64,000 nucleotides of DNA from Winogradskyella forsetii (GTDB taxonomy: Bacteria > Bacteroidota > Bacteroidia > Flavobacteriales > Flavobacteriaceae). The position numbers and the translations under genes are program-made. Where the stretch lies: contig NZ_CP053348.1 in NCBI RefSeq assembly GCF_013394595.1, positions 1,054,001 to 1,118,000 on the forward strand. Reading direction: 5' to 3'. The notes beneath the pieces were generated by a model. That model did not search any database. It saw only the letters and a program-made list of their open reading frames with translations, and had not been told where the DNA came from. Positions 1 through 64,000 of this stretch are shown here, piece by piece. Each line of letters starts with the position of its first letter. The stretch's first letter is position 1.

Positions 1-3000
1 CTTGCGACCCTTTAGACTCTGGTAACTCGGATAACGATGGAGACGGTATTGCGGATCTTTGTGATCAAGATGATGACAACGATGGAATTTTAGACACGGT
101 AGAAAATGAATGTTTAAACTCAATAGTGTCAGGGTTTCCAGCAGGGTTTTTAGATATAAAGCCCTCAAATTTCGGGATATCATTTACAGGAACAGCGCAG
201 ACGAATTTAAACTTAACCTTAGATGTTAGTGATGAGTATGGTTACCCTCCAAATTCTGGCGCTATAATTGTTAGCCTAACTAATGCACACGTGCACCCAA
301 CCGCAAATGAATTTTTTGTGAGAGGGGATTTAACTCTAACAGATTGGGAAATAACCGGTACAGTGAATTCGGTAGTTTCTATAGCGCATGGTTCAGAGTA
401 TTTTGAAGATCATAGAAGAGAAATATTACTTTATACTAACCAGCCACAAATAACTAATATAACTGCTCCTGCACCAGGAATTTGGGAAAGTGGAGAGTTT
501 TATGGAACCTATTTTCTTGAAAATCTTTCAGGAGCCACCCGAATAGATGGTTCTTTGTTTTTAGGCTTGTTGGATTATAATGAGAAAAACTTTGGTATTT
601 ATACCAGCGATACCGGATTGAACCGATGGAGTACCTATTTTGTTAATTTACATCCAGAATGTGATGCCGATTTAGATGGAGTTCCAAACCGTTTAGACTT
701 GGATAGTGAGAACGATGGTATTTATGATGTAGCTGAAGCGGGTGGTACAGATACGGATAATGATGGTATGGCAGATGGCTTGGTAAATATAGATGGCATT
801 CCGAATACTGCAGGTAATGGCATCACTCCAATAGATACATTAAATGATGGAACTTTCGATTTCCTGAATTCAGATAGTGATGGTGATGGCTGTGCAGATG
901 CTAATGAGGCTTATGGAGGTGCCAATGCAGCAGGTTCAGATGATGGTCAATTTGGTGAGCCTGATCCTGCAGTTGTGAACCCTGCCAATGGCTTGGTAAC
1001 AGAAACTGGTGTTAATTATTCATTAGGTACAAATGCAGCAGTTACTGATCCTACAGGCGGAACAGTCTGTGATTGTAATATAAGTGAAATAGCATCATCA
1101 GATATCACGGTTTGTAATGATAACTCTACACCATCAGATACTACTGATGATACATTTACAGCAGATATCACGGTAACTTTTGTGAATTTACCTTCAATTG
1201 GGACTTTAGATTTAACAGGAGATGGAACAGCATCTGTTTCAGTTTCAGGTTTAACTTCTCCTCATACTTTTAATGATGTGGTCTTACCGGCAAATGGCAA
1301 TGCTATTTCATTGACAGCAACTTTTTCAGACGAATCAACCTGTACTTTAGAAGACACCAACGTGTTAACAGCACCATTTGAATGTAGTGACGATGCTTGT
1401 GATGATGTTATTCCTACAGGTAGCCCAGTGTTGCCTTTGACCACAGGTGTCACTTTCGATATTACGGGTACGGGAAGCGCAACAGGCGCCATACTGAATT
1501 CCATATCCATAGGAGGCGATACATTTTCAGGGTTTTATATACCATCTAGCGTAAATTATCAATTTGCAAATCCAGATGCGGCACATCAATATATTTTCGA
1601 TGGACCAACACTTACTTCAGACATTACGGATGGTCCAGCTATATTTGACCCAGCTTTATTGGCGACGTTTTCAGATAGGGATTTGACGAATTATTTTTCA
1701 ACAGATCTTCAGATTACCTCCACGGATTTTCTCGAGATTTTTTATGATGCTCCAATTACAGCGGCAGCCAATAGATATCTTATAGTTACAGAGCGTAACG
1801 GAAATAACGCGTACAGAGTTCAAGCTCTGGATGCCGCAGGAAATGTTATAGGGACTAATAGGACTACGTTTATACCAAACTATATTGATACAGGGATTAC
1901 TACAACGGTTTCTGGACAGAATATTTTTGCAAATATTTATCCGTTAACGGCCTTTGTTGGCTCAGGAAATGATATTTACGGATTTAGAATTACTTATAGA
2001 GGAGCAGGTGTTGGAGATGGTGGAGACGGTAAGGCTTTCATAGTTTATGATCCAGCCTTTTTAACACCACCACCAACCATTAACCCTACGACAAGCTCAG
2101 TTCAACCAACCTGTCCATTAAATGAGGGGTCAATAACAGTTGATGCAACAAATAATGGAGGAGGAACCATAGAATATAGTTTAAATAGCTCGAGTGGTGC
2201 AAATGATCAAGCATGGCAGGTATCAAATGAATTTAATAATTTATCACCGGATACCTATACAATAGCTGTCAGATATCAAACAACACCAGATTGTTTGGCA
2301 ATTTCTAATAACCCAATTACTCTTGATGATGCATGTTGTAATTTGGTGAGTATTGTTTCTAGTGACGTAACAGCTTGTAATGATAATAGTACACCTTCAA
2401 ATATTACTGATGATACGTTTACAGCAGATATTACCGTCACATTTAATAGTGTACCACCTATAGGCACATTAGATTTAACGGGAGATGGAACAGCATCTGT
2501 TTCAGTTTCAGGTTTAACTTCTCCTCATACTTTTAATGATGTGGTCTTACCGGCAAATGGAAATGCTATTTCTTTGACAGCCACGTTTTCTGATGAAGCA
2601 TCATGTCCATTGGAAGATAGCAACGTGTTAACAGCACCATTTGAATGTAGTGACGATGCTTGTGATGATGTTATTCCTACAGGTAGCCCAGTGTTGCCTT
2701 TGACCACAGGTGTCACTTTCGATATTACGGGTACGGGAAGTGCAACAGGCGCCATACTGAATTCCATATCCATAGGAGGCGATACATTTACAGGGTTTTA
2801 TATACCAACTCGTGTAGATTATCAATTTGCAAATCCAGATGCGGCACATCAATATATTTTCGATGGCCCAACACTTACTTCAGACATTACTGATGGTCCA
2901 GCTATATTTGACCCAGCTTTATTGGCGACGTTTTCAGATAGGGATTTGACGAATTATTTTTCAACAGACCTTCAAATTACCTCCACGGATTTTCTCGAGA

Positions 3001-6000
3001 TTTTTTATGATGCTCCAATTACAGCGGCAGCCAATAGATATCTTATAGTTACAGAGCGTAACGGAAATAACGCGTACAGAGTTCAAGCTCTGGATGCCGC
3101 AGGAAATGTTATAGGGACTAATAGGACTACGTTTATACCAAACTATATCGATACAGGGATTACTACAACGGTTTCTGGACAGAATATTTTTGCAAATATT
3201 TATCCGTTAACGGCCTTTGTTGGCTCAGGAAATGATATTTACGGATTTAGAATTACTTATAGAGGAGCAGGTGTTGGAGATGGCGGAGACGGTAAGGCTT
3301 TCATAGTTTATGATCCAGCCTTTTTAACACCACCACCAACCATTAACCCTACGACAAGCTCAGTTCAACCAACCTGTCCATTAAATGAGGGGTCAATAAC
3401 AGTTGATGCAACAGATAATGGAGGAGGAACCATAGAATATAGTTTAAATAGCTCGAGTGGTGCAAATGATCAAGCTTGGCAGGTATCAAATGAATTTAAT
3501 AATTTACCACCAGATACCTATACAATAGCTGTCAGATATCAAACAACACCAGATTGTTTGGCAATTTCTAATAATCCAATATTATTAAATAGTGCTGAGT
3601 GTCCTGAACTTAAATTAACTAAGACGGTAGCGATCAGCAATGATATTGCACCAGTAGGTTTGAGTTTAGGGGATGAGTTGACGTACACGTTTAGTGTTGA
3701 GAATACAGGAAATGTAACGATAAGTAACATAACTATAGATGATACCTTAACGAGCAGTTTAGACTTAGCGATTGTCTCAGGTACCTTATTATCAGGAGAG
3801 ACCGGCTCAGCTACAGCGACATATATCGTAGTCCAAGACGATGTCAATACAGGAAGCATAGAGAACAGTGCCACAGCAACTGGAGACAGTCCATCAGGAA
3901 TAGATGATGTGAGTGATGTGAGTGATAATGGTGATGAGTTAACAGATGGTCCAGATCCGGATACAGATCCTACGAACGATCCAACAGTTGTAATAATTGT
4001 ACAAAATCCAGAGTTGAGCATTATTAAGGAGAGCAGCTTAAACGTTGGTACAGATGGAGTAGTGAATGTAGGTGATGTCATTACTTATACCTATACCGTA
4101 ACAAATACAGGAGATGTTACTATCTATGATGTGAGTGTTAATGAAAGTATAACAAACTTTACTGGAACCGGTATTTTACCGACACCTACTTATGTAAGTG
4201 GTGGAACAGATGAAGATGGAGAGGCGGATGATCAAGATATGATTGTCGGAAATGACTCCATAATTTACACATCAAGCTATGCGATAACTCAAGCTGATAT
4301 CAATGCAGGTATGGTAACCAACCAAGCCACGGCAGACGGAACAGATACAAACGGAGATCCGGTTACTGACGATAGTGATGACCCAGCGGATGCAACGAGT
4401 GATGACGATTCTACAGATACATTGCTTCCAGAAGACCCAAGTATCGAAGCCGTCAAGACGGTAGCGATCACCAATGATGTCGCACCAACAGGAGCAAGCC
4501 TTGGCGATACCATGACCTACACGATCACGGTAACCAATACAGGAAACGTGGTCCTAGATGGAGTAGGTATAGTAGATACGTTCACCGATGCAGACGGTAA
4601 CCCACTGACCTTATTAACAGGCCCAACGTTTGTAAGTGCCGATCAGGGCAGTACGGAAGGCGATCTGTTAGTTGGCGAAACCGCCACTTATACAGCAAGC
4701 TATGTGATAGGCCAAGATGCAGTGGATGCAGGCGGCTTTAGCAACAGTGTGCTTGCGGAAGGCGACAGTCCAAACGATACGACTGTAAGTGACACCAGTG
4801 ATGATGGTGATGACACGGACGGCAACACGGAGGACGACCCAACAGAAACGATCATAGGAGAGAACCCAAGTATCGAAGCGGTCAAGACGGTAGCGATCAC
4901 GGACGATGTCGCACCAACAGGAGCGAGTTTAGGAGATACGGTCACTTATACGATCACAGTAGAAAACACGGGAGACGTTACATTAGATAATGTTACTATA
5001 GCAGATACATTCGTGGATGCAGACGTTAACCCACTGACCTTATTAACAGGCCCAACGTTTGTAAGTGCCGATCAGGGCAGTACGGAAGGCGACCTATTGG
5101 TCGGGGAAGTAGCCACTTATACAGCAACTTATGTGATAGGCCAAGATGCAGTGGATGCGGGCGGCTTTAGCAACAGTGTGCTTGCGGAAGGCGACAGTCC
5201 AAACGATACCACTGTAAGTGACACCAGTGACGACGGCGATGACACGGACGGCAACACCGAGGACGACCCAACAGAAACGATCATAGGGGAGAACCCAAGT
5301 ATCGAAGCCGTGAAGACGGTAGCGATCACCAATGATGTCGCACCAGCGGGAGCGAGTCTAGGCGATACCATGACCTACACGATCACGTTGACCAACACGG
5401 GAGATGTTACATTGGATAATGTTACTATAGCGGATACATTCGTAGATGCAGACGGTAACCCACTGACCTTATTAACAGGACCAACGTTTGTAAGTGCCGA
5501 TCAAGGCAGTACGGCAGGCGATCTGTTAGTTGGCGAAACCGCCACTTATACAGCAACTTATGTGATAGGCCAGGATGCAGTGGATGCGGGCGGCTTTAGC
5601 AACAGCGTGCTTGCGGAAGGCGATAGTCCAAACGATACAACTGTAAGTGACACCAGTGACGACGGTGATGACACGGACGGCAACACCGAGGACGACCCAA
5701 CAGAAACGATCATAGTAGAGAACCCAAGTATCGAAGCCGTGAAGACGGTAGCGATCACCAATGATGTCGCACCAGCAGGAGCGAGTTTAGGCGATACCAT
5801 GACCTACACGATCACGGTAACCAATACAGGAAACGTGGTCCTAGACGGAGTAGGTATCATAGATACGTTCACCGATGCAGACGGTAACCCACTGACCTTA
5901 TTAACAGGGCCAACGTTTGTAAGTGCCGATCAGGGCAGTACGGAAGGCGACCTATTGGTCGGGGAAGTAGCCACTTATACGGCAACTTATGTGATAGGTC

Positions 6001-9000
6001 AAGATGCAGTGGATGCGGGCGGCTTTAGCAACAGTGTGCTTGCGGAAGGCGACAGTCCAAACGATACAACTGTAAGTGACACCAGTGACGACGGCGATGA
6101 CACGGACGGCAACACGGAGGACGACCCAACGGAAACGATCATAGGGGAGAACCCAAGTATCGAAGCGGTCAAGACGGTAGCGATCACGGACGATGTCGCA
6201 CCAACAGGAGCGAGTTTAGGAGATACGGTCACTTATACGATCACAGTAGAAAATACGGGAGACGTTACATTAGATAATGTTACTATAGCAGATACATTCG
6301 TGGATGCAGACGGTAACCCACTGACCTTATTAACAGGCCCAACATTTGTAAGTGCCGATCAGGGCAGTACGGAAGGCGACCTATTGGTCGGGGAAGTAGC
6401 CACTTATACGGCAAGCTATGTGATAGGCCAGGATGCAGTGGATGCGGGCGGCTTTAGCAACAGTGTGCTTGCGGAAGGCGACAGTCCAAACGATACGACT
6501 GTAAATGACACCAGTGACGATGGCGATGACACGGACGGCAACACCGAGGACGACCCAACGGAAACGATCATAGGAGAGAACCCAAGTGTCGAAGCCGTTA
6601 AGACGGTAGCGATCACGGACGATGTCGCACCAGCGGGAGCGAGTCTAGGCGATACCATGACCTATACGATCACGTTGACTAACACGGGAGACGTCACATT
6701 GGACAATATTGTCCTTACCGACACCTTTACAGATGCAGACGGTAACGCATTAACGTTAGCTTCAGGCCCAACGTTTGTAAGTGCCGATCAGGGCAGTACG
6801 GAAGGCGACCTATTGGTCGGGGAAGTAGCGACTTATACAGCAACTTATGTGATAGGCCAAGATGCAGTGGATGCGGGCGGCTTTAGCAACAGTGTGTTTG
6901 CGGAAGGCGACAGTCCAAACGATACCACTGTAAGTGACACCAGTGACGACGGCGATGACACGGACGGCAACACGGAGGACGACCCAACGGAAACGGTCAT
7001 AGGGGAGAACCCGAGTATCGAAGCCGTTAAGACGGTAGCGATCACCAATGATGTCGCACCAACAGGAGCAAGCCTTGGCGATACCATGACCTACACGATC
7101 ACGGTAACCAATACAGGAAACGTGGTTCTAGACGGAGTAGGTATCACAGATACGTTCACCGATGCAGACGGTAACCCACTGACCTTATTAACAGGCCCAA
7201 CATTTGTAAGTGCCGATCAGGGCAGTACGGAAGGCGATCTGTTAGTTGGCGAAGTTGCCACTTATACGGCAACCTATGTGATAGGCCAGGATGCAGTGGA
7301 TGCGGGCAGCTTTAGCAACAGTGTGCTTGCGCAAGGCGACAGTCCAAACGATACGACTGTAAGTGACACCAGTGATGATGGTGATGACACGGACGGCAAC
7401 ACGGAGGACGACCCAACAGAAACGATCATAGGGGAGAACCCAAGTATCGAAGCCGTCAAGACGGTAGCGATCACCAATGATGTCGCACCAACAGGAGCAA
7501 GCCTTGGCGATACCATGACCTACACGATCACGTTGACCAATACAGGAAACGTGGTCCTAGATGGAGTAGGTATCACAGATACGTTCACCGATGCAGACGG
7601 TAACCCACTGACCTTATTAACAGGCCCAACATTTGTAAGTGCCGATCAAGGCAGTACGGAAGGCGATCTGTTAGTTGGCGAAGTTGCCACTTATACGGCA
7701 ACCTATGTGATAGGCCAGGATGCAGTGGATGCGGGCAGCTTTAGCAACAGTGTGCTTGCGCAAGGCGACAGTCCAAACGATACGACTGTAAGTGACACCA
7801 GTGACGACGGCGATGACACGGACGGCAACACGGAGGACGACCCAACAGAAACGATCATAGGGGAGAACCCAAGTATCGAAGCCGTCAAGACGGTAGCGAT
7901 CACCAATGATGTCGCACCAACAGGAGCAAGCCTTGGCGATACCATGACCTACACGATCACGGTAACCAATACAGGAAACGTGGTCCTAGATGGAGTAGGT
8001 ATCACAGATACGTTCACCGATGCAGACGGTAACCCACTGACCTTATTAACAGGCCCAACATTTGTAAGTGCCGATCAAGGCAGTACGGAAGGCGATCTGT
8101 TAGTTGGCGAAGTTGCCACTTATACGGCAACCTATGTGATAGGCCAGGACGCAGTGGATGCGGGCGGCTTTAGCAACAGTGTGCTTGCGGAAGGCGACAG
8201 TCCAAACGATACGACTGTAAGTGACACCAGTGATGATGGCGATGACACGGACGGCAACACGGAGGACGACCCAACGGAAACGATCATAGGGGAGAACCCA
8301 AGTATCGAAGCCGTCAAGACGGTAGCGATCACGGACGATGTCGCACCAGCGGGAGCAAGTCTGGGCGATACCATGACCTACACGATCACGGTAACCAATA
8401 CAGGAAACGTGGTCCTAGATGGAGTAGGTATCACAGATACGTTCACCGATGCAGACGGTAACCCACTGACCTTATTAACAGGGCCAACATTTGTAAGTGC
8501 CGATCAAGGCAGTACGGAAGGCGACCTATTGGTCGGGGAAGTAGCGACTTATACAGCAAGCTATGTGATAGGCCAGGACGCAGTGGATTCTGGCGGCTTT
8601 AGCAACAGTGTGCTTGCAGAAGGTGACAGTCCAAACGATACGACCGTAGGTGACACCAGTGATGATGGTGATGACACGGACGGCAACACCGAGGACGACC
8701 CAACAGATACTACAATCCAACAAGATCCAAGTATCGAAGTGGTCAAGACGGTAGCGATCACGGACGATGTCGCACCAGCAGGAGCAAGTCTGGGCGATAC
8801 CATGACCTACACGATCACTTTGACCAACACGGGAGACGTTACATTAGATAATGTTACTATAGCGGATACATTCGTGGATGCAGACGGTAACCCACTGACC
8901 TTATTAACAGGGCCAACATTTGTAAGTGCCGATCAAGGCAGTACGGAAGGCGACCTATTGGTCGGGGAAGTAGCGACTTATACAGCAAGCTATGTGATAG

Positions 9001-10238
9001 GCCAAGATGCAGTGGATGCGGGCGGCTTTAGCAACAGTGTGCTTGCGGAAGGTGACAGTCCAAACGACACGACTGTAAGTGACACCAGTGATGATGGTGA
9101 TGACACGGACGGCAACACGGAGGACGACCCAACAGTGATTACCATTAGTCCAGATCCTAGAATCAGTTTAATTAAAACTACATTACCGTTAGAAGATACC
9201 AATGGTGACGGTATAGCTGGAGGTATTGATGATGTGATTAACTATGTTTTCATTGTAGAAAACACTGGGAATCTAACTCTAACAGATATAATTATTGAGG
9301 ATAACTTACCGGGTTTAAACTTAGTTGGTGGTCCAATTATACAATTACTTCCTGGAGAAATAGATGATACTACTTATACTGCCACATATCTAATTACTCA
9401 AGCAGATATAGATGTAGGTAGTGTTACAAATTCTGCTTCTGTTAGAGGAGAAGGACCTGGTGGTGATTTAGATGACCCATCGGATGATATTTTAGATACA
9501 AGCGATGATCCAAATGATAATGAAGATGAAGATATTAATGGAGATGATGATCCGGATGACCCTACAGTTACTTTACTTACTTCAATCTACGATTTAGAAG
9601 TAACGAAAGTTGTAGATGAACTTAATCCAGTTATTGGCGATCAGGTTACATTTACTATTGAAGTGGCAAATATTGGTAATGTTACTGCGACTGATATAAT
9701 AATTGATGAGCAAATTCCAAATGGTTACTTATTCGTTTCGGCACTTACAACTTCCGGAATGTATTCAGACCTCAATGGGGAATGGACAATTTCACAATTG
9801 AATCCAGATCAAGTAGAAATTCTTGAAATTACAGTAGAGGTTTTAGGGTTTGGTGAGTACTTGAATACCGCTTTCATTCAAAGTTCGGTAGGAGGAGATG
9901 ATGTTGATCCTACTAATGATGAGGACGATGCCAGAGTAGATCCAGTTTGTTTAACCATCTATAACGAGTTTTCTCCAGATGGTGATGGTGTTAACGAAAC
10001 TTTCATTATTGATTGTATCGAACAATACCCTAATAATAAATTAGAGGTTTATAACAGATGGGGCAATATTGTTTATAGCACCAATGGCTATCTCAATGAT
10101 TGGGATGGTGCATCAAACGGAAGAGCAGTGATCAATCAATCTGATGAATTACCAGTAGGAACGTATTATTATGTACTCGACTTAGGTGATGGCTCAGAAC
10201 CTAGAGTAGGCTGGTTATACATCAATAGAAATAACTAA
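1..10238 (+). CDS. Giant T9SS type B cargo adhesin with DUF11-like repeats (5' partial)
   Basis: The frame is open from the window edge (first full codon at 3), so at least 3411 residues are encoded and the start lies upstream; the GTG at 126 is only an internal codon. Order of parts: Asp-rich calcium-binding (thrombospondin type 3-like, DxDxDG) segments at about 3-110 and 660-900; two near-identical 1.26-kb modules (about 1085-3590); two divergent DUF11-like domains (3598-4436); eleven 143-aa DUF11-like repeats (4437-9155); two more diverged ones; and a C-terminal gliding-motility/CHU_C type domain from about 9947 ([33 protein letters not shown]). That last domain is the type B T9SS sorting signal, so the protein should be exported to the cell surface. 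The downstream PorP/SprF and OmpA genes fit this. Ligand or role beyond adhesion/surface structure is not visible. Confidence 0.93.
1085..3590 (+). repeat. Two tandem ~1263-bp modules inside the adhesin gene
   Basis: The block beginning near 1085 recurs at an offset of 1263 bp (for example 1381-2300 matches 2644-3563). Long stretches differ by only a few bases, while the first ~150 bp of each unit (the Cys-containing lead-in) is more diverged. Encoded modules share the [16 protein letters not shown] and [16 protein letters not shown] segments. This fits a recent duplication or gene conversion within the gene. Confidence 0.9.
4437..9155 (+). repeat. Eleven tandem 429-bp (143-aa) repeats in the adhesin gene
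   Basis: Units begin at [12 protein letters not shown] (first CCA at 4437, eleventh at 8727, exactly 10 x 429 apart). Each encodes one DUF11-like Ig-fold domain ending in an Asp-rich linker ([18 protein letters not shown]). The middle of the unit comes in two main versions: [18 protein letters not shown] (units 1, 4, 7, 8, 9, 10) and [17 protein letters not shown] (units 2, 3, 5, 11). Unit 6 is a third version ([16 protein letters not shown]). Units 7 and 8 share the private [11 protein letters not shown] variant. The last unit loses identity at about 9136. Confidence 0.95.
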
Positions 10239-10266
10239 TAAATACTGAATTATAAAATATATTAAA

Positions 10267-11193
10267 ATGATACATAAATCATCACTAATAAAAGGATTAA
10301 TAGTTTTAGTGTTTATACTAGTTAGTGCTATTAGTTTTGCACAGCAAGATCCACAATACACGCATTACATGTTTAATACTTTGAGTGTTAATCCTGCTTA
10401 TGCTGGTCAAAGAGAGACTTTAAGTGTTGTGGGTTTACACAGATCGCAATGGATTGGTATCGATGGGGCTCCACAAACGCAATCATTAGGTGTTCATACG
10501 CCTTTACGTAACGAACGTATTGGCTTAGGCCTAAATATTGTCAATGATGCCTTGGGACCTGCTAGCGAAACTTTCGTAGATGCTAATGTTTCTTATACCA
10601 TTCCTTTAAATGCCAATGACTTAAAATTATCATTTGGTGCAAAAGGAGGATTTCACATGTTAGATACCGATTGGAGTAAAGGGCGCTATAGAGATACTGA
10701 TCCAGCATTTGAGAACGATTTAAATCTAATATCGCCAATGATTGGAGCAGGATTGTACATGCATACCCGAAAATGGTATGTAGGTTTGGCCGTTCCTAAT
10801 TTTATTGAGACCAAACATTATGACGATTATGAGGAATCGGTTGCCACAGAGCGTATGCACTTTTATTTAATTGGAGGTTATGTTTTCAACATTAGTGAAA
10901 CTACAGAATTAAAACCTGCATTTTTATTAAAAGGAGTTTCGGGAGCCCCTTTAATTGCAGATGTTTCTGCGAATTTTTGGATACAAAAGAAAGTTACCTT
11001 AGGTTTGGCTTGGAGATGGGACGATTCTGTGAGTGCTTTAGCCGGTTTACAGATAACACCTGGCATGTTTGTTGGTTACAGCTATGATCTAACGACAACT
11101 GGACTTAGCAATTATAATAGTGGTACTCACGAATTTACATTAAGATTTGAAGTTAAAAGATTAGGTAGAATATTATCACCACGTTTCTTCTAA
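10267..11193 (+). CDS. PorP/SprF family T9SS outer-membrane protein
   Basis: 308 aa with an N-terminal signal peptide (hydrophobic segment ending ISFAQQ) followed by the family hallmark QDPQYTHYMFNTLSVNPAYAG and a beta-barrel-like remainder. PorP/SprF proteins are outer-membrane partners of the type IX secretion system; paralogues encoded next to type B cargo are thought to help export or anchor that cargo. The gene starts 28 bp after the adhesin stop and ends 10 bp before the OmpA-family gene, so the three probably form one operon. The adhesin is its likely dedicated client (inference). Confidence 0.92.
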   Translation: MIHKSSLIKGLIVLVFILVSAISFAQQDPQYTHYMFNTLSVNPAYAGQRETLSVVGLHRSQWIGIDGAPQTQSLGVHTPLRNERIGLGLNIVNDALGPASETFVDANVSYTIPLNANDLKLSFGAKGGFHMLDTDWSKGRYRDTDPAFENDLNLISPMIGAGLYMHTRKWYVGLAVPNFIETKHYDDYEESVATERMHFYLIGGYVFNISETTELKPAFLLKGVSGAPLIADVSANFWIQKKVTLGLAWRWDDSVSALAGLQITPGMFVGYSYDLTTTGLSNYNSGTHEFTLRFEVKRLGRILSPRFF

Positions 11194-11203
11194 AAATAGA
11201 ATT

Positions 11204-13195
11204 ATGAAAACAGTATTAAACTACATATTATTAACGTTTATAATCGCATCCACATCGACGGCTTATGCTCAGAATGGAAAGATTCAAAGTGTGAAAGATG
11301 ATTATCGGGATTTCGCTTATGTAAAAACAAGTGAAGTATTGCTAGAAGTCGCAAACAAAGGCTACAAGTCTGCTGACCTGTTTCAGAAATTAGCTAATTC
11401 CTTTTATTTTCAGAATAAAATGGAAGAAGCAGCCAAATGGTATGGTGAATTAATGAATATGGGAGAAGTCGTTGATCCTGAGTATTATTTTAGATATGCC
11501 TTAGCATTAAAAGGGATCAAGGATTACGAAGGTTCAGATGAATGGATGGCTAAATTTAACGAGCTGAAACCAGAAGATTCAAGAGGAAGGGCTTTTTTGT
11601 CTAAAGTAGACTACAGATCAACTATTGAAGAATTAAGTAGAGATGATATTGCAGTTGTTAACCTCGATATTAATACAGAATTATCCGACTTTGGAACTAC
11701 AGAATACGAAAACGGAATTGTATTCGCTTCAGCTAGAGGAGGAGGCCGAAAATACAGATGGAATGAAGAACCTTATTTAGACTTGTATGCCGTAGAAAAA
11801 AACGAAGAAGGCGCATTTGGAGAAGTTAAAACTATTGAAGGCGACGTCAATACAAAATACCATGAATCGAGTGCTGTGTTTTCGCCTAACGGCAAATACA
11901 TGTTCTTTACAAGAAATAATTATCACAGATTAAAATATAAAGAAGACGATACAGGAATTAACAGATTACAATTATACAGAGCCACTTTAAGTGAGGATGG
12001 AGAATGGGAAAATATACATAAAGTACATTTTAATAGTATAGATTATAGTGTTGCACATCCTTCGCTAAACGTCACAGGAACTAAACTATATTTTGCTTCA
12101 GATATGCCTGGGACTTTTGGTCAATCCGATATTTTCGTAGTAGATGTCAACGATGATGGTACTTTAGGTGAGCCAGAAAATTTAGGATCTGCAATCAATA
12201 CCGAAGGGCAAGAGTCATTTCCATTTATTAATACGAGTGGAGATTTATATTTTTCCTCAACAGGATTTCCGGGTTTAGGCGGAATGGATGTTTTTAAATC
12301 TGAAGGTATAGATACAAAAGTGAAAGAAGGTTCCAATAGAAATTTCCCGATAGAAAATGTAGGAAAACCAGTAAATAGTGAAGGCGATGATTTTGGTTAT
12401 TACGAAAACTTAGTCACAAAACGTGTTTATTTCAGTTCAAACAGAGAAGGTGGTAAAGGCAGCGATGATATTTATACATTTGAAGTTCCAGAATTAAAAC
12501 TTTTAGTTGAAGGTATTGTTGAGGATATTAATACTGAAGAATTAATACCAGATGCAACTGTTATTTTATATGATGAAAAAGGAAACGAAATAGTACGTCA
12601 AACCGTTGGAGAAGATGCCTATTTTAAATTCAAAGTAGATCCTAAAAAGGAATACATTGTTAGGGTTGAAAAGGATAAATATACTTCAGACGAAAAACGT
12701 TTTACCACACCAAATAAAAATCAAGAATTGAAGATGGAAATGCTTATAGAAAAAGACGAGCAACAAATTGAGCCTTGTGATGATTTGGCTAAAGTATTGG
12801 ATATTCCTATTATTTATTTTGATTTTGATAAGTCTAATATTAGATATGATGCTGAAATTGAAATTCAAAAAGTATTGGCAGTATTGACCAAATACCCAAC
12901 GATGCATATTGATATTCGAAGTCATACCGATTGTAGAGGTCCTGCTGCTTATAACGAAAAACTATCTGACCGAAGAGCACAATCTACTCGTAAATACCTT
13001 ATTGAAAAAGGCATTGGAGAAGAACGCTTAACAGCTAAAGGTTATGGGGAAGCCAGGTTGGTTAATCATTGTGGATGTGAGCCTTCTAATGAATCTAGTT
13101 GCTCTGAAGAAGAACACCAGCTTAATAGACGAAGTGAGTTTATTATCACAAGTATAAACGGTAAAACATGTGATGATAAGGTAGAGGAAAATTAA
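11204..13195 (+). CDS. OmpA-family protein with PD40 repeats and carboxypeptidase-regulatory domain
   Basis: 663 aa. Signal peptide (to about residue 22, AYAQ); TPR-like helices at about 45-130; four WD40/PD40-like beta-propeller strands at about 210-425 (FSPNGKYMFFTRN, LYFASDMPGTFGQSDIF, DLYFSSTGFPGLGGMDVF, VYFSSNREGGKGSDDIY); a carboxypeptidase-D-type regulatory fold at about 430-510; and a C-terminal OmpA peptidoglycan-binding domain (FDFDKSNIR, SHTDCRG, LSDRRAQS, NRRSEFII). The OmpA domain should bind peptidoglycan in the periplasm. This domain order is the common third member of adhesin-SprF-OmpA loci in Flavobacteriia, where it is viewed as a tether for the surface complex. Confidence 0.92.
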   Translation: MKTVLNYILLTFIIASTSTAYAQNGKIQSVKDDYRDFAYVKTSEVLLEVANKGYKSADLFQKLANSFYFQNKMEEAAKWYGELMNMGEVVDPEYYFRYALALKGIKDYEGSDEWMAKFNELKPEDSRGRAFLSKVDYRSTIEELSRDDIAVVNLDINTELSDFGTTEYENGIVFASARGGGRKYRWNEEPYLDLYAVEKNEEGAFGEVKTIEGDVNTKYHESSAVFSPNGKYMFFTRNNYHRLKYKEDDTGINRLQLYRATLSEDGEWENIHKVHFNSIDYSVAHPSLNVTGTKLYFASDMPGTFGQSDIFVVDVNDDGTLGEPENLGSAINTEGQESFPFINTSGDLYFSSTGFPGLGGMDVFKSEGIDTKVKEGSNRNFPIENVGKPVNSEGDDFGYYENLVTKRVYFSSNREGGKGSDDIYTFEVPELKLLVEGIVEDINTEELIPDATVILYDEKGNEIVRQTVGEDAYFKFKVDPKKEYIVRVEKDKYTSDEKRFTTPNKNQELKMEMLIEKDEQQIEPCDDLAKVLDIPIIYFDFDKSNIRYDAEIEIQKVLAVLTKYPTMHIDIRSHTDCRGPAAYNEKLSDRRAQSTRKYLIEKGIGEERLTAKGYGEARLVNHCGCEPSNESSCSEEEHQLNRRSEFIITSINGKTCDDKVEEN

Positions 13196-13220
13196 AAATC
13201 ATTAGATTATATAAACATCA

Positions 13221-13255
13221 ATAGCCGTTTAAATTGTTTAAACGGCTATTTTTTT
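13221..13255 (+). terminator. Rho-independent terminator of the T9SS operon
   Basis: A 13-bp perfect stem (ATAGCCGTTTAAA / TTTAAACGGCTAT) with a 3-nt loop, followed by a run of seven T residues, lies 25 bp after the OmpA-family stop. Confidence 0.9.
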
Positions 13256-13302
13256 ATGAAATCCTTCACTTTTATTTAAGCATAAGGTATTAATTTAGCA
13301 AA

Positions 13303-13827
13303 ATGACAGAAGAACAAGTCATCTTAGTAGATGAATACGATAATAAAATTGGTTTAATGCCAAAAATGGAGGCGCATGAAAAAGCCCTTTTGCATCGTGC
13401 ATTTTCGGTTTTTGTTTTTAATGATAAAAATGAATTGATGCTTCAGCAACGTGCCTTGCATAAATATCATACGCCTGGTCTTTGGACGAATACCTGTTGC
13501 AGTCATCAACGTGATGGTGAAACTAATTTGCAAGCAGGGAAACGTCGTTTGCAAGAAGAAATGGGCTTTGTAACCGAATTAGAAGAATCCACCTCCTTTA
13601 TTTATAAAGCACCTTTTGACAACGGTTTAACAGAACATGAATATGACCATATAATGATTGGGTATTATAACGATAATCCAAATATCAATGAGGATGAAGT
13701 GGCGAGCTGGAAATGGATGTCACTTGAAGCTATCAAATTAGATATGTCCTCAAACCCACAACTATACACGGCTTGGTTTAAAATAATTTTTGAGAAGTTT
13801 TACGAATTTATAAACATTAATAAATAA
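13303..13827 (+). CDS. idi: Isopentenyl-diphosphate delta-isomerase, type 1
   Basis: 174 aa, normal length for a type 1 enzyme, which interconverts IPP and DMAPP in isoprenoid synthesis. Visible motifs: the Nudix-like fold, the catalytic-cysteine segment TNTCCSH (family usually NTCCSHP; here followed by Gln rather than Pro), the AGKRRLQEEMG Nudix-box-like helix, and EHEYDH with the metal-binding and catalytic Glu residues. It starts a tight cluster with queD (2-bp gap) and manA (4-bp gap). The ATG lies about 48 bp downstream of the preceding terminator, so transcription must start within that short gap. Confidence 0.93.
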   Translation: MTEEQVILVDEYDNKIGLMPKMEAHEKALLHRAFSVFVFNDKNELMLQQRALHKYHTPGLWTNTCCSHQRDGETNLQAGKRRLQEEMGFVTELEESTSFIYKAPFDNGLTEHEYDHIMIGYYNDNPNINEDEVASWKWMSLEAIKLDMSSNPQLYTAWFKIIFEKFYEFININK

Positions 13828-13829
13828 GA

Positions 13830-14240
13830 ATGAAGGTTACGGTCCACAGAAAAGCACATTTTAACGCCGCACACCGATTGTATAGAAAAGATTGGAGCTT
13901 TGAGAAAAACGATGCTGTTTTTGGTTTGTGCAATAACCCTAACTTTCACGGTCATAATTATGAATTAATTGCAAGTGTCACAGGAGAAATTGATCCCGAA
14001 ACTGGCTATGTGATTGATATTAAAACGTTGAAAGAGATTATTAAATCTGAAGTTGAAGATGCCTTTGACCATAAAAACTTAAATATCGAAGTGCCTGAAT
14101 TTAAGGATCTAAATCCTACGGCAGAAAATATCGCAGTGGTTATTTACAACAAGATGAAACCAAAACTAGAGGCAAAATTTAAACTAAAAATCACGCTTTA
14201 CGAAACACCTCGTAACTTTGTAACCTATTCCGGAGAATAA
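13830..14240 (+). CDS. queD: 6-pyruvoyl-tetrahydropterin synthase / QueD family protein
   Basis: 136 aa. Zinc ligands are visible as the His of FNAAH and the HGH of NFHGHNY, with the nearby Cys of GLCNN, the FDHKNLN catalytic His/Asp segment, PTAEN, and the C-terminal Glu in LYETPRN. The family makes 6-carboxy-5,6,7,8-tetrahydropterin (queuosine/7-deazaguanine pathway) or pyruvoyl-tetrahydropterin. In Bacteroidota QueD is the usual role, but no other queuosine gene is present here to confirm it. It sits 2 bp after idi, so translation is probably coupled. Confidence 0.88.
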   Translation: MKVTVHRKAHFNAAHRLYRKDWSFEKNDAVFGLCNNPNFHGHNYELIASVTGEIDPETGYVIDIKTLKEIIKSEVEDAFDHKNLNIEVPEFKDLNPTAENIAVVIYNKMKPKLEAKFKLKITLYETPRNFVTYSGE

Positions 14241-14244
14241 CCTT

Positions 14245-15216
14245 ATGAATCACTCCTTATACCCATTAAAATTTCAGCCCATATTAAAAGATAAAATTTG
14301 GGGCGGAAAAAAGTTGAATCAAATTTTTAATAAATCATCCAATTCTAAAACTTTAGGTGAAAGTTGGGAAGTAAGTACAGTGCCAAATGATGTTTCCATT
14401 GTAAACAATGGTGAATTAGAGGGACAGTCACTTCAAGAGTTAGTCAATACCTATAAATCCGATCTTTTAGGTGAGAAAAATTGGAAGCGTTTTGGACAAG
14501 AATTTCCATTGCTTATAAAGTTTATAGACGCCAAAGAAGATTTAAGCATACAGTTGCATCCTAACGATGCGTTGGCTAAAAAACGACATAATTCTTTTGG
14601 TAAAACCGAAATGTGGTACGTAATGCAAGCCGATGATGATGCGAATCTCATCGTAGGGTTTAATAAGAAAGTTAATAAAGCAACCTATTTAAAACATCTT
14701 GAAGAAAAGAAGTTACCTGAAATTCTCAATTTCGATAAAGTTAAAGAAGGTGATACCTATTTTATAGAAGCTGGGAGAATCCATGCCATTGGAGCAGGCG
14801 TATTGTTAGCTGAAATTCAGCAAACTAGTGATGTCACTTACCGTGTTTATGATTGGGATCGCGTTGACAACGACGGTAAGGAGCGCGAATTGCACAACGA
14901 TATAGCTATTGACGCTTTTGATTTTGAAATGGAAAATGATTTCAGGATCAATTATGATACCCAAAGGAATGTTTCAAATCATATGGTAAAGTGTCCTTAT
15001 TTTACAACTAATTTCATAGAAATCAATTCAGAAATTACAAAACGGAATACACATGATTCCTTTATTATTTATATGTGTGTTGATGGTAAGGTTGAAATTT
15101 CAACTAAGACAATGAACACTACTATTTCTAAAGGAGAAACGTTACTGCTTCCTGCTGGGATTATAGATTTCAAAATAAATTCAGATTATGGAAAACTTTT
15201 GGAAGTTTACGTTTAA
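14245..15216 (+). CDS. manA: Mannose-6-phosphate isomerase, class I
   Basis: 323 aa, the short bacterial type I phosphomannose isomerase, a zinc enzyme that interconverts mannose-6-P and fructose-6-P to feed GDP-mannose and surface glycan synthesis. Motifs: N-terminal PILKDKIWGG, the zinc-site segment DLSIQLHPNDALA followed by GKTEMWYV, and EAGRIHAIGAGVLLAEIQQ with the third metal ligand, then TYRVYDWDR. Third gene of the idi-queD-manA cluster (4-bp gap), with no terminator directly after it. Confidence 0.93.
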   Translation: MNHSLYPLKFQPILKDKIWGGKKLNQIFNKSSNSKTLGESWEVSTVPNDVSIVNNGELEGQSLQELVNTYKSDLLGEKNWKRFGQEFPLLIKFIDAKEDLSIQLHPNDALAKKRHNSFGKTEMWYVMQADDDANLIVGFNKKVNKATYLKHLEEKKLPEILNFDKVKEGDTYFIEAGRIHAIGAGVLLAEIQQTSDVTYRVYDWDRVDNDGKERELHNDIAIDAFDFEMENDFRINYDTQRNVSNHMVKCPYFTTNFIEINSEITKRNTHDSFIIYMCVDGKVEISTKTMNTTISKGETLLLPAGIIDFKINSDYGKLLEVYV

Positions 15217-15259
15217 AAAACTTCAAATAAAAATCAATTAATTAACTAAAAGGATTTAG

Positions 15260-15267
15260 TACTTTTG
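15260..15267 (+). promoter_or_regulatory. -7 box (TACTTTTG) ahead of the small conserved gene
   Basis: TACTTTTG matches the Bacteroidota primary sigma -7 consensus TAnnTTTG, 23 bp before the ATG at 15291. No convincing TTG -33 element was found at the expected spacing, so this is a partial promoter call. Confidence 0.5.
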
Positions 15268-15290
15268 CAATTATATAAAAGATAAAAATC

Positions 15291-15557
15291 ATGTCGAATA
15301 AAAGAGATTTAAAAAAGGATATCAACTACGTTTTAGGAGATATTATTGAAGCGGTTTACGTTTGGGAATTAACCAATCCGGAAAAGTCAACCAAAGAAAG
15401 CGAAGCAATTATTGATGAGGCCATTACTACGTTTGATGAGTTAATTGCTCGTGTTAATGATAGAAGTGTTGAAAATAAGAAAGCACATTTTAAAGCCATT
15501 AACAATGATCTTGAAACAAAAGGAAGAGAGCTTATTGATAAAATCAACAAATTATAA
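15291..15557 (+). CDS. Small conserved flavobacterial protein of unknown function
   Basis: 88 aa, strongly charged and predicted mostly helical, with no signal peptide or membrane segment, so probably cytoplasmic. Lys-rich start (MSNKRDLKKD) then two amphipathic helices (about 10-45 and 50-88). It has its own -7 box and a bidirectional terminator, so it is likely transcribed alone as well as by read-through from manA. No catalytic motif is visible and the function is unknown. Confidence 0.75.
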   Translation: MSNKRDLKKDINYVLGDIIEAVYVWELTNPEKSTKESEAIIDEAITTFDELIARVNDRSVENKKAHFKAINNDLETKGRELIDKINKL

Positions 15558-15623
15558 TAATAGTAACTTGTTATCGATTTTTTAAAAATATAATTGATAT
15601 AACCTATTTATAGTTTAAAAAAC

Positions 15624-15656
15624 AAAATCCAATCATTTAGTTGATTGGATTTTTGC
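15624..15656. terminator. Bidirectional terminator between convergent genes
   Basis: An 11-bp perfect stem (AAATCCAATCA / TGATTGGATTT) with a 6-nt loop is flanked by T-rich tracts on both strands. It serves the + gene ending at 15557 and the - gene ending at 15712. Confidence 0.85.
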
Positions 15657-15711
15657 TTTTGATTTAATTCTCTTTGCTTAAATTAAAACGGGTAAACAAT
15701 TATTTTCATTG

Positions 15712-16422
15712 CTATTCAGCCGATTTTCTATTTGCAATGGCTTCTTTCAGTTTTTTACCATAAAGTGAATTCTTAATGTCAGGAGTTAAATTATTGTAAA
15801 CAGAATCTATGTAAACGGGATTTGCATTTCTTGCTTCATATAAAGCCAGATAAGGCGCAACTTCGCTATCCTTATTATTGATGGCGAATTGAATCGTATA
15901 AGCATATTTACGTTTTATAAGCTGATCCGCAATTTTATTTAAAGAATCAATTGCCGAACTATCCTTATCTTTTTGTGCATTAAAACTCGCTTCAATGAGG
16001 TCTAAATTCTTATTGTTGAATTGTGACATGATGCCTAAATACTCCTCTAAAAGATCCTGTTGTTTGGATCCTTTTATTTTAGAATCAAAATCAAAATGTT
16101 GTAGAGTGGTATTGATTTCCGTCACACCTTTATCCGCAAAAAAAGGAATATAATGTTCTTCGCCATCATTTTTAAACAATTTTAAATAGAGTAGTATAGG
16201 TTCATCTAAATTGGTATGTAAATTAAATTCGGGTTCACCTACAATAACCATAGAATCTAAATTCACAACACTAGAATCGCCATCTTTTTGAAGATAGACC
16301 ACCCCTTTTTTCAACCCTTTTATTTTTCCTTTTAGGGTAAAATTAGTGTCACTTTCATTTCCACAGGAAACGGCTAATATTAATAATATAATGAGACTTA
16401 AGGCTTTGTTCAATTTTGTCAT
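15712..16422 (-). CDS. DUF4369-type lipoprotein
   Basis: 236 aa. Lipoprotein signal peptide with lipobox LAVSCG (acylated Cys at about residue 20). The N-terminal ~110 residues have the DUF4369 beta-rich pattern (FTLKGKIKGLKKGVVYLQK, DSMVIVGEPEFNL, PILLYLKL), often found as the N-terminal module of redox lipoproteins. A helical C-terminus replaces the thioredoxin domain: no CxxC is present. It is probably an outer- or periplasm-facing lipoprotein of unknown role. 51 bp separate it from the DUF819 gene upstream on the same strand, so co-transcription is possible. Confidence 0.83.
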   Translation of the reverse strand: MTKLNKALSLIILLILAVSCGNESDTNFTLKGKIKGLKKGVVYLQKDGDSSVVNLDSMVIVGEPEFNLHTNLDEPILLYLKLFKNDGEEHYIPFFADKGVTEINTTLQHFDFDSKIKGSKQQDLLEEYLGIMSQFNNKNLDLIEASFNAQKDKDSSAIDSLNKIADQLIKRKYAYTIQFAINNKDSEVAPYLALYEARNANPVYIDSVYNNLTPDIKNSLYGKKLKEAIANRKSAE

Positions 16423-16473
16423 TTTTGGCTTTATAATTAGGTGCGCAAATATCTTATAATTGTTTGAATATTG

Positions 16474-17790
16474 CTAACTAACTGCAGCCAATTCCATTAA
16501 AATTGTACAACCAATAGCAGCAATTGTTCCAACAGCATAGCCAAAAACAGCAAGTAAAACGCCAACGGTGGCCAAAGACGGATGAAACGCAGAAGCCACA
16601 ATAGGAGCAGAGGCAGCACCACCAACATTGGCTTGGCTACCAACGGCTAAAAAGAAATAAGGGGCTTTAATTAGTTTTGCAACTAGGATTAGCAGTATCG
16701 CATGTATTGTCATCCAAACAACACCAATAGCAATAAGACCAAGATTATCAAAGATCATGGTTAAATCCATTTTCATTCCAATACTAGCGACAAGGATGTA
16801 AATAAAAACACTTCCAAATTTACTTGCACCAGCACCTTCATAGTTTTTAGCTTTGGTGTTTGATAATAATATAGCGATTATGGTTGCCACACTGATCATC
16901 CAAAAGAATTTTGAACTTAAAAAGGTAAATATATTTCTTGTGGTCGGAGATTCTATTCCAGCAACAATACCTTCGAAAAGCGGCGCTAAATAATTGGCAC
17001 TGAAATGTGCGACGCTTACAGTGCCAAAAGCAATAGCACCAATAATCATAATATCTGTCAGTGATGGATTTCGCTTTACTTTTTCTGAGAATGAGGATAC
17101 TTTTTCTTTCAATTCTTCGATAGAAGATGTGTCTGCTTTTAACCATTTATTAATACGATTTCTTTTTCCAATTCCAATCAATATAATAGCCATCCAAATA
17201 TTGGCGACAACGATATCTACAAACACCATACCTCCATATTTAGCTTGGTTGTAGCCATAAATTTCTAACATGGCAGTTTGGTTGGCACCACCACCAATCC
17301 AGCTTCCCGCTAATGTAGAAAGCCCTCTCCATACCGCATCTGGCCCAACACCTCCAACAGTTTCGGGATGAACGGCTGCAATTAATAAAATAGCAATAGG
17401 TCCACCAATAACTATTCCCAATGTTCCTGTGAAGAACATCACCAAAGCTTTCCAACCTAAGTTAAAAACCGCTTTTAAATCGATACTCAATGTCATTAAA
17501 ACTAAAGCTGCCGGTAACAAATAGCGACTGGCAACATAATATAGGCTGGTACTATGTTCGGTTACAACTCCTGTTTCTGAAACCGTTGTCCATTCCGGCG
17601 AAATTAAGCCCGTTGTGGTTAAAACAGCTGGAAGCATATACGCCATAAATAGTCCTGGCACTATTTTATAAAATTTTGGCCAAAATCCCGTTTTGATGGA
17701 TTCTGTAATAAATACAAATCCTAAAGCGAGCATAAGAAGTCCGAATACTATAGTATCATCAGTAAAAATAGGAGTATTGTCCATAGTCAA
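16474..17790 (-). CDS. DUF819 family membrane protein (YjcL-like)
   Basis: 438 aa with about ten to twelve hydrophobic segments, matching the full DUF819 integral-membrane family. Recognisable features are the N-terminal FGLLMLALGFVFITESIKTG, a Gly-rich GSWIGGGANQTAM segment, and the C-terminal VGSQANVGGAASAPIVA segment; these paired Gly/Asn-rich re-entrant-like motifs resemble transporter families. Substrate unknown. ATG at 17790; a second in-frame ATG two codons in is equally possible. It lies just downstream of the terminator overlapping the small gene at 17849, so it should have its own promoter. Confidence 0.88.
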   Translation of the reverse strand: MTMDNTPIFTDDTIVFGLLMLALGFVFITESIKTGFWPKFYKIVPGLFMAYMLPAVLTTTGLISPEWTTVSETGVVTEHSTSLYYVASRYLLPAALVLMTLSIDLKAVFNLGWKALVMFFTGTLGIVIGGPIAILLIAAVHPETVGGVGPDAVWRGLSTLAGSWIGGGANQTAMLEIYGYNQAKYGGMVFVDIVVANIWMAIILIGIGKRNRINKWLKADTSSIEELKEKVSSFSEKVKRNPSLTDIMIIGAIAFGTVSVAHFSANYLAPLFEGIVAGIESPTTRNIFTFLSSKFFWMISVATIIAILLSNTKAKNYEGAGASKFGSVFIYILVASIGMKMDLTMIFDNLGLIAIGVVWMTIHAILLILVAKLIKAPYFFLAVGSQANVGGAASAPIVASAFHPSLATVGVLLAVFGYAVGTIAAIGCTILMELAAVS

Positions 17791-17830
17791 GTTTGTTTGG
17801 TGCCTGCAAAATACAAAAATTAAAAACTAA

Positions 17831-17858
17831 AAAAGTGACCGTTTCGGATCACTTTTTA
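17831..17858 (-). terminator. Terminator overlapping the stop codon of the small - strand gene
   Basis: Arms AAAAAGTGACC and GGATCACTTTTT pair with one bulged base around a 5-nt loop. On the minus strand the stem is followed by a T-rich tract. The stop codon of the gene at 17849-18028 is inside the stem. Confidence 0.75.
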
Positions 17859-18028
17859 TCTGTAGAATTATCTTTTTGTTTGGGTTGCCTATTGTGTTCT
17901 TTTAAATATTGCATTAACATCCATTCGATTTGGCCATTGGTACTGCGAAATTCATCCGAAGCCCATTTTTCAACAGCTTTCAGCATATCTTCATTGATTC
18001 GTAATGCAAAGGCTTTCTTTTTAGACAT
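17849..18028 (-). CDS. 59-aa Arc/ribbon-helix-helix-like small protein
   Basis: Read directly from the minus strand: ATG at 18028, stop TGA at 17849, 59 codons. The protein starts MSKKKAFALRINEDMLKAVE and continues KWASDEFRSTNGQIEWMLM, the pattern of an Arc/TraY-type ribbon-helix-helix unit: a basic beta-strand (FALRI), helix (EDMLKAVEKWAS), then a second helix beginning TNGQIEWML. The Lys/Gln-rich tail is probably flexible. It sits 6 bp after the membrane gene at 18035-18535, so it is the last gene of the SPFH operon. DNA binding is inferred from the pattern only. Confidence 0.8.
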   Translation of the reverse strand: MSKKKAFALRINEDMLKAVEKWASDEFRSTNGQIEWMLMQYLKEHNRQPKQKDNSTDKK

Positions 18029-18034
18029 TATAGA

Positions 18035-18535
18035 TTAATTGAATTTTGATTTATAGGTGGCTAACACACTTTCGGCATCGTTGCGTTTTTGCGTTCCAAT
18101 TAATAATTTTTTTCCGCTTTTCAATTTGATTTGAATACCAACATCACCAGAAACATTTATAGCTTTTCCCTTAGACTTATTCCAAAAAAATCCACCACGC
18201 AATCCCCAGCCACCATATTCACCAATGGGATTGTAAGTTTTTACATAAGCGTTATCAATTTGGCTCCAGTTAATGGTTTTAAAACTCCAATGCAAAGGGA
18301 AAAATTTATAATGAATTCCTTTTTCGTCTATTCTCGTGTTTAGCTTAAACAAAAATATAATTCCAGAAGCTAAAATCATAACTCCAATAATGGATATTAA
18401 TTCGCTTATAGAAAAGCTACTGGGATTTTCAATATATTCACTAATGATGATAGCTATAGGAACCATTATACTAACTAATAGCAGCACAATTAGCCATAAT
18501 TGATTAAAACGTTGTTCTTCCTTGAAAATTCTCAT
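18035..18535 (-). CDS. Conserved two-TM membrane protein, possible PH-like domain
   Basis: 166 aa. Two hydrophobic segments (about residues 13-32 and 45-63) are followed by a soluble beta-rich region with GIHYKFFPLHWSFKTINWSQ, EYGGWGLRGGFFW and GIQIKLKSGKKLLIGTQ. The strand pattern resembles small bacterial PH-like domains attached to membrane anchors; this is inference. It lies between the SPFH gene (68-bp gap) and the RHH-like gene (6-bp gap). Function unknown. Confidence 0.8.
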   Translation of the reverse strand: MRIFKEEQRFNQLWLIVLLLVSIMVPIAIIISEYIENPSSFSISELISIIGVMILASGIIFLFKLNTRIDEKGIHYKFFPLHWSFKTINWSQIDNAYVKTYNPIGEYGGWGLRGGFFWNKSKGKAINVSGDVGIQIKLKSGKKLLIGTQKRNDAESVLATYKSKFN

Positions 18536-18603
18536 GGGTTAGATTACAAAAGCTCTTGATAGTTCTATTTTAATAAAATTTAATCCTTAATAAAAAATTT
18601 GGA

Positions 18604-19464
18604 TTAATGATTTAAGGTTCCTGTATTTAAAACTGGCGACGCATCTTTATCTCCACAAAGCACAACCATTAGATTACTGACCATTGCCGCTTTGCGTTCT
18701 TCATCTAAATCCACGACATTTTTTCTGCTGAGTTGTTCAATGGCCATTTCGACCATACTCACAGCACCTTCAACAATTTTATGTCTTGCTGCTACGATGG
18801 CTGTGGCTTGTTGTCGCTTTAACATGGCGTTGGCGATCTCGTTAGAATAAGCCAAATAGCCGATTCTGGCTTCGAGTACTTCTATGCCTGCAATGGTTAA
18901 GCGCTCGTCTATTTCTTTTTCTAAAGCATTGCTCACTTCGTTGACGCTAGAACGGAGCGTGATATCTTCATCAACACCTTCATCTGCAAAGTTATCATAT
19001 GGGTACATGCTTGCCAATTTCCGTACTGCCGCATCGGTTTGTACGCGTACAAAATTTTCGTAATTATCGACGTCAAATGCTGCTTTGTAAGTGTTTTGAA
19101 CGCGCCAAACCAAAATTGTACTAATCATGATTGGATTTCCTAATTTGTCATTCACTTTTAAACGTTCGCTATCAAAGTTACTGGCTCTTAGGGAGATTTT
19201 CTTTTTAGTATACAATGGATTTACCCAATAGAAGCCGTTCTTTTTTACGGTGCCAACATATTTTCCGAATAAAAGTAACACACGGGAACCATTTGGTTGT
19301 ACCATTAAAAATCCGAATGCCAATATAATTGCTACGACAATACCAAATGCAGGCCAAGCTGTTTGTGTTATGGGAATGAGCGCAATACTTCCAAAGAATA
19401 ATGCTATAAATAAGAATAACATTAAGTAGCCATTTGCAGGGACGATGATTTTTTCTTCTGTCAT
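18604..19464 (-). CDS. SPFH/Band 7 domain membrane protein
   Basis: 286 aa. Two N-terminal hydrophobic segments (about 12-32 and 36-55) precede an SPFH (prohibitin/flotillin-like) domain beginning about residue 60: VLLLFGKYVGTVKKNGFYWVNPL, LKVNDKLGNPIMISTILVWRV, FVRVQTDAAVRKLAS. A coiled-coil-prone helix follows (EIDERLTIAGIEVLEARIGYLAY, EIANAMLKRQQA). Such proteins scaffold membrane microdomains or chaperone membrane proteases. It is first in an operon with the two downstream small genes and has a recognisable promoter at 19526-19557. Confidence 0.9.
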   Translation of the reverse strand: MTEEKIIVPANGYLMLFLFIALFFGSIALIPITQTAWPAFGIVVAIILAFGFLMVQPNGSRVLLLFGKYVGTVKKNGFYWVNPLYTKKKISLRASNFDSERLKVNDKLGNPIMISTILVWRVQNTYKAAFDVDNYENFVRVQTDAAVRKLASMYPYDNFADEGVDEDITLRSSVNEVSNALEKEIDERLTIAGIEVLEARIGYLAYSNEIANAMLKRQQATAIVAARHKIVEGAVSMVEMAIEQLSRKNVVDLDEERKAAMVSNLMVVLCGDKDASPVLNTGTLNH

Positions 19465-19504
19465 GATTTCAAAAATTTAGTTGGTTAATCTATTTAAAAT
19501 TCAA

Positions 19505-19557
19505 TATGATATTAAAATGATATCATAAAGATATAACTTATTAGATTAGTATGCAAA
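19505..19557 (-). promoter_or_regulatory. Promoter and 8-bp inverted repeat ahead of the SPFH gene
   Basis: Read on the minus strand: -33 TTTG (TTG complement at 19554-19556), 20-nt spacer, -7 TATCTTTA at 19533-19526 (consensus TAnnTTTG, one mismatch). Just downstream, TATGATAT (19505-19512) and ATATCATA (19520-19527) form a perfect 8-bp inverted repeat with a 7-nt loop, placed where an operator or leader hairpin would act. Confidence 0.55.
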
Positions 19558-19614
19558 TAAATTTATTTGTTACAGTTTTATGAGTTTAAATAAAAAGCGT
19601 TCATAAAATAAAGT

Positions 19615-19631
19615 TTGGCACGCCGTTTGTA
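19615..19631 (+). promoter_or_regulatory. Sigma54-like promoter (-24/-12) facing a gene-free structured region
   Basis: TTGGCACG (19615-19622), 4 nt, then TTGTA (19627-19631) matches the sigma54 pattern TTGGCACG-N4-TTGCW with T for C at -12; the GG and G residues are exactly 12 bp apart. Transcription would start near 19642 on the + strand, where no ORF follows, because the next gene (20028-20954) is on the minus strand. Confidence 0.5.
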
Positions 19632-19701
19632 ATATACTAATCGTAATACATATTACGATAGTTACCATCTGGTAACATTACTACAAAGTAGTTGTATTAC
19701 A
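19628..19701 (+). ncRNA. Candidate structured RNA/DNA element (multi-hairpin, 74 nt)
   Basis: A closing stem TGTAATA/TATTACA (19628-19634 with 19695-19701) encloses three consecutive hairpins: ATCGTAAT/ATTACGAT (19640-19659), GTTACC/GGTAAC (19661-19676) and ACTAC/GTAGT (19680-19692). It lies directly at the sigma54-like promoter and just ahead of four tandem terminator-like hairpins. The loops are 3-4 nt, so this is not a tRNA. Whether it acts as RNA or DNA is unknown. Confidence 0.35.
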
Positions 19702-19718
19702 TTTGGTTGGTTAGTTAG

Positions 19719-19946
19719 AAAAAGCATCTCGTGGTTGGGATGCTTTTCATTTTGTTTCATATTCAATTAGAATTAGCATCTCGTTCCCGATAGTAATCGG
19801 GAGGGATGCTTTTCATTTTGTTTGGTATTCAATTAGAGGTAGCATCTCGTTCCTGATAGTAATCGGGAGGAATGCTTTTCATTTTGTTTAGTTGGTTAAG
19901 TTGAAAAAGCATCTCGTTTCCGTTAATAATCGGAAGGGATGCTTTT
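19719..19946. repeat. Four tandem terminator-like hairpins (~66-bp repeat)
   Basis: Each unit has AGCATCTCG...GGGATGCTTTT followed by a T-rich tail (CATTTTGTTT). Copies: 19719-19747 (short form), 19775-19813, 19841-19879 and 19904-19946. Copies 2-4 carry an extra inner palindrome (TTCCCGATAGTAATCGGGA or variants) in the loop; copy 1 lacks it. T- or A-rich tracts on both sides would allow termination in either direction. Confidence 0.8.
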
Positions 19947-19973
19947 CGTTTTTTATGAGGTTTCAACATAAAA

Positions 19974-19999
19974 AAAAAGCACCTTAAAAAGATGCTTTC
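19974..19999 (-). terminator. Terminator of the alpha/beta hydrolase gene
   Basis: On the minus strand AAAGCATC and GGTGCTTT pair (one G.T) around a 7-nt loop and are followed by nine T residues, about 30 bp after the stop codon at 20028. Confidence 0.8.
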
Positions 20000-20027
20000 C
20001 TGTGAAGTTGTGATTAATGACTGCCTA

Positions 20028-20954
20028 TTAAGATTTTATGAAATCCGTAATACTTTCAATAAGTATTGGAGAAACTTTTCGAAACGATTCATTATATGAT
20101 TTTGAATTTTCTAAATCGTCACCTTCAATTTCAAAAAGCACATGGTTCATGTTGTCTATAATTATCAATTTTGCTTGGTCATTGGCTTCCTTTAATAGTT
20201 CCGCCTCTTTAACCGAAACTTGAAGATCTTTTGTGCCATTAATAATTAGAATCGGCATTTCTAAATCTTGAATGATTTCGGTCGGAGTATGAGTCATCCA
20301 ATTGATCATAAAATCTTGAATGTTCGGACCAAACATAGAGCCTAAAGCATCAGGATAATCCGTAGTGTTTTCTCCCTTCTTTAATAAACCGACAATTCGT
20401 TGCGCTTCTGTGCCTAGTTTTGGTGCCATTTTGGTTACTTGTTCAATAATGACGTCTCCTATATTATTGCCAGCTCCGGCCAATGAAATAAAACCATCAG
20501 CTTTGTCCTTAGCCGATAGCATGCCGACCAAACTCCCTTGACTGTGACCGATGACATAAATTTTATTATAGCTATCCTTTTCCTTAAAGTAATCTAAAAC
20601 ATCAGAAGCATCGCTTACAAAATCATCGAACATCATGTTCTTATCGACGTTATTCTTTAGAATCTGTTTTACGATGCGCTTATCGTATCTAAAGGTAGCA
20701 ATACCATTGTCTGTAAGTCCTTCTGCCAACTTTTTTAAAGAATTATTTTTAAGGAAATTCTGATTGCCGTTTCGATTTGTAGGTCCAGAACCTGCAATTA
20801 TGATGGCTAAATTGGGTTTGTCATTTCCGTTTGGACTGAGTAATGTACCATCGATCCATTTTGTGATGGCCAATTCTTCTTCCGTATAAGTTTTGTCCTG
20901 ACTCAAACCAATGGAACAAACCAAACAAAAAGCGAGAATTACATACTGTTTCAT
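20028..20954 (-). CDS. Secreted/periplasmic alpha/beta hydrolase
   Basis: 308 aa with an N-terminal signal peptide (ending IGLSQ). Alpha/beta-hydrolase features: oxyanion-type IIAGSGPTNRNGN, nucleophile elbow GHSQGS (Ser at about residue 140), acid in ILIINGTKDLQV, and catalytic His in DNMNHVLFE. The family splits ester bonds of small or acyl substrates; the specific substrate cannot be told. It appears monocistronic, ending at a strong terminator, with a long 470-bp intergenic region upstream. Confidence 0.88.
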   Translation of the reverse strand: MKQYVILAFCLVCSIGLSQDKTYTEEELAITKWIDGTLLSPNGNDKPNLAIIIAGSGPTNRNGNQNFLKNNSLKKLAEGLTDNGIATFRYDKRIVKQILKNNVDKNMMFDDFVSDASDVLDYFKEKDSYNKIYVIGHSQGSLVGMLSAKDKADGFISLAGAGNNIGDVIIEQVTKMAPKLGTEAQRIVGLLKKGENTTDYPDALGSMFGPNIQDFMINWMTHTPTEIIQDLEMPILIINGTKDLQVSVKEAELLKEANDQAKLIIIDNMNHVLFEIEGDDLENSKSYNESFRKVSPILIESITDFIKS

Positions 20955-21154
20955 TTTTAAATTGTTTTTATGATGTTTAAAGTTACTTCATATACCTCAA
21001 ACATTAAACTTTGATTCAAATTTTATACCAATTTTTCATTTTGAAATGCAATGTTTTTACCATTTGAGTAATGTATTTTATCGGTGAAATGCACTATTTC
21101 GTCTTTAAATGTTAAAATTATATGCAATACATCGATTAAATGTGTTTTTTAGCG

Positions 21155-21182
21155 TTGCAATTCAAAATGAATTATATATTTG
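21155..21182 (+). promoter_or_regulatory. Promoter with -33 TTG and -7 TATATTTG in an intergenic region
   Basis: TTG at 21155-21157, a 17-nt spacer, then TATATTTG (21175-21182), a full match to TAnnTTTG. The only thing downstream before the terminator at 21297 is a short ORF-less stretch, so it probably drives a small RNA (see the ncRNA entry). Confidence 0.5.
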
Positions 21183-21188
21183 ACTCGT

Positions 21189-21326
21189 ACTAAAATTTAG
21201 TTTTTAGTTCAATGGATTAATTAATTAATATTTGCCTTATGTTGTGTTAACTTAGAGACCCTAAATCTACCAGCATAGTTAAAAAGCAAATAAACGAAAA
21301 CCGAGATTGAGGGATCTCGGTTTTTT
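21189..21326 (+). ncRNA. Candidate small RNA between promoter and terminator
   Basis: From the predicted start near 21189 to a strong terminator (AACCGAGAT / ATCTCGGTT stem with a six-T tail, 21297-21326) there are about 135 nt with no usable ORF: the two ATGs met are followed at once by stops (ATG GAT TAA and ATG TTG TGT TAA). The terminator cannot belong to the hydrolase gene upstream, which is on the opposite strand and starts at 20954. The rest of the 20955-21425 gap is AT-rich with no gene seen. Confidence 0.45.
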
Positions 21327-21425
21327 GTTTTTTAGGACTTTTTCACTTCTGTGAACTATCAATGTTGTGATAAACCGAACCCTCTTTTCTTCGTCACTAT
21401 TTTTTCAGTAATTTAGTAGTTCGAT

Positions 21426-22106
21426 ATGAATTATAAAACAATTTTTTACATAGGAAGTTTAGTATTGCTTTTATTTGGTTTTCAACAAAAGCAAACTTTG
21501 CCTGAAGGTTTTGTGTATGTAACATCTGTAATTCCGGATTTAAATGTGGAATTACGATATTTTTCACAAAACAATTTTGTCGGTGATACTATAGATGGCT
21601 ACAAGGCCAATCGTTTGATATTGACCAAAGGCACAGCCGAAAAGCTGAAATTGGTTCAAGATGAGTTACAGCAACAAAATCTCTGTTTAAAAGTGTATGA
21701 CGGTTATAGGCCACAACGTGCCGTAAATCATTTTATCCGTTGGGCAAAAGACTTGAACGATACCATTAATAAACAGCAATTTTATCCTGAAGTGAATAAA
21801 AGAAATTTGTTTAAAGCGGGTTATATAGCCTCTCGTTCTGGGCATAGTAGAGGCAGTACAATAGATTTAACGATCATCGATGGTGAAACAGGAGCACCTT
21901 TGGATATGGGAAGTCCGTACGATTTTTTTGGCAAAGCGTCTTGGGTTGCCCATGATGATTTAACGGAAAAGCAAAAGCAAAACCGCCAATTGTTACAAAC
22001 CGTAATGTTGAAGCACAATTTTAGAAACTATCCAAAGGAGTGGTGGCATTTTACCTTGCGTTGGGAACCCTTTCCTAAGACTTATTTTGATTTTGAGGTG
22101 GAGTGA
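21426..22106 (+). CDS. D-alanyl-D-alanine dipeptidase, VanX-type (M15D)
   Basis: 226 aa. N-terminal hydrophobic export segment, then the M15D signature: LRYFSQNNFVGDTIDGY, VYDGYRPQRAV, zinc-site SGHSRGSTIDLT (usual SxHxxGxAxD) and EWWHF with the catalytic Glu and last His ligand. The family hydrolyses D-Ala-D-Ala; in non-resistant bacteria it recycles the dipeptide from peptidoglycan. There is no vanHA nearby, so a housekeeping or periplasmic recycling role is more likely than vancomycin resistance. Confidence 0.92.
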   Translation: MNYKTIFYIGSLVLLLFGFQQKQTLPEGFVYVTSVIPDLNVELRYFSQNNFVGDTIDGYKANRLILTKGTAEKLKLVQDELQQQNLCLKVYDGYRPQRAVNHFIRWAKDLNDTINKQQFYPEVNKRNLFKAGYIASRSGHSRGSTIDLTIIDGETGAPLDMGSPYDFFGKASWVAHDDLTEKQKQNRQLLQTVMLKHNFRNYPKEWWHFTLRWEPFPKTYFDFEVE

Positions 22107-22144
22107 ATTATTGAACTCAAAAATTCAAGTTTTAAAATTTAAAA

Positions 22145-22498
22145 TTACAAATAAACCCAAGCCCAATACATCAAACCAAATTGAAGTGGAATCCGTAAAA
22201 TCAAAATCCATTTCGGAATTCCTGCAGATGCTTTTTCGCCAGAAAGCATATAAAAATGTACCAAAAGAAAAACCGCCAACATTGCAATAATGCCAAAAAT
22301 GGCCATATTTTTTACAGCAGGAATACATAATCCAATGCCTAATAGCATCTCTGCGATTCCGCTCAAATACACCAAAGCTTTATGGTTTGGTAAATATTTT
22401 GGCATAATCCGCATATACATTTTTGGCTTTATAAAATGCATGATTCCTGCTAAAACATAAATTCCTGCCATTATGTAAAGACCAATTGGCTCATTCAT
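22145..22498 (-). CDS. DoxX-like four-TM membrane protein
   Basis: 117 aa made of four hydrophobic helices, with the DoxX-type pattern (GIYVLAGIMHFIKPKMYMRIMP, LVYLSGIAEMLLGIGL). Inner-membrane protein of uncertain function; the family is often tied to redox or oxidative-stress biology. Its start overlaps the end of the upstream gene (22491-23468) by 8 bp, so the two are translationally coupled. Confidence 0.87.
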   Translation of the reverse strand: MNEPIGLYIMAGIYVLAGIMHFIKPKMYMRIMPKYLPNHKALVYLSGIAEMLLGIGLCIPAVKNMAIFGIIAMLAVFLLVHFYMLSGEKASAGIPKWILILRIPLQFGLMYWAWVYL

Positions 22499-23468
22499 CT
22501 TTGTAAGTTTTATAGGTTAAACCAATGCCATAATTAAATAAATCCCGTTTGAGTAGACTGGATTGTAAACCATTGCCTTTGTCAAACTTCACCCAATTGT
22601 TGCCATTGATGAACACACGTTTAATGTAAGTGTTTTTGCCTTCCACCTCATCTGTAAAAGGTAATAATGGTCTAAAGTTGGTCGGGATTTTTACGATATC
22701 ACCAGATTTGGATTTAATCTCTTTGTACTTTTTATTAGGTAACAGCTTTCCCTCTTTGTTAGTGTAACCCAAAACTTGAAGGGACACAAAAAAACCATTT
22801 TCAGGAATGTAAATGTCGTAATCTTCGACATTCAGCTCAAAGGCATCGCCAGTTTTTTCAGTCGCTCTAAAAACAATGGTTTCGTAGGTCAGCACTTTCC
22901 CGGGAACGCCATTATTATTGTCATAAAATTTAACTTTAAATAAGGTCGAAAATTTTTTCTTTTCACTGTTTTTACGGTTGCGCTTTTCCCAATCTTTCGA
23001 TTCTAAAGCAATAGGAAAAAATACTGTTTTTAGCTTTTGATCTTGGTCAGTGGTTTTAGGAAAATAAACCGCTATCTCAGATTCTATGGTCGGTAGCCAA
23101 CAATTGTAATAATCGTCATCTAGGTATGGTTTTAGTTTTTCTTCTTTGAATTTTCTATCTATTGTAACTCCAACCAAAACTTCATCTAATTCTGAAGCTT
23201 CAGGATGCATCAATAATTGGCTGGGCAAATTGTTTGTGGAAACATTCAAATCTTTAAAACCCAAAGCCGAAATAAAAAGCGAATCGATATCTGGATATAA
23301 TTTCTTGGTGAAGAAAAACTGACCTTCATCATCCGCAAAAATACCGTTACCATTTCCGAACGAAATAGTGGCATAACTCACAGGATAAGTTGAAATACTG
23401 TCTTTAATAGTGATCTGGGCAAAAGATAATTGCCCAATAAAAAGTAGGAAAAATAAAAATTTGTGCAT
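22491..23468 (-). CDS. Exported protein with carboxypeptidase-like regulatory domain
   Basis: 325 aa. Signal peptide (LLFIGQLSFAQ). Residues about 20-90 form the beta-sandwich regulatory fold common in Bacteroidota envelope proteins (TYPVSYATISFGN, GIFADDEGQFFF, LFISALGFKDL). The remaining ~230 residues are beta-rich with no recognised catalytic motif. Overlaps the DoxX-like gene by 8 bp. Envelope location is likely; function unknown. Confidence 0.8.
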   Translation of the reverse strand: MHKFLFFLLFIGQLSFAQITIKDSISTYPVSYATISFGNGNGIFADDEGQFFFTKKLYPDIDSLFISALGFKDLNVSTNNLPSQLLMHPEASELDEVLVGVTIDRKFKEEKLKPYLDDDYYNCWLPTIESEIAVYFPKTTDQDQKLKTVFFPIALESKDWEKRNRKNSEKKKFSTLFKVKFYDNNNGVPGKVLTYETIVFRATEKTGDAFELNVEDYDIYIPENGFFVSLQVLGYTNKEGKLLPNKKYKEIKSKSGDIVKIPTNFRPLLPFTDEVEGKNTYIKRVFINGNNWVKFDKGNGLQSSLLKRDLFNYGIGLTYKTYKDE

Positions 23469-23512
23469 GGTTAAGCTTATAATTTTTTAAAGATACATTA
23501 TTTATGGGCATA

Positions 23513-23556
23513 AAAAAACGCCTCAATTCCGATAACTATCGGAAGAGACGCTTTTT
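23513..23556 (-). terminator. Terminator with nested palindrome
   Basis: AAAACGCCTC and GAGACGCTTTTT arms surround an inner 18-nt palindrome TTCCGATAACTATCGGAA (23527-23544), with a T-rich tract on the minus-strand 3' side. It ends the gene at 23580-23924. The inner palindrome is the same type seen inside the hairpins at 19719-19946. Confidence 0.8.
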
Positions 23557-23579
23557 AAAGATTGATTAGTTCTTAATTA

Positions 23580-23924
23580 TTAGTCATCTAATGCTTTTTT
23601 GGTTTGGGTAAAACCTACATAGAGACCCATTCCAGCCATTAAGAATATCATAGCTGGGTAAATAGCATTATCATCTAAACCCGTATAAGTTTCTAGAATA
23701 TTAGCAATAAACACGCCTAACCCAATACCCATTAACAGAAACGCTAAGTTTAAAACAATAACTTTCCAAGAGGAACCAGAGCGTTTGCCTAGGTTAAAAA
23801 TACTTGCATCTGCACCTTTTTCAATAAGTGCCAGGCGCTCCTTGTTTCTTGTAGATAGGTATAAATATACCATTCCAAATATTGCTGCGAATAGACTAAG
23901 CGGTATTAAAATTTCTTCGTTCAT
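23580..23924 (-). CDS. Small DUF6249-like membrane protein
   Basis: 114 aa. Hydrophobic segments at about 5-22, 55-75 and 85-105 with a cytoplasmic basic loop between the first two (STRNKERLALIEKGADASIF), the pattern of DUF6249-type small membrane proteins. It is divergent from the ECF sigma factor gene and has, about 205-230 bp upstream, a mirror copy of the motif that precedes the sigma gene, so it may belong to the same regulon. Function unknown. Confidence 0.82.
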   Translation of the reverse strand: MNEEILIPLSLFAAIFGMVYLYLSTRNKERLALIEKGADASIFNLGKRSGSSWKVIVLNLAFLLMGIGLGVFIANILETYTGLDDNAIYPAMIFLMAGMGLYVGFTQTKKALDD

Positions 23925-24133
23925 AATGTTTGTTTTTTAATTGGAGTTATTTGGACTATGTGTTTTTATAGCGAAAATTATAGATTTTTTATTTTGAAGA
24001 AGCCTTTTTTGAATAACGTAGCCTTAGCTACGGTATGAGAAAAAGTCGAAATCAAAGTGAAAAAGACTTATTTGCAGCAAAAAGAAATAGTTTAAGTAAC
24101 TTCATTGATTAATTTTATTTGTTCATAGCTTAT

Positions 24134-24161
24134 GACGACAAGGTTTGAATTCAGGTTACAC
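24134..24161 (-). promoter_or_regulatory. ECF-type promoter motif facing the DUF6249-like gene
   Basis: On the minus strand GTGTAACCT (24161-24153), 13 nt, then GTCGTC (24139-24134). This is an exact copy, with the same spacing, of the motif upstream of the sigma factor gene. Predicted start is near 24128, giving a ~200-nt leader that includes a CGTAGC/GCTACG hairpin (24017-24032). Confidence 0.6.
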
Positions 24162-24192
24162 TTTTTTCAAAAAAAATAAATTTATTGTATTT

Positions 24193-24220
24193 GTGTAACC
24201 TTATATTGTTTTATGTCGTC
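24193..24220 (+). promoter_or_regulatory. ECF-type promoter motif upstream of the sigma factor gene
   Basis: GTGTAACCT (24193-24201), 13 nt, GTCGTC (24215-24220), 11 bp before the ATG at 24232. AAC-containing -35 and CGTC -10 elements are typical of ECF sigma promoters, which are often autoregulated. Together with its mirror copy at 24134-24161 it makes a divergent pair. Confidence 0.62.
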
Positions 24221-24231
24221 TTAAATACAAA

Positions 24232-24816
24232 ATGACCATCAACGACGACCAAATACTAATCAAAGCTATTAAAAATGGAGACACTAAGGCGTATGCGCAA
24301 TTAGTGGATCTGTATAAGGATTTGGTTTATACTTTGGCCTTACGCATGTTAAAACATAGAGAAGAGGCAGAGGAAGTGGCTCAAGATACTTTTGTAAAAG
24401 TTTTTAAGTCATTGGATAAGTTTAAAGGTGACTCTAAGTTTTCGACATGGATTTATAAAGTGACCTACAATACGTGTTTGGACCGCATAAAAAAGAATAA
24501 AAAATTTTTAAATGATGTTGCTATTGATGAATTTACTTTTAATAAATTAGATGTTATTGATAATGCGTTGGAAAACATGATTATGAATGAAAAGAAAGCA
24601 TTGATAAGAAATTGTGTGGCCAAACTCCCTGAAGAAACGAGTGCATTGCTGACCTTATTTTATTTTGAGGACTTATCTTTAGAGGAAATTTCGAAGATTA
24701 CAAATATTGAAGCCAACACAGTAAAAGTGAAGCTTTTTAGAGCACGAAAAAAGTTAGCCCTTATTTTAGAGCAATATTTACAACCAGAAAGCAGATTGAA
24801 TTATGGAAAAGGATGA
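24232..24816 (+). CDS. ECF RNA polymerase sigma factor
   Basis: 194 aa, normal for a group 4 (ECF) sigma factor. Region 2 at about 20-95 (LVDLYKDLVYTLALRML, EEAEEVAQDTFVKVFKSLDKF, FSTWIYKVTYNTCLDRIKK) and region 4 at about 125-180 (LPEETSALLTLFYFEDLSLEEIS, NTVKVKLFRARKKL). It directs RNA polymerase to specific promoters; the mirrored GTGTAACCT-N13-GTCGTC motifs nearby are its likely targets (inference). It overlaps the next gene by 14 bp, which encodes a probable membrane anti-sigma partner. Confidence 0.93.
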   Translation: MTINDDQILIKAIKNGDTKAYAQLVDLYKDLVYTLALRMLKHREEAEEVAQDTFVKVFKSLDKFKGDSKFSTWIYKVTYNTCLDRIKKNKKFLNDVAIDEFTFNKLDVIDNALENMIMNEKKALIRNCVAKLPEETSALLTLFYFEDLSLEEISKITNIEANTVKVKLFRARKKLALILEQYLQPESRLNYGKG

Positions 24817-25207
24817 TAAAAAAATAGAAGAACTCATTGGAAAACTAATGTCCACGGATAGTTTAGAGCAACCTTCTTTGAGCTTTACAGATAATATAAT
24901 GTCTAAGGTTGAAGCAATTTCCAAATCAACAGTTACAGTATATAAGCCATTGATTCCAAAGTCAGTTTGGTTTGTGATTTTGGGTGGTTTTGTGGCTTTG
25001 GTTGGCTATATTTATTTGAATAAAGAAACTAAAAATGATGGATGGTTTGACCGATTGGATTGGTCTAATATAACGGTTAATCCTTTAGAAAATCTTTCCG
25101 TTGATTTCTCAACTACGCTGATGTATGCTGTTGTGCTTTTGGCAATTATGGTGAGTATTCAGGTGCCTTTGTTAAAACATTATCTTGATAAACGGATGAC
25201 GTATTAG
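24803..25207 (+). CDS. Putative membrane anti-sigma factor
   Basis: 134 aa. An acidic/polar N-terminal cytoplasmic part (about 1-50) and two hydrophobic helices (about 54-72 and 105-125) form a small membrane protein. It starts 14 bp before the sigma factor stop, the usual arrangement of an ECF factor and its regulator. No zinc-binding HxxxCxxC motif is present, so it would be a non-ZAS anti-sigma type; this role rests on context only. It ends overlapping by 4 bp the convergent gene at 25204-26538. Confidence 0.75.
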   Translation: MEKDDKKIEELIGKLMSTDSLEQPSLSFTDNIMSKVEAISKSTVTVYKPLIPKSVWFVILGGFVALVGYIYLNKETKNDGWFDRLDWSNITVNPLENLSVDFSTTLMYAVVLLAIMVSIQVPLLKHYLDKRMTY

Positions 25208-26538
25208 TTGGGATAATACCAGAAAATGATCGATATAATATTTTTTTCTAAGGTGTCTTTTTCCTTTATAGTTTTATATTTTACGGATAAAACATGTTTT
25301 CCAGAACTTAAGGCTTCAGTCGGTAAATAAGTTTCAAATCCCAAGGCATTTTTATTGACTACAAAATCTGATACAAATTTCAAAGTATCTATCTCAACCG
25401 AATATACTTTGTTGAATGTTCTTAAATAATCCGTTCGCAAACTATCTAAACGTTTTCGACTATTACCACTGTTATTACTAGCATGGTTAAAGCCAATTTT
25501 TATATCTGATGTAATGCCTCTAATGTCTTTTTCTGGTTTTAGCCCTTCATTAAATTCAAAAATATTGTCTTCTATGGATTCAGAGAATTTCACATATACT
25601 TTTACATAGGTTCCTGAAATTATTTTAGATTGAATCGCTGCATCGTCAATAAAAAGTTCCTCATTTGTTAATACTAAATCTTCATAATTATTATCGCTGG
25701 CAATGTAGTTGGTAGAGCTGTTCCGTTCATTGAAATAGTTTGAAAAATTATGGTTCAGGGAAGTCATAATTATAACTAGAATAAAAATAGGAAATAAGAT
25801 TAAGCTCAAACGCTTGCCAAATTTATTGTCCAAAAAATTATAAACAATAGGTCGATATAGAAAAGATAAGGTAATGGTGCTAAATACTAAATAAAAAGGA
25901 AAATAGATTTTTGATAGCCATTGTTTCTTTTTTAACCAGCCTTGTGAAACAAAGTCAATAAACGTGAGAAGTAAACCTAGGACAACAAAAATAATTAGTG
26001 GAATACCTAAAAAATTCCGAATCCATTCGGGCAGGTTTTCATTGGTTACAATATATTCTATTGTAAGTACCATGACTAGTATGGTAAATGTAAGTGCGAG
26101 CACGTAAAATATGAGCAGAAAGGAAACCGCAAAAATAATACTGCAATAATTTTCCAAACGCCCAATGTACCTATCAAAAGAACCTACTTTTTTCTTTAAA
26201 TAGGTGGTAAACTTTAAACTGTAATTTAATTCTTCGTAATCAATATCGCCAGACACATATCGTAAACCCAAAGCACCAATCCATAAACCGCGCAACAATA
26301 CATGCAGCAACAAATTAAATAGTAGTATAATACAAGAAAACCAAGCGACTTGGGCAATTATAGCTTGATGAATAATGCCGTCATTAGTGGCTTCTATAAT
26401 GGCTACTTTTAAAGGGTCATAAGCACTAAATAATCCGAAAATGGCAAAACCAGAAATTAGCAATTCCAGTTGCCAGCTTTCTTCTTGAAGTTTTTTGAGT
26501 AGCTTTTTAAACGCAGGATTGTTATAATCTTGACTCAT
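25204..26538 (-). CDS. Large membrane protein with C-terminal extracytoplasmic domain
   Basis: 444 aa. About six or seven hydrophobic segments in residues 25-275 (for example LLISGFAIFGLFSAY, FAVSFLLIFYVLALTF, LILFPIFILVIIM) are followed by a polar beta-rich region (280-444) probably facing the periplasm. No recognised catalytic motif or family. Overlaps the convergent putative anti-sigma gene by 4 bp. Confidence 0.8.
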   Translation of the reverse strand: MSQDYNNPAFKKLLKKLQEESWQLELLISGFAIFGLFSAYDPLKVAIIEATNDGIIHQAIIAQVAWFSCIILLFNLLLHVLLRGLWIGALGLRYVSGDIDYEELNYSLKFTTYLKKKVGSFDRYIGRLENYCSIIFAVSFLLIFYVLALTFTILVMVLTIEYIVTNENLPEWIRNFLGIPLIIFVVLGLLLTFIDFVSQGWLKKKQWLSKIYFPFYLVFSTITLSFLYRPIVYNFLDNKFGKRLSLILFPIFILVIIMTSLNHNFSNYFNERNSSTNYIASDNNYEDLVLTNEELFIDDAAIQSKIISGTYVKVYVKFSESIEDNIFEFNEGLKPEKDIRGITSDIKIGFNHASNNSGNSRKRLDSLRTDYLRTFNKVYSVEIDTLKFVSDFVVNKNALGFETYLPTEALSSGKHVLSVKYKTIKEKDTLEKNIISIIFWYYPN

Positions 26539-26682
26539 TTAAGTGGTTGGTTGGGTTAATTCCCTATAAATTTAGGCATATTCAACGATAATTGTATTTT
26601 TTAATAAAAATTAAAAACTATTTTAATTTTCCCAAACTCTATTTTTCCTACTTCGTGCTTCATGCTTCAAGCTTCCATCTCA

Positions 26683-27918
26683 TCAATACCAACGTTTTTT
26701 CTTCTTCTTGGAAGCTTCACTTTTTCTGCCTTTTTTATACTTACTCCCTTTCTTTTTATGCACTATCGGTTTCGCTTTTGGATCTAAGGGATAAGGGTGT
26801 TCAGTTTCAACAGGAATTTGAACATTAATGCTTTGCTCAATAGTTTTTACATAGCTTTTCTCATCAGCAGAACACATGGAATACGCTATTCCGATATTTC
26901 CAGCACGACCAGTTCTACCGATTCTGTGAACGTAAGTTTCCGGTACATTTGGCATATCAAAATTAAAGACGTTATCGAGTTCGTTAATATCAATGCCACG
27001 AGCAGCAACATCTGTGGCAATTAAGACTTTTACATAACCATTTTTGAATTTATTCAAAGCATTTTGCCGTTCACTTTGCGCTTTGTCTCCATGAATGCTA
27101 TCAACGGTATAGCCGTTTTTAAGTAAGGTCTGTTCTAATTTGTTAACCCCAAATTTGGTACGTCTAAAAATGAGAACATTTCCTTTTATGGTGTTTCGCA
27201 TTAAATGTAAACACAACTCAATTTTGTTGCGTTTAGGGACGTAATACAACACCTGACTCACATCTTGAGCAACTGATTTTGTTGGAGTCACATCAATACG
27301 TTCAGGATTTTTAAGAATGGTTTTTGCCAATTCCTCTATTTTATAAGGAATGGTGGCCGAAAATAATAAGGTTTGTTTGTCCTCAGGACAAAGACGTTCT
27401 ATTTTTTTAATATCATCAATAAAGCCCATGGCCAACATTAAATCCGCTTCATCTAAAACGAAGGTTTCAATATAATCGAGATTGATATAATCTTGTTTAT
27501 GCAAATCGAGTAGGCGACCAGGTGTTGCGACTAAAATATCAACACCTTTTTTTAGCACATCAATTTGTGGTTCTATGGATGCTCCTCCAAAGACAACCAG
27601 AGAACGCAGATTAGTGAATTGTGCATAGGTTTTAAAATTCTGTTGAATCTGTACTGCCAATTCCCGAGTAGGACTCACGATCAAAGCCCTTATTTTCTTG
27701 CCTTTTTTTGGCGCATCTTGCTTATCAAAAAGTTGCTGTAAAATAGGCAACGCAAAAGCCGCAGTTTTTCCTGTGCCAGTTTGTGCAGATACAATGACAT
27801 CTTTACCTTCTAAAACTAGAGGAATAGAACGTTGCTGTACCAAAGTGGGATCAACATAACCTGAAGCTTCAATCGCTTTTTGTAATGGTTTTATGAGGTG
27901 TAAGTCTTTGAATGACAT
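26683..27918 (-). CDS. DEAD-box ATP-dependent RNA helicase, RhlE-like
   Basis: 411 aa. Conserved motifs in order: Q motif (GYVDPTLVQQRSIP), I (AQTGTGKT), Ia (PTRELA), GG, Ib (TPGRLLDL), II (LDEADLML), III (SAT), IV (NVLIFRRTKFG), V (ATDVAARGIDI), VI (YVHRIGRTGRAG). The C-terminal tail is a Lys/Arg-rich RNA-binding extension. Such helicases unwind RNA during ribosome assembly and mRNA turnover. 193 bp containing a structured repeat separate it from rlmF upstream. Confidence 0.94.
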   Translation of the reverse strand: MSFKDLHLIKPLQKAIEASGYVDPTLVQQRSIPLVLEGKDVIVSAQTGTGKTAAFALPILQQLFDKQDAPKKGKKIRALIVSPTRELAVQIQQNFKTYAQFTNLRSLVVFGGASIEPQIDVLKKGVDILVATPGRLLDLHKQDYINLDYIETFVLDEADLMLAMGFIDDIKKIERLCPEDKQTLLFSATIPYKIEELAKTILKNPERIDVTPTKSVAQDVSQVLYYVPKRNKIELCLHLMRNTIKGNVLIFRRTKFGVNKLEQTLLKNGYTVDSIHGDKAQSERQNALNKFKNGYVKVLIATDVAARGIDINELDNVFNFDMPNVPETYVHRIGRTGRAGNIGIAYSMCSADEKSYVKTIEQSINVQIPVETEHPYPLDPKAKPIVHKKKGSKYKKGRKSEASKKKKKRWY

Positions 27919-27994
27919 GAGTTTCGAATTTAATGCAAAGGTAGAACAATTGTTAATTCCATCTTAGCTATAAAAATTTTAAAATTATTTATTA

Positions 27995-28103
27995 CGTCAG
28001 TTCGAGTAATTTGTGAAGTATGAGCAAATTGTATCGAGAATCTCTTAATTTCAATTGCTTCTCGATACATTCCGATAAAAAAATCGGAATACTCGAAGTG
28101 ACG
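27995..28103. repeat. 109-bp nested palindromic intergenic element
   Basis: The ends CGTCAGTTCGAGTA (27995-28008) and TACTCGAAGTGACG (28090-28103) are inverted repeats with one mismatch. Inside are a second pair, TGTATCGAGAA (28030-28040) with TTCTCGATACA (28059-28069), and a third hairpin ATTCCGAT/ATCGGAAT (28069-28090). Elements of this CGTCA-TTCGAGT/CTCGATACA type are, from general knowledge, common intergenic repeats in Flavobacteriaceae. Only one full copy is in this window. Confidence 0.8.
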
Positions 28104-28111
28104 AAATCTTT

Positions 28112-29068
28112 CTACCAACGTTCAGCAACCCAATCCTTCTGTTCTTCATCAGTTAAAAACGTCCAAGCAATACATCGGCTGACTTTATGCCCTTGTCCCA
28201 TTTCAATCGTTTTAACGTCTGTCGCATTTACTTTTTGTAAAATTTTATAGGTCGGTTTTAGGGTGGTTTCTTTCGAAATTAAACTCGTAAACCATAAGCA
28301 TTGTTTTCCAAAATGCTTGCTTTCGTAAATCATGTCTTTTACAAAGCGTGCTTCACCGCCTTTAGTCCAGAGTTCGTTATGTTGTCCACCAAAATTTAAA
28401 AGTGCTTTGTTTGGTCTTTTACCTTTTAGGTTCTTCTGCTTTTTTAAACTTGCTTTTTGAGCTTCTTCGGCAGATGCATGAAACGGAGGGTTACAAATTG
28501 TAAAATCCACTTTTTCTTCCGGTTTTAAAATGTTGTAGAAAAAGTCATTGGATTTTTCTTGGCGCCTAATTTCCAATGTCGACTTTAAACTCGAATTTCG
28601 CTGTTCAATTTCTTTAGCATTAGCAATCGCAGTTTCGTCTGTATCACTGCCTATAAATGACCAACCATATTCGTGCTGGCCAATAATTGGGTAAATACAA
28701 TTAGCACCAACACCAATATCCAAGCCTTTAATGTGCTTGCCTTTTGGAATTTCGGAACCATTGCCTTTTAAAAGGTCAGCAATATTATGGATGTAATCTG
28801 CACGACCAGGAATTGGTGGACACAAATAATGTTTAGGGATATCCCAATATTGTAAGCCATAATGATGAATTAATAACGCCTTGTTTAACGCTTTCACCGC
28901 ATCAGGATTAAAAAAATCAATAGATTCATCTCCATATTTATTTGGCGCCACATACGCGGCCAATTTTGGAGAACTTTTAATGAGTTTTTGAAAATTATAA
29001 CGTTCTCTATGCTGACTTCTGGGATGAAGTTCTGATTTTACTTTGGGATGTGTTTTTTTCTCTTGCAA
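28112..29068 (-). CDS. rlmF: 23S rRNA (adenine-1618-N6)-methyltransferase
   Basis: 318 aa. N-terminal family signature (KSELHPRSQHRERYNFQ, YDIPKHYLCPPIPGRADYIH-like segment), SAM-binding motif I (GLDIGVGANCIYPIIG), and the catalytic amino-methylase motif NPPF (FTICNPPFHAS). RlmF methylates A1618 of 23S rRNA. The 3' end abuts the nested palindromic element; 26 bp separate it from the gene upstream on the same strand. Confidence 0.93.
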   Translation of the reverse strand: MQEKKTHPKVKSELHPRSQHRERYNFQKLIKSSPKLAAYVAPNKYGDESIDFFNPDAVKALNKALLIHHYGLQYWDIPKHYLCPPIPGRADYIHNIADLLKGNGSEIPKGKHIKGLDIGVGANCIYPIIGQHEYGWSFIGSDTDETAIANAKEIEQRNSSLKSTLEIRRQEKSNDFFYNILKPEEKVDFTICNPPFHASAEEAQKASLKKQKNLKGKRPNKALLNFGGQHNELWTKGGEARFVKDMIYESKHFGKQCLWFTSLISKETTLKPTYKILQKVNATDVKTIEMGQGHKVSRCIAWTFLTDEEQKDWVAERW

Positions 29069-29094
29069 CTTGAAAATTTTTTTTAGTTCTCTCC

Positions 29095-29832
29095 TTATAA
29101 TATAAGACCAACTCCTAGATTAACAGTCATCGGCTCTTTTTCATTCTTAAACTCTACATATTGACTAAGATCAGAATCCGTATCGTTATTCTTTATGGCA
29201 TTGATATATTGGTTGATTTTTAAAAGGATAAATCCTTTTTTACTCGCTGAAAAAGAAATGCTTTTCTTCAATTGTAAGTAAGTACCAAAACTCACAGAAT
29301 TATAATTATCCTTGATGTCTTTTTCATAGCCAATAGAGATATTATTATAGACAAGTGGGTCGCTTGGGTCAATGAAATCGATTCTTGATGAATCCACATT
29401 ACTATCGCCTTTTTCTTTTGCTGCAACCGTAAAAATTGCAAATGCTCCAATTCCGAACTGATAAGATTTGTCATTTCCGAAATGAAAGTTGAAATTTATA
29501 GGTGTTTGAATTTGGTGTATATTCCTATTTCCTTTGTGGGTCACATATCCTATTTTATCTTCAATTGAAAATCTATCCAAATAATACCCAACACCAAAAT
29601 CTATTGAGCTTTTTTCGCTTATAAAATAGTTTATGCTTGGTAATATAAAAACACCAATATTTATGGACGATTTTATTTCTGGACTTCCAGAAACGTTAGA
29701 ATTGGTTAGCTCACTGGTTTTTGGAACAGATAATGTCGGGCCAAGAGATAATTGAAAATCTATAGTATTAACTTGTGAATATAATTGGGTAAATAAACTG
29801 GTTAGAAGTATAAATAAAATTTTTTGTTTCAT
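29095..29832 (-). CDS. Outer-membrane beta-barrel protein, PorT-like
   Basis: The reading frame is open to 29880, but the ATG at 29832 gives a clean signal peptide (MKQKILFILLTSLFTQLYSQ), so 245 aa is preferred. The mature part has alternating amphipathic strands typical of an 8-strand outer-membrane barrel (DFQLSLGPTLSVPK, SSIDFGVGYYLDRFS, NFHFGNDKSYQFGIGAFAIF, MTVNLGVGLIL). Substrate or role unknown. Confidence 0.82.
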   Translation of the reverse strand: MKQKILFILLTSLFTQLYSQVNTIDFQLSLGPTLSVPKTSELTNSNVSGSPEIKSSINIGVFILPSINYFISEKSSIDFGVGYYLDRFSIEDKIGYVTHKGNRNIHQIQTPINFNFHFGNDKSYQFGIGAFAIFTVAAKEKGDSNVDSSRIDFIDPSDPLVYNNISIGYEKDIKDNYNSVSFGTYLQLKKSISFSASKKGFILLKINQYINAIKNNDTDSDLSQYVEFKNEKEPMTVNLGVGLIL

Positions 29833-29979
29833 ATTTTGATTCTGCGATTTATGATAAAGAGTTTGACAAAAGTAAACCAAAAGAAAATGATAACACTTAA
29901 TTGCAATTTCAAATTATGGTAAAAAAAGATATTAGGTTATTGAGTTATTCAGACGAACTTTAACTAAACGACCCAAATG

Positions 29980-30657
29980 TTAATCCACTTTTCTGAAACG
30001 TAGAATTTCATTTCCATGTCCATTAAAGAGTTTCAGGGTTAAACCCTCTTTTTTGTAAGTTGTTGTTCTATTCAATGCTTTATCAAAACGATCTGGAATC
30101 GTCATGTTGGCACACATTTTTCGTGTTGAGGCAATGGCTCCGAATTCTATGGCTTTAGAATTTAAGGTTTTAATCTGCCCATTGTAATTATTGCAACCAT
30201 TAGATCCATAAACTTGCATTTCCGTGGAGTTGATTTCAAGTGTTGGCGCATTGGTTTTGGCAATTTCCTCACCGTTAATGTGCGTTGCTACCCAAATATC
30301 ATGAATCGCCATTTTTGGATCTGATTTTTTCTCTAGAACTTTAACAAGATCGTATTGAATTGAAGACGCATCAGCAGGAACATTTTCAACCTCTAATTTC
30401 ATTTCTGTAACTTCAATTTTTTGAAGCAAACCAGGTTCAAAAGTGAAGCCATTTATTGTGGAATGAAAATTAGACCAATCTGTATTTTCGTAATCGTCTG
30501 CTTTTGTAACTTGGAGGCATTTTGCTTTTCCTGCGCCAGCATCGCAATCGACTTTTGAGCTGTTGACCCAGTAGGTCGATGTTGTGTGTTTTGTGGAGCC
30601 ACAAGAAGACATCATTAGGATTAATGTAAGAATTGCGAATGATTTAAATATGGTCAT
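29980..30657 (-). CDS. Lipoprotein with DUF4377-like and META (HslJ-type) domains
   Basis: 225 aa. Lipobox MMSSCG (Cys about residue 19). Residues about 27-90 look like DUF4377 (YWVNSSKVDCDAGAGKAKCLQV), and residues about 115-225 like a META/HslJ domain (GSNGCNNYNGQIK, IASTRKMCANMT, LKLFNGHGNEILRF). META domains occur in envelope stress and heat-shock-related proteins. Monocistronic by position. Confidence 0.85.
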   Translation of the reverse strand: MTIFKSFAILTLILMMSSCGSTKHTTSTYWVNSSKVDCDAGAGKAKCLQVTKADDYENTDWSNFHSTINGFTFEPGLLQKIEVTEMKLEVENVPADASSIQYDLVKVLEKKSDPKMAIHDIWVATHINGEEIAKTNAPTLEINSTEMQVYGSNGCNNYNGQIKTLNSKAIEFGAIASTRKMCANMTIPDRFDKALNRTTTYKKEGLTLKLFNGHGNEILRFRKVD

Positions 30658-30722
30658 AATTATGTGTTTGTTTAATTGACCTCATAATTTTCAAAAGCCT
30701 TGCCAATACAATTTATAAAACG

Positions 30723-31514
30723 TTAAAAATAAGCCAATTCTCCTATGATGTAAAGGTAATCGCCCAATTCATTTTCGTAAGATTTTATAATCTCATCTAT
30801 TTTGCCGTTGTCAATATCTTTTCGTAATGCGGTTAAACCTTTTTCAACTTCCTCAATATTAGCTAAAGCACTAAAAGACGAAATCCCATGCCTTATGTTT
30901 TCATCAAAATATAATTCCGGATTTTGTTTGCCGCAGTATAAAAACTGATCTTTCAAATCGGGTTTTATACTGTAGGTTTCGGTCTTTGTAATTTTTAAAT
31001 TTGAAAGTTGCATGGCATTTTCAACCGCTTCAAGCGATGGCATTTGGGTTATGGACTCTTTTAACATTTGTGGAAAATAATGATTTAGCCAATATCCTTT
31101 CATTTGATTTGGAGTAGCAGTGAAAATGACAATTTTACCATCAGGTTTTAAAATATAGGCTAATTCTGAAAATGCTCTTACCAAATTGGTCCAGTGATGA
31201 ATAGTCAACGTACCAATAACGCCATCGATACTTTGTTCAGGTAACTTTGTGTTTTCAGCACAACCAATTTTCCAATTCATAGCTGGATTTTTGGCTTGCG
31301 CTTTTTGAAGCATTTCGATTGAGGGATCTATGCCAATAAATTGAAATCCTTTTTCTTGAAGTGCATTCGAGTAATTACCAGTGCCACAACCAATATCTAA
31401 ATACAAACCTTCCTTTTTTAGATTCAGATGTTTTACCAATTTTTCAGTTAAATACGGATCTGCTTTTCTGGTTTGGTTATAATTGATTCCTATTAGGTTG
31501 TATTTGGTTGACAT
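30723..31514 (-). CDS. Class I SAM-dependent methyltransferase
   Basis: 263 aa. SAM-binding motif I YLDIGCGTGNYSNAL, acidic motif II FIGIDPSIEML, and motif IV/post regions (SIDGVIGTLTIHHWTNLVRAF, LKPDGKIVIFT) place it among UbiE/Methyltransf_11 type enzymes acting on small molecules. Substrate not determinable. It follows pyc by 12 bp on the minus strand and may be co-transcribed. Confidence 0.88.
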   Translation of the reverse strand: MSTKYNLIGINYNQTRKADPYLTEKLVKHLNLKKEGLYLDIGCGTGNYSNALQEKGFQFIGIDPSIEMLQKAQAKNPAMNWKIGCAENTKLPEQSIDGVIGTLTIHHWTNLVRAFSELAYILKPDGKIVIFTATPNQMKGYWLNHYFPQMLKESITQMPSLEAVENAMQLSNLKITKTETYSIKPDLKDQFLYCGKQNPELYFDENIRHGISSFSALANIEEVEKGLTALRKDIDNGKIDEIIKSYENELGDYLYIIGELAYF

Positions 31515-31526
31515 AAATTGAATTTA

Positions 31527-34500
31527 TCATTCAAAGGTAACAATCAAATCATTTTGTCCTACCATACTCCCTTCATTTAAAGCAACAGACTTAATTTTTC
31601 CAGATTTATGAGCTGTTACGGTCGTTTCCATTTTCATGGCTTCAATCACAAACAAAGGATCATTTTCTTTTACCGTAGAACCTTTCTTAACTAATACCTT
31701 ATATAAGGATCCTTGCAGAGGCGCACCAATTTGATTAGTGTCTTCTGTATCGATTTTTACATTTTCAACTTTTTTAATATTTAATGAGGTATCAAAAATT
31801 TCAACAAAACGGTTTTCACCATTCACTTTAAAGAACACGGTTCGCATGCCTTCATCATTAGGAATACTAACGGAAAGTAACTTTACAATTATGGTTTTTC
31901 CAGGTTCTAGTGTGATATTGGTTTCCTCTTGTAACTTCATGCCAAAAAAGAAATCTTTGGTTGGTATGAGTGCTACATTCCCATAGCGTTTATAGTTTTC
32001 ATGTGCTTTTTCAAATACTTTTGGATAGAGCATATAAGACAAAAAATCTTCCGTTTCAATCGCTCTTGTAAAACCTTGCTGGAATTTCTTTTTAAAAGCC
32101 GCAAATTCTTTTGTGAAATCTACAGGTTCTAAATGCGCATTTGGTCGGTCTGTGTAAGCGTCTCTATTTTTAAGAATTATTTTTTGAAGTTCTTTCGGAA
32201 AGCCTCCAACAGGTTGTCCTAAATCGCCTTTAAAGAAATTAATTACCGATTCTGGAAATGAAATGCTCTCACCACGTTCCATTACATCACTTGGTGTTAA
32301 ATTGTTAGTCACCATAAAAATGGCCATATCGCCAACCACCTTAGAGCTAGGGGTCACTTTGATTAAATTTCCAAACATGGCATTAACTTGGGCATACATT
32401 TTTTTTACCTCTTCAAATCGATCTCCTAAACCTAAGGCCATCGCTTGAGGGCGTAAATTTGAATATTGACCACCTGGAATTTCATGTTGATATACTTCTG
32501 CAGTTCCAGCTTTTAAACCAGATTCAAATGGATAATACATTTCGCGCGTATCTTCCCAATAATTTGAAAACTGATTTAAGGAATTCATATCAAAATCGTG
32601 CGCGCGTTCTTGGCCTTTCATCATTTCTACAACACTATTAAAATTCGGTTGTGACGTGAGTCCTGAAAGACCTCCAAGTGCCACATCGACTACATCAACG
32701 CCAGCTTCAATCGCTTTTAAATAGGAGGCAGTTTGTAAAGAAGAGGTGTCATGGGTATGTAAATGAACAGGAATGTTCAACGTGTCTTTAAGTGCCGTAA
32801 CCAATTCTGTGGCTGCATAAGGTTTTAGTAAGCCAGCCATATCTTTTATAGCGATCATGTGGGCACCAGCATTTTCCAAATCCTTGGCGAGTTGTGTATA
32901 ATATTTTAGATTGTATTTGGTTTCTTTCGGGTCCAAAATATTTCCGGTGTAACTAATGGCAGCTTGTGCGATGCCTTCAGTATTATTTCTCACATATCTA
33001 ATACTTGGTTCCATGGCTTTCACCCAATTGAGCGAGTCGAAAATTCTAAAAATGTCAACCCCATTTTCCCAAGATTTTTCGACGAATTTTTCAATTAAAT
33101 TATCTGGATAAGCTTTATATCCTACGGCATTTGAGCCTCGCAATAACATTTGAAACAATATATTAGGAACGGCTTTACGCAACTCCCTTAATCGTGTCCA
33201 TGGACTTTCATGTAAAAAGCGATAGCAGACGTCAAAAGTTGCGCCTCCCCAAACTTCCATACTAAAGGTGTTGGGATGGTTTTTTGCAAAACTTTCAGCC
33301 ACTTTTAGCATGTCGTAGCTACGCATACGGGTCGCTAAAAGTGATTGGTGTGCATCTCGCATGGTGGTATCGGTGTAATGTATTTTTTTGTCACGCATCA
33401 ACCATCGGCAAAAGGCTTCTGGTCCCAGTTCGGTCAGTAAATCCTTGGTGCCTTTGGGAAACGCATCTAATCGCTTGTACTTTGGAACTTTTGCTTTTCT
33501 AAATACTTTGTCTCTATCGATGTTTTTAACATCGGAATTCCCATTGACTATAACTTCAGCAAGGAAATTAACGGCTTTTGAAGTTCGGTCTTGTGGCAGT
33601 TTTATTTCGAATAAAGAAGGTGTATTCTGGATGAAATTCACGGTTACTTTTCCCGCTTTGAAGGTGTCATGTAAAATCACATTCTGCAGAAAATGAATAT
33701 TGGTTTTTACACCTCTAATTCTAAACTCTTTTAAGGCACGCACCATTTTTCTAACAGCTCCATCGAGTGTTCGTCCTTGCGCAGAAACTTTTACTAGCAT
33801 AGAATCGAAAAACGGACTCACATTATACCCTTGATAAATACTGCCAGCATCTAACCGAATTCCCATTCCTGATGCACTTCTGTAGGTCGTAATATTTCCG
33901 TAATCTGGTGTAAAATTGTTTTCAGGATCTTCAGTGGTTAATCGACATTGTAAAGCAAAACCATTGGTTTCTATAGAGGCTTGTTCGTAAATTTTTATTT
34001 GTTTGTCAGATAGTTTATAACCTCCAGCGATGAATATTTGTGTTTTCACTAAATCGATTCCAGTAACCATTTCGGTAACGGTATGCTCAACTTGAATTCT
34101 TGGATTGACTTCAATAAAATAGATATTGTCTTGTTCGTCGACTAAAAATTCAACTGTTCCTATGTTATTATAGTTGACTTCTGAAGTGATGTCTACCGCA
34201 TATTTGTAAAGGGCATCTTTTACATTTTGTGATACATTATAAGAAGGTGCGACTTCGACTACTTTTTGATGACGACGTTGCACTGAACAATCGCGTTCAA
34301 AAAGATGACGAATATTGCCATGTCTGTCTGCTACAATTTGAACTTCAATATGTTTTGGGTTTTCAACATACTTTTCTAAGAACATGGTATCATCACCAAA
34401 AGCGTTTAAAGCTTCATTTCGAGCTGAATCAAAATTTTGTTCTAAATCTGAGTTATTTCGAACCACACGCATCCCACGACCTCCACCTCCAGAAGCGGCT

Positions 34501-34979
34501 TTTAGCATCAATGGGTAACCAATGGAATTAGCTTCAGAAATAGCGATTTTTAAAGACGTCAGACTTTTTTTGTTACTTTCAATGATTGGAACTTTACATT
34601 TTACAGCAATTTTCTTAGCTGTGATTTTGTCGCCCAAAGCATCCATAACTTCAGGATCTGGACCTATGAAAATGATGTCGTTTTCGGCACATCGCCTCGC
34701 GAATTCTGAATTCTCAGATAAAAAACCATATCCAGGATGTATGGCATCTACATTTTTCTCTTTTGCCAGCGCTACAATTTCTTCAATATCCAGATAAGGT
34801 TTTAGTGGTGCGTTGTCCTCACCAATTTGATACGACTCATCAGCCTTATTTCTATGTTGCGAATAGCGGTCCTCGTATGTGTAAATAGCGACAGTAGCAA
34901 TATTAAGTTCTGCACAAGCCCTTAAAACACGTATAGCAATTTCACTCCGATTGGCAACTAATATTTTTTTGATTTTCAT
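31527..34979 (-). CDS. pyc: Pyruvate carboxylase
   Basis: 1150 aa from the preferred ATG at 34979 (KKILVANRSEIAIRVLRAC begins directly; the frame extends 19 codons further upstream without homology). Order: biotin carboxylase (about 1-460; GGGGRGMR ATP loop, EVNPRIQVEH), carboxyltransferase (about 540-840; DTTMRDAHQSLLATRMR, HLHTHDTSS), PYC tetramerisation/OADA region, and C-terminal biotinyl domain with the AMKM lysine (IEAMKMETTVTA). It converts pyruvate, bicarbonate and ATP to oxaloacetate, an anaplerotic step. Full-length single-chain type. Confidence 0.95.
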   Translation of the reverse strand: MKIKKILVANRSEIAIRVLRACAELNIATVAIYTYEDRYSQHRNKADESYQIGEDNAPLKPYLDIEEIVALAKEKNVDAIHPGYGFLSENSEFARRCAENDIIFIGPDPEVMDALGDKITAKKIAVKCKVPIIESNKKSLTSLKIAISEANSIGYPLMLKAASGGGGRGMRVVRNNSDLEQNFDSARNEALNAFGDDTMFLEKYVENPKHIEVQIVADRHGNIRHLFERDCSVQRRHQKVVEVAPSYNVSQNVKDALYKYAVDITSEVNYNNIGTVEFLVDEQDNIYFIEVNPRIQVEHTVTEMVTGIDLVKTQIFIAGGYKLSDKQIKIYEQASIETNGFALQCRLTTEDPENNFTPDYGNITTYRSASGMGIRLDAGSIYQGYNVSPFFDSMLVKVSAQGRTLDGAVRKMVRALKEFRIRGVKTNIHFLQNVILHDTFKAGKVTVNFIQNTPSLFEIKLPQDRTSKAVNFLAEVIVNGNSDVKNIDRDKVFRKAKVPKYKRLDAFPKGTKDLLTELGPEAFCRWLMRDKKIHYTDTTMRDAHQSLLATRMRSYDMLKVAESFAKNHPNTFSMEVWGGATFDVCYRFLHESPWTRLRELRKAVPNILFQMLLRGSNAVGYKAYPDNLIEKFVEKSWENGVDIFRIFDSLNWVKAMEPSIRYVRNNTEGIAQAAISYTGNILDPKETKYNLKYYTQLAKDLENAGAHMIAIKDMAGLLKPYAATELVTALKDTLNIPVHLHTHDTSSLQTASYLKAIEAGVDVVDVALGGLSGLTSQPNFNSVVEMMKGQERAHDFDMNSLNQFSNYWEDTREMYYPFESGLKAGTAEVYQHEIPGGQYSNLRPQAMALGLGDRFEEVKKMYAQVNAMFGNLIKVTPSSKVVGDMAIFMVTNNLTPSDVMERGESISFPESVINFFKGDLGQPVGGFPKELQKIILKNRDAYTDRPNAHLEPVDFTKEFAAFKKKFQQGFTRAIETEDFLSYMLYPKVFEKAHENYKRYGNVALIPTKDFFFGMKLQEETNITLEPGKTIIVKLLSVSIPNDEGMRTVFFKVNGENRFVEIFDTSLNIKKVENVKIDTEDTNQIGAPLQGSLYKVLVKKGSTVKENDPLFVIEAMKMETTVTAHKSGKIKSVALNEGSMVGQNDLIVTFE

Positions 34980-35200
34980 GGTTGGAATTGTAAGATGATT
35001 GGGTTTTAACCTCTGATTTACTGTGATGATTTTCAAATATAAGAAAGACTTACTACAACGTTTTCGTAAAAGCTAATTATTTTATTAAAAGCTGTGTTTT
35101 AAATGTTTATATAATAGTTGAAAAGTTGAATAAAGTCCTTGATCCTGAGTCGTTTTTCAAATAAAACCGATAAGAATAGGGAGCAATTTGTTATAACTGC

Positions 35201-35836
35201 TTATTGGAGAAAATACTTTAAACGTTTTTTTAAACTTAGAGGTAAAGCATCATTGTCCAGTACTAGACGAATGTGATCCCTGTTCTTATTCTTAGAATAG
35301 AGCAATTCAAAAAAATGAAAAATGGAAACGCTATCTTTAGAACGTTCAACTAAGTTAAAGGAATCTCCTGTTTTTACCATACCTTCTTCTAAAACACGAA
35401 GATAAGTCCCAGAATATCCATGGTCAATAAATTGTTGTAAGACTTTATTTGAACCAAATTTATGCGCGAACTTAAAACAGGGTTCTCTAGGTTGTGTGAT
35501 TTGTACGAACGTCTTACCTAATTTATAAATATCTCCAATAAACAGTTGTTTTTCATCTAAATTTTCGATGGTTAAGTTTTCGCCTAGCATACCATACATC
35601 CAATCTAAATGAGGATACAATTCTTGCCAATAAGGATAATGATTTGAAGAAAATAAATAGCAAGCTTTAAATTCACCGCCATGTACTTTTCGGTCTGAAA
35701 CTTCGTCACCTTTAACCGCTTCTTTTCCTAAATATATAGGAACGTCGGTTGGTTTTTTATAAATGCCAGTTGTGACTTCTTCTCCTTTCCATAAGAACTG
35801 GGTTGGTTGCGCAATATTGGTTGAAATGATTTTCAT
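35201..35836 (-). CDS. MOSC domain protein (YiiM-like)
   Basis: 211 aa. MOSC (molybdenum cofactor sulfurase C-terminal) pattern: VSDRKVHGGEFKACYLFSS, YGMLGENLTIENLDE, and the conserved Cys in TQPREPCFKFAHKFG, followed by a helical YiiM-type C-terminus. Related proteins handle Mo-cofactor or reduce N-hydroxylated compounds. No Mo-cofactor genes are adjacent. It stands alone between pyc and the beta-helix gene. Confidence 0.88.
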   Translation of the reverse strand: MKIISTNIAQPTQFLWKGEEVTTGIYKKPTDVPIYLGKEAVKGDEVSDRKVHGGEFKACYLFSSNHYPYWQELYPHLDWMYGMLGENLTIENLDEKQLFIGDIYKLGKTFVQITQPREPCFKFAHKFGSNKVLQQFIDHGYSGTYLRVLEEGMVKTGDSFNLVERSKDSVSIFHFFELLYSKNKNRDHIRLVLDNDALPLSLKKRLKYFLQ

Positions 35837-36053
35837 TTATTAAATGTATAAAAAATAATATGGTCAATAGTATGGGTTATTTCTTGTTGACACCATAATA
35901 AATGAAGAATAAAATTTTCAATTTGATAATAATATCTGTTAACAAAATGTTAAAGTAATTTTTTTTCAAAACCCGACTATAGAATTTATCGTAGGTATTG
36001 ATGTCTCACCCAAAAGATGTAAAAGTTAACCTTCAAATTAAAAACTAATCAAC

Positions 36054-39000
36054 ATGAAAAACAAAATTACGATAGTTATTGCATTAGCAATGACTTTTTT
36101 TATTTCAAACTATTCATTTGCCCAGGTGGTTACCAGCGGAGCAGATGATGGAACTGACGGAACACTGCGAAATGAAATCGCAGACACACCAGCTGGTGGT
36201 ACAATTACTTTTGATGGTGTTACTACTGTAACATTATTAGGTGAATTGATTATTGACAAGGATTTAATTATTCAAGGTAATAATGATCTAACAACAATTG
36301 ATGGAGATCGCTTGGGTAGAATTTTCAATATCACTGCTGGTAACATTCAGCTAAATAAATTAAGAATAACAAGAGGTCGAGCTTTCAATGGTGGAGGTAT
36401 TTATATGACTAATAGTAATGTGACGCTGAACAGTTGCGTTGTTTTTAATAATCAAGGCAGCATTGTGGGTACCCCTTCAGGTTCTGGTGGTGGTATTTTC
36501 AATGATGTTGGAGGTGTACTAGTTGTTAATGCCTCTACAATAGGCGCAAATACTGCATTCAGAGCAGGCGGAGGAATTGAAGATAATTCTGGTGTTGGTT
36601 TAGGTGTTACACTTAATAATACTACTATACTTAACAATGTTGCTGGCGTAGATTTAGCTTCGGCTGCTCCAGGAAATGGTGGAGGTCTTCACGTTACAGG
36701 CGCTGGTGATGTTACAATCACTGGTGGAATGGTCAAAGGAAACGTAGCACTTAAAGAAGGTGGTGGCTTATGGAACGGAAGTGGTGTTTTAGATATTAAT
36801 AATGTGGGCATATTAGAAAACTCTGCAACCGGTGATTCTACTGGCGGCGGTGGGATTTTCAATAATGGAGGAACAGTTAATATAGATGCTGCAACAACCT
36901 TAACAGGAAATATCGCCATGGGAGCAACGCCTGGCGGACGCGGTGGAGCGATTTTCAATAGTACGGATGGAATTTTAAATTTGGCTAACGAATTAGCAAT
37001 TACGGGCAACTACGCAAGTAGGGCAGGTGGTGCCATAGAAGATGCGTCAAACGGAACTTTAGTTTTTGCTCACGTTACCTTAACAGGAAATTCAGCGGGT
37101 GTTGATATTGGTTTAGGTAATACTATAACACCTAACCCAGGAAATGGCGGTGCCATTCACCTTTCCGGTACTACTAGTGCATCCCTTACGACTTGTACAA
37201 TAGAAGATAACCTGGCCGCTTCAGAAGGTGGTGGACTTTGGAACAATTTGGGAACGATGAACATTATTAGTGGTGGTGTTAGATATAACATAGCTTCAGG
37301 TGATGATGCCGATAATGGCGGTGGAGGTATTTTTAACAATGGAGGTACCTTGTTCGTAGGAAGTGGAGCCACGATTACATATAATATAGCTGACGGAGCC
37401 TCTGGTTCAGGTGGTGGAATTTTTAGTACTGATGGCGATGTCACAGTAGATACTTCTTGGGTATCCTACAATAGTGCTAATAGAGCTGGTGGAGGTATCG
37501 AAGCCATTGAGGGAACCATTAGCCTAGTTGAGACAACTCTGGACTTCAATACAACAGGTTCTGCCCCAGGAAATGGTGGCGGACTTCATATTACAGGTTC
37601 GGCGGACTCCAACATAACGGATGGAACGGTACAGGGAAATATCGCTACACGAGAAGGTGGTGGATTGTGGAACGGCTCTGGAACAATGACAGTTGACGGA
37701 ACGATTATCGATGGCAACGATGCCCAAGGTGATGCTGGCGACGATGGTGGAGGAGGAATCTTCAACAATGGAGGTGCTTTGGTTGTGCTTCCGGAAACAA
37801 CAATTACAAATAATACGGCTTCAGGAACTTTAGGTTCTGGTGGTGGAATCTTTTCATTGACACCAGGAACCCTCAATATTGATGGTTTGACCATAGAAAA
37901 TAATACAGCAAACAGAGCTGGTGGTGGCATTGAAATCAATTCGGCGTCAGGTGAAACATACACATTTAATAATGTTACTTTGAACGAAAATGTGGTAAAC
38001 GGTCCTGCACCAGGAAATGGTGGTGGGTTACATATCTCAGGAATGGGTGATGTAGTTTACAATAATGGAGCGGTCACAAATAATACCGCTTTTGAAGGTG
38101 GTGGACTTTGGAACAGTGTTGGTTCTATGGATGTAAATGGTACAGCGATCACAGGAAACATTGCAAATGGCGATGCTACTGGTGGTGGAGGTCTCTTCAA
38201 CAACGGAGGGACACTTAATGTAGATGCCAATACTACGTTGACAGGAAATATTGCCATGGGAGCAACGCCGGGCGGACGTGGTGGTGCTATATTCAATAGT
38301 ACGGATGGAATTTTGAACTTAGCCAATGGATTAGCGATCACGGGCAACTACGCAAGTAGAGCAGGTGGTGCTATTGAGGATAGTTCAAATGGCACTTTGA
38401 TTTTATCAGGTGTTACTCTAACCGGAAATTCTGCAGGTGTTGACATTGGTTTAGGAAATACTATAACACCTAACCCAGGAAACGGTGGTGCAGTACATTT
38501 ATCTGGTACGACAAACGCAACGGTGTCTGGTTTTTCAACGATTTCAAATAATTTTGCTGCTAAAGAAGGCGGTGGACTTTGGAACAATATGGGAACCATG
38601 GATGTGAGCTTATCGTTTTTAGATGGTAATATAGCATCGGGTAACGATGCAGATGATGGTGGAGGAGCAATCTTCAATAATGGAGGAACCTTAATAGTTG
38701 GTAATGCAGCAGCAATATTGAATAACGTCGCAGATGGAACTGCAGGTTCTGGAGGTGCTATTTTAAGTACTGATGGTGCTGTTACAATAACGGATGCCGT
38801 GTTAACTTTCAACAGATCCAATCGTGCAGGTGGTGCTATCGAAGTAATTGATGGCTCAATTGACTTTTCAGGTAATTATAATGTAAGTAATAACAATACA
38901 GGTGTTGCACCTGCAGTGGCTAGCCCAGGTAATGGAGGAGCACTTCATATTAGTGGTTCAGCATCTGCTACGGTGACGGGAGGAACTATGAGCAATAATG

Positions 39001-42000
39001 TTGCCGCAAGAGAGGGTGGAGCATTATGGAATAGTACTGGAACCATGACTATTGACGGTACTATAATCGATGGTAATACTGCTAGTGGTTCTGCCGCTGA
39101 TGATGGTGGTGGAGGAATCTTTAATAATGGTGGAACATTGATTGTTCAAAATGCAACTGAAATCACCAATAATGTGGCTGACGGAACCTCAGGTTCTGGT
39201 GGTGGAATTCAAAATGTTTCTGGTGGATCAGTTTCTGTTTCAGATTCATCTATAACCGGAAATACATCAAATAGAGCTGGTGGTGGAATTGAAGATAATT
39301 CTACAATGGCATCTGGAACATTAACATTAACAAATGTTACTTTAGATAATAATATTACAAGTTCTGCACCTGGAAATGGCGGTGGTTTACATATTACTGG
39401 TCCAGGTAATGCAACAATTACTGGTGGAACAACAAATGGAAATACCGCTGCCAATGAAGGCGGTGGATTATGGAATGGATCAGGTGTAATGACCGTTATT
39501 GACCATACGGTAGATGGTAATACTGCCTCTGGAAGCGATGCTGAAACAGCAGGAGCCGCTGGTGGTGGAGGAATCTACAATGAAGGCGGAACACTTGATC
39601 TATCTGGTTCAACCATGATTACTAATAACATTGCAGATGGCGCACAATCAACTGGTGGTGGCATTTTAAATGCAGCAGGAACACTGACTGCAAATGGAAT
39701 TACTATTATGAATAATACATCTAACCGCGCAGGTGGTGGAATTGAGGCTAATGGAGGTGGAGCAGTAACGCTTACCGATGTTACTTTAGATTCAAACGAT
39801 ACAGGAGTTGTGACCGGAATGGGCGCACCAGGAAATGGTGGTGGACTTCACATCAGTGGAAACAGTGCTGTGAACATTACAGGTGGAACAACTAACATGA
39901 ATACCGCTGCCAATGAAGGCGGTGGACTATGGAACGGATCAGGTGTAATGACCGTTATTGACCATACGGTAGATGGTAATACTGCCTCTGGAAGCGATGC
40001 TGAAACAGCAGGAGCCTCTGGTGGTGGAGGAATCTACAATGAAGGCGGAACACTTGATATATCTGGTTCAACCATGATTACAAATAACATTGCAGATGGT
40101 GCACAATCAACAGGTGGTGGAATTTTAAATGCAGCAGGAACACTGACTGCAAATGGAATCACAATCATGGATAATACATCTAACCGCGCAGGTGGTGGAA
40201 TTGAGGCTAATGGAGGTGGAGCGGTAACGCTTACTAACGTTAACTTAGATTCAAACGACACAGGAGTTGTAACCGGAATGGGCGCACCAGGAAATGGTGG
40301 TGGACTTCACATCAGTGGAAACAGTACAGTAAATATTACAGGAGGAACTGTAAATATGAACACTGCAGCTACTGAAGGAGGTGGACTTTGGAATGGTTCA
40401 GGAACAATGACTGTTGATAGTTCCACTATTAATTTGAATGTTGCTTCAGGTAATGACGCTGCCGATGGTGGTGGTGGAATCTTCAATAATGGCGGTACTC
40501 TGATAGTTCAAAATGGAGCCACAATAAGCAATAATATAGCTGATGGAACTGCTGGTTCTGGTGGTGGAATATTCAGTATTTCAGGTGCTGTAACAGTTGA
40601 TAATTCAAACATTGAGTTCAACTCTGCAAATCGTGCAGGTGGTGGCGTTGAAATTGTTGACGGTACAGCGGACTTTTTAAATGATACTAATCTTTTAAAC
40701 AACGACGTTAATGGCTCGGCAGGGACACCAGCACCTGGAAATGGTGGTGGATTTCATGTCACTGGAGGTACTGCTGTAGTAACATTTACAGGTGGTTCTG
40801 TATTTGGAAATGAAGCTGCTAGTGAAGGTGGTGGATTATGGAACAACGGCGGAACGATGACCGTTGAAGGTACATTAATTGATGGCAATACTGCTTTTGG
40901 TGATGCTGCTGACAATGGTGGTGGTGGAATCTTCAACAATGGAGGTACACTGAATGTGAATGCGACAACGCAAATCACAAATAATTATGCTGATGGAACT
41001 TCTGGTTCTGGAGGTGGGATTTTTAGTACGGATGGTACAATAACGATAGATGGTGCCGTAATCACAACTAATGAAGCTAACCGAGCTGGTGGTGGAATTG
41101 AAGTTATAGATGGTACGCTGTTGGTTACAAATACAACCTTAGATGCGAATGATGCAGGTAGTTTTGCTCCAGCACCAGGAAATGGAGGTGGACTTCATAT
41201 TTCAGGTATGGCAAATTCAACATTTACAGGAGGAACTGTTAATGGAAATATTGCATCACGTGAAGGTGGTGGATTGTGGAACGGTTCTGGAACGATGACT
41301 ACAGATGCCACAACTATTGATGGTAATACTGCCTCGGGTAATGCTGCTGACGATGGAGGTGCAGGTATCTTTAATAATGGAGGAACTTTAAATGTAACAA
41401 ACGGAACACTAATTAATAACAATATAGCTGACGGAACTTCTGGTTCTGGTGGTGGACTATTAAGTGTTGGTGGTGCTGTCACCGTAGATGGTTCTACAAT
41501 TACGAACAATCGTGCCAATAGAGCAGGTGGAGGTATTGAATTAGCTGCGGGTACTTTAGAGATGACAAGTTCAGATTTAAGTGCTAATAATGCAGGTGTT
41601 ACGCCGGCAGTTGCTGCGCCAGGTAATGGTGGTGGTCTTCACTTAGGTGGAGCTGCAACAGCTACAATTGCTATGTCAACAGTTCGAAATAATGACGCTG
41701 TTGAAGGTGGTGGACTTTGGAATGGAGGATCGGATATGACGGTTACAACTTCTGAAGTATCTGGTAATTCTGCCGTTGAAGGTGGAGGCGTTTATAATAA
41801 TTCGGGAGCGACATCAACCGTTATGACGAGTACAATTTCAGGTAACTCAGCATCAATGTCTGGTGGTGGTGCTACAAATAATGGTACAAGTTTAGACTTT
41901 AATGCCGTTACCATTGCCATGAATACAAGCACTGGAAATGGTGGTGGAATAGATGCTGCTAGTAATGTGTCACTTAAGAATACGATTGTGGCATTGAACA

Positions 42001-42551
42001 CGGCGAGTTCTGGTTCTGATGTTTCTGGTATGTTCACTTCTAACGATTATAATTTGATCGGAACAGATGATTTAAATGTATTTACTGCACAAACCAATGA
42101 TATTGAAGATGTAGATCCTATGGTAGGACCTTTACAAGACAATGGAGGTACAACGTTTACACATCAGCTATTAAATGATTCTCCAGCTTTTGATGCTGGT
42201 GATCCAAGTGATGTTTTTATGGATCAAATTGGTCAAATTGTATTTGGGGTGTCAAGAGATATTGGTGCTTATGAAGCGCAAGTTTCGTTATCAATAGATG
42301 ATTTCAATTCTATCTCTGTTTTAACTATTTATCCAAATCCAACAAAGGGGCAGTTCAATATTGTAATTGACGAATCCATTGCTGGTAGTATCAATGTTCA
42401 AATTGTATCTATGACAGGTAAATTAGTAAAAGAATTAGCCTTAGGAAATGGAATTAATTCAATGGATATAAGTGGTGTGTCTTCTGGAGTTTACATTGTT
42501 AATGTAAATACGGAAAGAGGTCAAACGTCACATAAGTTAATTTTAGAATAA
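36054..42551 (+). CDS. Giant right-handed beta-helix surface protein with T9SS type A signal
   Basis: 2165 aa. Signal peptide (to FAQ, about residue 24); a long parallel beta-helix built of Gly-rich coils (GGGIFNNGG, GGGLWNGSG, NRAGGGIE); twelve super-repeats of about 150 aa each marked by an PGNGG..H motif (xPGNGGGLHISG and variants); a choice-of-anchor-like end (SRDIGAYEAQ); and a type A T9SS sorting domain (LTIYPNPTKGQFNI ... GVYIVNVNTERGQTSHKLILE). The organisation is similar to polymorphic outer-membrane (Pmp-like) proteins. It should be secreted and anchored at the surface. Single gene with its own terminator. Ligand unknown. Confidence 0.92.
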   Translation: MKNKITIVIALAMTFFISNYSFAQVVTSGADDGTDGTLRNEIADTPAGGTITFDGVTTVTLLGELIIDKDLIIQGNNDLTTIDGDRLGRIFNITAGNIQLNKLRITRGRAFNGGGIYMTNSNVTLNSCVVFNNQGSIVGTPSGSGGGIFNDVGGVLVVNASTIGANTAFRAGGGIEDNSGVGLGVTLNNTTILNNVAGVDLASAAPGNGGGLHVTGAGDVTITGGMVKGNVALKEGGGLWNGSGVLDINNVGILENSATGDSTGGGGIFNNGGTVNIDAATTLTGNIAMGATPGGRGGAIFNSTDGILNLANELAITGNYASRAGGAIEDASNGTLVFAHVTLTGNSAGVDIGLGNTITPNPGNGGAIHLSGTTSASLTTCTIEDNLAASEGGGLWNNLGTMNIISGGVRYNIASGDDADNGGGGIFNNGGTLFVGSGATITYNIADGASGSGGGIFSTDGDVTVDTSWVSYNSANRAGGGIEAIEGTISLVETTLDFNTTGSAPGNGGGLHITGSADSNITDGTVQGNIATREGGGLWNGSGTMTVDGTIIDGNDAQGDAGDDGGGGIFNNGGALVVLPETTITNNTASGTLGSGGGIFSLTPGTLNIDGLTIENNTANRAGGGIEINSASGETYTFNNVTLNENVVNGPAPGNGGGLHISGMGDVVYNNGAVTNNTAFEGGGLWNSVGSMDVNGTAITGNIANGDATGGGGLFNNGGTLNVDANTTLTGNIAMGATPGGRGGAIFNSTDGILNLANGLAITGNYASRAGGAIEDSSNGTLILSGVTLTGNSAGVDIGLGNTITPNPGNGGAVHLSGTTNATVSGFSTISNNFAAKEGGGLWNNMGTMDVSLSFLDGNIASGNDADDGGGAIFNNGGTLIVGNAAAILNNVADGTAGSGGAILSTDGAVTITDAVLTFNRSNRAGGAIEVIDGSIDFSGNYNVSNNNTGVAPAVASPGNGGALHISGSASATVTGGTMSNNVAAREGGALWNSTGTMTIDGTIIDGNTASGSAADDGGGGIFNNGGTLIVQNATEITNNVADGTSGSGGGIQNVSGGSVSVSDSSITGNTSNRAGGGIEDNSTMASGTLTLTNVTLDNNITSSAPGNGGGLHITGPGNATITGGTTNGNTAANEGGGLWNGSGVMTVIDHTVDGNTASGSDAETAGAAGGGGIYNEGGTLDLSGSTMITNNIADGAQSTGGGILNAAGTLTANGITIMNNTSNRAGGGIEANGGGAVTLTDVTLDSNDTGVVTGMGAPGNGGGLHISGNSAVNITGGTTNMNTAANEGGGLWNGSGVMTVIDHTVDGNTASGSDAETAGASGGGGIYNEGGTLDISGSTMITNNIADGAQSTGGGILNAAGTLTANGITIMDNTSNRAGGGIEANGGGAVTLTNVNLDSNDTGVVTGMGAPGNGGGLHISGNSTVNITGGTVNMNTAATEGGGLWNGSGTMTVDSSTINLNVASGNDAADGGGGIFNNGGTLIVQNGATISNNIADGTAGSGGGIFSISGAVTVDNSNIEFNSANRAGGGVEIVDGTADFLNDTNLLNNDVNGSAGTPAPGNGGGFHVTGGTAVVTFTGGSVFGNEAASEGGGLWNNGGTMTVEGTLIDGNTAFGDAADNGGGGIFNNGGTLNVNATTQITNNYADGTSGSGGGIFSTDGTITIDGAVITTNEANRAGGGIEVIDGTLLVTNTTLDANDAGSFAPAPGNGGGLHISGMANSTFTGGTVNGNIASREGGGLWNGSGTMTTDATTIDGNTASGNAADDGGAGIFNNGGTLNVTNGTLINNNIADGTSGSGGGLLSVGGAVTVDGSTITNNRANRAGGGIELAAGTLEMTSSDLSANNAGVTPAVAAPGNGGGLHLGGAATATIAMSTVRNNDAVEGGGLWNGGSDMTVTTSEVSGNSAVEGGGVYNNSGATSTVMTSTISGNSASMSGGGATNNGTSLDFNAVTIAMNTSTGNGGGIDAASNVSLKNTIVALNTASSGSDVSGMFTSNDYNLIGTDDLNVFTAQTNDIEDVDPMVGPLQDNGGTTFTHQLLNDSPAFDAGDPSDVFMDQIGQIVFGVSRDIGAYEAQVSLSIDDFNSISVLTIYPNPTKGQFNIVIDESIAGSINVQIVSMTGKLVKELALGNGINSMDISGVSSGVYIVNVNTERGQTSHKLILE
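39441..40345 (+). repeat. Near-identical 459-bp tandem duplication in the beta-helix gene
   Basis: The block starting AATACCGCTGCC at 39441 recurs at 39900, with only scattered substitutions over about 450 bp (EGGTLDLSGSTMITNN versus EGGTLDISGSTMITNN). It represents one 153-aa super-repeat and is much more alike than the other repeats in the gene. Confidence 0.85.
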
Positions 42552-42579
42552 GGATATACTATAACCGCTTATGTAATAG

Positions 42580-42608
42580 AAAAGACCATCGAAAGATGGT
42601 CTTTTTTT
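42580..42608 (+). terminator. Terminator of the beta-helix gene
   Basis: AAAGACCATC / GATGGTCTTT, 10-bp stem with GAAA tetraloop and a seven-T tail, 28 bp after the stop. Confidence 0.92.
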
Positions 42609-42644
42609 GTTTATCATATTTTTATAGTAGCCTTGGGTTCTTCA

Positions 42645-42677
42645 TAAAAAAAGCGCAATTATATTAAAATTGCGCTT
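42645..42677 (-). terminator. Terminator of the Crp-family gene
   Basis: AAGCGCAATT / AATTGCGCTT, perfect 10-bp stem with a 7-nt loop; on the minus strand it is followed by a run of T residues. Confidence 0.85.
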
Positions 42678-42785
42678 CTTAGCTATTAATCTTAGGAAAA
42701 TAAGGGGTTATTTACCTTGGTTAGGGGTGCAAAAATATCACTATGAAGGCATAAAAAAAATGATCTATGATAATAAATGAAGATT

Positions 42786-43364
42786 TTATGTTAATTCTTT
42801 CCTAATTCGACTCAAGCTTTCAGTTGTGATGCCCAAATAGGATGCAATGTGATAATTTTTTACGTTCTTCTCTATATGGGGATGGGTTTTTATAAATTCC
42901 AAATAGCGTTCTTTTGCAGTCATTGATAATTTTGACAAGATTCGTTTTTGAAATGCAGCGTAAGCAGCTGCCAGTTTATTTCTGATAAATTTATGTATTT
43001 GTGGAAATTGAATATGCAACGCCTCTCTGTCTTCACTGGAAAGTTGGTAAAGTGTGGCATTTTGAAGTACTTCAAGATGCATGATGGCCTTCGAAGTTGA
43101 AAAAAAAGCTGTAAAATCAGTAATCCACCAATCTTCTATGCCAATTTGTACCGTGTGTTCTCTTCCTTTTTTATCCGTGTAAAAGGTTCTGAGACAGCCT
43201 TGGTAAATAAAAAATATGTCGGTAACAATGTCTCCTGGTTTAATCAGAATTGCACCTTTCTCTGCATCCACTCTTTTAAATACGGACGCTATAGTTTTTA
43301 TTTCGTCTTTGGTAAAAATGAGATCTTTAAATATGGTTTGAACTACATTTTGGTCAGAATACAT
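42786..43364 (-). CDS. Crp/Fnr-family transcriptional regulator
   Basis: 192 aa. N-terminal cyclic-nucleotide-binding-like fold (AEKGAILIKPGDIVTDIFFIYQG, REHTVQIGIEDWW) and a short C-terminal helix-turn-helix (YHIASYLGITTESLSRIRKEL). The phosphate-binding cassette of true cAMP receptors is not evident, as in many Bacteroidota Crp-like proteins, so the effector is unknown. Flanked by a terminator downstream and 181 bp of gene-free sequence upstream. Confidence 0.88.
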   Translation of the reverse strand: MYSDQNVVQTIFKDLIFTKDEIKTIASVFKRVDAEKGAILIKPGDIVTDIFFIYQGCLRTFYTDKKGREHTVQIGIEDWWITDFTAFFSTSKAIMHLEVLQNATLYQLSSEDREALHIQFPQIHKFIRNKLAAAYAAFQKRILSKLSMTAKERYLEFIKTHPHIEKNVKNYHIASYLGITTESLSRIRKELT

Positions 43365-43545
43365 TTAAAATGAAATAAATACGAAGCTGTAAAGTACGTA
43401 AAACCTTTTAAATGAGTATGTTAAATTCGATATAATAAGTTTAATATCAGTTAACCCGTTATTTTTAATCTTATGATGTCAACCGTGATAAGTCTTATAA
43501 TTCTTAAAAGCTGAACATACAAACACTTTGTTCTAAAATAGGATT

Positions 43546-44625
43546 TTAATCGTGTTGTTGAGATGTAGCAATCAATTCTCTGGCAACTTTACTTACTTCA
43601 GATGAAGAACCAGAAGTATTGGCAACGACTACAACAACAGTTTTAAGATTTGGAATTACAAATAGTTGCGTTGAGGTACCAGTTTGAGAACCACTGTGGC
43701 CTATAATTTCATTTTTGTTTTGTTCATCTCCATAGAGTCTAAATCCCAATCCATAACGGCTATTGACATTCTTTAAATTATTATAATCAATCATGAGGCT
43801 AAAGGTCTCTTCGCTTATGAAATGATGGTTAATTAGGGCATTTCCAAATTTTATAAGATCATTTACGGTCGAATAAAACCCACCTCCTGGAACACGATTG
43901 CTTAAATTGTTTGGTTTTGCTTTTTTAAGATTTCCTCTATCATCTCTATGATATAATTTGGTTGCAGCTTTGGGTTCTATTTCTCGTTTTTCAATACCTG
44001 TATGTGTCATTTCCGCTTTATCCCAAATATACTTTTGCATATACGCTTCATAAGATAAACCTGAAACTTTTTCAATTAATAACCCTAGAACAACATAGCC
44101 GTAACTTGTATAGGAATATTTGGTGCCAGGTTCAAAAAATAGTTTTCGGTTTTTAAACACCTCATAAGCTTCAAATAGCGAGGTATAATTTATTTGGTTT
44201 TCAGTCTCACTTTCATTTCTGTAAGCACGAATACCAGACGTGTGAGATAAAATATGTTTTGTGGTGATTTTTGTTTTATGTTTTTGAATAAACTCAGGAA
44301 TATAGGTGTCAATAGGTAAGTTGATATCAATTAAACCATGCTCTGCTAACTGCATTACAGCAACAGCCGTCATTGATTTGGCGATTGAAGCGGTCCTAAT
44401 TTGTGTGTCTAATGTAAAAATTTCCTTATTTTCTAGATCTGCATAGCCTGAAGCGGTTTCCCAAGTCACGACGCCATTAATGGAATAACTTCCTGCTGCA
44501 CCGACGGCAATTTCATTCTTTACTAAATCATTTAGCAAAGTGTTTGAAGACGCCGTTCTATTTTGTGAGATTACGGAAAATGCCTGAAGAAATAAAATGA
44601 TTGCCGTAAATAGGTTTTTATACAT
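43546..44625 (-). CDS. Beta-lactamase-fold serine hydrolase
   Basis: 359 aa. Signal peptide, SxxK nucleophile in TASIAKSMTAVAVMQLAEHG, second motif in TKYSYTSYGYVVLGLLIEKVSG (YxS rather than YxN), and the HSG triad equivalent in IIGHSGSQTGTS. Class C beta-lactamase/D-aminopeptidase-type family with esterase, peptidase or unknown activity. A second, longer member is encoded at 46608-48260. Confidence 0.87.
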   Translation of the reverse strand: MYKNLFTAIILFLQAFSVISQNRTASSNTLLNDLVKNEIAVGAAGSYSINGVVTWETASGYADLENKEIFTLDTQIRTASIAKSMTAVAVMQLAEHGLIDINLPIDTYIPEFIQKHKTKITTKHILSHTSGIRAYRNESETENQINYTSLFEAYEVFKNRKLFFEPGTKYSYTSYGYVVLGLLIEKVSGLSYEAYMQKYIWDKAEMTHTGIEKREIEPKAATKLYHRDDRGNLKKAKPNNLSNRVPGGGFYSTVNDLIKFGNALINHHFISEETFSLMIDYNNLKNVNSRYGLGFRLYGDEQNKNEIIGHSGSQTGTSTQLFVIPNLKTVVVVVANTSGSSSEVSKVARELIATSQQHD

Positions 44626-44733
44626 AATCCCAATTAATAGATTCGAACGAATTTAGATGAAAAAATTATAATCACAAAGAAGCGCAAATGCAATTCAAGC
44701 TTAAAAAGTTGAAAAGGGTTCTAATAAATAGCA

Positions 44734-45741
44734 CTACGTTTTAATCACTTCGATTGTATAGGTGGCAACAATGTCATTGTCTATTTTTAGATGCACGTCA
44801 TAAACGCCTTTGTGTTTAAAACGGTATTTAAAAGTCACTAATCCATTTTCATTGGTAAGATCATAAATTTTATACCGTTTTTTGTCTGTTCCTGAAACTT
44901 TGACTAAAGCGATTTTATCCGTGGAAATGGGTTTTAAAGATTTAAAGTTAAATGTGATTTCTTCATTCTTGTTAATTGTGGATTTTAATGTCGTTGGCCC
45001 AATCGGAATTATTTTTTGTTTAAACGTTTCTCCATAAACAATCGGTTCTGCTATGAATTTTGCGGTTTTCAAAGTGTCGTTAAGAAACCATTTCTTCTGG
45101 ATAGGATAATGGTTTTTAGCAAAGAGTTTAGGATCTGTTAAAAAGTAACCATCATTATAGTCTGCTACAAAAATACGACCATTGATCATATAACCACTAG
45201 ACCAAGTCGCATCGCACAAATACCATTTATTATTGAGTTTTACGGCGTTCCAAGAATGGTTTATGGATTCCAGTTTTTCAACATTAGTTTCAAAAGATCG
45301 TCCATAGCCATCAACAATTTTACATTCAATATTGGCTATGAAACACAATTCCTTAATGAGGTAAGCATAGCCTGTACACATGGTTTTTTTATCGTTCAAG
45401 AGTTTTTCAAAAGCGATTTTTTTGAAATCATCATTCCATTGTATATAACCCAAACTATCGTTTTTGAACTCTAAACGCGCTCTGCTCACTTTATTATGTT
45501 GCTTGGAATCCCCTTTGATATTGGTGCACACCCAAGTGTAAATGGCTCTGAATTTTTCAACATCAGTTATAAGTTTAGATGTTAGATGGTGCGCCAACAC
45601 GGGTAAATTATCTAAATTCTTACCTTCATGCAGCTTAGCAATATTATCTGCTTTTGTAAAATCGATGGTTTTAAAATCTGATATTTGAGCGTTAGAAATA
45701 GTAAAGCAAAAAACTATGAAAAGGACGAAAAGATTTCTCAT
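44734..45741 (-). CDS. Exported transglutaminase-like protein
   Basis: 335 aa. Signal peptide (FCFTISNAQ). Transglutaminase-like core at about 55-190 with the Cys-His-Asp triad visible as KKTMCTGYAYLIKELC, NHSWNAVKLNNKWYLCDATWSSG; a C-terminal Ig-like beta domain (about 230-335). Such proteins may act as proteases or cross-linking enzymes in the periplasm. 12 bp after the gene at 45754-46431, so probably one operon. Confidence 0.87.
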   Translation of the reverse strand: MRNLFVLFIVFCFTISNAQISDFKTIDFTKADNIAKLHEGKNLDNLPVLAHHLTSKLITDVEKFRAIYTWVCTNIKGDSKQHNKVSRARLEFKNDSLGYIQWNDDFKKIAFEKLLNDKKTMCTGYAYLIKELCFIANIECKIVDGYGRSFETNVEKLESINHSWNAVKLNNKWYLCDATWSSGYMINGRIFVADYNDGYFLTDPKLFAKNHYPIQKKWFLNDTLKTAKFIAEPIVYGETFKQKIIPIGPTTLKSTINKNEEITFNFKSLKPISTDKIALVKVSGTDKKRYKIYDLTNENGLVTFKYRFKHKGVYDVHLKIDNDIVATYTIEVIKT

Positions 45742-45753
45742 AAAACTAATAGA

Positions 45754-46431
45754 TTAATCTCTTTTGGATTTATAAACTTGCTTCACGGCAACTTTGCCCA
45801 TGATGATACAAGAATCGACTTTCATATCTATGTTGACTTCAATTTTTAAGTCCGAATGTGATTTCTCAATGACCACTTTTTGTGTTTCGAAGCCTAAATA
45901 GCTCACTACTAAAACATCTCCAACTTTAAGCTTTGCAGGAAATTCAAAATAGCCATCGAAGTTTGAAGTTGTACCTATTGCGGTTCCCTGTAAAACAATG
46001 TTAGCTCCAGGAAGCGGTATTCCGTCTTCGTTCACTGTGCCTTTTACTGTCATGTTTTTCTCTGATTTTGAAGTTTCAATTTTTGAATCCTCTTTAACAG
46101 GCTCTAATTCATTTTTAACCTCTTGCGCTTGGGTAGAAAACGTTGAGAAAAGTGCTAAACAGGCTAACCCTATTCCACTTAAAAAACCTATGCGCTTGTT
46201 GGTATTTTGAATTTGTGTTTTTGGACTTAACTGACTGCTGTTAAATCTACCACAAGTATTTTGATTGGATTTGTTTTTAAAGAACGTAACGATTTCTTCA
46301 GCATTCATTTTTGTAAAATCGATGACTTCTTTTTCACAAGCACCACAAAAACCGCCATTGGAGGTTGGAGCAAGTTGATTGAAGTTTTCTTGGCATGGCG
46401 TTTTGATGTCTAGGTTAAATTGATTTTTCAT
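45754..46431 (-). CDS. Membrane protein with Cys-rich N-terminus and carboxypeptidase-regulatory domain
   Basis: 225 aa. Residues 1-75 form a cytoplasmic Cys-containing module (TPCQENFNQLAP, GGFCGACEKEVIDFTKM, TCGRF), then one membrane segment (about 80-100), then a periplasmic carboxypeptidase-D regulatory-like domain (MTVKGTVNEDGIPLPGANIV, GTTSNFDGYFEF, LVVSYLGFETQ), the fold found at the start of SusC/TonB proteins. The arrangement is known in Bacteroidota; its function is not clear. First gene of a likely operon with the transglutaminase-like gene. Confidence 0.82.
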   Translation of the reverse strand: MKNQFNLDIKTPCQENFNQLAPTSNGGFCGACEKEVIDFTKMNAEEIVTFFKNKSNQNTCGRFNSSQLSPKTQIQNTNKRIGFLSGIGLACLALFSTFSTQAQEVKNELEPVKEDSKIETSKSEKNMTVKGTVNEDGIPLPGANIVLQGTAIGTTSNFDGYFEFPAKLKVGDVLVVSYLGFETQKVVIEKSHSDLKIEVNIDMKVDSCIIMGKVAVKQVYKSKRD

Positions 46432-46547
46432 GATATAAAGTTTTAAAGTTAGTACATATCAAAACTAGACATCAATTAAGGGATTAAAAATGAGGAATCA
46501 GTAAACGATGCTTTTTGATGAGTGTAGTGTCGTTTGTATTGAGTTTG

Positions 46548-46582
46548 TAAAAAACAAAACCACTTAGAACTAACTAAGTGGT
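46548..46582 (-). terminator. Terminator of the serine hydrolase gene
   Basis: ACCACTTAG / CTAAGTGGT, 9-bp stem with 6-nt loop, T-rich tail on the minus strand. Confidence 0.8.
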
Positions 46583-46607
46583 CGTACTTTTAGGTCAAAA
46601 TTGTTGA

Positions 46608-48260
46608 CTATTCCATTTTTTTTGCAAGTGTTTCATTGCCACTTTGATAAATCGTAAAACTCTCTACATTTCCAGAAGTGTCTTTATTAAATTTGATTTT
46701 TATCGCGGCCACTTTAGCAAAAAACTCAGTCTCATTTTCCGCAAAAATTTCAAATTGACCTTGCCCTGTGGCTTGGGCAAAAATTTGATTACCATCAACC
46801 GTAATCTGAACATTGAAATTTGGGCCTAACTGGTATTTGCCTGCATACGGTTGTAAAACGGCATTGGTCAGCGTCACTTCTTTTCTGGCTTCAGGCTTTG
46901 GTTTGTCAACTTCCTTTCCTACACTTTCGGTGTCAGTGATAAAAATGGTTTCACGTTTTCCATTTGCGGATTTTGAAAACTTGTACTCAATTGCTCCATC
47001 TTTAAACATAAAACGGTTTTCGGAAAGTGGATAAATATCAAAAACCGTATTGGATTCGGATTCGCGCATACTTTTAAGTTGACCATCTTCCATAAATATA
47101 TGTCGAATGACGTCATCTTCAAATTCATAAGCACCAACCCATTGTTTCATTTTAGCTTCAGATAATTTAACCACATCCTTCATCGTTGGAAACGGTTTTC
47201 CAATAGCGGTTGCAGCAAGGGATTGGGTGACTGCGCCGATGTCCTTGCAGCTACAATTACTTAAGCCAATGACATAAATACCTTCATCTATGAGATAAAT
47301 TCCATTGGTAGAAGTGCCAAAAATACCACCACTGTGAGAATAGCCTTTAGACCCTTTAAGGTTCATTTCGCCCCAACCATAACCATAAGTAATGTGTTCA
47401 CCATTATTTAGGGTTGAGCCATTTATAGCTTTATCCAAAGTTGTTGCTTTGATCAATGTGTTATTGGTTAGCGCATTTTGCCACTTTAGCATGTCGTCAA
47501 TGGTAGATGTCAATGAACCAGCGGCTTGAGGCAAGGTCATACTTAAATAACTGGCATTAACATAACCATTGTCATTTTGTTCATACGGTCTGACTCTGTT
47601 TTTAACGATTTCACTGGTGTTTCCATAACTTGAATTCGTCATACCTAAACGCTCAAATATATTGTTTTCAATAAAATTTTCGTAGGTGTCTTCAGAAATG
47701 ACTTCAATGATTTTGCCGAGTAAGATATAACCCGAGTTATTGTATTTAAAGGCTTCTCCTGGATCAAAATCCATAGGTTCGTTTTTAAAAGTAGCGATTA
47801 ATTCGTCTAGTGTTTTATCGATACGGGCAAAATCCCTAAAATTTTCATTATCGGTATAACTTTTTATTCCTGAGGTGTGATTAAGGAGATGATGTATAGT
47901 TATAGTTTTACCGTGCGTAGGATAATCTGGAATAAACTTTGTAATGGAATCATCTAAACTTAATTTGCCTTCTTCTTCAAGCATTAAAATGGCAACTGCC
48001 GTAAATTGTTTGGTAATAGACGCCAGCATAAAAACGTTTTCTGGAATCATATCGACATCCAATTCTAAACTGGATTTCCCGATGGCCTTTCTATAAATAG
48101 CTTTACCATCTTTGGCTACTAAAATGGTCGCACCTGGTTCATCTGGTTTGTAGGATTCAAATACAATATCATCAAATTTTTGAGTTAAATCTTGGGCCTT
48201 GCTAGTTGTAATAAACAGGCAACTAAACAACAATAAGGCAAAGGTGTGGTTGATTTTCAT
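46608..48260 (-). CDS. Beta-lactamase-fold serine hydrolase with C-terminal extension
   Basis: Start chosen at the ATG at 48260 (550 aa), which gives a proper signal peptide (MKINHTFALLLFSCLFITT..KAQ); the frame is open 22 codons further up. Catalytic SxxK in LASITKQFTAVAILML, YxN-type motif in YNNSGYILLGKIIE, and HSG in GYSHSGGIFG. Residues about 390-550 form a beta-rich C-terminal lipocalin-like domain common in this family. Exported; substrate unknown. Confidence 0.88.
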   Translation of the reverse strand: MKINHTFALLLFSCLFITTSKAQDLTQKFDDIVFESYKPDEPGATILVAKDGKAIYRKAIGKSSLELDVDMIPENVFMLASITKQFTAVAILMLEEEGKLSLDDSITKFIPDYPTHGKTITIHHLLNHTSGIKSYTDNENFRDFARIDKTLDELIATFKNEPMDFDPGEAFKYNNSGYILLGKIIEVISEDTYENFIENNIFERLGMTNSSYGNTSEIVKNRVRPYEQNDNGYVNASYLSMTLPQAAGSLTSTIDDMLKWQNALTNNTLIKATTLDKAINGSTLNNGEHITYGYGWGEMNLKGSKGYSHSGGIFGTSTNGIYLIDEGIYVIGLSNCSCKDIGAVTQSLAATAIGKPFPTMKDVVKLSEAKMKQWVGAYEFEDDVIRHIFMEDGQLKSMRESESNTVFDIYPLSENRFMFKDGAIEYKFSKSANGKRETIFITDTESVGKEVDKPKPEARKEVTLTNAVLQPYAGKYQLGPNFNVQITVDGNQIFAQATGQGQFEIFAENETEFFAKVAAIKIKFNKDTSGNVESFTIYQSGNETLAKKME

Positions 48261-48315
48261 TTTTTCTATGGATTGATTACTACTTATAGGACGATTCTTA
48301 AAATTATAAGTTACA

Positions 48316-48348
48316 AAAAAAACCACTTTGATTATAAGTGGTTTTAAA
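48316..48348 (-). terminator. Terminator of the Tim44-like gene
   Basis: AAAACCACTT / AAGTGGTTTT, 10-bp perfect stem with 7-nt loop; T-rich on the minus-strand 3' side. Confidence 0.85.
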
Positions 48349-48372
48349 TGACGTTTAAGATGTTGAAAAAAA

Positions 48373-49107
48373 TTATTTTGCCGTTAAGTTCGCAGTGGTT
48401 TGGAATTCTGGAACTACATTTTTCATTTTGGCAAAAGCCAAACTGAATTTTCCTTCTCTAATATCGTCCAAAAGCCACTTACCATTGGTGTATTCCATAA
48501 TCCAGATTTTCTCTTCATCTCCAAATTCATTTTTTCCTTGTACAATACGATGTGTTTCTCTGTCTTTTAAATAATCCTTAATGTCAGCTGAAATTACGAA
48601 TGCAATTTTAGAGCCTTCTAGTTTTTCGTTATCTGTCAGCTCTAAGTAAAGTGGTTTTACACTTTTAATTTTATCTAATTTACATACGTTTTTAAGGTTT
48701 TCCTGTTTCCATCTGTCTAAATGAACCGTCTGTTGGTTCTGCCAATACCAATGGTTAACATATTCTGAGACTTCTTTCATGTCTTCATTGTCCCAAGCCA
48801 GATATACACGTCTAAAAACATTTCGTACATTTTTATCAAGATTCAGCCATGAAAAATCCTTATGCTTTAGTCCAATTTGATTGAGTTGCTTTTTAGTTTT
48901 CTTAACCGCAAAAAATTCAACCGTGTAGGTGTAAACGATTAAAGGAAAGAACACAATGAAAAGTGCAAACAAAATTAATTTTCCCCACCAAGTTTTAAAT
49001 AGACCTTTGGCTATAGTGCCACCAGGGCCTGCATAAACAGGATCAATGTAGAATAAGAAGCCAATAATAAGTATAGTTAATAGTATTTTTTTGTGAAGTG
49101 GTTTCAT
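48373..49107 (-). CDS. Tim44-like domain membrane protein
   Basis: 244 aa. N-terminal hydrophobic segments (about 8-26 and 42-65) followed by a soluble Tim44/calponin-type domain (VYLAWDNEDMKEVSEYVNHW, LDRWKQENLKNVCKLDKIKS, KIWIMEYTNGKWLLDDI). Bacterial Tim44-like proteins are membrane-associated and of uncertain function. It stands alone, with terminators on both sides. Confidence 0.85.
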   Translation of the reverse strand: MKPLHKKILLTILIIGFLFYIDPVYAGPGGTIAKGLFKTWWGKLILFALFIVFFPLIVYTYTVEFFAVKKTKKQLNQIGLKHKDFSWLNLDKNVRNVFRRVYLAWDNEDMKEVSEYVNHWYWQNQQTVHLDRWKQENLKNVCKLDKIKSVKPLYLELTDNEKLEGSKIAFVISADIKDYLKDRETHRIVQGKNEFGDEEKIWIMEYTNGKWLLDDIREGKFSLAFAKMKNVVPEFQTTANLTAK

Positions 49108-49137
49108 ATCATTCAGTTTTATGAGCTAAAGTTAATA

Positions 49138-49171
49138 AAAAAACCACTCTGAATTAACAAAGTGGTTTTTA
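49138..49171 (-). terminator. Terminator downstream of htpG and its 3' remnant
   Basis: AAAACCACT / AGTGGTTTT, 9-bp stem with 12-nt loop; T run on the minus strand. It lies beyond the duplicated htpG tail. Confidence 0.75.
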
Positions 49172-49212
49172 GTCTTGACTCTTGGCTCTAAAAGCGAAGC
49201 GGTCTTTTGTCT

Positions 49213-49266
49213 ACTTTATCATCTCATAACTACGTTTAATAAAGTTAGTTAACTCTTCACCTTTTA
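49213..49266 (-). pseudogene. Duplicated 3' tail of htpG (remnant)
   Basis: On the minus strand it encodes the same 17-residue ending as HtpG (KGEELTNFIKRSYEMIK, then stop), 43 bp downstream of the real htpG stop codon. The DNA differs at only a few third-codon positions (TTA/TTG, CGT/CGC, GAG/GAA, AAG/AAA) and in the stop (TAG/TAA). The spacer includes ACTTCGACTACGCTCAGTAA, resembling the flavobacterial GAGCGTAGTCGAAG-type repeat. Confidence 0.8.
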
Positions 49267-49305
49267 CTTCGACTACGCTCAGTAACCCGCATAAGTGACC
49301 AAACT

Positions 49306-51216
49306 TTATTTTATCATTTCATAACTGCGTTTAATAAAGTTAGTCAACTCTTCACCTTTTAACAAGCCTTGAGATAAACGTGCTAAATCTAAACTTTGCG
49401 TGATTAAACGTTCTTGTTTCTTTTTGGTTTTCGTGCTTATAATTTCACCAACCAATTCAGAATTTGTATTCACGATGAGGTTGTACATCTCTGGCATGTT
49501 GCCAAACATGTTCATTCCGCCACCACCAGTTTGTTGCATTTCTTTCATTCTACGCATAAATTCTGGTTGTGTAATAATAAAAGGTGAGGCGTCGCTATCC
49601 ATAGCTTCTAATTGTACGGTGAACTTTTCAGAAGGAATCACTTCTTTAAGCAACTCGTCTAATTTCGTTTTTTCTTCATCAGATAATTTCGAAATCGTCG
49701 TGTCGTCTTTCTTGATTAAGTTATCAATATGGTCACCATCAACACGAGCAAAAGAAATGTTTTCTTTGGTCGTTTCCAATTTCTGGATTAAATGTGACAC
49801 AATAGGTGAATCCAATAAAAGCACTTCGTAACCTTTTGCTTTTGCGGATTGAATGTAAGAATGTTGCTCATCTTTATTTGAAGCATAAAGAATCACCATT
49901 TTATCGTCTTTGTCCGTCTGCTTTGCTTTTATGGCATTGGTCAATTCTTCAAATGTGTAGTATTTACCATCCACTGTTGGGTATAAAGCAAAGGCATCTG
50001 CTTTTTCGAAAAATTTTTCTTCAGAAAGCATACCGTATTCAATCACTATTTTTATATCGTCCCATTTCTTTTCGAAATCTTCACGATTCGCATTGAACAA
50101 TGATTTCAGTTTGTCAGCTACTTTACGAGTGATGTAAGATGATATTTTCTTCACAGCACCATCGGCTTGTAAATAGGAGCGCGATACGTTTAATGGAATG
50201 TCTGGCGAATCAATAACACCACGTAACATCGTTAAAAATTCAGGAACAATACCTTCCACATTATCGGTTACAAAAACCTGGTTTTGGTACAATTGAATTT
50301 TATCCTTCTGCATGTTCATATCCGTCGTCATCTTAGGGAAATACAAGATTCCTGTTAAGTTGAACGGATAATCTACATTAAGATGGATATGGAACAATGG
50401 CTCTTCAAATTGCATAGGATACAATTCTCTGTAGAAGCTGCTGTAATCGTCGTCCTTTAAATCTGTCGGTTGTTTGGTCCAAGCCGGATTTGGATTGTTA
50501 ATAATATTATCAACCGTAATCTGTTTGTGTGGCTCAGTGGTTTCCTTACCATCTTTATCCTTAGTCGTTTTTGGTGTAAACTCAGGATCGTTTATCTCCT
50601 TAGTTCCAAATTTAATTGGAATAGGCATAAACTTGTTATACTTCATCAATAGCTCACGGATTTTAGCTTCTTCTAAAAATTCTGTCGAATCTTCCGCAAT
50701 ATGAAGAATAATCTCTGTGCCTCTGGTTTCCTTATCAGATGGCTCTAAAGTAAATTCAGGAGAACCATCACAAGTCCAATGTGCTGCAGGTTCGTCTTTG
50801 TGGGATTTAGTGATAATCTCCACTTTTTCTGCGACCATAAAAGCCGAGTAAAATCCAAGTCCAAAATGACCGATGATGCCTGTGTCTTTTCCAGAGTCTT
50901 TATACTTATCTAAAAATTCCTCAGCACCAGAAAAGGCGATTTGGTTGATGTATTTTTCAACTTCTTCAGCTGTCATACCAACACCTTGATCAATGATATG
51001 AAGTTTTTTACCTTCTTTATCAATCTTAACCTCGATGATTGGATTGCCATATTCAACCTTGGCTTCTCCAATACTTGTTAAGTGTTTTAGTTTTAGGGTC
51101 GCATCCGTTGCGTTACTAATCAGCTCACGTAAAAAGATTTCGTGATCGCTGTACAAGAACTTTTTAATTAACGGAAAGATATTCTCTACCGATACATTAA
51201 TGTTGCCTTTTGTCAT
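49306..51216 (-). CDS. htpG: Molecular chaperone HtpG (Hsp90)
   Basis: Preferred start is the ATG at 51216 (MTKGNINVSVENIFPLI, 636 aa); eight more in-frame codons lie upstream. GHKL ATPase motifs: ELISNATDA, IIDQGVGMT, GHFGLGFYSAFMVA; middle-domain NVSRSYLQ; C-terminal dimerisation domain. Cytosolic Hsp90 that folds and stabilises client proteins under stress. Single gene; leader contains a short GC-rich hairpin near 51235-51250. Confidence 0.95.
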   Translation of the reverse strand: MTKGNINVSVENIFPLIKKFLYSDHEIFLRELISNATDATLKLKHLTSIGEAKVEYGNPIIEVKIDKEGKKLHIIDQGVGMTAEEVEKYINQIAFSGAEEFLDKYKDSGKDTGIIGHFGLGFYSAFMVAEKVEIITKSHKDEPAAHWTCDGSPEFTLEPSDKETRGTEIILHIAEDSTEFLEEAKIRELLMKYNKFMPIPIKFGTKEINDPEFTPKTTKDKDGKETTEPHKQITVDNIINNPNPAWTKQPTDLKDDDYSSFYRELYPMQFEEPLFHIHLNVDYPFNLTGILYFPKMTTDMNMQKDKIQLYQNQVFVTDNVEGIVPEFLTMLRGVIDSPDIPLNVSRSYLQADGAVKKISSYITRKVADKLKSLFNANREDFEKKWDDIKIVIEYGMLSEEKFFEKADAFALYPTVDGKYYTFEELTNAIKAKQTDKDDKMVILYASNKDEQHSYIQSAKAKGYEVLLLDSPIVSHLIQKLETTKENISFARVDGDHIDNLIKKDDTTISKLSDEEKTKLDELLKEVIPSEKFTVQLEAMDSDASPFIITQPEFMRRMKEMQQTGGGGMNMFGNMPEMYNLIVNTNSELVGEIISTKTKKKQERLITQSLDLARLSQGLLKGEELTNFIKRSYEMIK

Positions 51217-51333
51217 ATTTAATTTATTAAATGCTCCCACAAAAGCGGGAAACTGATTAATTATAGTTTTAATTGCTCTTTAACCTCTAGTCAAATAAAA
51301 TACCAATAAAAGAATTGTGACAAGATGACATAA

Positions 51334-51366
51334 AAAAAGCCATTCATTTTATAGAATGGCTTTCAT
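51334..51366 (-). terminator. Terminator of the S9 peptidase gene
   Basis: AAAGCCATTC / GAATGGCTTT, 10-bp perfect stem with 8-nt loop; T run on the minus strand. Confidence 0.9.
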
Positions 51367-51385
51367 ATTTATAGATACTTAGTTT

Positions 51386-53836
51386 TTAATCCTTGAGCGC
51401 TTCTTCATTTTCAATCGGTTCTTTTTCCTCAACTCTGTTCTTTACATGCTTCTCCAACCATTGGTCTTGTTCCCAAAGCATGTGCATTATAGATTCTTTA
51501 GCTCTATAACCATGACTTTCTTTTGGTAGCATAACTAACCTTACAGGCGCGCCTAATCCTTTCAGAGCATTAAAATAGCGTTCGCTTTGTAAAGGATACG
51601 TGCCAGAATTGTTATCAGCAACACCATGAATTAAGAGTAAAGGTGTTTTCATTTTATCTGCGTGCATAAATGGAGACATTGTATAATACGTTTCTGGCGA
51701 ATCCCAATAACTGCGCTCTTCACTTTGAAATCCAAACGGTGTCAATGTTCTGTTATAAGCACCACTTCTGGCAATACCAGCAGCAAATAAATTGGAATGA
51801 GACAATAAATTTGCGGTCATAAATGCGCCATAACTATGGCCACCAACGGCCACTTTATTTCTATCGATGTAGCCCAAATCATCTACCGCATCAATTGCCG
51901 CTTTTGCATTGGCGACTAATTGCGTTCTAAATGTATCGTTTGGTTCTTCCTCGCCTTCACCAATAATAGGAAAAGCGGCATCGTCTAACACCACATAACC
52001 TTTAGTTACCCAATAAATCGGTGAACCCCAATATGGATATACAAATTCGTTGGGATTGGATGTACTTTGAGCGGCACTCGCTTTATCCTTAAACTCACGA
52101 GGATAAGCCCATAAAATCATTGGGTATTTTTTTCCTTCTTCGTAGTTTAATGGCAAGTAGAGTGTGCCTTCTAGGTCCAAACCATCATCTCTTTTGTAAC
52201 TGATGACACGTTTGTTCACATTCTCTAAACTTTTAAAAGGATTCTCAAAATCTGTAATCGCTTCTATATCATTTGTCTTGTTTATATTTCTTATATAGTA
52301 GTTTGGATAGTCTGTTTTAGATTCTATTCTAACTAAAATCTCCCCTTTTTTCATGTCGATAGCCGTATTTAAGCTTTCGAGTTTATCAGTATATTCAGAT
52401 TGGTATAGGCGTTTGGTCTTGTTCGTTTTTACGTCATATTCATCTATAAAAGGAAATTGACCTTCTTTTGAATAGCCATCTCCCATAAGGTATAGTTTGT
52501 TGCCATTCATAGTCAATGTATTGCGATCAAATTTGTTTTTAGAAGTAACAAAATTCCCTGGATCGCTATAAACATCTTGGTAACTTCTATCTGAAATGAT
52601 CTTAACTTCTTTGTTTGATTTAGACGGATTAAAGAGGTAGGTTTTTGTATTTCGAGTGTTCCACCAATAATCGTAAGCAACAGCAGTATTTTCATTGCCC
52701 CATTCAATACCTGCAAAGCGTTGTTTGGTTTTTAATAAGAGTTTCGGGTCGCTATTAAATGGTGCTTTCTGTTGATAAACAGCATCTCTATAATCGACGT
52801 CAACTTCAGGATCTCCTTGATCTAAAGCTTCTGCCCAAACCAAAGTAGATGGTTGGTCGTCGCGCCAAGTCATGTTTCTTTTTCCGGTACGGGTAGCCAT
52901 AAATCCTTTTGGTCGCACCTCGTCAAGTGGTACTTCGTTCACCGTTTTTATCTTATTTCCATTTTTATCATAAATAGTGCTTTCACTTGGGAACCTCGTA
53001 TAGGTAACTAAATATGAAAATGGTCGTTTTATAGTGGTTATCATAACGTACTCTCCATCTGGTGAAAAACTAATCCCTCGATACATATCAGCTCCTAAAA
53101 AGTCCTCAACATTACCATTGGTTGATACTTTTTTAATCGTTGAGCGTGCAAGTTGCTCAAAATTAAATTCGTCATTTGGTGTTTTTAATAAATCTTGGTA
53201 GGTTCGATTTTGTGCTTTGGCGCCATCACTAACTGAAATTGTAGGCCCAGATGGTACGGCGACATCTGTATTGATTAATGGTTTTCTGTCATTTGGCAAC
53301 ATCTTTACCAATAGGTTTTGATTGTCTTTAAACCAATTTATGGTGCTTCTCATATTAGCGTTAACATTGGCACCTGTAAGTTTGGTTACTTTAGCTTCTG
53401 CGATATTCAATACCCAAACTTCCACCCCTTCTGCGGTGGTGTTAAGGCAGGCAATCATGGATTGGTCTGGTGACCAACTAAATCCAGAAAGTCTTGCATC
53501 TTCAGGTAAGCCAGCAACTTGAGTAGCGTCTTTATCTTTTATTTTTTTCACTTTAAGATTCGTATAATAGTTGGTTCTACTCCCAATGTTTGTGACCGGA
53601 TTTATTCTAAGACCAGCCAATCTTAGCTCAGTTTCTGATAGCTCAGAAATGGATTTATATTGGTTACGGTAAAGCAATACCATGTGCTCGCCTTCGCTGT
53701 CCACGATTACGGCAGGAGCTAAATCAACATCTGCTAATTCCATGATCTCGTCTGAGGGTTGTTGGTAGGTAAGGCTTTTTTGAGCAAAGCCATTTAGAAA
53801 TAATAAAAATGTAAATAATCGGATACTATTTTTCAT
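51386..53836 (-). CDS. S9 family (prolyl oligopeptidase-type) exported peptidase
   Basis: Start chosen at the ATG at 53836 (816 aa) because a signal peptide follows (MKNSIRLFTFLLFLNGFAQ); the frame runs 27 codons further up. N-terminal beta-propeller region (about 60-560) and a C-terminal alpha/beta-hydrolase domain with Ser in VAVGGHSYGAFMTANLL, Asp in LLLIHGVADNNSGT and His in PKESHGYR. It cleaves short peptides; the propeller limits substrate size. Acidic C-terminal tail. Probably periplasmic. Confidence 0.92.
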   Translation of the reverse strand: MKNSIRLFTFLLFLNGFAQKSLTYQQPSDEIMELADVDLAPAVIVDSEGEHMVLLYRNQYKSISELSETELRLAGLRINPVTNIGSRTNYYTNLKVKKIKDKDATQVAGLPEDARLSGFSWSPDQSMIACLNTTAEGVEVWVLNIAEAKVTKLTGANVNANMRSTINWFKDNQNLLVKMLPNDRKPLINTDVAVPSGPTISVSDGAKAQNRTYQDLLKTPNDEFNFEQLARSTIKKVSTNGNVEDFLGADMYRGISFSPDGEYVMITTIKRPFSYLVTYTRFPSESTIYDKNGNKIKTVNEVPLDEVRPKGFMATRTGKRNMTWRDDQPSTLVWAEALDQGDPEVDVDYRDAVYQQKAPFNSDPKLLLKTKQRFAGIEWGNENTAVAYDYWWNTRNTKTYLFNPSKSNKEVKIISDRSYQDVYSDPGNFVTSKNKFDRNTLTMNGNKLYLMGDGYSKEGQFPFIDEYDVKTNKTKRLYQSEYTDKLESLNTAIDMKKGEILVRIESKTDYPNYYIRNINKTNDIEAITDFENPFKSLENVNKRVISYKRDDGLDLEGTLYLPLNYEEGKKYPMILWAYPREFKDKASAAQSTSNPNEFVYPYWGSPIYWVTKGYVVLDDAAFPIIGEGEEEPNDTFRTQLVANAKAAIDAVDDLGYIDRNKVAVGGHSYGAFMTANLLSHSNLFAAGIARSGAYNRTLTPFGFQSEERSYWDSPETYYTMSPFMHADKMKTPLLLIHGVADNNSGTYPLQSERYFNALKGLGAPVRLVMLPKESHGYRAKESIMHMLWEQDQWLEKHVKNRVEEKEPIENEEALKD

Positions 53837-54022
53837 GATGAAATAAAATTGATTAGTGGCTTCAAGGTAGTGAAATTTGACATCTGAAAATGTGAGAGAT
53901 TTGTTAAAACCTTCCAATCTATTATGCGTGCATAACGAATATAAAATGGATTAAAAGTTTATTGTACCTTAAAGTTTAAATTCGCAAGACTAAATAATTA
54001 GGTTTCCACTCGAAGGTTATGG

Positions 54023-54061
54023 ATGGGAAACGAAAATAAAGGATTCCCATTGTCATGGGAA
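54023..54061 (+). promoter_or_regulatory. Alternative-hairpin leader of fabH
   Basis: TTCCCAT (54044-54050) can pair with either of two identical ATGGGAA segments: upstream 54023-54029 or downstream 54055-54061. The pairings are mutually exclusive and lie 18-56 bp before the preferred start, so they might act as a translational or transcriptional switch. Confidence 0.3.
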
Positions 54062-54078
54062 ATAAAAAAAATGTTTAT

Positions 54079-55089
54079 ATGTACAATTCAAAAATAATAG
54101 GCTTAGGAAAATACGTGCCAGACAATGTGGTCACCAACCACGACCTGTCAAAAATGATGGATACAAACGATGAATGGATCCAAGAACGTACAGGTATCCA
54201 AGAACGACGATGGGCAGAAAAGGGGAGTGGCGATACCACAGCCACCATGGGCGTAAAAGCCGCCAAAATTGCGATTGAGCGCTCAGGATTGGATAAAGAC
54301 GATATCGATTTTATTGTTTTTGCGACCTTGAGTCCAGACATGTATTTCCCTGGTCCAGGAGTTCAAGTTCAGCACGCCTTGAATATAAAAACAGTTGGTG
54401 CTTTGGATGTACGTAACCAATGTTCTGGTTTCATCTATGCCATGTCTGTTGCCGATAATTTTATAAAAACGGGCATGTATAAAAACATTCTAGTTATTGG
54501 TAGTGAGTTACATTCCCACGGCATGGACAAAACCACTCGAGGCAGAGGTGTCACGGTTATATTTGGTGATGGGGCAGGAGCGGCCGTTTTAACGCGAGAA
54601 GAAGACCATACAAAAGGTATTTTATCGACCCATTTACACTCACAAGGCGAACATGCCGAAGAATTGGTTTTGATTGCACCAGGAATGGGCAAGCGTTGGG
54701 TCAATGACATCTTAGAAGATAACGACCCAAATGACGAAAGTTATTATCCACACATGAACGGCCAGTTTGTATTTAAAAATGCAGTGGTACGTTTTAGTGA
54801 AGTGATTATGGAAGGGTTAATGACCAACAAATTAAAAGTCGATGATATCGATATGTTGATTCCGCACCAAGCGAATTTGCGTATCTCACAATTTATACAA
54901 AAGAAGTTTAAACTATCTGACGACCAAGTTTTCAATAACATTCAAAAATATGGAAACACCACAGCGGCATCGATTCCAATAGCGTTGACTGAAGCTTGGG
55001 AAGAAGGTAAGGTTAAAGAAGGTGATACGGTTGTATTGGCAGCTTTTGGTAGTGGATTTACTTGGGGAAGTGTGATTATGAAATTTTAA
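54079..55089 (+). CDS. fabH: 3-oxoacyl-ACP synthase III (FabH)
   Basis: Preferred start ATG at 54079 (MYNSKIIGLGKYVPDNVVTN), 336 aa; an in-frame ATG eight codons up (54055) is less likely because it lies in a leader hairpin. Catalytic triad visible: Cys in VRNQCSGFIYAMS, His in LIPHQANLRIS, Asn in KYGNTTAASIPIAL. It condenses acyl-CoA with malonyl-ACP to start fatty acid synthesis. It is the last chromosomal-type gene before the cassette array. Confidence 0.92.
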   Translation: MYNSKIIGLGKYVPDNVVTNHDLSKMMDTNDEWIQERTGIQERRWAEKGSGDTTATMGVKAAKIAIERSGLDKDDIDFIVFATLSPDMYFPGPGVQVQHALNIKTVGALDVRNQCSGFIYAMSVADNFIKTGMYKNILVIGSELHSHGMDKTTRGRGVTVIFGDGAGAAVLTREEDHTKGILSTHLHSQGEHAEELVLIAPGMGKRWVNDILEDNDPNDESYYPHMNGQFVFKNAVVRFSEVIMEGLMTNKLKVDDIDMLIPHQANLRISQFIQKKFKLSDDQVFNNIQKYGNTTAASIPIALTEAWEEGKVKEGDTVVLAAFGSGFTWGSVIMKF

Positions 55090-55297
55090 ACGTTTACAAA
55101 TACTTTTTAAATGTTTGTACGCATTTACAAATACCTAATATCACTTATTCAATTCTGATTGACGAGATAATCTATTAAGAGCGCTTTTTTTAGAAAAATA
55201 CTGATTTACCACCTTGGCAACAATTAAATCATTAACCTAATACGAATAAACATTTCTTTACTAATACTACTGGTATCCATACTAAATAAATAACAGT

Positions 55298-55400
55298 CTA
55301 CTTGACAAGTAGCTAAATTTGAATATCTTTACTACAAACAACCCAGAAGTATAGACTTAAGCGATATAACGTTACTTTTATAGCTTGAGTAACGTTATAT
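55298..55400 (+). promoter_or_regulatory. Left boundary of the cassette array: promoter-like box and two palindromes
   Basis: A perfect palindrome CTACTTG-A-CAAGTAG (55298-55312) abuts a -7-like box TAAATTTG (55314-55321) facing the array; no good -33 TTG was found. Then a perfect 12-bp inverted repeat ATATAACGTTAC / GTAACGTTATAT (55364-55375 and 55389-55400) ends 4 bp before the first GTTGT core (55405). The rest of the 55090-55404 gap has no ORF. Role as array promoter or attI-like site is inference. Confidence 0.4.
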
Positions 55401-55430
55401 GGGTGTTGTGAGCAATTAAAAAGAACATCT

Positions 55431-55940
55431 GTGAGAAACATTTTCAATTTGATTTTATTACTAATTTTCTTCGTTTCTTGTGGACAAAAAGGAAATGAAG
55501 CTACCGATAATGAACTCGGAAATTCTGATTTAAAAAATCAAGAAGATTTATTTGAATTTAAAATACCTGATACAATTTCTCTTGGAAAACATATTGGAAG
55601 AATAGCTAAATATAAACGGAATAAAAAACCGAATTTTGACTATTTATTATCGGTAATTGTGAGTAATGAGTATGAAGACTCAAAAATCAAAACTGATACT
55701 TTCAGTAATGGAACTTTGAATCCATTTTTCGGAATAAACGGATTTAAAACTGGAACACAGGACATAAAATTAATCGTTGAGGAGCAAATTTTGGAACCTT
55801 ATAAAAAGGATATAGATTCGTTTTTAAGTATAAAAAAATTATATCACGAATACGAAGTACGAATTACTGTAGTTGAAAGAGATTATGTTTCTGACATTGA
55901 GGAAAAATTACTCGCTGAATTGAAAAATGAAAAACAATAA
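55431..55940 (+). CDS. Cassette 1: lipoprotein of unknown function
   Basis: 169 aa from a GTG start. Signal peptide and lipobox (LLIFFVSCGQ, Cys about residue 17), then a charged, mixed alpha/beta region without recognised motifs. The GTG is supported because the signal peptide begins there and no in-frame ATG precedes the lipobox. 21 nt separate it from the core GTTGT (55405-55409). The stop at 55938-55940 is next to TGCTCACAAC, which is the exact reverse complement of the cassette start. Confidence 0.78.
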   Translation: MRNIFNLILLLIFFVSCGQKGNEATDNELGNSDLKNQEDLFEFKIPDTISLGKHIGRIAKYKRNKKPNFDYLLSVIVSNEYEDSKIKTDTFSNGTLNPFFGINGFKTGTQDIKLIVEEQILEPYKKDIDSFLSIKKLYHEYEVRITVVERDYVSDIEEKLLAELKNEKQ

Positions 55941-55946
55941 CTGCTC

Positions 55947-56073
55947 ACAACACCGTATAAAATTAATTGCTAGTTCGAGCTTGCTTACGAAAATCCTCGC
56001 GGATTTTCTATTTGGTTTGTATTTGCTAAATTAGGTGCTTGAACACGCAACTAATCTTATACATAAACGTTGT
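55947..56073 (+). other. attC-like site 1 (127 bp)
   Basis: From ACAAC (55947-55951) to GTTGT (56069-56073). 16-nt arms GTATAAAATTAATTGC (left) and GCAACTAATCTTATAC (right) pair except at positions 7 and 12, where the bottom strand has G.T wobbles. The stem then continues with GTTCGAGC/GCTTGAAC. Apical hairpin GAAAATCC-TCGC-GGATTTTC (55989-56008). Unpaired spacer of 3 nt on the left and 6 nt on the right. Confidence 0.8.
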
Positions 56074-56081
56074 AAACAATT

Positions 56082-56873
56082 ATGAAAAACGCATTCGACA
56101 GAAATAAACTTTGTTACTTATACGATGTTGAAGGCAAAAATGACGAACAATTATGTTGTCAAGATATACCTGAGAATATTTCAGAAATTAAAAATCTTCA
56201 CATCTCGACGTTGGCAATGGATTTTCCAGATTCTTTCTCTAAAAAGCAAAGAACTGAACTGGAAAACGACTGGATTGAATTACTACCCAAATTGGATAAT
56301 ATAACTACGTTGTCTATTAGACATAGAGTTAATCAAGAGTATTTTGAGGCAATTTGTAAGATGAAAAATCTCAAGACTCTATTTTTTTGGACATCAACAG
56401 TCGAAAACATAAATTCAATTTCAAAACTAAAAGAATTATCATCTTTATCTCTTCAATCATTTAGTAGACTTAAAAATTTATCTGCTTTAAAATCATTAAA
56501 AAAATTAAGAAGATTAACAATCGAAAATAGTTTTAAAGTTGAGAATTATGAAATCATCGGAGAGATGACTGAATTATCTGGACTTTGTCTTGGAGGAGAT
56601 TTTAGCGCGCCAAAAAACCTAATGCTTGACAGTTTAGTTCCTCTTAAAAGACTTAAAGAATTGAAACATTTGGATATGTCTACTGCATCAATAAGAGATA
56701 AATCTTATGACGTGATTTTGGAAATGGAAAAATTAGAAAGACTTGATGCACATTGGAGAATGACCGACAAAAAACGAACGGAATTGAAAGAAAAACATCC
56801 GAATCTGAAAGCTGGATTTTTTGTTGATTACGATTTTGTCAAAAACGAATTTTATGATGGAAAAGAATGGTGA
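56082..56873 (+). CDS. Cassette 2: leucine-rich-repeat-like protein, copy 1
   Basis: 263 aa, no signal peptide, probably cytoplasmic. Leu-rich repeats of irregular length at about 70-235 (LDNITTLSIRH, MKNLKTLFFW, LKELSSLSLQSF, LKSLKKLRRLTIE, LKRLKELKHLDMS, MEKLERLDAHW), so a short LRR solenoid used for protein binding is likely. The ATG is only 8 nt after the GTTGT core. DNA-identical to the genes at 57086-57877 and, as far as visible, 63367-64000. Function unknown; an immunity-like or interaction role is speculation. Confidence 0.85.
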   Translation: MKNAFDRNKLCYLYDVEGKNDEQLCCQDIPENISEIKNLHISTLAMDFPDSFSKKQRTELENDWIELLPKLDNITTLSIRHRVNQEYFEAICKMKNLKTLFFWTSTVENINSISKLKELSSLSLQSFSRLKNLSALKSLKKLRRLTIENSFKVENYEIIGEMTELSGLCLGGDFSAPKNLMLDSLVPLKRLKELKHLDMSTASIRDKSYDVILEMEKLERLDAHWRMTDKKRTELKEKHPNLKAGFFVDYDFVKNEFYDGKEW

Positions 56874-56885
56874 AAATAACTGTTT

Positions 56886-57077
56886 ACAACAACGTATATA
56901 GCTCATAGCTAGTTAGTTGATTAATCGAAGTTAAGGTATATTTGCTAGTCCGCCAAATTTTTTAATTTGGCTTACTGAGTAAAAAAGATAATAAGAAAAA
57001 TTAAAAAATTCGGCTCGTGCTTAATCCGAAAATAATTTTATAATTTGCACGCTACGAGCCATATACAAGAACGTTGT
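56886..57077 (+). other. attC-like site 2 (192 bp, long class)
   Basis: ACAAC (56886-56890) to GTTGT (57073-57077). Arms GTATATAGCTCATAGC and GCTACGAGCCATATAC again differ at positions 7 and 12 only, as bottom-strand G.T wobbles. Inner hairpin GCCAAATT/AATTTGGC near 56953-56972. The flanking TGTTTACAAC (56881-56890) matches the cassette start GTTGTAAACA at 56069. Confidence 0.8.
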
Positions 57078-57085
57078 AAACAATT

Positions 57086-57877
57086 ATGAAAAACGCATTC
57101 GACAGAAATAAACTTTGTTACTTATACGATGTTGAAGGCAAAAATGACGAACAATTATGTTGTCAAGATATACCTGAGAATATTTCAGAAATTAAAAATC
57201 TTCACATCTCGACGTTGGCAATGGATTTTCCAGATTCTTTCTCTAAAAAGCAAAGAACTGAACTGGAAAACGACTGGATTGAATTACTACCCAAATTGGA
57301 TAATATAACTACGTTGTCTATTAGACATAGAGTTAATCAAGAGTATTTTGAGGCAATTTGTAAGATGAAAAATCTCAAGACTCTATTTTTTTGGACATCA
57401 ACAGTCGAAAACATAAATTCAATTTCAAAACTAAAAGAATTATCATCTTTATCTCTTCAATCATTTAGTAGACTTAAAAATTTATCTGCTTTAAAATCAT
57501 TAAAAAAATTAAGAAGATTAACAATCGAAAATAGTTTTAAAGTTGAGAATTATGAAATCATCGGAGAGATGACTGAATTATCTGGACTTTGTCTTGGAGG
57601 AGATTTTAGCGCGCCAAAAAACCTAATGCTTGACAGTTTAGTTCCTCTTAAAAGACTTAAAGAATTGAAACATTTGGATATGTCTACTGCATCAATAAGA
57701 GATAAATCTTATGACGTGATTTTGGAAATGGAAAAATTAGAAAGACTTGATGCACATTGGAGAATGACCGACAAAAAACGAACGGAATTGAAAGAAAAAC
57801 ATCCGAATCTGAAAGCTGGATTTTTTGTTGATTACGATTTTGTCAAAAACGAATTTTATGATGGAAAAGAATGGTGA
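57086..57877 (+). CDS. Cassette 2': leucine-rich-repeat-like protein, copy 2
   Basis: 263 aa, identical in sequence to copy 1. The whole 1004-bp cassette (57074-58077) repeats the preceding one, including its site. Upstream of the core the two copies differ (site 1 versus site 2 sequence) and downstream they differ after GTTGT, so the duplication is bounded exactly by the cores. Confidence 0.85.
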   Translation: MKNAFDRNKLCYLYDVEGKNDEQLCCQDIPENISEIKNLHISTLAMDFPDSFSKKQRTELENDWIELLPKLDNITTLSIRHRVNQEYFEAICKMKNLKTLFFWTSTVENINSISKLKELSSLSLQSFSRLKNLSALKSLKKLRRLTIENSFKVENYEIIGEMTELSGLCLGGDFSAPKNLMLDSLVPLKRLKELKHLDMSTASIRDKSYDVILEMEKLERLDAHWRMTDKKRTELKEKHPNLKAGFFVDYDFVKNEFYDGKEW

Positions 57878-57889
57878 AAATAACTGTTT

Positions 57890-58081
57890 ACAACAACGTA
57901 TATAGCTCATAGCTAGTTAGTTGATTAATCGAAGTTAAGGTATATTTGCTAGTCCGCCAAATTTTTTAATTTGGCTTACTGAGTAAAAAAGATAATAAGA
58001 AAAATTAAAAAATTCGGCTCGTGCTTAATCCGAAAATAATTTTATAATTTGCACGCTACGAGCCATATACAAGAACGTTGT
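57890..58081 (+). other. attC-like site 2' (192 bp)
   Basis: Identical to site 2 from ACAAC (57890-57894) to GTTGT (58077-58081); the next bases (GTGTAATTT) belong to a different cassette. Confidence 0.8.
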
Positions 58082-58110
58082 GTGTAATTTAAGAAAAACC
58101 GAACTGAAAT

Positions 58111-58683
58111 TTGAAATTGATAAAAAATTTATATTTAATTCTATTTATTCTAATAGCTTTTAGTTGCAATGACAAAAAAGAAAAAACTGATTTCAAAGAA
58201 AATAATGGACTTATAATTGAAAATAAGAAAGAACCGAAAATAAAAAACGTTTTAAGCGAAGAGAAAACTAAAGTTCAATTAGAAGATACAACATCAAAAA
58301 CATATGTTGCGTTGAAATTTATCAACGACTATGTTGTGAATTGTAACAAAATGAAAGAACAAATAGGAATCGTTAAATGGGTAAATTCTAATCAGGATGT
58401 TAGTCAAGAATTTAAAGAAGAACTAAAAAAAATGATTGAAGATGCTTATAAATCTGAACCTGAATACGGACTTGGATTCGACCCGATTTTTGACGCTCAA
58501 GATTATCCCGATGACGGTTTTAAACTTGCTGAATTTGACTCTATTTCAAATTATTTGACTGTAGAAGCTAAAACTTGGAAAGGTTTTTCTATTAATATGA
58601 GGATAAAAGAAGTGAATAATAAATGGTTAGTTGACGGTTGTGGAGTAATTAACATTCCGAAAAACAAGCAAGCGGAAAGATAA
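58111..58683 (+). CDS. Cassette 3: lipoprotein, DUF3828-like
   Basis: 190 aa from a TTG start at 58111. Signal peptide with lipobox LIAFSCND (Cys about residue 19), a Lys/Glu-rich linker, then a globular domain (ALKFINDYVVNC, WVNSNQDVSQEFKEELKK, YGLGFDPIFDAQDYPDDGF, NKWLVDGCGVINIP) similar to DUF3828-type exported proteins. Family call is tentative. Cassette start GTTGTGTGTA (58077-58086) is the exact reverse complement of TACACACAAC just after the gene (58688-58697). Confidence 0.78.
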   Translation: MKLIKNLYLILFILIAFSCNDKKEKTDFKENNGLIIENKKEPKIKNVLSEEKTKVQLEDTTSKTYVALKFINDYVVNCNKMKEQIGIVKWVNSNQDVSQEFKEELKKMIEDAYKSEPEYGLGFDPIFDAQDYPDDGFKLAEFDSISNYLTVEAKTWKGFSINMRIKEVNNKWLVDGCGVINIPKNKQAER

Positions 58684-58692
58684 AAACTACAC

Positions 58693-58821
58693 ACAACATT
58701 GTGTATAGTTCATTGCTTACCAAGTGCTTATCTGGAAAATTCCTTCGGAATTTTCTCAGGCTCGTCAAAGTTTGCTAAATTAGTAACTTAATCACGCAAC
58801 AAACCATACACTGAGCGTTGT
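58693..58821 (+). other. attC-like site 3 (129 bp)
   Basis: ACAAC (58693-58697) to GTTGT (58817-58821). Arms GTGTATAGTTCATTGC and GCAACAAACCATACAC pair with three bottom-strand wobbles (positions 7, 11, 12). Apical hairpin GAAAATTCC-TTC-GGAATTTTC. Nearly identical to site 4, which belongs to a different gene. Confidence 0.8.
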
Positions 58822-58835
58822 AGGTAATTTGACCA

Positions 58836-59255
58836 ATGAGTACGGAAAACAAAAATGAATTGAAAAAACAAGAAAAGACAATCCGAAAAAGTCTTGCATT
58901 GGTGTTTATTCCAATTTTTATTGTAATTATCTCTATCTCACTAATTCAAAACAATTCGCAGAATTATCTTAAAAAAGAATATGAAAAAATCCGAAATAAC
59001 TCATACTCTGGAAAAATAACAAGTCTATTATTAGTCAAAGATAACGGACGAACTAGACCGATTTTAATTGACAATAAATGGGAAAAAGAAATTCCTTTTT
59101 TCATCCACGAAAAAATAAATATTGGAGATTCATTATATAAGAAAATTGATTCTGATTTTGAATATTATGTTAGAAATTCAAAAACGGACACTATAAAAAG
59201 AGATGTCAATGAATTTTATCGTAAAAAATATTTTGACAAACTGAATGAAAAATAA
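58836..59255 (+). CDS. Cassette 4, first ORF: small single-TM protein
   Basis: 139 aa. Lys-rich N-terminus, one membrane segment (about 19-39, LALVFIPIFIVIISISLI) and a basic extracytoplasmic domain (YSGKITSLLLVKDNG, IPFFIHEKINIGDSLYKK). No family recognised. ATG is 14 nt after the core. Followed after 11 bp by a second, interrupted ORF in the same cassette. Confidence 0.72.
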   Translation: MSTENKNELKKQEKTIRKSLALVFIPIFIVIISISLIQNNSQNYLKKEYEKIRNNSYSGKITSLLLVKDNGRTRPILIDNKWEKEIPFFIHEKINIGDSLYKKIDSDFEYYVRNSKTDTIKRDVNEFYRKKYFDKLNEK

Positions 59256-59266
59256 AAAAACTAAAA

Positions 59267-59683
59267 ATGAACACTCAATGTCCTACAGCACCACCTAATA
59301 AAAAAGAATAAATCACAGATATTGGAAAGATATTAGTCGCAGAACACGGAAATAAAAAATACTATAAGCCAGAAGAAGTTAAAAAACCCTCAAAAAAATC
59401 TAAACACTATGATTCTAGCGGAATAGATTGGCATTGTTGGGCTATGTGTACATTCTCTTCTCATTCTGACTTTGACGCTTATCACGAAATTACTGGAGAG
59501 GTATGCAACTATGTTGATATGAAAACCGAAATGTTAAGTGGACTTACAACTTCGACTTCTGTAGATTGGTTAGCAATTCCTGATTTAGATATTGACGCTT
59601 CTTGGCTGGATTTCGGAGATGTCTTTGATGGATTATTAGAAGGTGTTGGAGAATTTATTGGAGGAATATTTGACGGACTATAA
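59267..59683 (+). pseudogene. Cassette 4, second ORF interrupted by an in-frame TAA
   Basis: From ATG 59267 the frame reads MNTQCPTAPPNKKE, then TAA at 59309-59311, and then stays open for about 124 more codons to the stop at 59681. It contains HYDSSGIDWHCWAMCTFSSH and ends in a Gly-rich hydrophobic tail (DGLLEGVGEFIGGIFDGL). One base change (for example CAA or GAA to TAA) explains the break. Alternatively only the part from the ATG at 59444 (79 aa) is translated. No family recognised. Confidence 0.6.
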
Positions 59684-59693
59684 AAAACTACCT

Positions 59694-59822
59694 ACAACAT
59701 TGTGTATAGTTCATTGCTTGCCAAGTGCTTATCTGGAAAATTCCTTCGGAATTTTCTCAGGCTCGTCAAAGTTTGCTAAATTAGTAACTTAATCACGCAA
59801 CAAACCATACACTGAGCGTTGT
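59694..59822 (+). other. attC-like site 4 (129 bp)
   Basis: ACAAC (59694-59698) to GTTGT (59818-59822). Differs from site 3 by one visible base (CTTGCC versus CTTACC). Preceded by TACCTACAAC (59689-59698), the exact reverse complement of the cassette 4 start GTTGTAGGTA at 58817. Confidence 0.8.
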
Positions 59823-59850
59823 AAGTAATGCCGAAAAACCCAGAAACCAA

Positions 59851-60645
59851 GTGAATAAAACAATATTTGAAATTACCAAAATGGATTGTCCTTCAGAGGA
59901 AAATCTTATCCGAATGAAATTGGACGGAATTTCAAGCATTGCGAATTTGGACTTTGATATTCCGAATCGAAAATTGACCGTTTTTCACAGCGGAGAAATT
60001 GACCAAATCGAAAAGTCCGTTATCGAATTGAATTTAGGTGGAAAAAAAATCTCAACGGAACAAACCGACCAAACGGAATTTAAAGAAAACGAAAATCAGA
60101 AAAAACTACTTTGGTCTGTACTTGCCATAAATTTTGCTTTTTTCATTATTGAAATGACAACAGGAATTATCTCAAAATCTATGGGACTTGTTGCCGATAG
60201 TTTAGATATGCTTGCGGACAGTTTTGTGTACGGAATTAGTTTGTTTGCGGTTGGCGGAACAGTAATAAAGAAAAAACGGATTGCCAAACTTGCTGGATAT
60301 TTTCAAATAATACTTGCAATTATTGGATTTGTAGAAGTCTTGAGAAGATTTTTCGGAAACGAGAAACTTCCCGATTTTTCAACAATGATTATAGTTTCGA
60401 TTTTTGCACTTATTGCAAACGGAATTTGTCTTTATATTTTGCAAAAGTCAAAGAGCAAAGAAGAAGCACATATGAAAGCGAGTATGATTTTCACTTCGAA
60501 TGACGTGATTATCAATTTGGGAGTAATTATTGCAGGAATTTTAGTGCATTATTTGAGTTCTAATAAACCTGATTTGATTATCGGAACAATTGTTTTTGCA
60601 TTGGTAATTCAAGGAGCATTTCGGATTTTGAAATTAAGTAAGTGA
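59851..60645 (+). CDS. Cassette 5: cation diffusion facilitator-type transporter with HMA-like N-terminus
   Basis: 264 aa from a GTG start. Residues 1-70 resemble a heavy-metal-associated domain (FEITKMDCPSEENLIRMKLDG), with a single Cys rather than CxxC. Then about six membrane helices of the CDF family: SMGLVADSLDMLADSFVYGI carries the helix-II Asp pair and SMIFTSNDVIINLGVIIAG the helix-V Asn/Asp motif. It probably exports divalent metal ions using the proton gradient; the usual cytoplasmic C-terminal CDF domain is missing. The only cassette in view with a clear physiological function. Confidence 0.85.
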   Translation: MNKTIFEITKMDCPSEENLIRMKLDGISSIANLDFDIPNRKLTVFHSGEIDQIEKSVIELNLGGKKISTEQTDQTEFKENENQKKLLWSVLAINFAFFIIEMTTGIISKSMGLVADSLDMLADSFVYGISLFAVGGTVIKKKRIAKLAGYFQIILAIIGFVEVLRRFFGNEKLPDFSTMIIVSIFALIANGICLYILQKSKSKEEAHMKASMIFTSNDVIINLGVIIAGILVHYLSSNKPDLIIGTIVFALVIQGAFRILKLSK

Positions 60646-60662
60646 ACTAAAAAGCACTACTT

Positions 60663-60789
60663 ACAACAACGTGTATAATTAATGGCTGGTTCTCGCCTAC
60701 TTACGAAAATCCTCGCGGATTTTCTATTCGGTTTTTATTTGCTAAATTAGGTGCTTAAACACGCCACTAATCATACACAAAACCGTTGT
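60663..60789 (+). other. attC-like site 5 (127 bp)
   Basis: ACAAC (60663-60667) to GTTGT (60785-60789). Arms GTGTATAATTAATGGC and GCCACTAATCATACAC, wobbles at positions 7 and 12; apical hairpin GAAAATCC-TCGC-GGATTTTC. Preceded by TACTTACAAC, complementary to GTTGTAAGTA at 59818; pairing resumes past the fixed A/C position with TGC. Confidence 0.8.
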
Positions 60790-60848
60790 AAAACATATTG
60801 AAAAACAAGTTGCATACAATAATTTTATAAAGCATATTAAAATAATTG

Positions 60849-60856
60849 TATCTTTG
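60849..60856 (+). promoter_or_regulatory. -7 box inside cassette 6
   Basis: TATCTTTG matches TAnnTTTG and lies only 4 bp before the GTG start at 60861, implying a leaderless or near-leaderless transcript. No TTG -33 element at normal spacing. The 71-nt leader between core and gene is longer than in the other cassettes, consistent with a private promoter. Confidence 0.45.
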
Positions 60857-60860
60857 AATT

Positions 60861-61640
60861 GTGGAAAAAATTGGAGACATAGAAATCCGAGTTGTAGGAA
60901 AATCAGGGAATCAAAGTTTAAGTCCTGACAACTACGATATTAAGCATATTGCAACTATTTTGCAAAATGTTGAGGACTTACTATATCCAAACAATAAGAA
61001 AGATAGACCAATTATTACTTATGATATTCAAGAAGGTTCTGTCAGACATCTATTTAAAACAACTATTCAAACAGTAATTGGATTTAGTGCTGTGTTAGGA
61101 CAAGTTCAAGCTAATGAATCAATAGATTTTCTGGAATTAAAAACTGCGAGAGCTATTGAAAATATTCAAAATTTATCACGTCAGAAAAATTATGAATTTC
61201 AAATTAAAACTTCTCTCAAAGACGACTATGAATTAACTATTAATCCTTCTACTAAATATTTTAGAACAGAAAATATTTGGGTTGAAGCGGAATTCTATTT
61301 TTATGGTATTCTAAAAGATGCTGGCGGAAAAAGTAAAGCTAACATCCATTTAGATACTAAAGATTACGGATACTTATCGATTGAAACTGGAGAAGAGTTT
61401 TTAAAGGAAAGAGAAGAAAATTTACTTTATAAAAAATTTGGTGTTAGAGTGAGTGGAAAACAAAACATTGAAACTGGCGAAATTGACACAAAATCACTTT
61501 CTTTATTAGAACTAATTGATTATCAACCAAAATTTGACAGCGACTATCTGAATTCACTAATTAAAAAAGCCAAAAAAAGCTGGAATAATATTAATCCAGA
61601 TGAATGGCTGTTAAATTTAAGAGGTGGATATGAAGCATAG
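60861..61640 (+). CDS. Cassette 6, first ORF: partner of the PIN-domain protein
   Basis: 259 aa, GTG start, no signal peptide or membrane segment, mixed alpha/beta (IEIRVVGKSGNQSLSPDNYD, YDIQEGSVRHLFKTTIQTVIG, ANIHLDTKDYGYLSIETGEE). Family not recognised. It overlaps the following PIN-domain gene by 11 bp (17 bp if that gene starts at its GTG), the arrangement of a toxin-antitoxin pair with the antitoxin first, but at 259 aa it is far larger than a usual VapB. Could instead be a nucleic-acid-binding cofactor. Confidence 0.7.
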   Translation: MEKIGDIEIRVVGKSGNQSLSPDNYDIKHIATILQNVEDLLYPNNKKDRPIITYDIQEGSVRHLFKTTIQTVIGFSAVLGQVQANESIDFLELKTARAIENIQNLSRQKNYEFQIKTSLKDDYELTINPSTKYFRTENIWVEAEFYFYGILKDAGGKSKANIHLDTKDYGYLSIETGEEFLKEREENLLYKKFGVRVSGKQNIETGEIDTKSLSLLELIDYQPKFDSDYLNSLIKKAKKSWNNINPDEWLLNLRGGYEA

Positions 61641-62112
61641 TGTTTTATTAGATACAAGTTTTTTTATTCGACTTCTTAATGATGAAGACCCACTTCACTC
61701 AAATGCTGTTGGTTATTTTAAATATTTCTTGGAAAACGAAATAGCTTTAAAAATTTCTACTATTAGTATTGCAGAATATTGTGTTCTTGGAAAACTTGAA
61801 GATTTACCACTAAAAAATGTCCAAATTGTTCCGTTCAACTTAAAAGATGCTGAAAAGACAGGAGAATTTGCCGAAATTATTTTTTCGCAGAATAAAATCA
61901 ATGTCAAGAAACTATCACCTAGAGCAATAATTCCAAACGATTCAAAGCTTTTTGCACAATCGGATTTAGATAAAACTATTAGTCATTTTGTAACTTCTGA
62001 CGTTCGTTCAAAAAACACTTTAGCTTTATTAAAGAAAGGAACAAATCCAAAATTCGATATAATTAGTATTGATGTTCCATTTACAGAAACATTCGGAATT
62101 TTAGATTTATAA
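61630..62112 (+). CDS. Cassette 6, second ORF: PIN-domain protein (VapC-like RNase)
   Basis: 160 aa from ATG 61630 (a GTG two codons earlier at 61624 is possible). PIN-domain acidic residues appear in the right order: Asp in SVLLDTSFFIRLL, Glu in STISIAEYCVLG, Asp in AIIPNDSKLFAQSD, Asp in SHFVTSDVRSK. PIN proteins are Mg-dependent ribonucleases, most often toxins. Overlap with the upstream gene suggests translational coupling. Toxin-antitoxin modules are known stabilisers of integron cassette arrays. Confidence 0.75.
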   Translation: MKHSVLLDTSFFIRLLNDEDPLHSNAVGYFKYFLENEIALKISTISIAEYCVLGKLEDLPLKNVQIVPFNLKDAEKTGEFAEIIFSQNKINVKKLSPRAIIPNDSKLFAQSDLDKTISHFVTSDVRSKNTLALLKKGTNPKFDIISIDVPFTETFGILDL

Positions 62113-62123
62113 AAATACGTTTT

Positions 62124-62253
62124 ACAACACCGTATATAATTTATTGCTGGCTTCTTGCCTACTTGCGAAAGTCCTCGCGGACTTTCTTTGTCCGTAATTA
62201 TTTACTAAATTAGTTGCTTAAAACACGCAACAAACCATATACAACAACGTTGT
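62124..62253 (+). other. attC-like site 6 (130 bp)
   Basis: ACAAC (62124-62128) to GTTGT (62249-62253). Arms GTATATAATTTATTGC and GCAACAAACCATATAC pair with wobbles at 7, 8 and 12. Apical hairpin GAAAGTCC-TCGC-GGACTTTC, a compensatory A-T to G-C change relative to sites 1 and 5. Preceded by GTTTTACAAC, complementary to GTTGTAAAAC at 60785. Confidence 0.8.
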
Positions 62254-62272
62254 AAAACATTTAAAACAAACA

Positions 62273-63151
62273 TTGAGGAACATTTTACTCTTTTTTTTCA
62301 TAATCATAACCAACTTGGCGTTTAGTCAAAATACGGAATATAGCGGAATCGTTTATGGAGACGGTTATCCTGTAGTCGGAGCAACCATTTTAGTTAAAGA
62401 CTCGACTATAAACACGAAAACAGATTTTGATGGAAAGTTTACTATCAATGTTCCTGATGAATTTAATGTTCTGATTTTTAGCTACGCTGGATATGAAACC
62501 ATAAATTATAATCTTTCAGAAAATACGTCTTTATCTATTGAAATGTCAACATATCAAGAACGTGGAATTTGGATGTCAATAGGTACTTTTTCAGATATAA
62601 CTTTTGCACCTTATGGAATTTCAATAAGTAATGGACAAGATGAGCAGAATCTACTTCATTTTGAAAGTTTTCAAGAGAGTATCTCAGTAAAATTAGCGCT
62701 TGCAACAAATTTTGATGATAATTTGACTTACGAAACAAGATTGAGTTATCATAGACCACTTCTCAAAAACTCTTTTTACAATACTTCTATTGAGTATCTG
62801 AAAAAGGAATATTCTGAATTGGAATTAATGGACATCAGTCTCACTACCGATGTAATAGATTTACCATTTATAAACTCTCTTCTTACAACTAAGGTTGGAA
62901 TACAAGATTTTAAAGAGCAACAAAGTTTTGGAGCTGCAATTGGATTAAAGCGATGGCATCATAATTCTAACTTACAATATGGTGCACAAATAGGCTATTG
63001 GAATGATTACTTTACGTATAATTTTCATTTCCGTAAATTTATCTATAAAGATATTTTTAGTCTTGTCGCAAAATATAATAGAATTGATGATGCTGATTTT
63101 TTTGTAGCTGGAGTCCATTTTCTATTTAAAACTAACAAGCAAAAATATTAG
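62273..63151 (+). CDS. Cassette 7: exported protein with carboxypeptidase-like regulatory domain
   Basis: 292 aa from a TTG start. Signal peptide (IITNLAFSQ), a carboxypeptidase-D regulatory-type domain at about 20-90 (YSGIVYGDGYPVVGATILVK, KTDFDGKFTINVP, LIFSYAGYETINYNL) as at the start of TonB-dependent receptors, then about 200 residues with beta-barrel-like strands (FGAAIGLKRWHH, YGAQIGYWNDYFTYNFHF, FFVAGVHFLFK), so an outer-membrane location is plausible. Unusually complete envelope protein for a cassette. Confidence 0.8.
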   Translation: MRNILLFFFIIITNLAFSQNTEYSGIVYGDGYPVVGATILVKDSTINTKTDFDGKFTINVPDEFNVLIFSYAGYETINYNLSENTSLSIEMSTYQERGIWMSIGTFSDITFAPYGISISNGQDEQNLLHFESFQESISVKLALATNFDDNLTYETRLSYHRPLLKNSFYNTSIEYLKKEYSELELMDISLTTDVIDLPFINSLLTTKVGIQDFKEQQSFGAAIGLKRWHHNSNLQYGAQIGYWNDYFTYNFHFRKFIYKDIFSLVAKYNRIDDADFFVAGVHFLFKTNKQKY

Positions 63152-63167
63152 TGCGAAAAAACGTTTT

Positions 63168-63358
63168 ACAACAACGTATATAGCTCATAGCTAATTAGTT
63201 GCTTAATCGAACTTAAGGCTTATTTGGAAAGTCGCCAAAATTTTAAATTTGACGATTTCCAACAAAAAAATAAATAGTAAAATTTAAAAATCTGGCTTGT
63301 GCTCAACCGAAAATAATTTTATAATTTGCACGCTACGAGCCATATACACAACCGTTGT
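63168..63358 (+). other. attC-like site 7 (191 bp, long class)
   Basis: ACAAC (63168-63172) to GTTGT (63354-63358). Arms identical to site 2, but the central part differs, with its own hairpin (GGAAAGTCGCCAAA... pairing with ...TTTGACGATTTCC). Preceded by GTTTTACAAC, complementary to the cassette 7 start GTTGTAAAAC at 62249. Confidence 0.78.
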
Positions 63359-63366
63359 AAACAATT

Positions 63367-64000
63367 ATGAAAAACGCATTCGACAGAAATAAACTTTGTT
63401 ACTTATACGATGTTGAAGGCAAAAATGACGAACAATTATGTTGTCAAGATATACCTGAGAATATTTCAGAAATTAAAAATCTTCACATCTCGACGTTGGC
63501 AATGGATTTTCCAGATTCTTTCTCTAAAAAGCAAAGAACTGAACTGGAAAACGACTGGATTGAATTACTACCCAAATTGGATAATATAACTACGTTGTCT
63601 ATTAGACATAGAGTTAATCAAGAGTATTTTGAGGCAATTTGTAAGATGAAAAATCTCAAGACTCTATTTTTTTGGACATCAACAGTCGAAAACATAAATT
63701 CAATTTCAAAACTAAAAGAATTATCATCTTTATCTCTTCAATCATTTAGTAGACTTAAAAATTTATCTGCTTTAAAATCATTAAAAAAATTAAGAAGATT
63801 AACAATCGAAAATAGTTTTAAAGTTGAGAATTATGAAATCATCGGAGAGATGACTGAATTATCTGGACTTTGTCTTGGAGGAGATTTTAGCGCGCCAAAA
63901 AACCTAATGCTTGACAGTTTAGTTCCTCTTAAAAGACTTAAAGAATTGAAACATTTGGATATGTCTACTGCATCAATAAGAGATAAATCTTATGACGTGA
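63367..64000 (+). CDS. Cassette 8: leucine-rich-repeat-like protein, copy 3 (3' cut by window)
   Basis: The first 634 bp match copies 1 and 2 base for base by eye. Identity begins at the CGTTGT core; the preceding site (site 7) is different from the ones before copies 1 and 2. The remainder of the gene and its site lie beyond the window. Confidence 0.85.
   Translation, partial: MKNAFDRNKLCYLYDVEGKNDEQLCCQDIPENISEIKNLHISTLAMDFPDSFSKKQRTELENDWIELLPKLDNITTLSIRHRVNQEYFEAICKMKNLKTLFFWTSTVENINSISKLKELSSLSLQSFSRLKNLSALKSLKKLRRLTIENSFKVENYEIIGEMTELSGLCLGGDFSAPKNLMLDSLVPLKRLKELKHLDMSTASIRDKSYDV

What the first reader, a model, noticed from the sequence alone, without database searches (positions are those of the whole stretch)
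55405..64000. Integron-like cassette array in a Flavobacteriaceae chromosome without a visible integrase
Eight complete cassettes plus the start of a ninth follow fabH in the same orientation. Each has one or two ORFs plus one folded site of 127-130 or 191-192 bp. Boundaries are regular (GTTGT cores at 55405, 56069, 57073, 58077, 58817, 59818, 60785, 62249, 63354). Head-to-tail gene+site units are known for integrons and CALINs; here the core is GTTGT plus variable bases, not the textbook GTTRRRY, and no tyrosine recombinase is encoded. It may be a divergent integron lineage or a related cassette system.
Basis: partly seen in the sequence, partly recalled or inferred. Interest (0 to 1): 0.95.

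Follow-up and report, generated by a model that had tools for sequence, protein, structure and literature searches.

The report
Flavobacterial integron run by insert-less integrase
In this bacterium mostly single genes, each ending in a DNA hairpin, sit head to tail in several arrays and recur as exact units in different places, and a recombinase that lacks the hallmark insert of integron integrases heads the main array and is predicted to move them; matching hairpins were found in 181 of 199 sampled genomes of the same family, so this is likely a major and little-noticed gene-capture system.

Summary
In detail: eight complete head-to-tail units plus the start of a ninth lie at 55405-64000. 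They belong to a genome-wide integron-like system. The array runs on to about 28 kb, and the genome holds at least 140 such sites. Each unit's first bases are complementary to the 5' arm of its own hairpin, as in integron cassettes, and near-identical units recur with breaks at the GTT core. Just before the window's first unit lies a copy of an attI-like site; the same site follows a tyrosine recombinase gene at 2.13 Mb that heads an array of about 54 kb. A stub of that gene's 3' end still precedes the window's copy, so this array is likely a decayed, integrase-less daughter. Homologous recombinases head arrays in other genera; of 199 sampled family genomes 134 have the recombinase and 181 the sites. 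All 31 enzymes of this family that I aligned lack the ~42-residue insert that defines IntI, yet they fall beside IntI in the tree (weak support). It is therefore not a canonical integron or CALIN, but very likely works like one. I found no description of it in the papers I could search. No recombination was tested.

The parts
55279..55333 (+). Stub of the recombinase gene's 3' end (likely decayed integrase remnant)
   Evidence: Aligns to nt 1060-1116 of the 2.13-Mb recombinase gene, score 49 against a maximum of 36 in 200 shuffles; alignment of seven copies
55302..55330 (+). Predicted cassette promoter, TTG-N19-TANCTTT
   Evidence: Same place in 5 of 7 attI copies; that this resembles a Bacteroidota promoter is recalled
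55364..55408 (+). attI-like site: inverted repeat ATATAACGTTAC...GTAACGTTATAT, then GGGT-GTTG
   Evidence: the same site follows the recombinase gene at 2130468
55405..56068 (+). Unit 1: putative lipoprotein ORF 55431-55940 (by eye), site 55948-56072
   Evidence: starts GTTGTGAGCA, own arm TGCTCACAAC
56069..57072 (+). Unit 2: leucine-rich-repeat ORF 56082-56873, long site 56887-57076
57073..58076 (+). Unit 3: copy of unit 2, ORF 57086-57877, site 57891-58080
   Evidence: 100% identical to unit 2 with different neighbours
58077..58816 (+). Unit 4: putative lipoprotein ORF 58111-58683 (by eye), site 58694-58820
   Evidence: 100% identical copy at 4491971
58817..59817 (+). Unit 5: ORF 58836-59255 and ORF 59444-59683, site 59695-59821
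   Evidence: the 139-aa ORF recurs as the first ORF after the attI copy at 1432821
59818..60784 (+). Unit 6: cation-efflux family ORF 59851-60645, site 60664-60788
   Evidence: PF01545 3.3e-18
60785..62248 (+). Unit 7: two overlapping ORFs 60861-61640 and 61624-62112, site 62125-62252
   Evidence: no family match, and only a marginal methyltransferase match for the second ORF (E 0.0084)
62249..63353 (+). Unit 8: ORF with carboxypeptidase-regulatory-like domain 62273-63151, long site 63169-63357
   Evidence: PF13715 9.7e-12
63354..64000 (+). Unit 9, start: another copy of the LRR unit, runs past the window
   Evidence: its site lies at G000:C1:1118172

Best explanation
The window holds what is likely a decayed copy of an integron-like platform: an attI-like site with a stub of the recombinase gene before it, followed by single- or two-gene cassettes, each ending in a foldable attC-like hairpin, which a tyrosine recombinase encoded 1 Mb away at the head of the main array is predicted to cut out and insert. 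Shown by sequence: unit borders, complementarity of each unit's start with its own hairpin arm, hairpin covariation, exact reuse of whole units, attI-like copies at seven array starts, and the recombinase at array heads in other genera. Inferred: a cassette leaves as a circle when the bottom strand of its site folds and is cut at the GTT core, and enters at attI or at another site; a promoter beside attI would express the first cassettes; arrays without a recombinase gene would be served in trans. The enzyme lacks the IntI insert, so it must recognise the folded site some other way, possibly through its extra N-terminal domain or through the A.C / G.T asymmetry of the stem.
For: Start/own-arm complementarity in the own genome: 74 site pairs, 5.84 of 8 against 2.94 shuffled, maximum 3.55; 46 distinct pairs, 6.13 against 2.85. 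Other genera: 62 distinct pairs, 5.92 against 2.69. Mobility: among 79 units of the fetched parts, 7 families with 20 copies; six of the seven families span different arrays (one unit of 4.3 kb, 100% identical); identity ends at most 8 bp upstream and 3-9 bp into the next unit. Hairpin: 97.7% of 559 cells paired, 64 double changes against 16 shuffled. The bottom strand folds more stably in 78 of 79 circular-form and 76 of 79 array-form sites. Seven attI-like copies, none in the control, each followed on its strand by a site. Co-occurrence in 199 genomes: both 131, sites only 50, recombinase only 3, neither 15, Fisher p 5e-6. No IntI insert: 90-91 residues between Arg I and His in 31 of 31 enzymes of the family, 132-133 in 18 of 18 IntI; Arg, His, Arg, Tyr intact in 31 of 31.
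Against: No reaction was observed. The recombinase of this genome is 1 Mb from the window. Its weak IntI-model match is not specific in itself: the same model rings, under its cut-off, in 14 of 14 control genomes. 50 of 181 genomes with sites have no recombinase at E<=1e-42, and many listed hits are flagged with an inner stop. Two of the 18 regions (L097, L106) show no co-oriented array after the recombinase; two more end at contig borders. L060 and L063 have a site upstream of the recombinase on the same strand. Most of the 18 came from genomes picked for many sites. The attI inverted repeat is strong only in some subclades: 9 of 28 exceed all 50 of their shuffles. Two small sets of start/arm pairs do not exceed their best shuffle. 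Another recombinase, carried antisense inside arrays, could be the real mover in some genomes. Grouping with IntI is only weakly supported (84/58, 95/78).
Confidence: 0.87

Rival explanations
1. Canonical integron cassettes or a CALIN, moved by a classical IntI supplied in passing.
For: Site architecture, bottom-strand bias and circular complementarity match attC. Canonical IntI is common elsewhere in the phylum: 85 of 296 genomes over the model's cut-off.
Against: The genome has no match over the IntI cut-off. Of the genomes with a match one is of the own class and none of the own family. The recombinase found at array heads lacks the insert. Sites occur in 181 of 199 genomes of this family.
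Confidence: 0.05
2. The sites are real but are worked by another tyrosine recombinase: host XerC/XerD, or the roughly 300-aa recombinase that sits antisense inside arrays. The head recombinase would be only a passenger.
For: In L109, L065, L114 and L182 a second recombinase gene lies antisense within the array next to a site. 50 of 181 genomes with sites have no head recombinase at E<=1e-42.
Against: In this genome the two matches nearest to that size (327 and 308 aa) group with Xer proteins, not with the second clade, yet cassettes are freshly duplicated. Head recombinases are followed by attI-like sites; what follows the second type was not examined.
Confidence: 0.06
3. No enzyme: repeats of hairpin DNA recombine homologously and duplicate genes by unequal crossing over.
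For: Units 2 and 3 are adjacent identical copies, and the sites share long identical stretches.
Against: Copies have unrelated neighbours and break at the core, not within the repeat, and six of seven families span distant arrays. Homologous exchange between repeats would not keep each unit's start complementary to its own arm.
Confidence: 0.02

Closest known systems
Sedentary chromosomal integrons (Vibrio superintegron, IntIA, VCR sites; array details recalled)
   Same: Large arrays of mostly single-gene cassettes, long attC hairpins (125-190 bp here), integrase and attI at the head, bottom-strand folding bias, own-arm complementarity of the cassette's ends
   Different: The recombinase lacks the ~42-residue IntI insert, has an extra N-terminal stretch of about 90 residues and points the same way as the array; core GTTR-N, not GTTRRRY; attI-like site an inverted repeat in some subclades; seven attI copies in this genome
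CALIN (cluster of attC sites lacking integron integrases)
   Same: The window's array has sites and no recombinase gene
   Different: It keeps an attI-like site and a recombinase-gene stub, and belongs to a different recombinase lineage
xerD-tet(X3)-res-ISCR2 segment of Acinetobacter plasmids (PMC8635130, passages read)
   Same: Its xerD falls inside the array-head recombinase clade and is followed by an inverted repeat plus a GTTA core before tet(X3)
   Different: ISCR2-borne fragment in another phylum; no own site of the cassette seen after tet(X3) in the stretch read
Integrons of Archaea (PMC9668308, passages read)
   Same: Integron found outside the usual groups by searching for IntI genes and attC clusters
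   Different: Those IntIs are reported to have the IntI-specific domain

Membership tests
Integron (IntI/attI/attC) | Tyrosine recombinase with catalytic residues and the IntI-specific insert | tested here: not met
   Arg, His, Arg, Tyr present in 31 of 31; insert absent in 31 of 31. TIGR02249 187.7 bits against a 265 cut-off
Integron (IntI/attI/attC) | attI beside the integrase gene, first cassette starting at its core | tested here: met
   By position and sequence only. Insertion not tested
Integron (IntI/attI/attC) | attC: imperfect hairpin with two inverted box pairs at each cassette's 3' end | tested here: met
   Covariation, folds
Integron (IntI/attI/attC) | Core GTTRRRY / RYYYAAC | tested here: not met
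   Cores are GTTR followed by any base, e.g. GTTGTAA, GTTGCCA
Integron (IntI/attI/attC) | Cassette start complementary to its own attC 5' arm | tested here: met
Integron (IntI/attI/attC) | Extra-helical bases setting strand choice | tested here: inconclusive
   Bottom strand more stable in 78 of 79; the stem has fixed A.C (top) / G.T (bottom) positions instead of clear bulges; seen by eye in alignment A2, not counted
Integron (IntI/attI/attC) | Excision and insertion of circular cassettes by the integrase | not testable with these tools
   Needs an experiment; unit mobility inferred
CALIN | Two or more attC within 4 kb of each other and no IntI nearby (definition of attC clusters as in PMC9668308) | tested here: inconclusive
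   Array without recombinase in the window, but the sites are not canonical attC and IntegronFinder could not be run

The most novel reading that the evidence does not exclude
Flavobacteriaceae and other Bacteroidota carry their own integron lineage, near-universal in the family, whose integrase recombines folded single-stranded cassette sites without the I2 insert held to be what made integrons possible; this lineage is the main gene-capture engine of these bacteria and the platform from which tet(X3) was exported to Acinetobacter.
Probability: 0.6. Interest if true: 0.95.

Novelty: new variant of a known kind. Interest (0 to 1): 0.9.

Why it matters
Integron integrases are said to have gained single-strand recombination by acquiring the I2 helix, while direct proof is said to be missing because deleting it kills IntI1 (PMC7790495, passages read). 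A neighbouring recombinase family that heads arrays of foldable sites without that insert makes the question directly testable. It would also mean that a whole bacterial family has a gene-capture system that IntI-based searches likely miss: in the passages I read, IntegronFinder 2.0 names one complete integron within Bacteroidetes proper, in Salinibacter ruber (PMC9024848). It also offers a source for many accessory genes.

Tried and rejected
Rfam gave nothing at its gathering scores in the window. The Pfam, NCBIfam and PADLOC scans left most cassette ORFs unnamed. My first attI regex failed for most loci and was replaced by hand-read cores. A strict family-wide attI pattern hit only 6 of 199 genomes, because attI differs between subclades. 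A first recombinase threshold of 1e-80 gave 7 of 199 and was too strict; 1e-42 gave 134 of 199. The AlphaFold model (pLDDT 75.8, pTM 0.47) finds XerA first and IntI4 next; it is too weak to use. In the first tree a long row (OTH_L110) fell into the head group; I dropped it and OTH_L034, another long row. A simple spacing count of the insert region worked for 26 of 31 enzymes and gave one IntI at 114 through a false second match; the alignment count replaced it. The N-terminal stretch has no Pfam match. I considered HUH/Y1 transposases and pdif-type Xer modules (both recalled) and set them aside, because the array-head gene is a tyrosine recombinase next to attI.
Full report
OBSERVATION. The nine GTTGT cores are at the stated places. 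With the stretch fetched beyond the window the array runs from 1109405 to about 1137431 in the 4.51-Mb genome (window = 1054001-1118000); 21 sites lie in it on the + strand, 15 listed and six long ones. In the whole genome a site pattern gives 147 hits against 14 for the reversed control, and a covariance model (R1, 43 short sites) gives 140 matches at E<=0.01 with 150 candidates scored, so this is a lower bound. Other groups of sites lie near 0.42, 1.40-1.43, 1.64-1.66, 2.13-2.18, 2.40-2.42, 2.85, 2.99, 3.10 and 4.47-4.50 Mb.

UNIT ANATOMY. A unit is GTTR, a variable stretch, usually one gene, then the site. The bases after a unit's starting GTT are the reverse complement of the 5' arm of that same unit's site, not of the neighbour's. 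Over 74 consecutive pairs, 5.84 of 8 variable positions match, against 2.94 for shuffled partners (maximum of 2000 shuffles 3.55). With repeats removed it is 46 distinct pairs, 6.13 against 2.85. In other genera it is 62 distinct pairs, 5.92 against 2.69, maximum 3.29. Two small sets, a Persicobacter plasmid (6 distinct pairs) and a congener (4), only equal the best shuffle. This is what a circle closed at the core would give, as in integron cassettes. Of the 79 units that a regex found in the fetched parts of the genome, the longest ATG-started frame is on the sense strand in 70, and the median unit is 918 bp.

HAIRPIN. The outer stem has 13 consensus pairs: 97.7% of 559 cells pair, 7 pairs vary on both sides, 64 cells are double changes (shuffled mean 16.2), and slid controls fall to 19-51% paired. 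Folded as single-stranded DNA, the bottom strand is more stable than the top in 78 of 79 circular-form and 76 of 79 array-form sites. In the alignment the reason looks to be fixed A.C positions on the top strand, which read G.T on the bottom strand; I did not count these apart. attC sites are used on the bottom strand (PMC2727003, passages read).

MOVEMENT. Among the 79 units, 7 families hold 20 copies at 90% identity or more, many at 100%. The LRR unit of the window has five copies, all in this array; the other six families span different arrays, and a 4295-bp unit is identical at 1118358 and 2131897. For every pair the flanks differ: identity runs on at most 8 bp upstream and 3-9 bp into the next unit, that is, about as far as the conserved core. 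At the fabH locus, of 15 congeners fetched (L205 and L207 end early at contig borders) one (L208) has an eight-site array right after fabH, starting at another attI type and with genes unlike the window's (only site repeats match), one (L207) has a site about 5.4 kb downstream, and 13 have no array directly after fabH, L209 with one site on the other strand 9 kb away.

RECOMBINASE AND attI. The best IntI-like match in the genome is a 378-aa tyrosine recombinase at 2129318-2130454, co-oriented with and directly before the array that starts at 2130.5 kb. It is under the model's cut-off, and the same model rings under its cut-off in 14 of 14 control genomes, so the case rests on position and relatives. 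Just after its stop codon lies AACGTTACTTTTATAGCTTGAGTAAC flanked by inverted arms and followed by GTTG, the start of the first cassette. This sequence has seven copies at up to 3 mismatches and none in the control; each is followed on its strand by a site. One copy is at 55368 in the window. Upstream of four of the six recombinase-less copies, the window's included, a stretch of 48-80 nt from near the end of the recombinase gene is still recognisable (scores 49, 70, 36, 61 against maxima of 36, 35, 30, 32 in 200 shuffles; the other two copies score 22 and 20, within their shuffles). So the window's array most likely descends from a complete platform that lost its recombinase gene. A TTG-N19-TANCTTT motif sits at one place in 5 of 7 copies and may be the cassette promoter.

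RELATIVES. By eye, all 12 named loci that encode a close relative show an inverted-repeat, often imperfect, attI-like stretch after the gene. Measured on 28 attI regions (12 named, 16 unnamed; L097 and L106 left out because no core was recognised) the mean longest perfect arm is 8.0 against 5.7 shuffled, and 9 of 28 exceed all 50 of their own shuffles. Seven regions that form one clade (L098, L100, L101, L103, L105, L107, L108) instead show variants of ATATAACNA before GTTR (read by eye). Of 12 named loci, 5 have sites downstream (L062, L065, L067, L068, L071), 5 have under 200 bp of sequence there, and L063 and L066 have 1.2 and 2.2 kb without one; L060 and L063 have one site each upstream of the recombinase, same strand.

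DISTRIBUTION. In 199 genomes of the family (198 genera, at most 17 candidates scored per genome) 181 have sites at E<=1e-4. The family is coded f1; I take it to be Flavobacteriaceae from the named relatives. The recombinase at E<=1e-42 is in 134 of 199: both 131, sites only 50, recombinase only 3, neither 15, Fisher p = 5e-6 (genera are not independent). With this family-trained model, 50 of 247 genomes of the class have sites. Similar sites lie on plasmids of Tenacibaculum, Flagellimonas and Persicobacter (5 records of 72,556); none in the phage collection at that sensitivity.

IS IT AN INTEGRON? Canonical IntI is over the model's cut-off in 85 of 296 genomes of the phylum; of the genomes listed with a match one is of the own class and none of the own family. 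The 31 enzymes of the head family that I aligned (L097 and L106 and near-copies included) have 90-91 residues between Arg I and the HxLRH histidine, IntI 132-133 in 18 of 18, three Xer proteins 92-97. All 31 keep Arg, His, Arg and Tyr. A C-terminal SPLD-like motif is in 28 of 31 of them, in 26 of 26 IntI and in 4 of 11 others. In trees the head rows are one group (27 rows, 100/100; with five plasmid recombinases 32 rows, 99/94), IntI is another (100/100), and the two join with 84/58 or 95/78: likely neighbours, not shown. So the system works like an integron but fails the enzyme criterion; I call it a new variant.

IN PRINT. Searches of an open-licence PMC library, listings only except for the papers named here, gave no description of this lineage; subscription papers and preprints were not covered. 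A survey of tyrosine recombinases says that the insert is not fully conserved in its integron-like subgroup (PMC8138268, passages read), so insert-less neighbours have been seen, but not linked to cassette arrays in the passages I read.

LINK TO tet(X3). The xerD beside tet(X3) on Acinetobacter plasmids, a known arrangement (PMC8635130, passages read), falls inside the array-head clade and is followed by an inverted repeat, GTTATGTGCCA and then tet(X3). This looks like a recombinase, attI and first cassette cut out of such a platform. I did not see the cassette's own site after tet(X3) in that plasmid. This is a lead, not a result.

On re-reading the calls I corrected the number of genomes behind the 18 regions (15), the source of the 21 sites of the window's array, 'genera' to 'genomes' where 199 is meant, and the claim that only head recombinases are followed by attI-like sites (the second type was not examined). 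I also added the upstream sites in L060 and L063 and the non-specific control.

Noticed in passing
L109 1875-2693 and 6100-6918; L065 near 19929 (-); L114 near 12688 (-); L182 7008-7916 (-); L105 3044-3861 in pieces: A second tyrosine recombinase (about 300 aa, most copies ending SPLDRL or similar) lies antisense inside arrays with a site at its start-codon side. The three members put in the tree form a separate 100/100 clade. It may be a recombinase carried as a cassette.
   Followed up: partly
L183 2967-5117 (Acinetobacter baylyi plasmid): The tet(X3)-linked xerD belongs to the array-head recombinase clade and is followed by an attI-like inverted repeat and GTTA core.
   Followed up: partly
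L184 and L187 (Pontibacter and Rufibacter plasmids): A related recombinase of 484 aa is followed by co-oriented small genes separated by short sites, some of about 65 bp with a GC-rich hairpin; these look like a compact version of the same site.
   Followed up: partly
G000:C1 2130.5-2131.3 kb (L031 2442-3188): The first cassette after the recombinase encodes a predicted HhH DNA glycosylase-like protein, a weak match.
   Followed up: no
IMG/VR loci L158-L180: 23 stretches of viral-labelled contigs hold the site pattern, several with multiple sites. I did not check whether these are true viruses or host DNA.
   Followed up: no
G233: A genome of the same class that has both a canonical IntI over the cut-off and a match to the new site model.
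   Followed up: no
fabH downstream in L207, L208 and the window: The place after fabH carries an array or, by eye, attI-like sequence in more than one congener, with different attI types; it may be a recurrent insertion place.
   Followed up: partly
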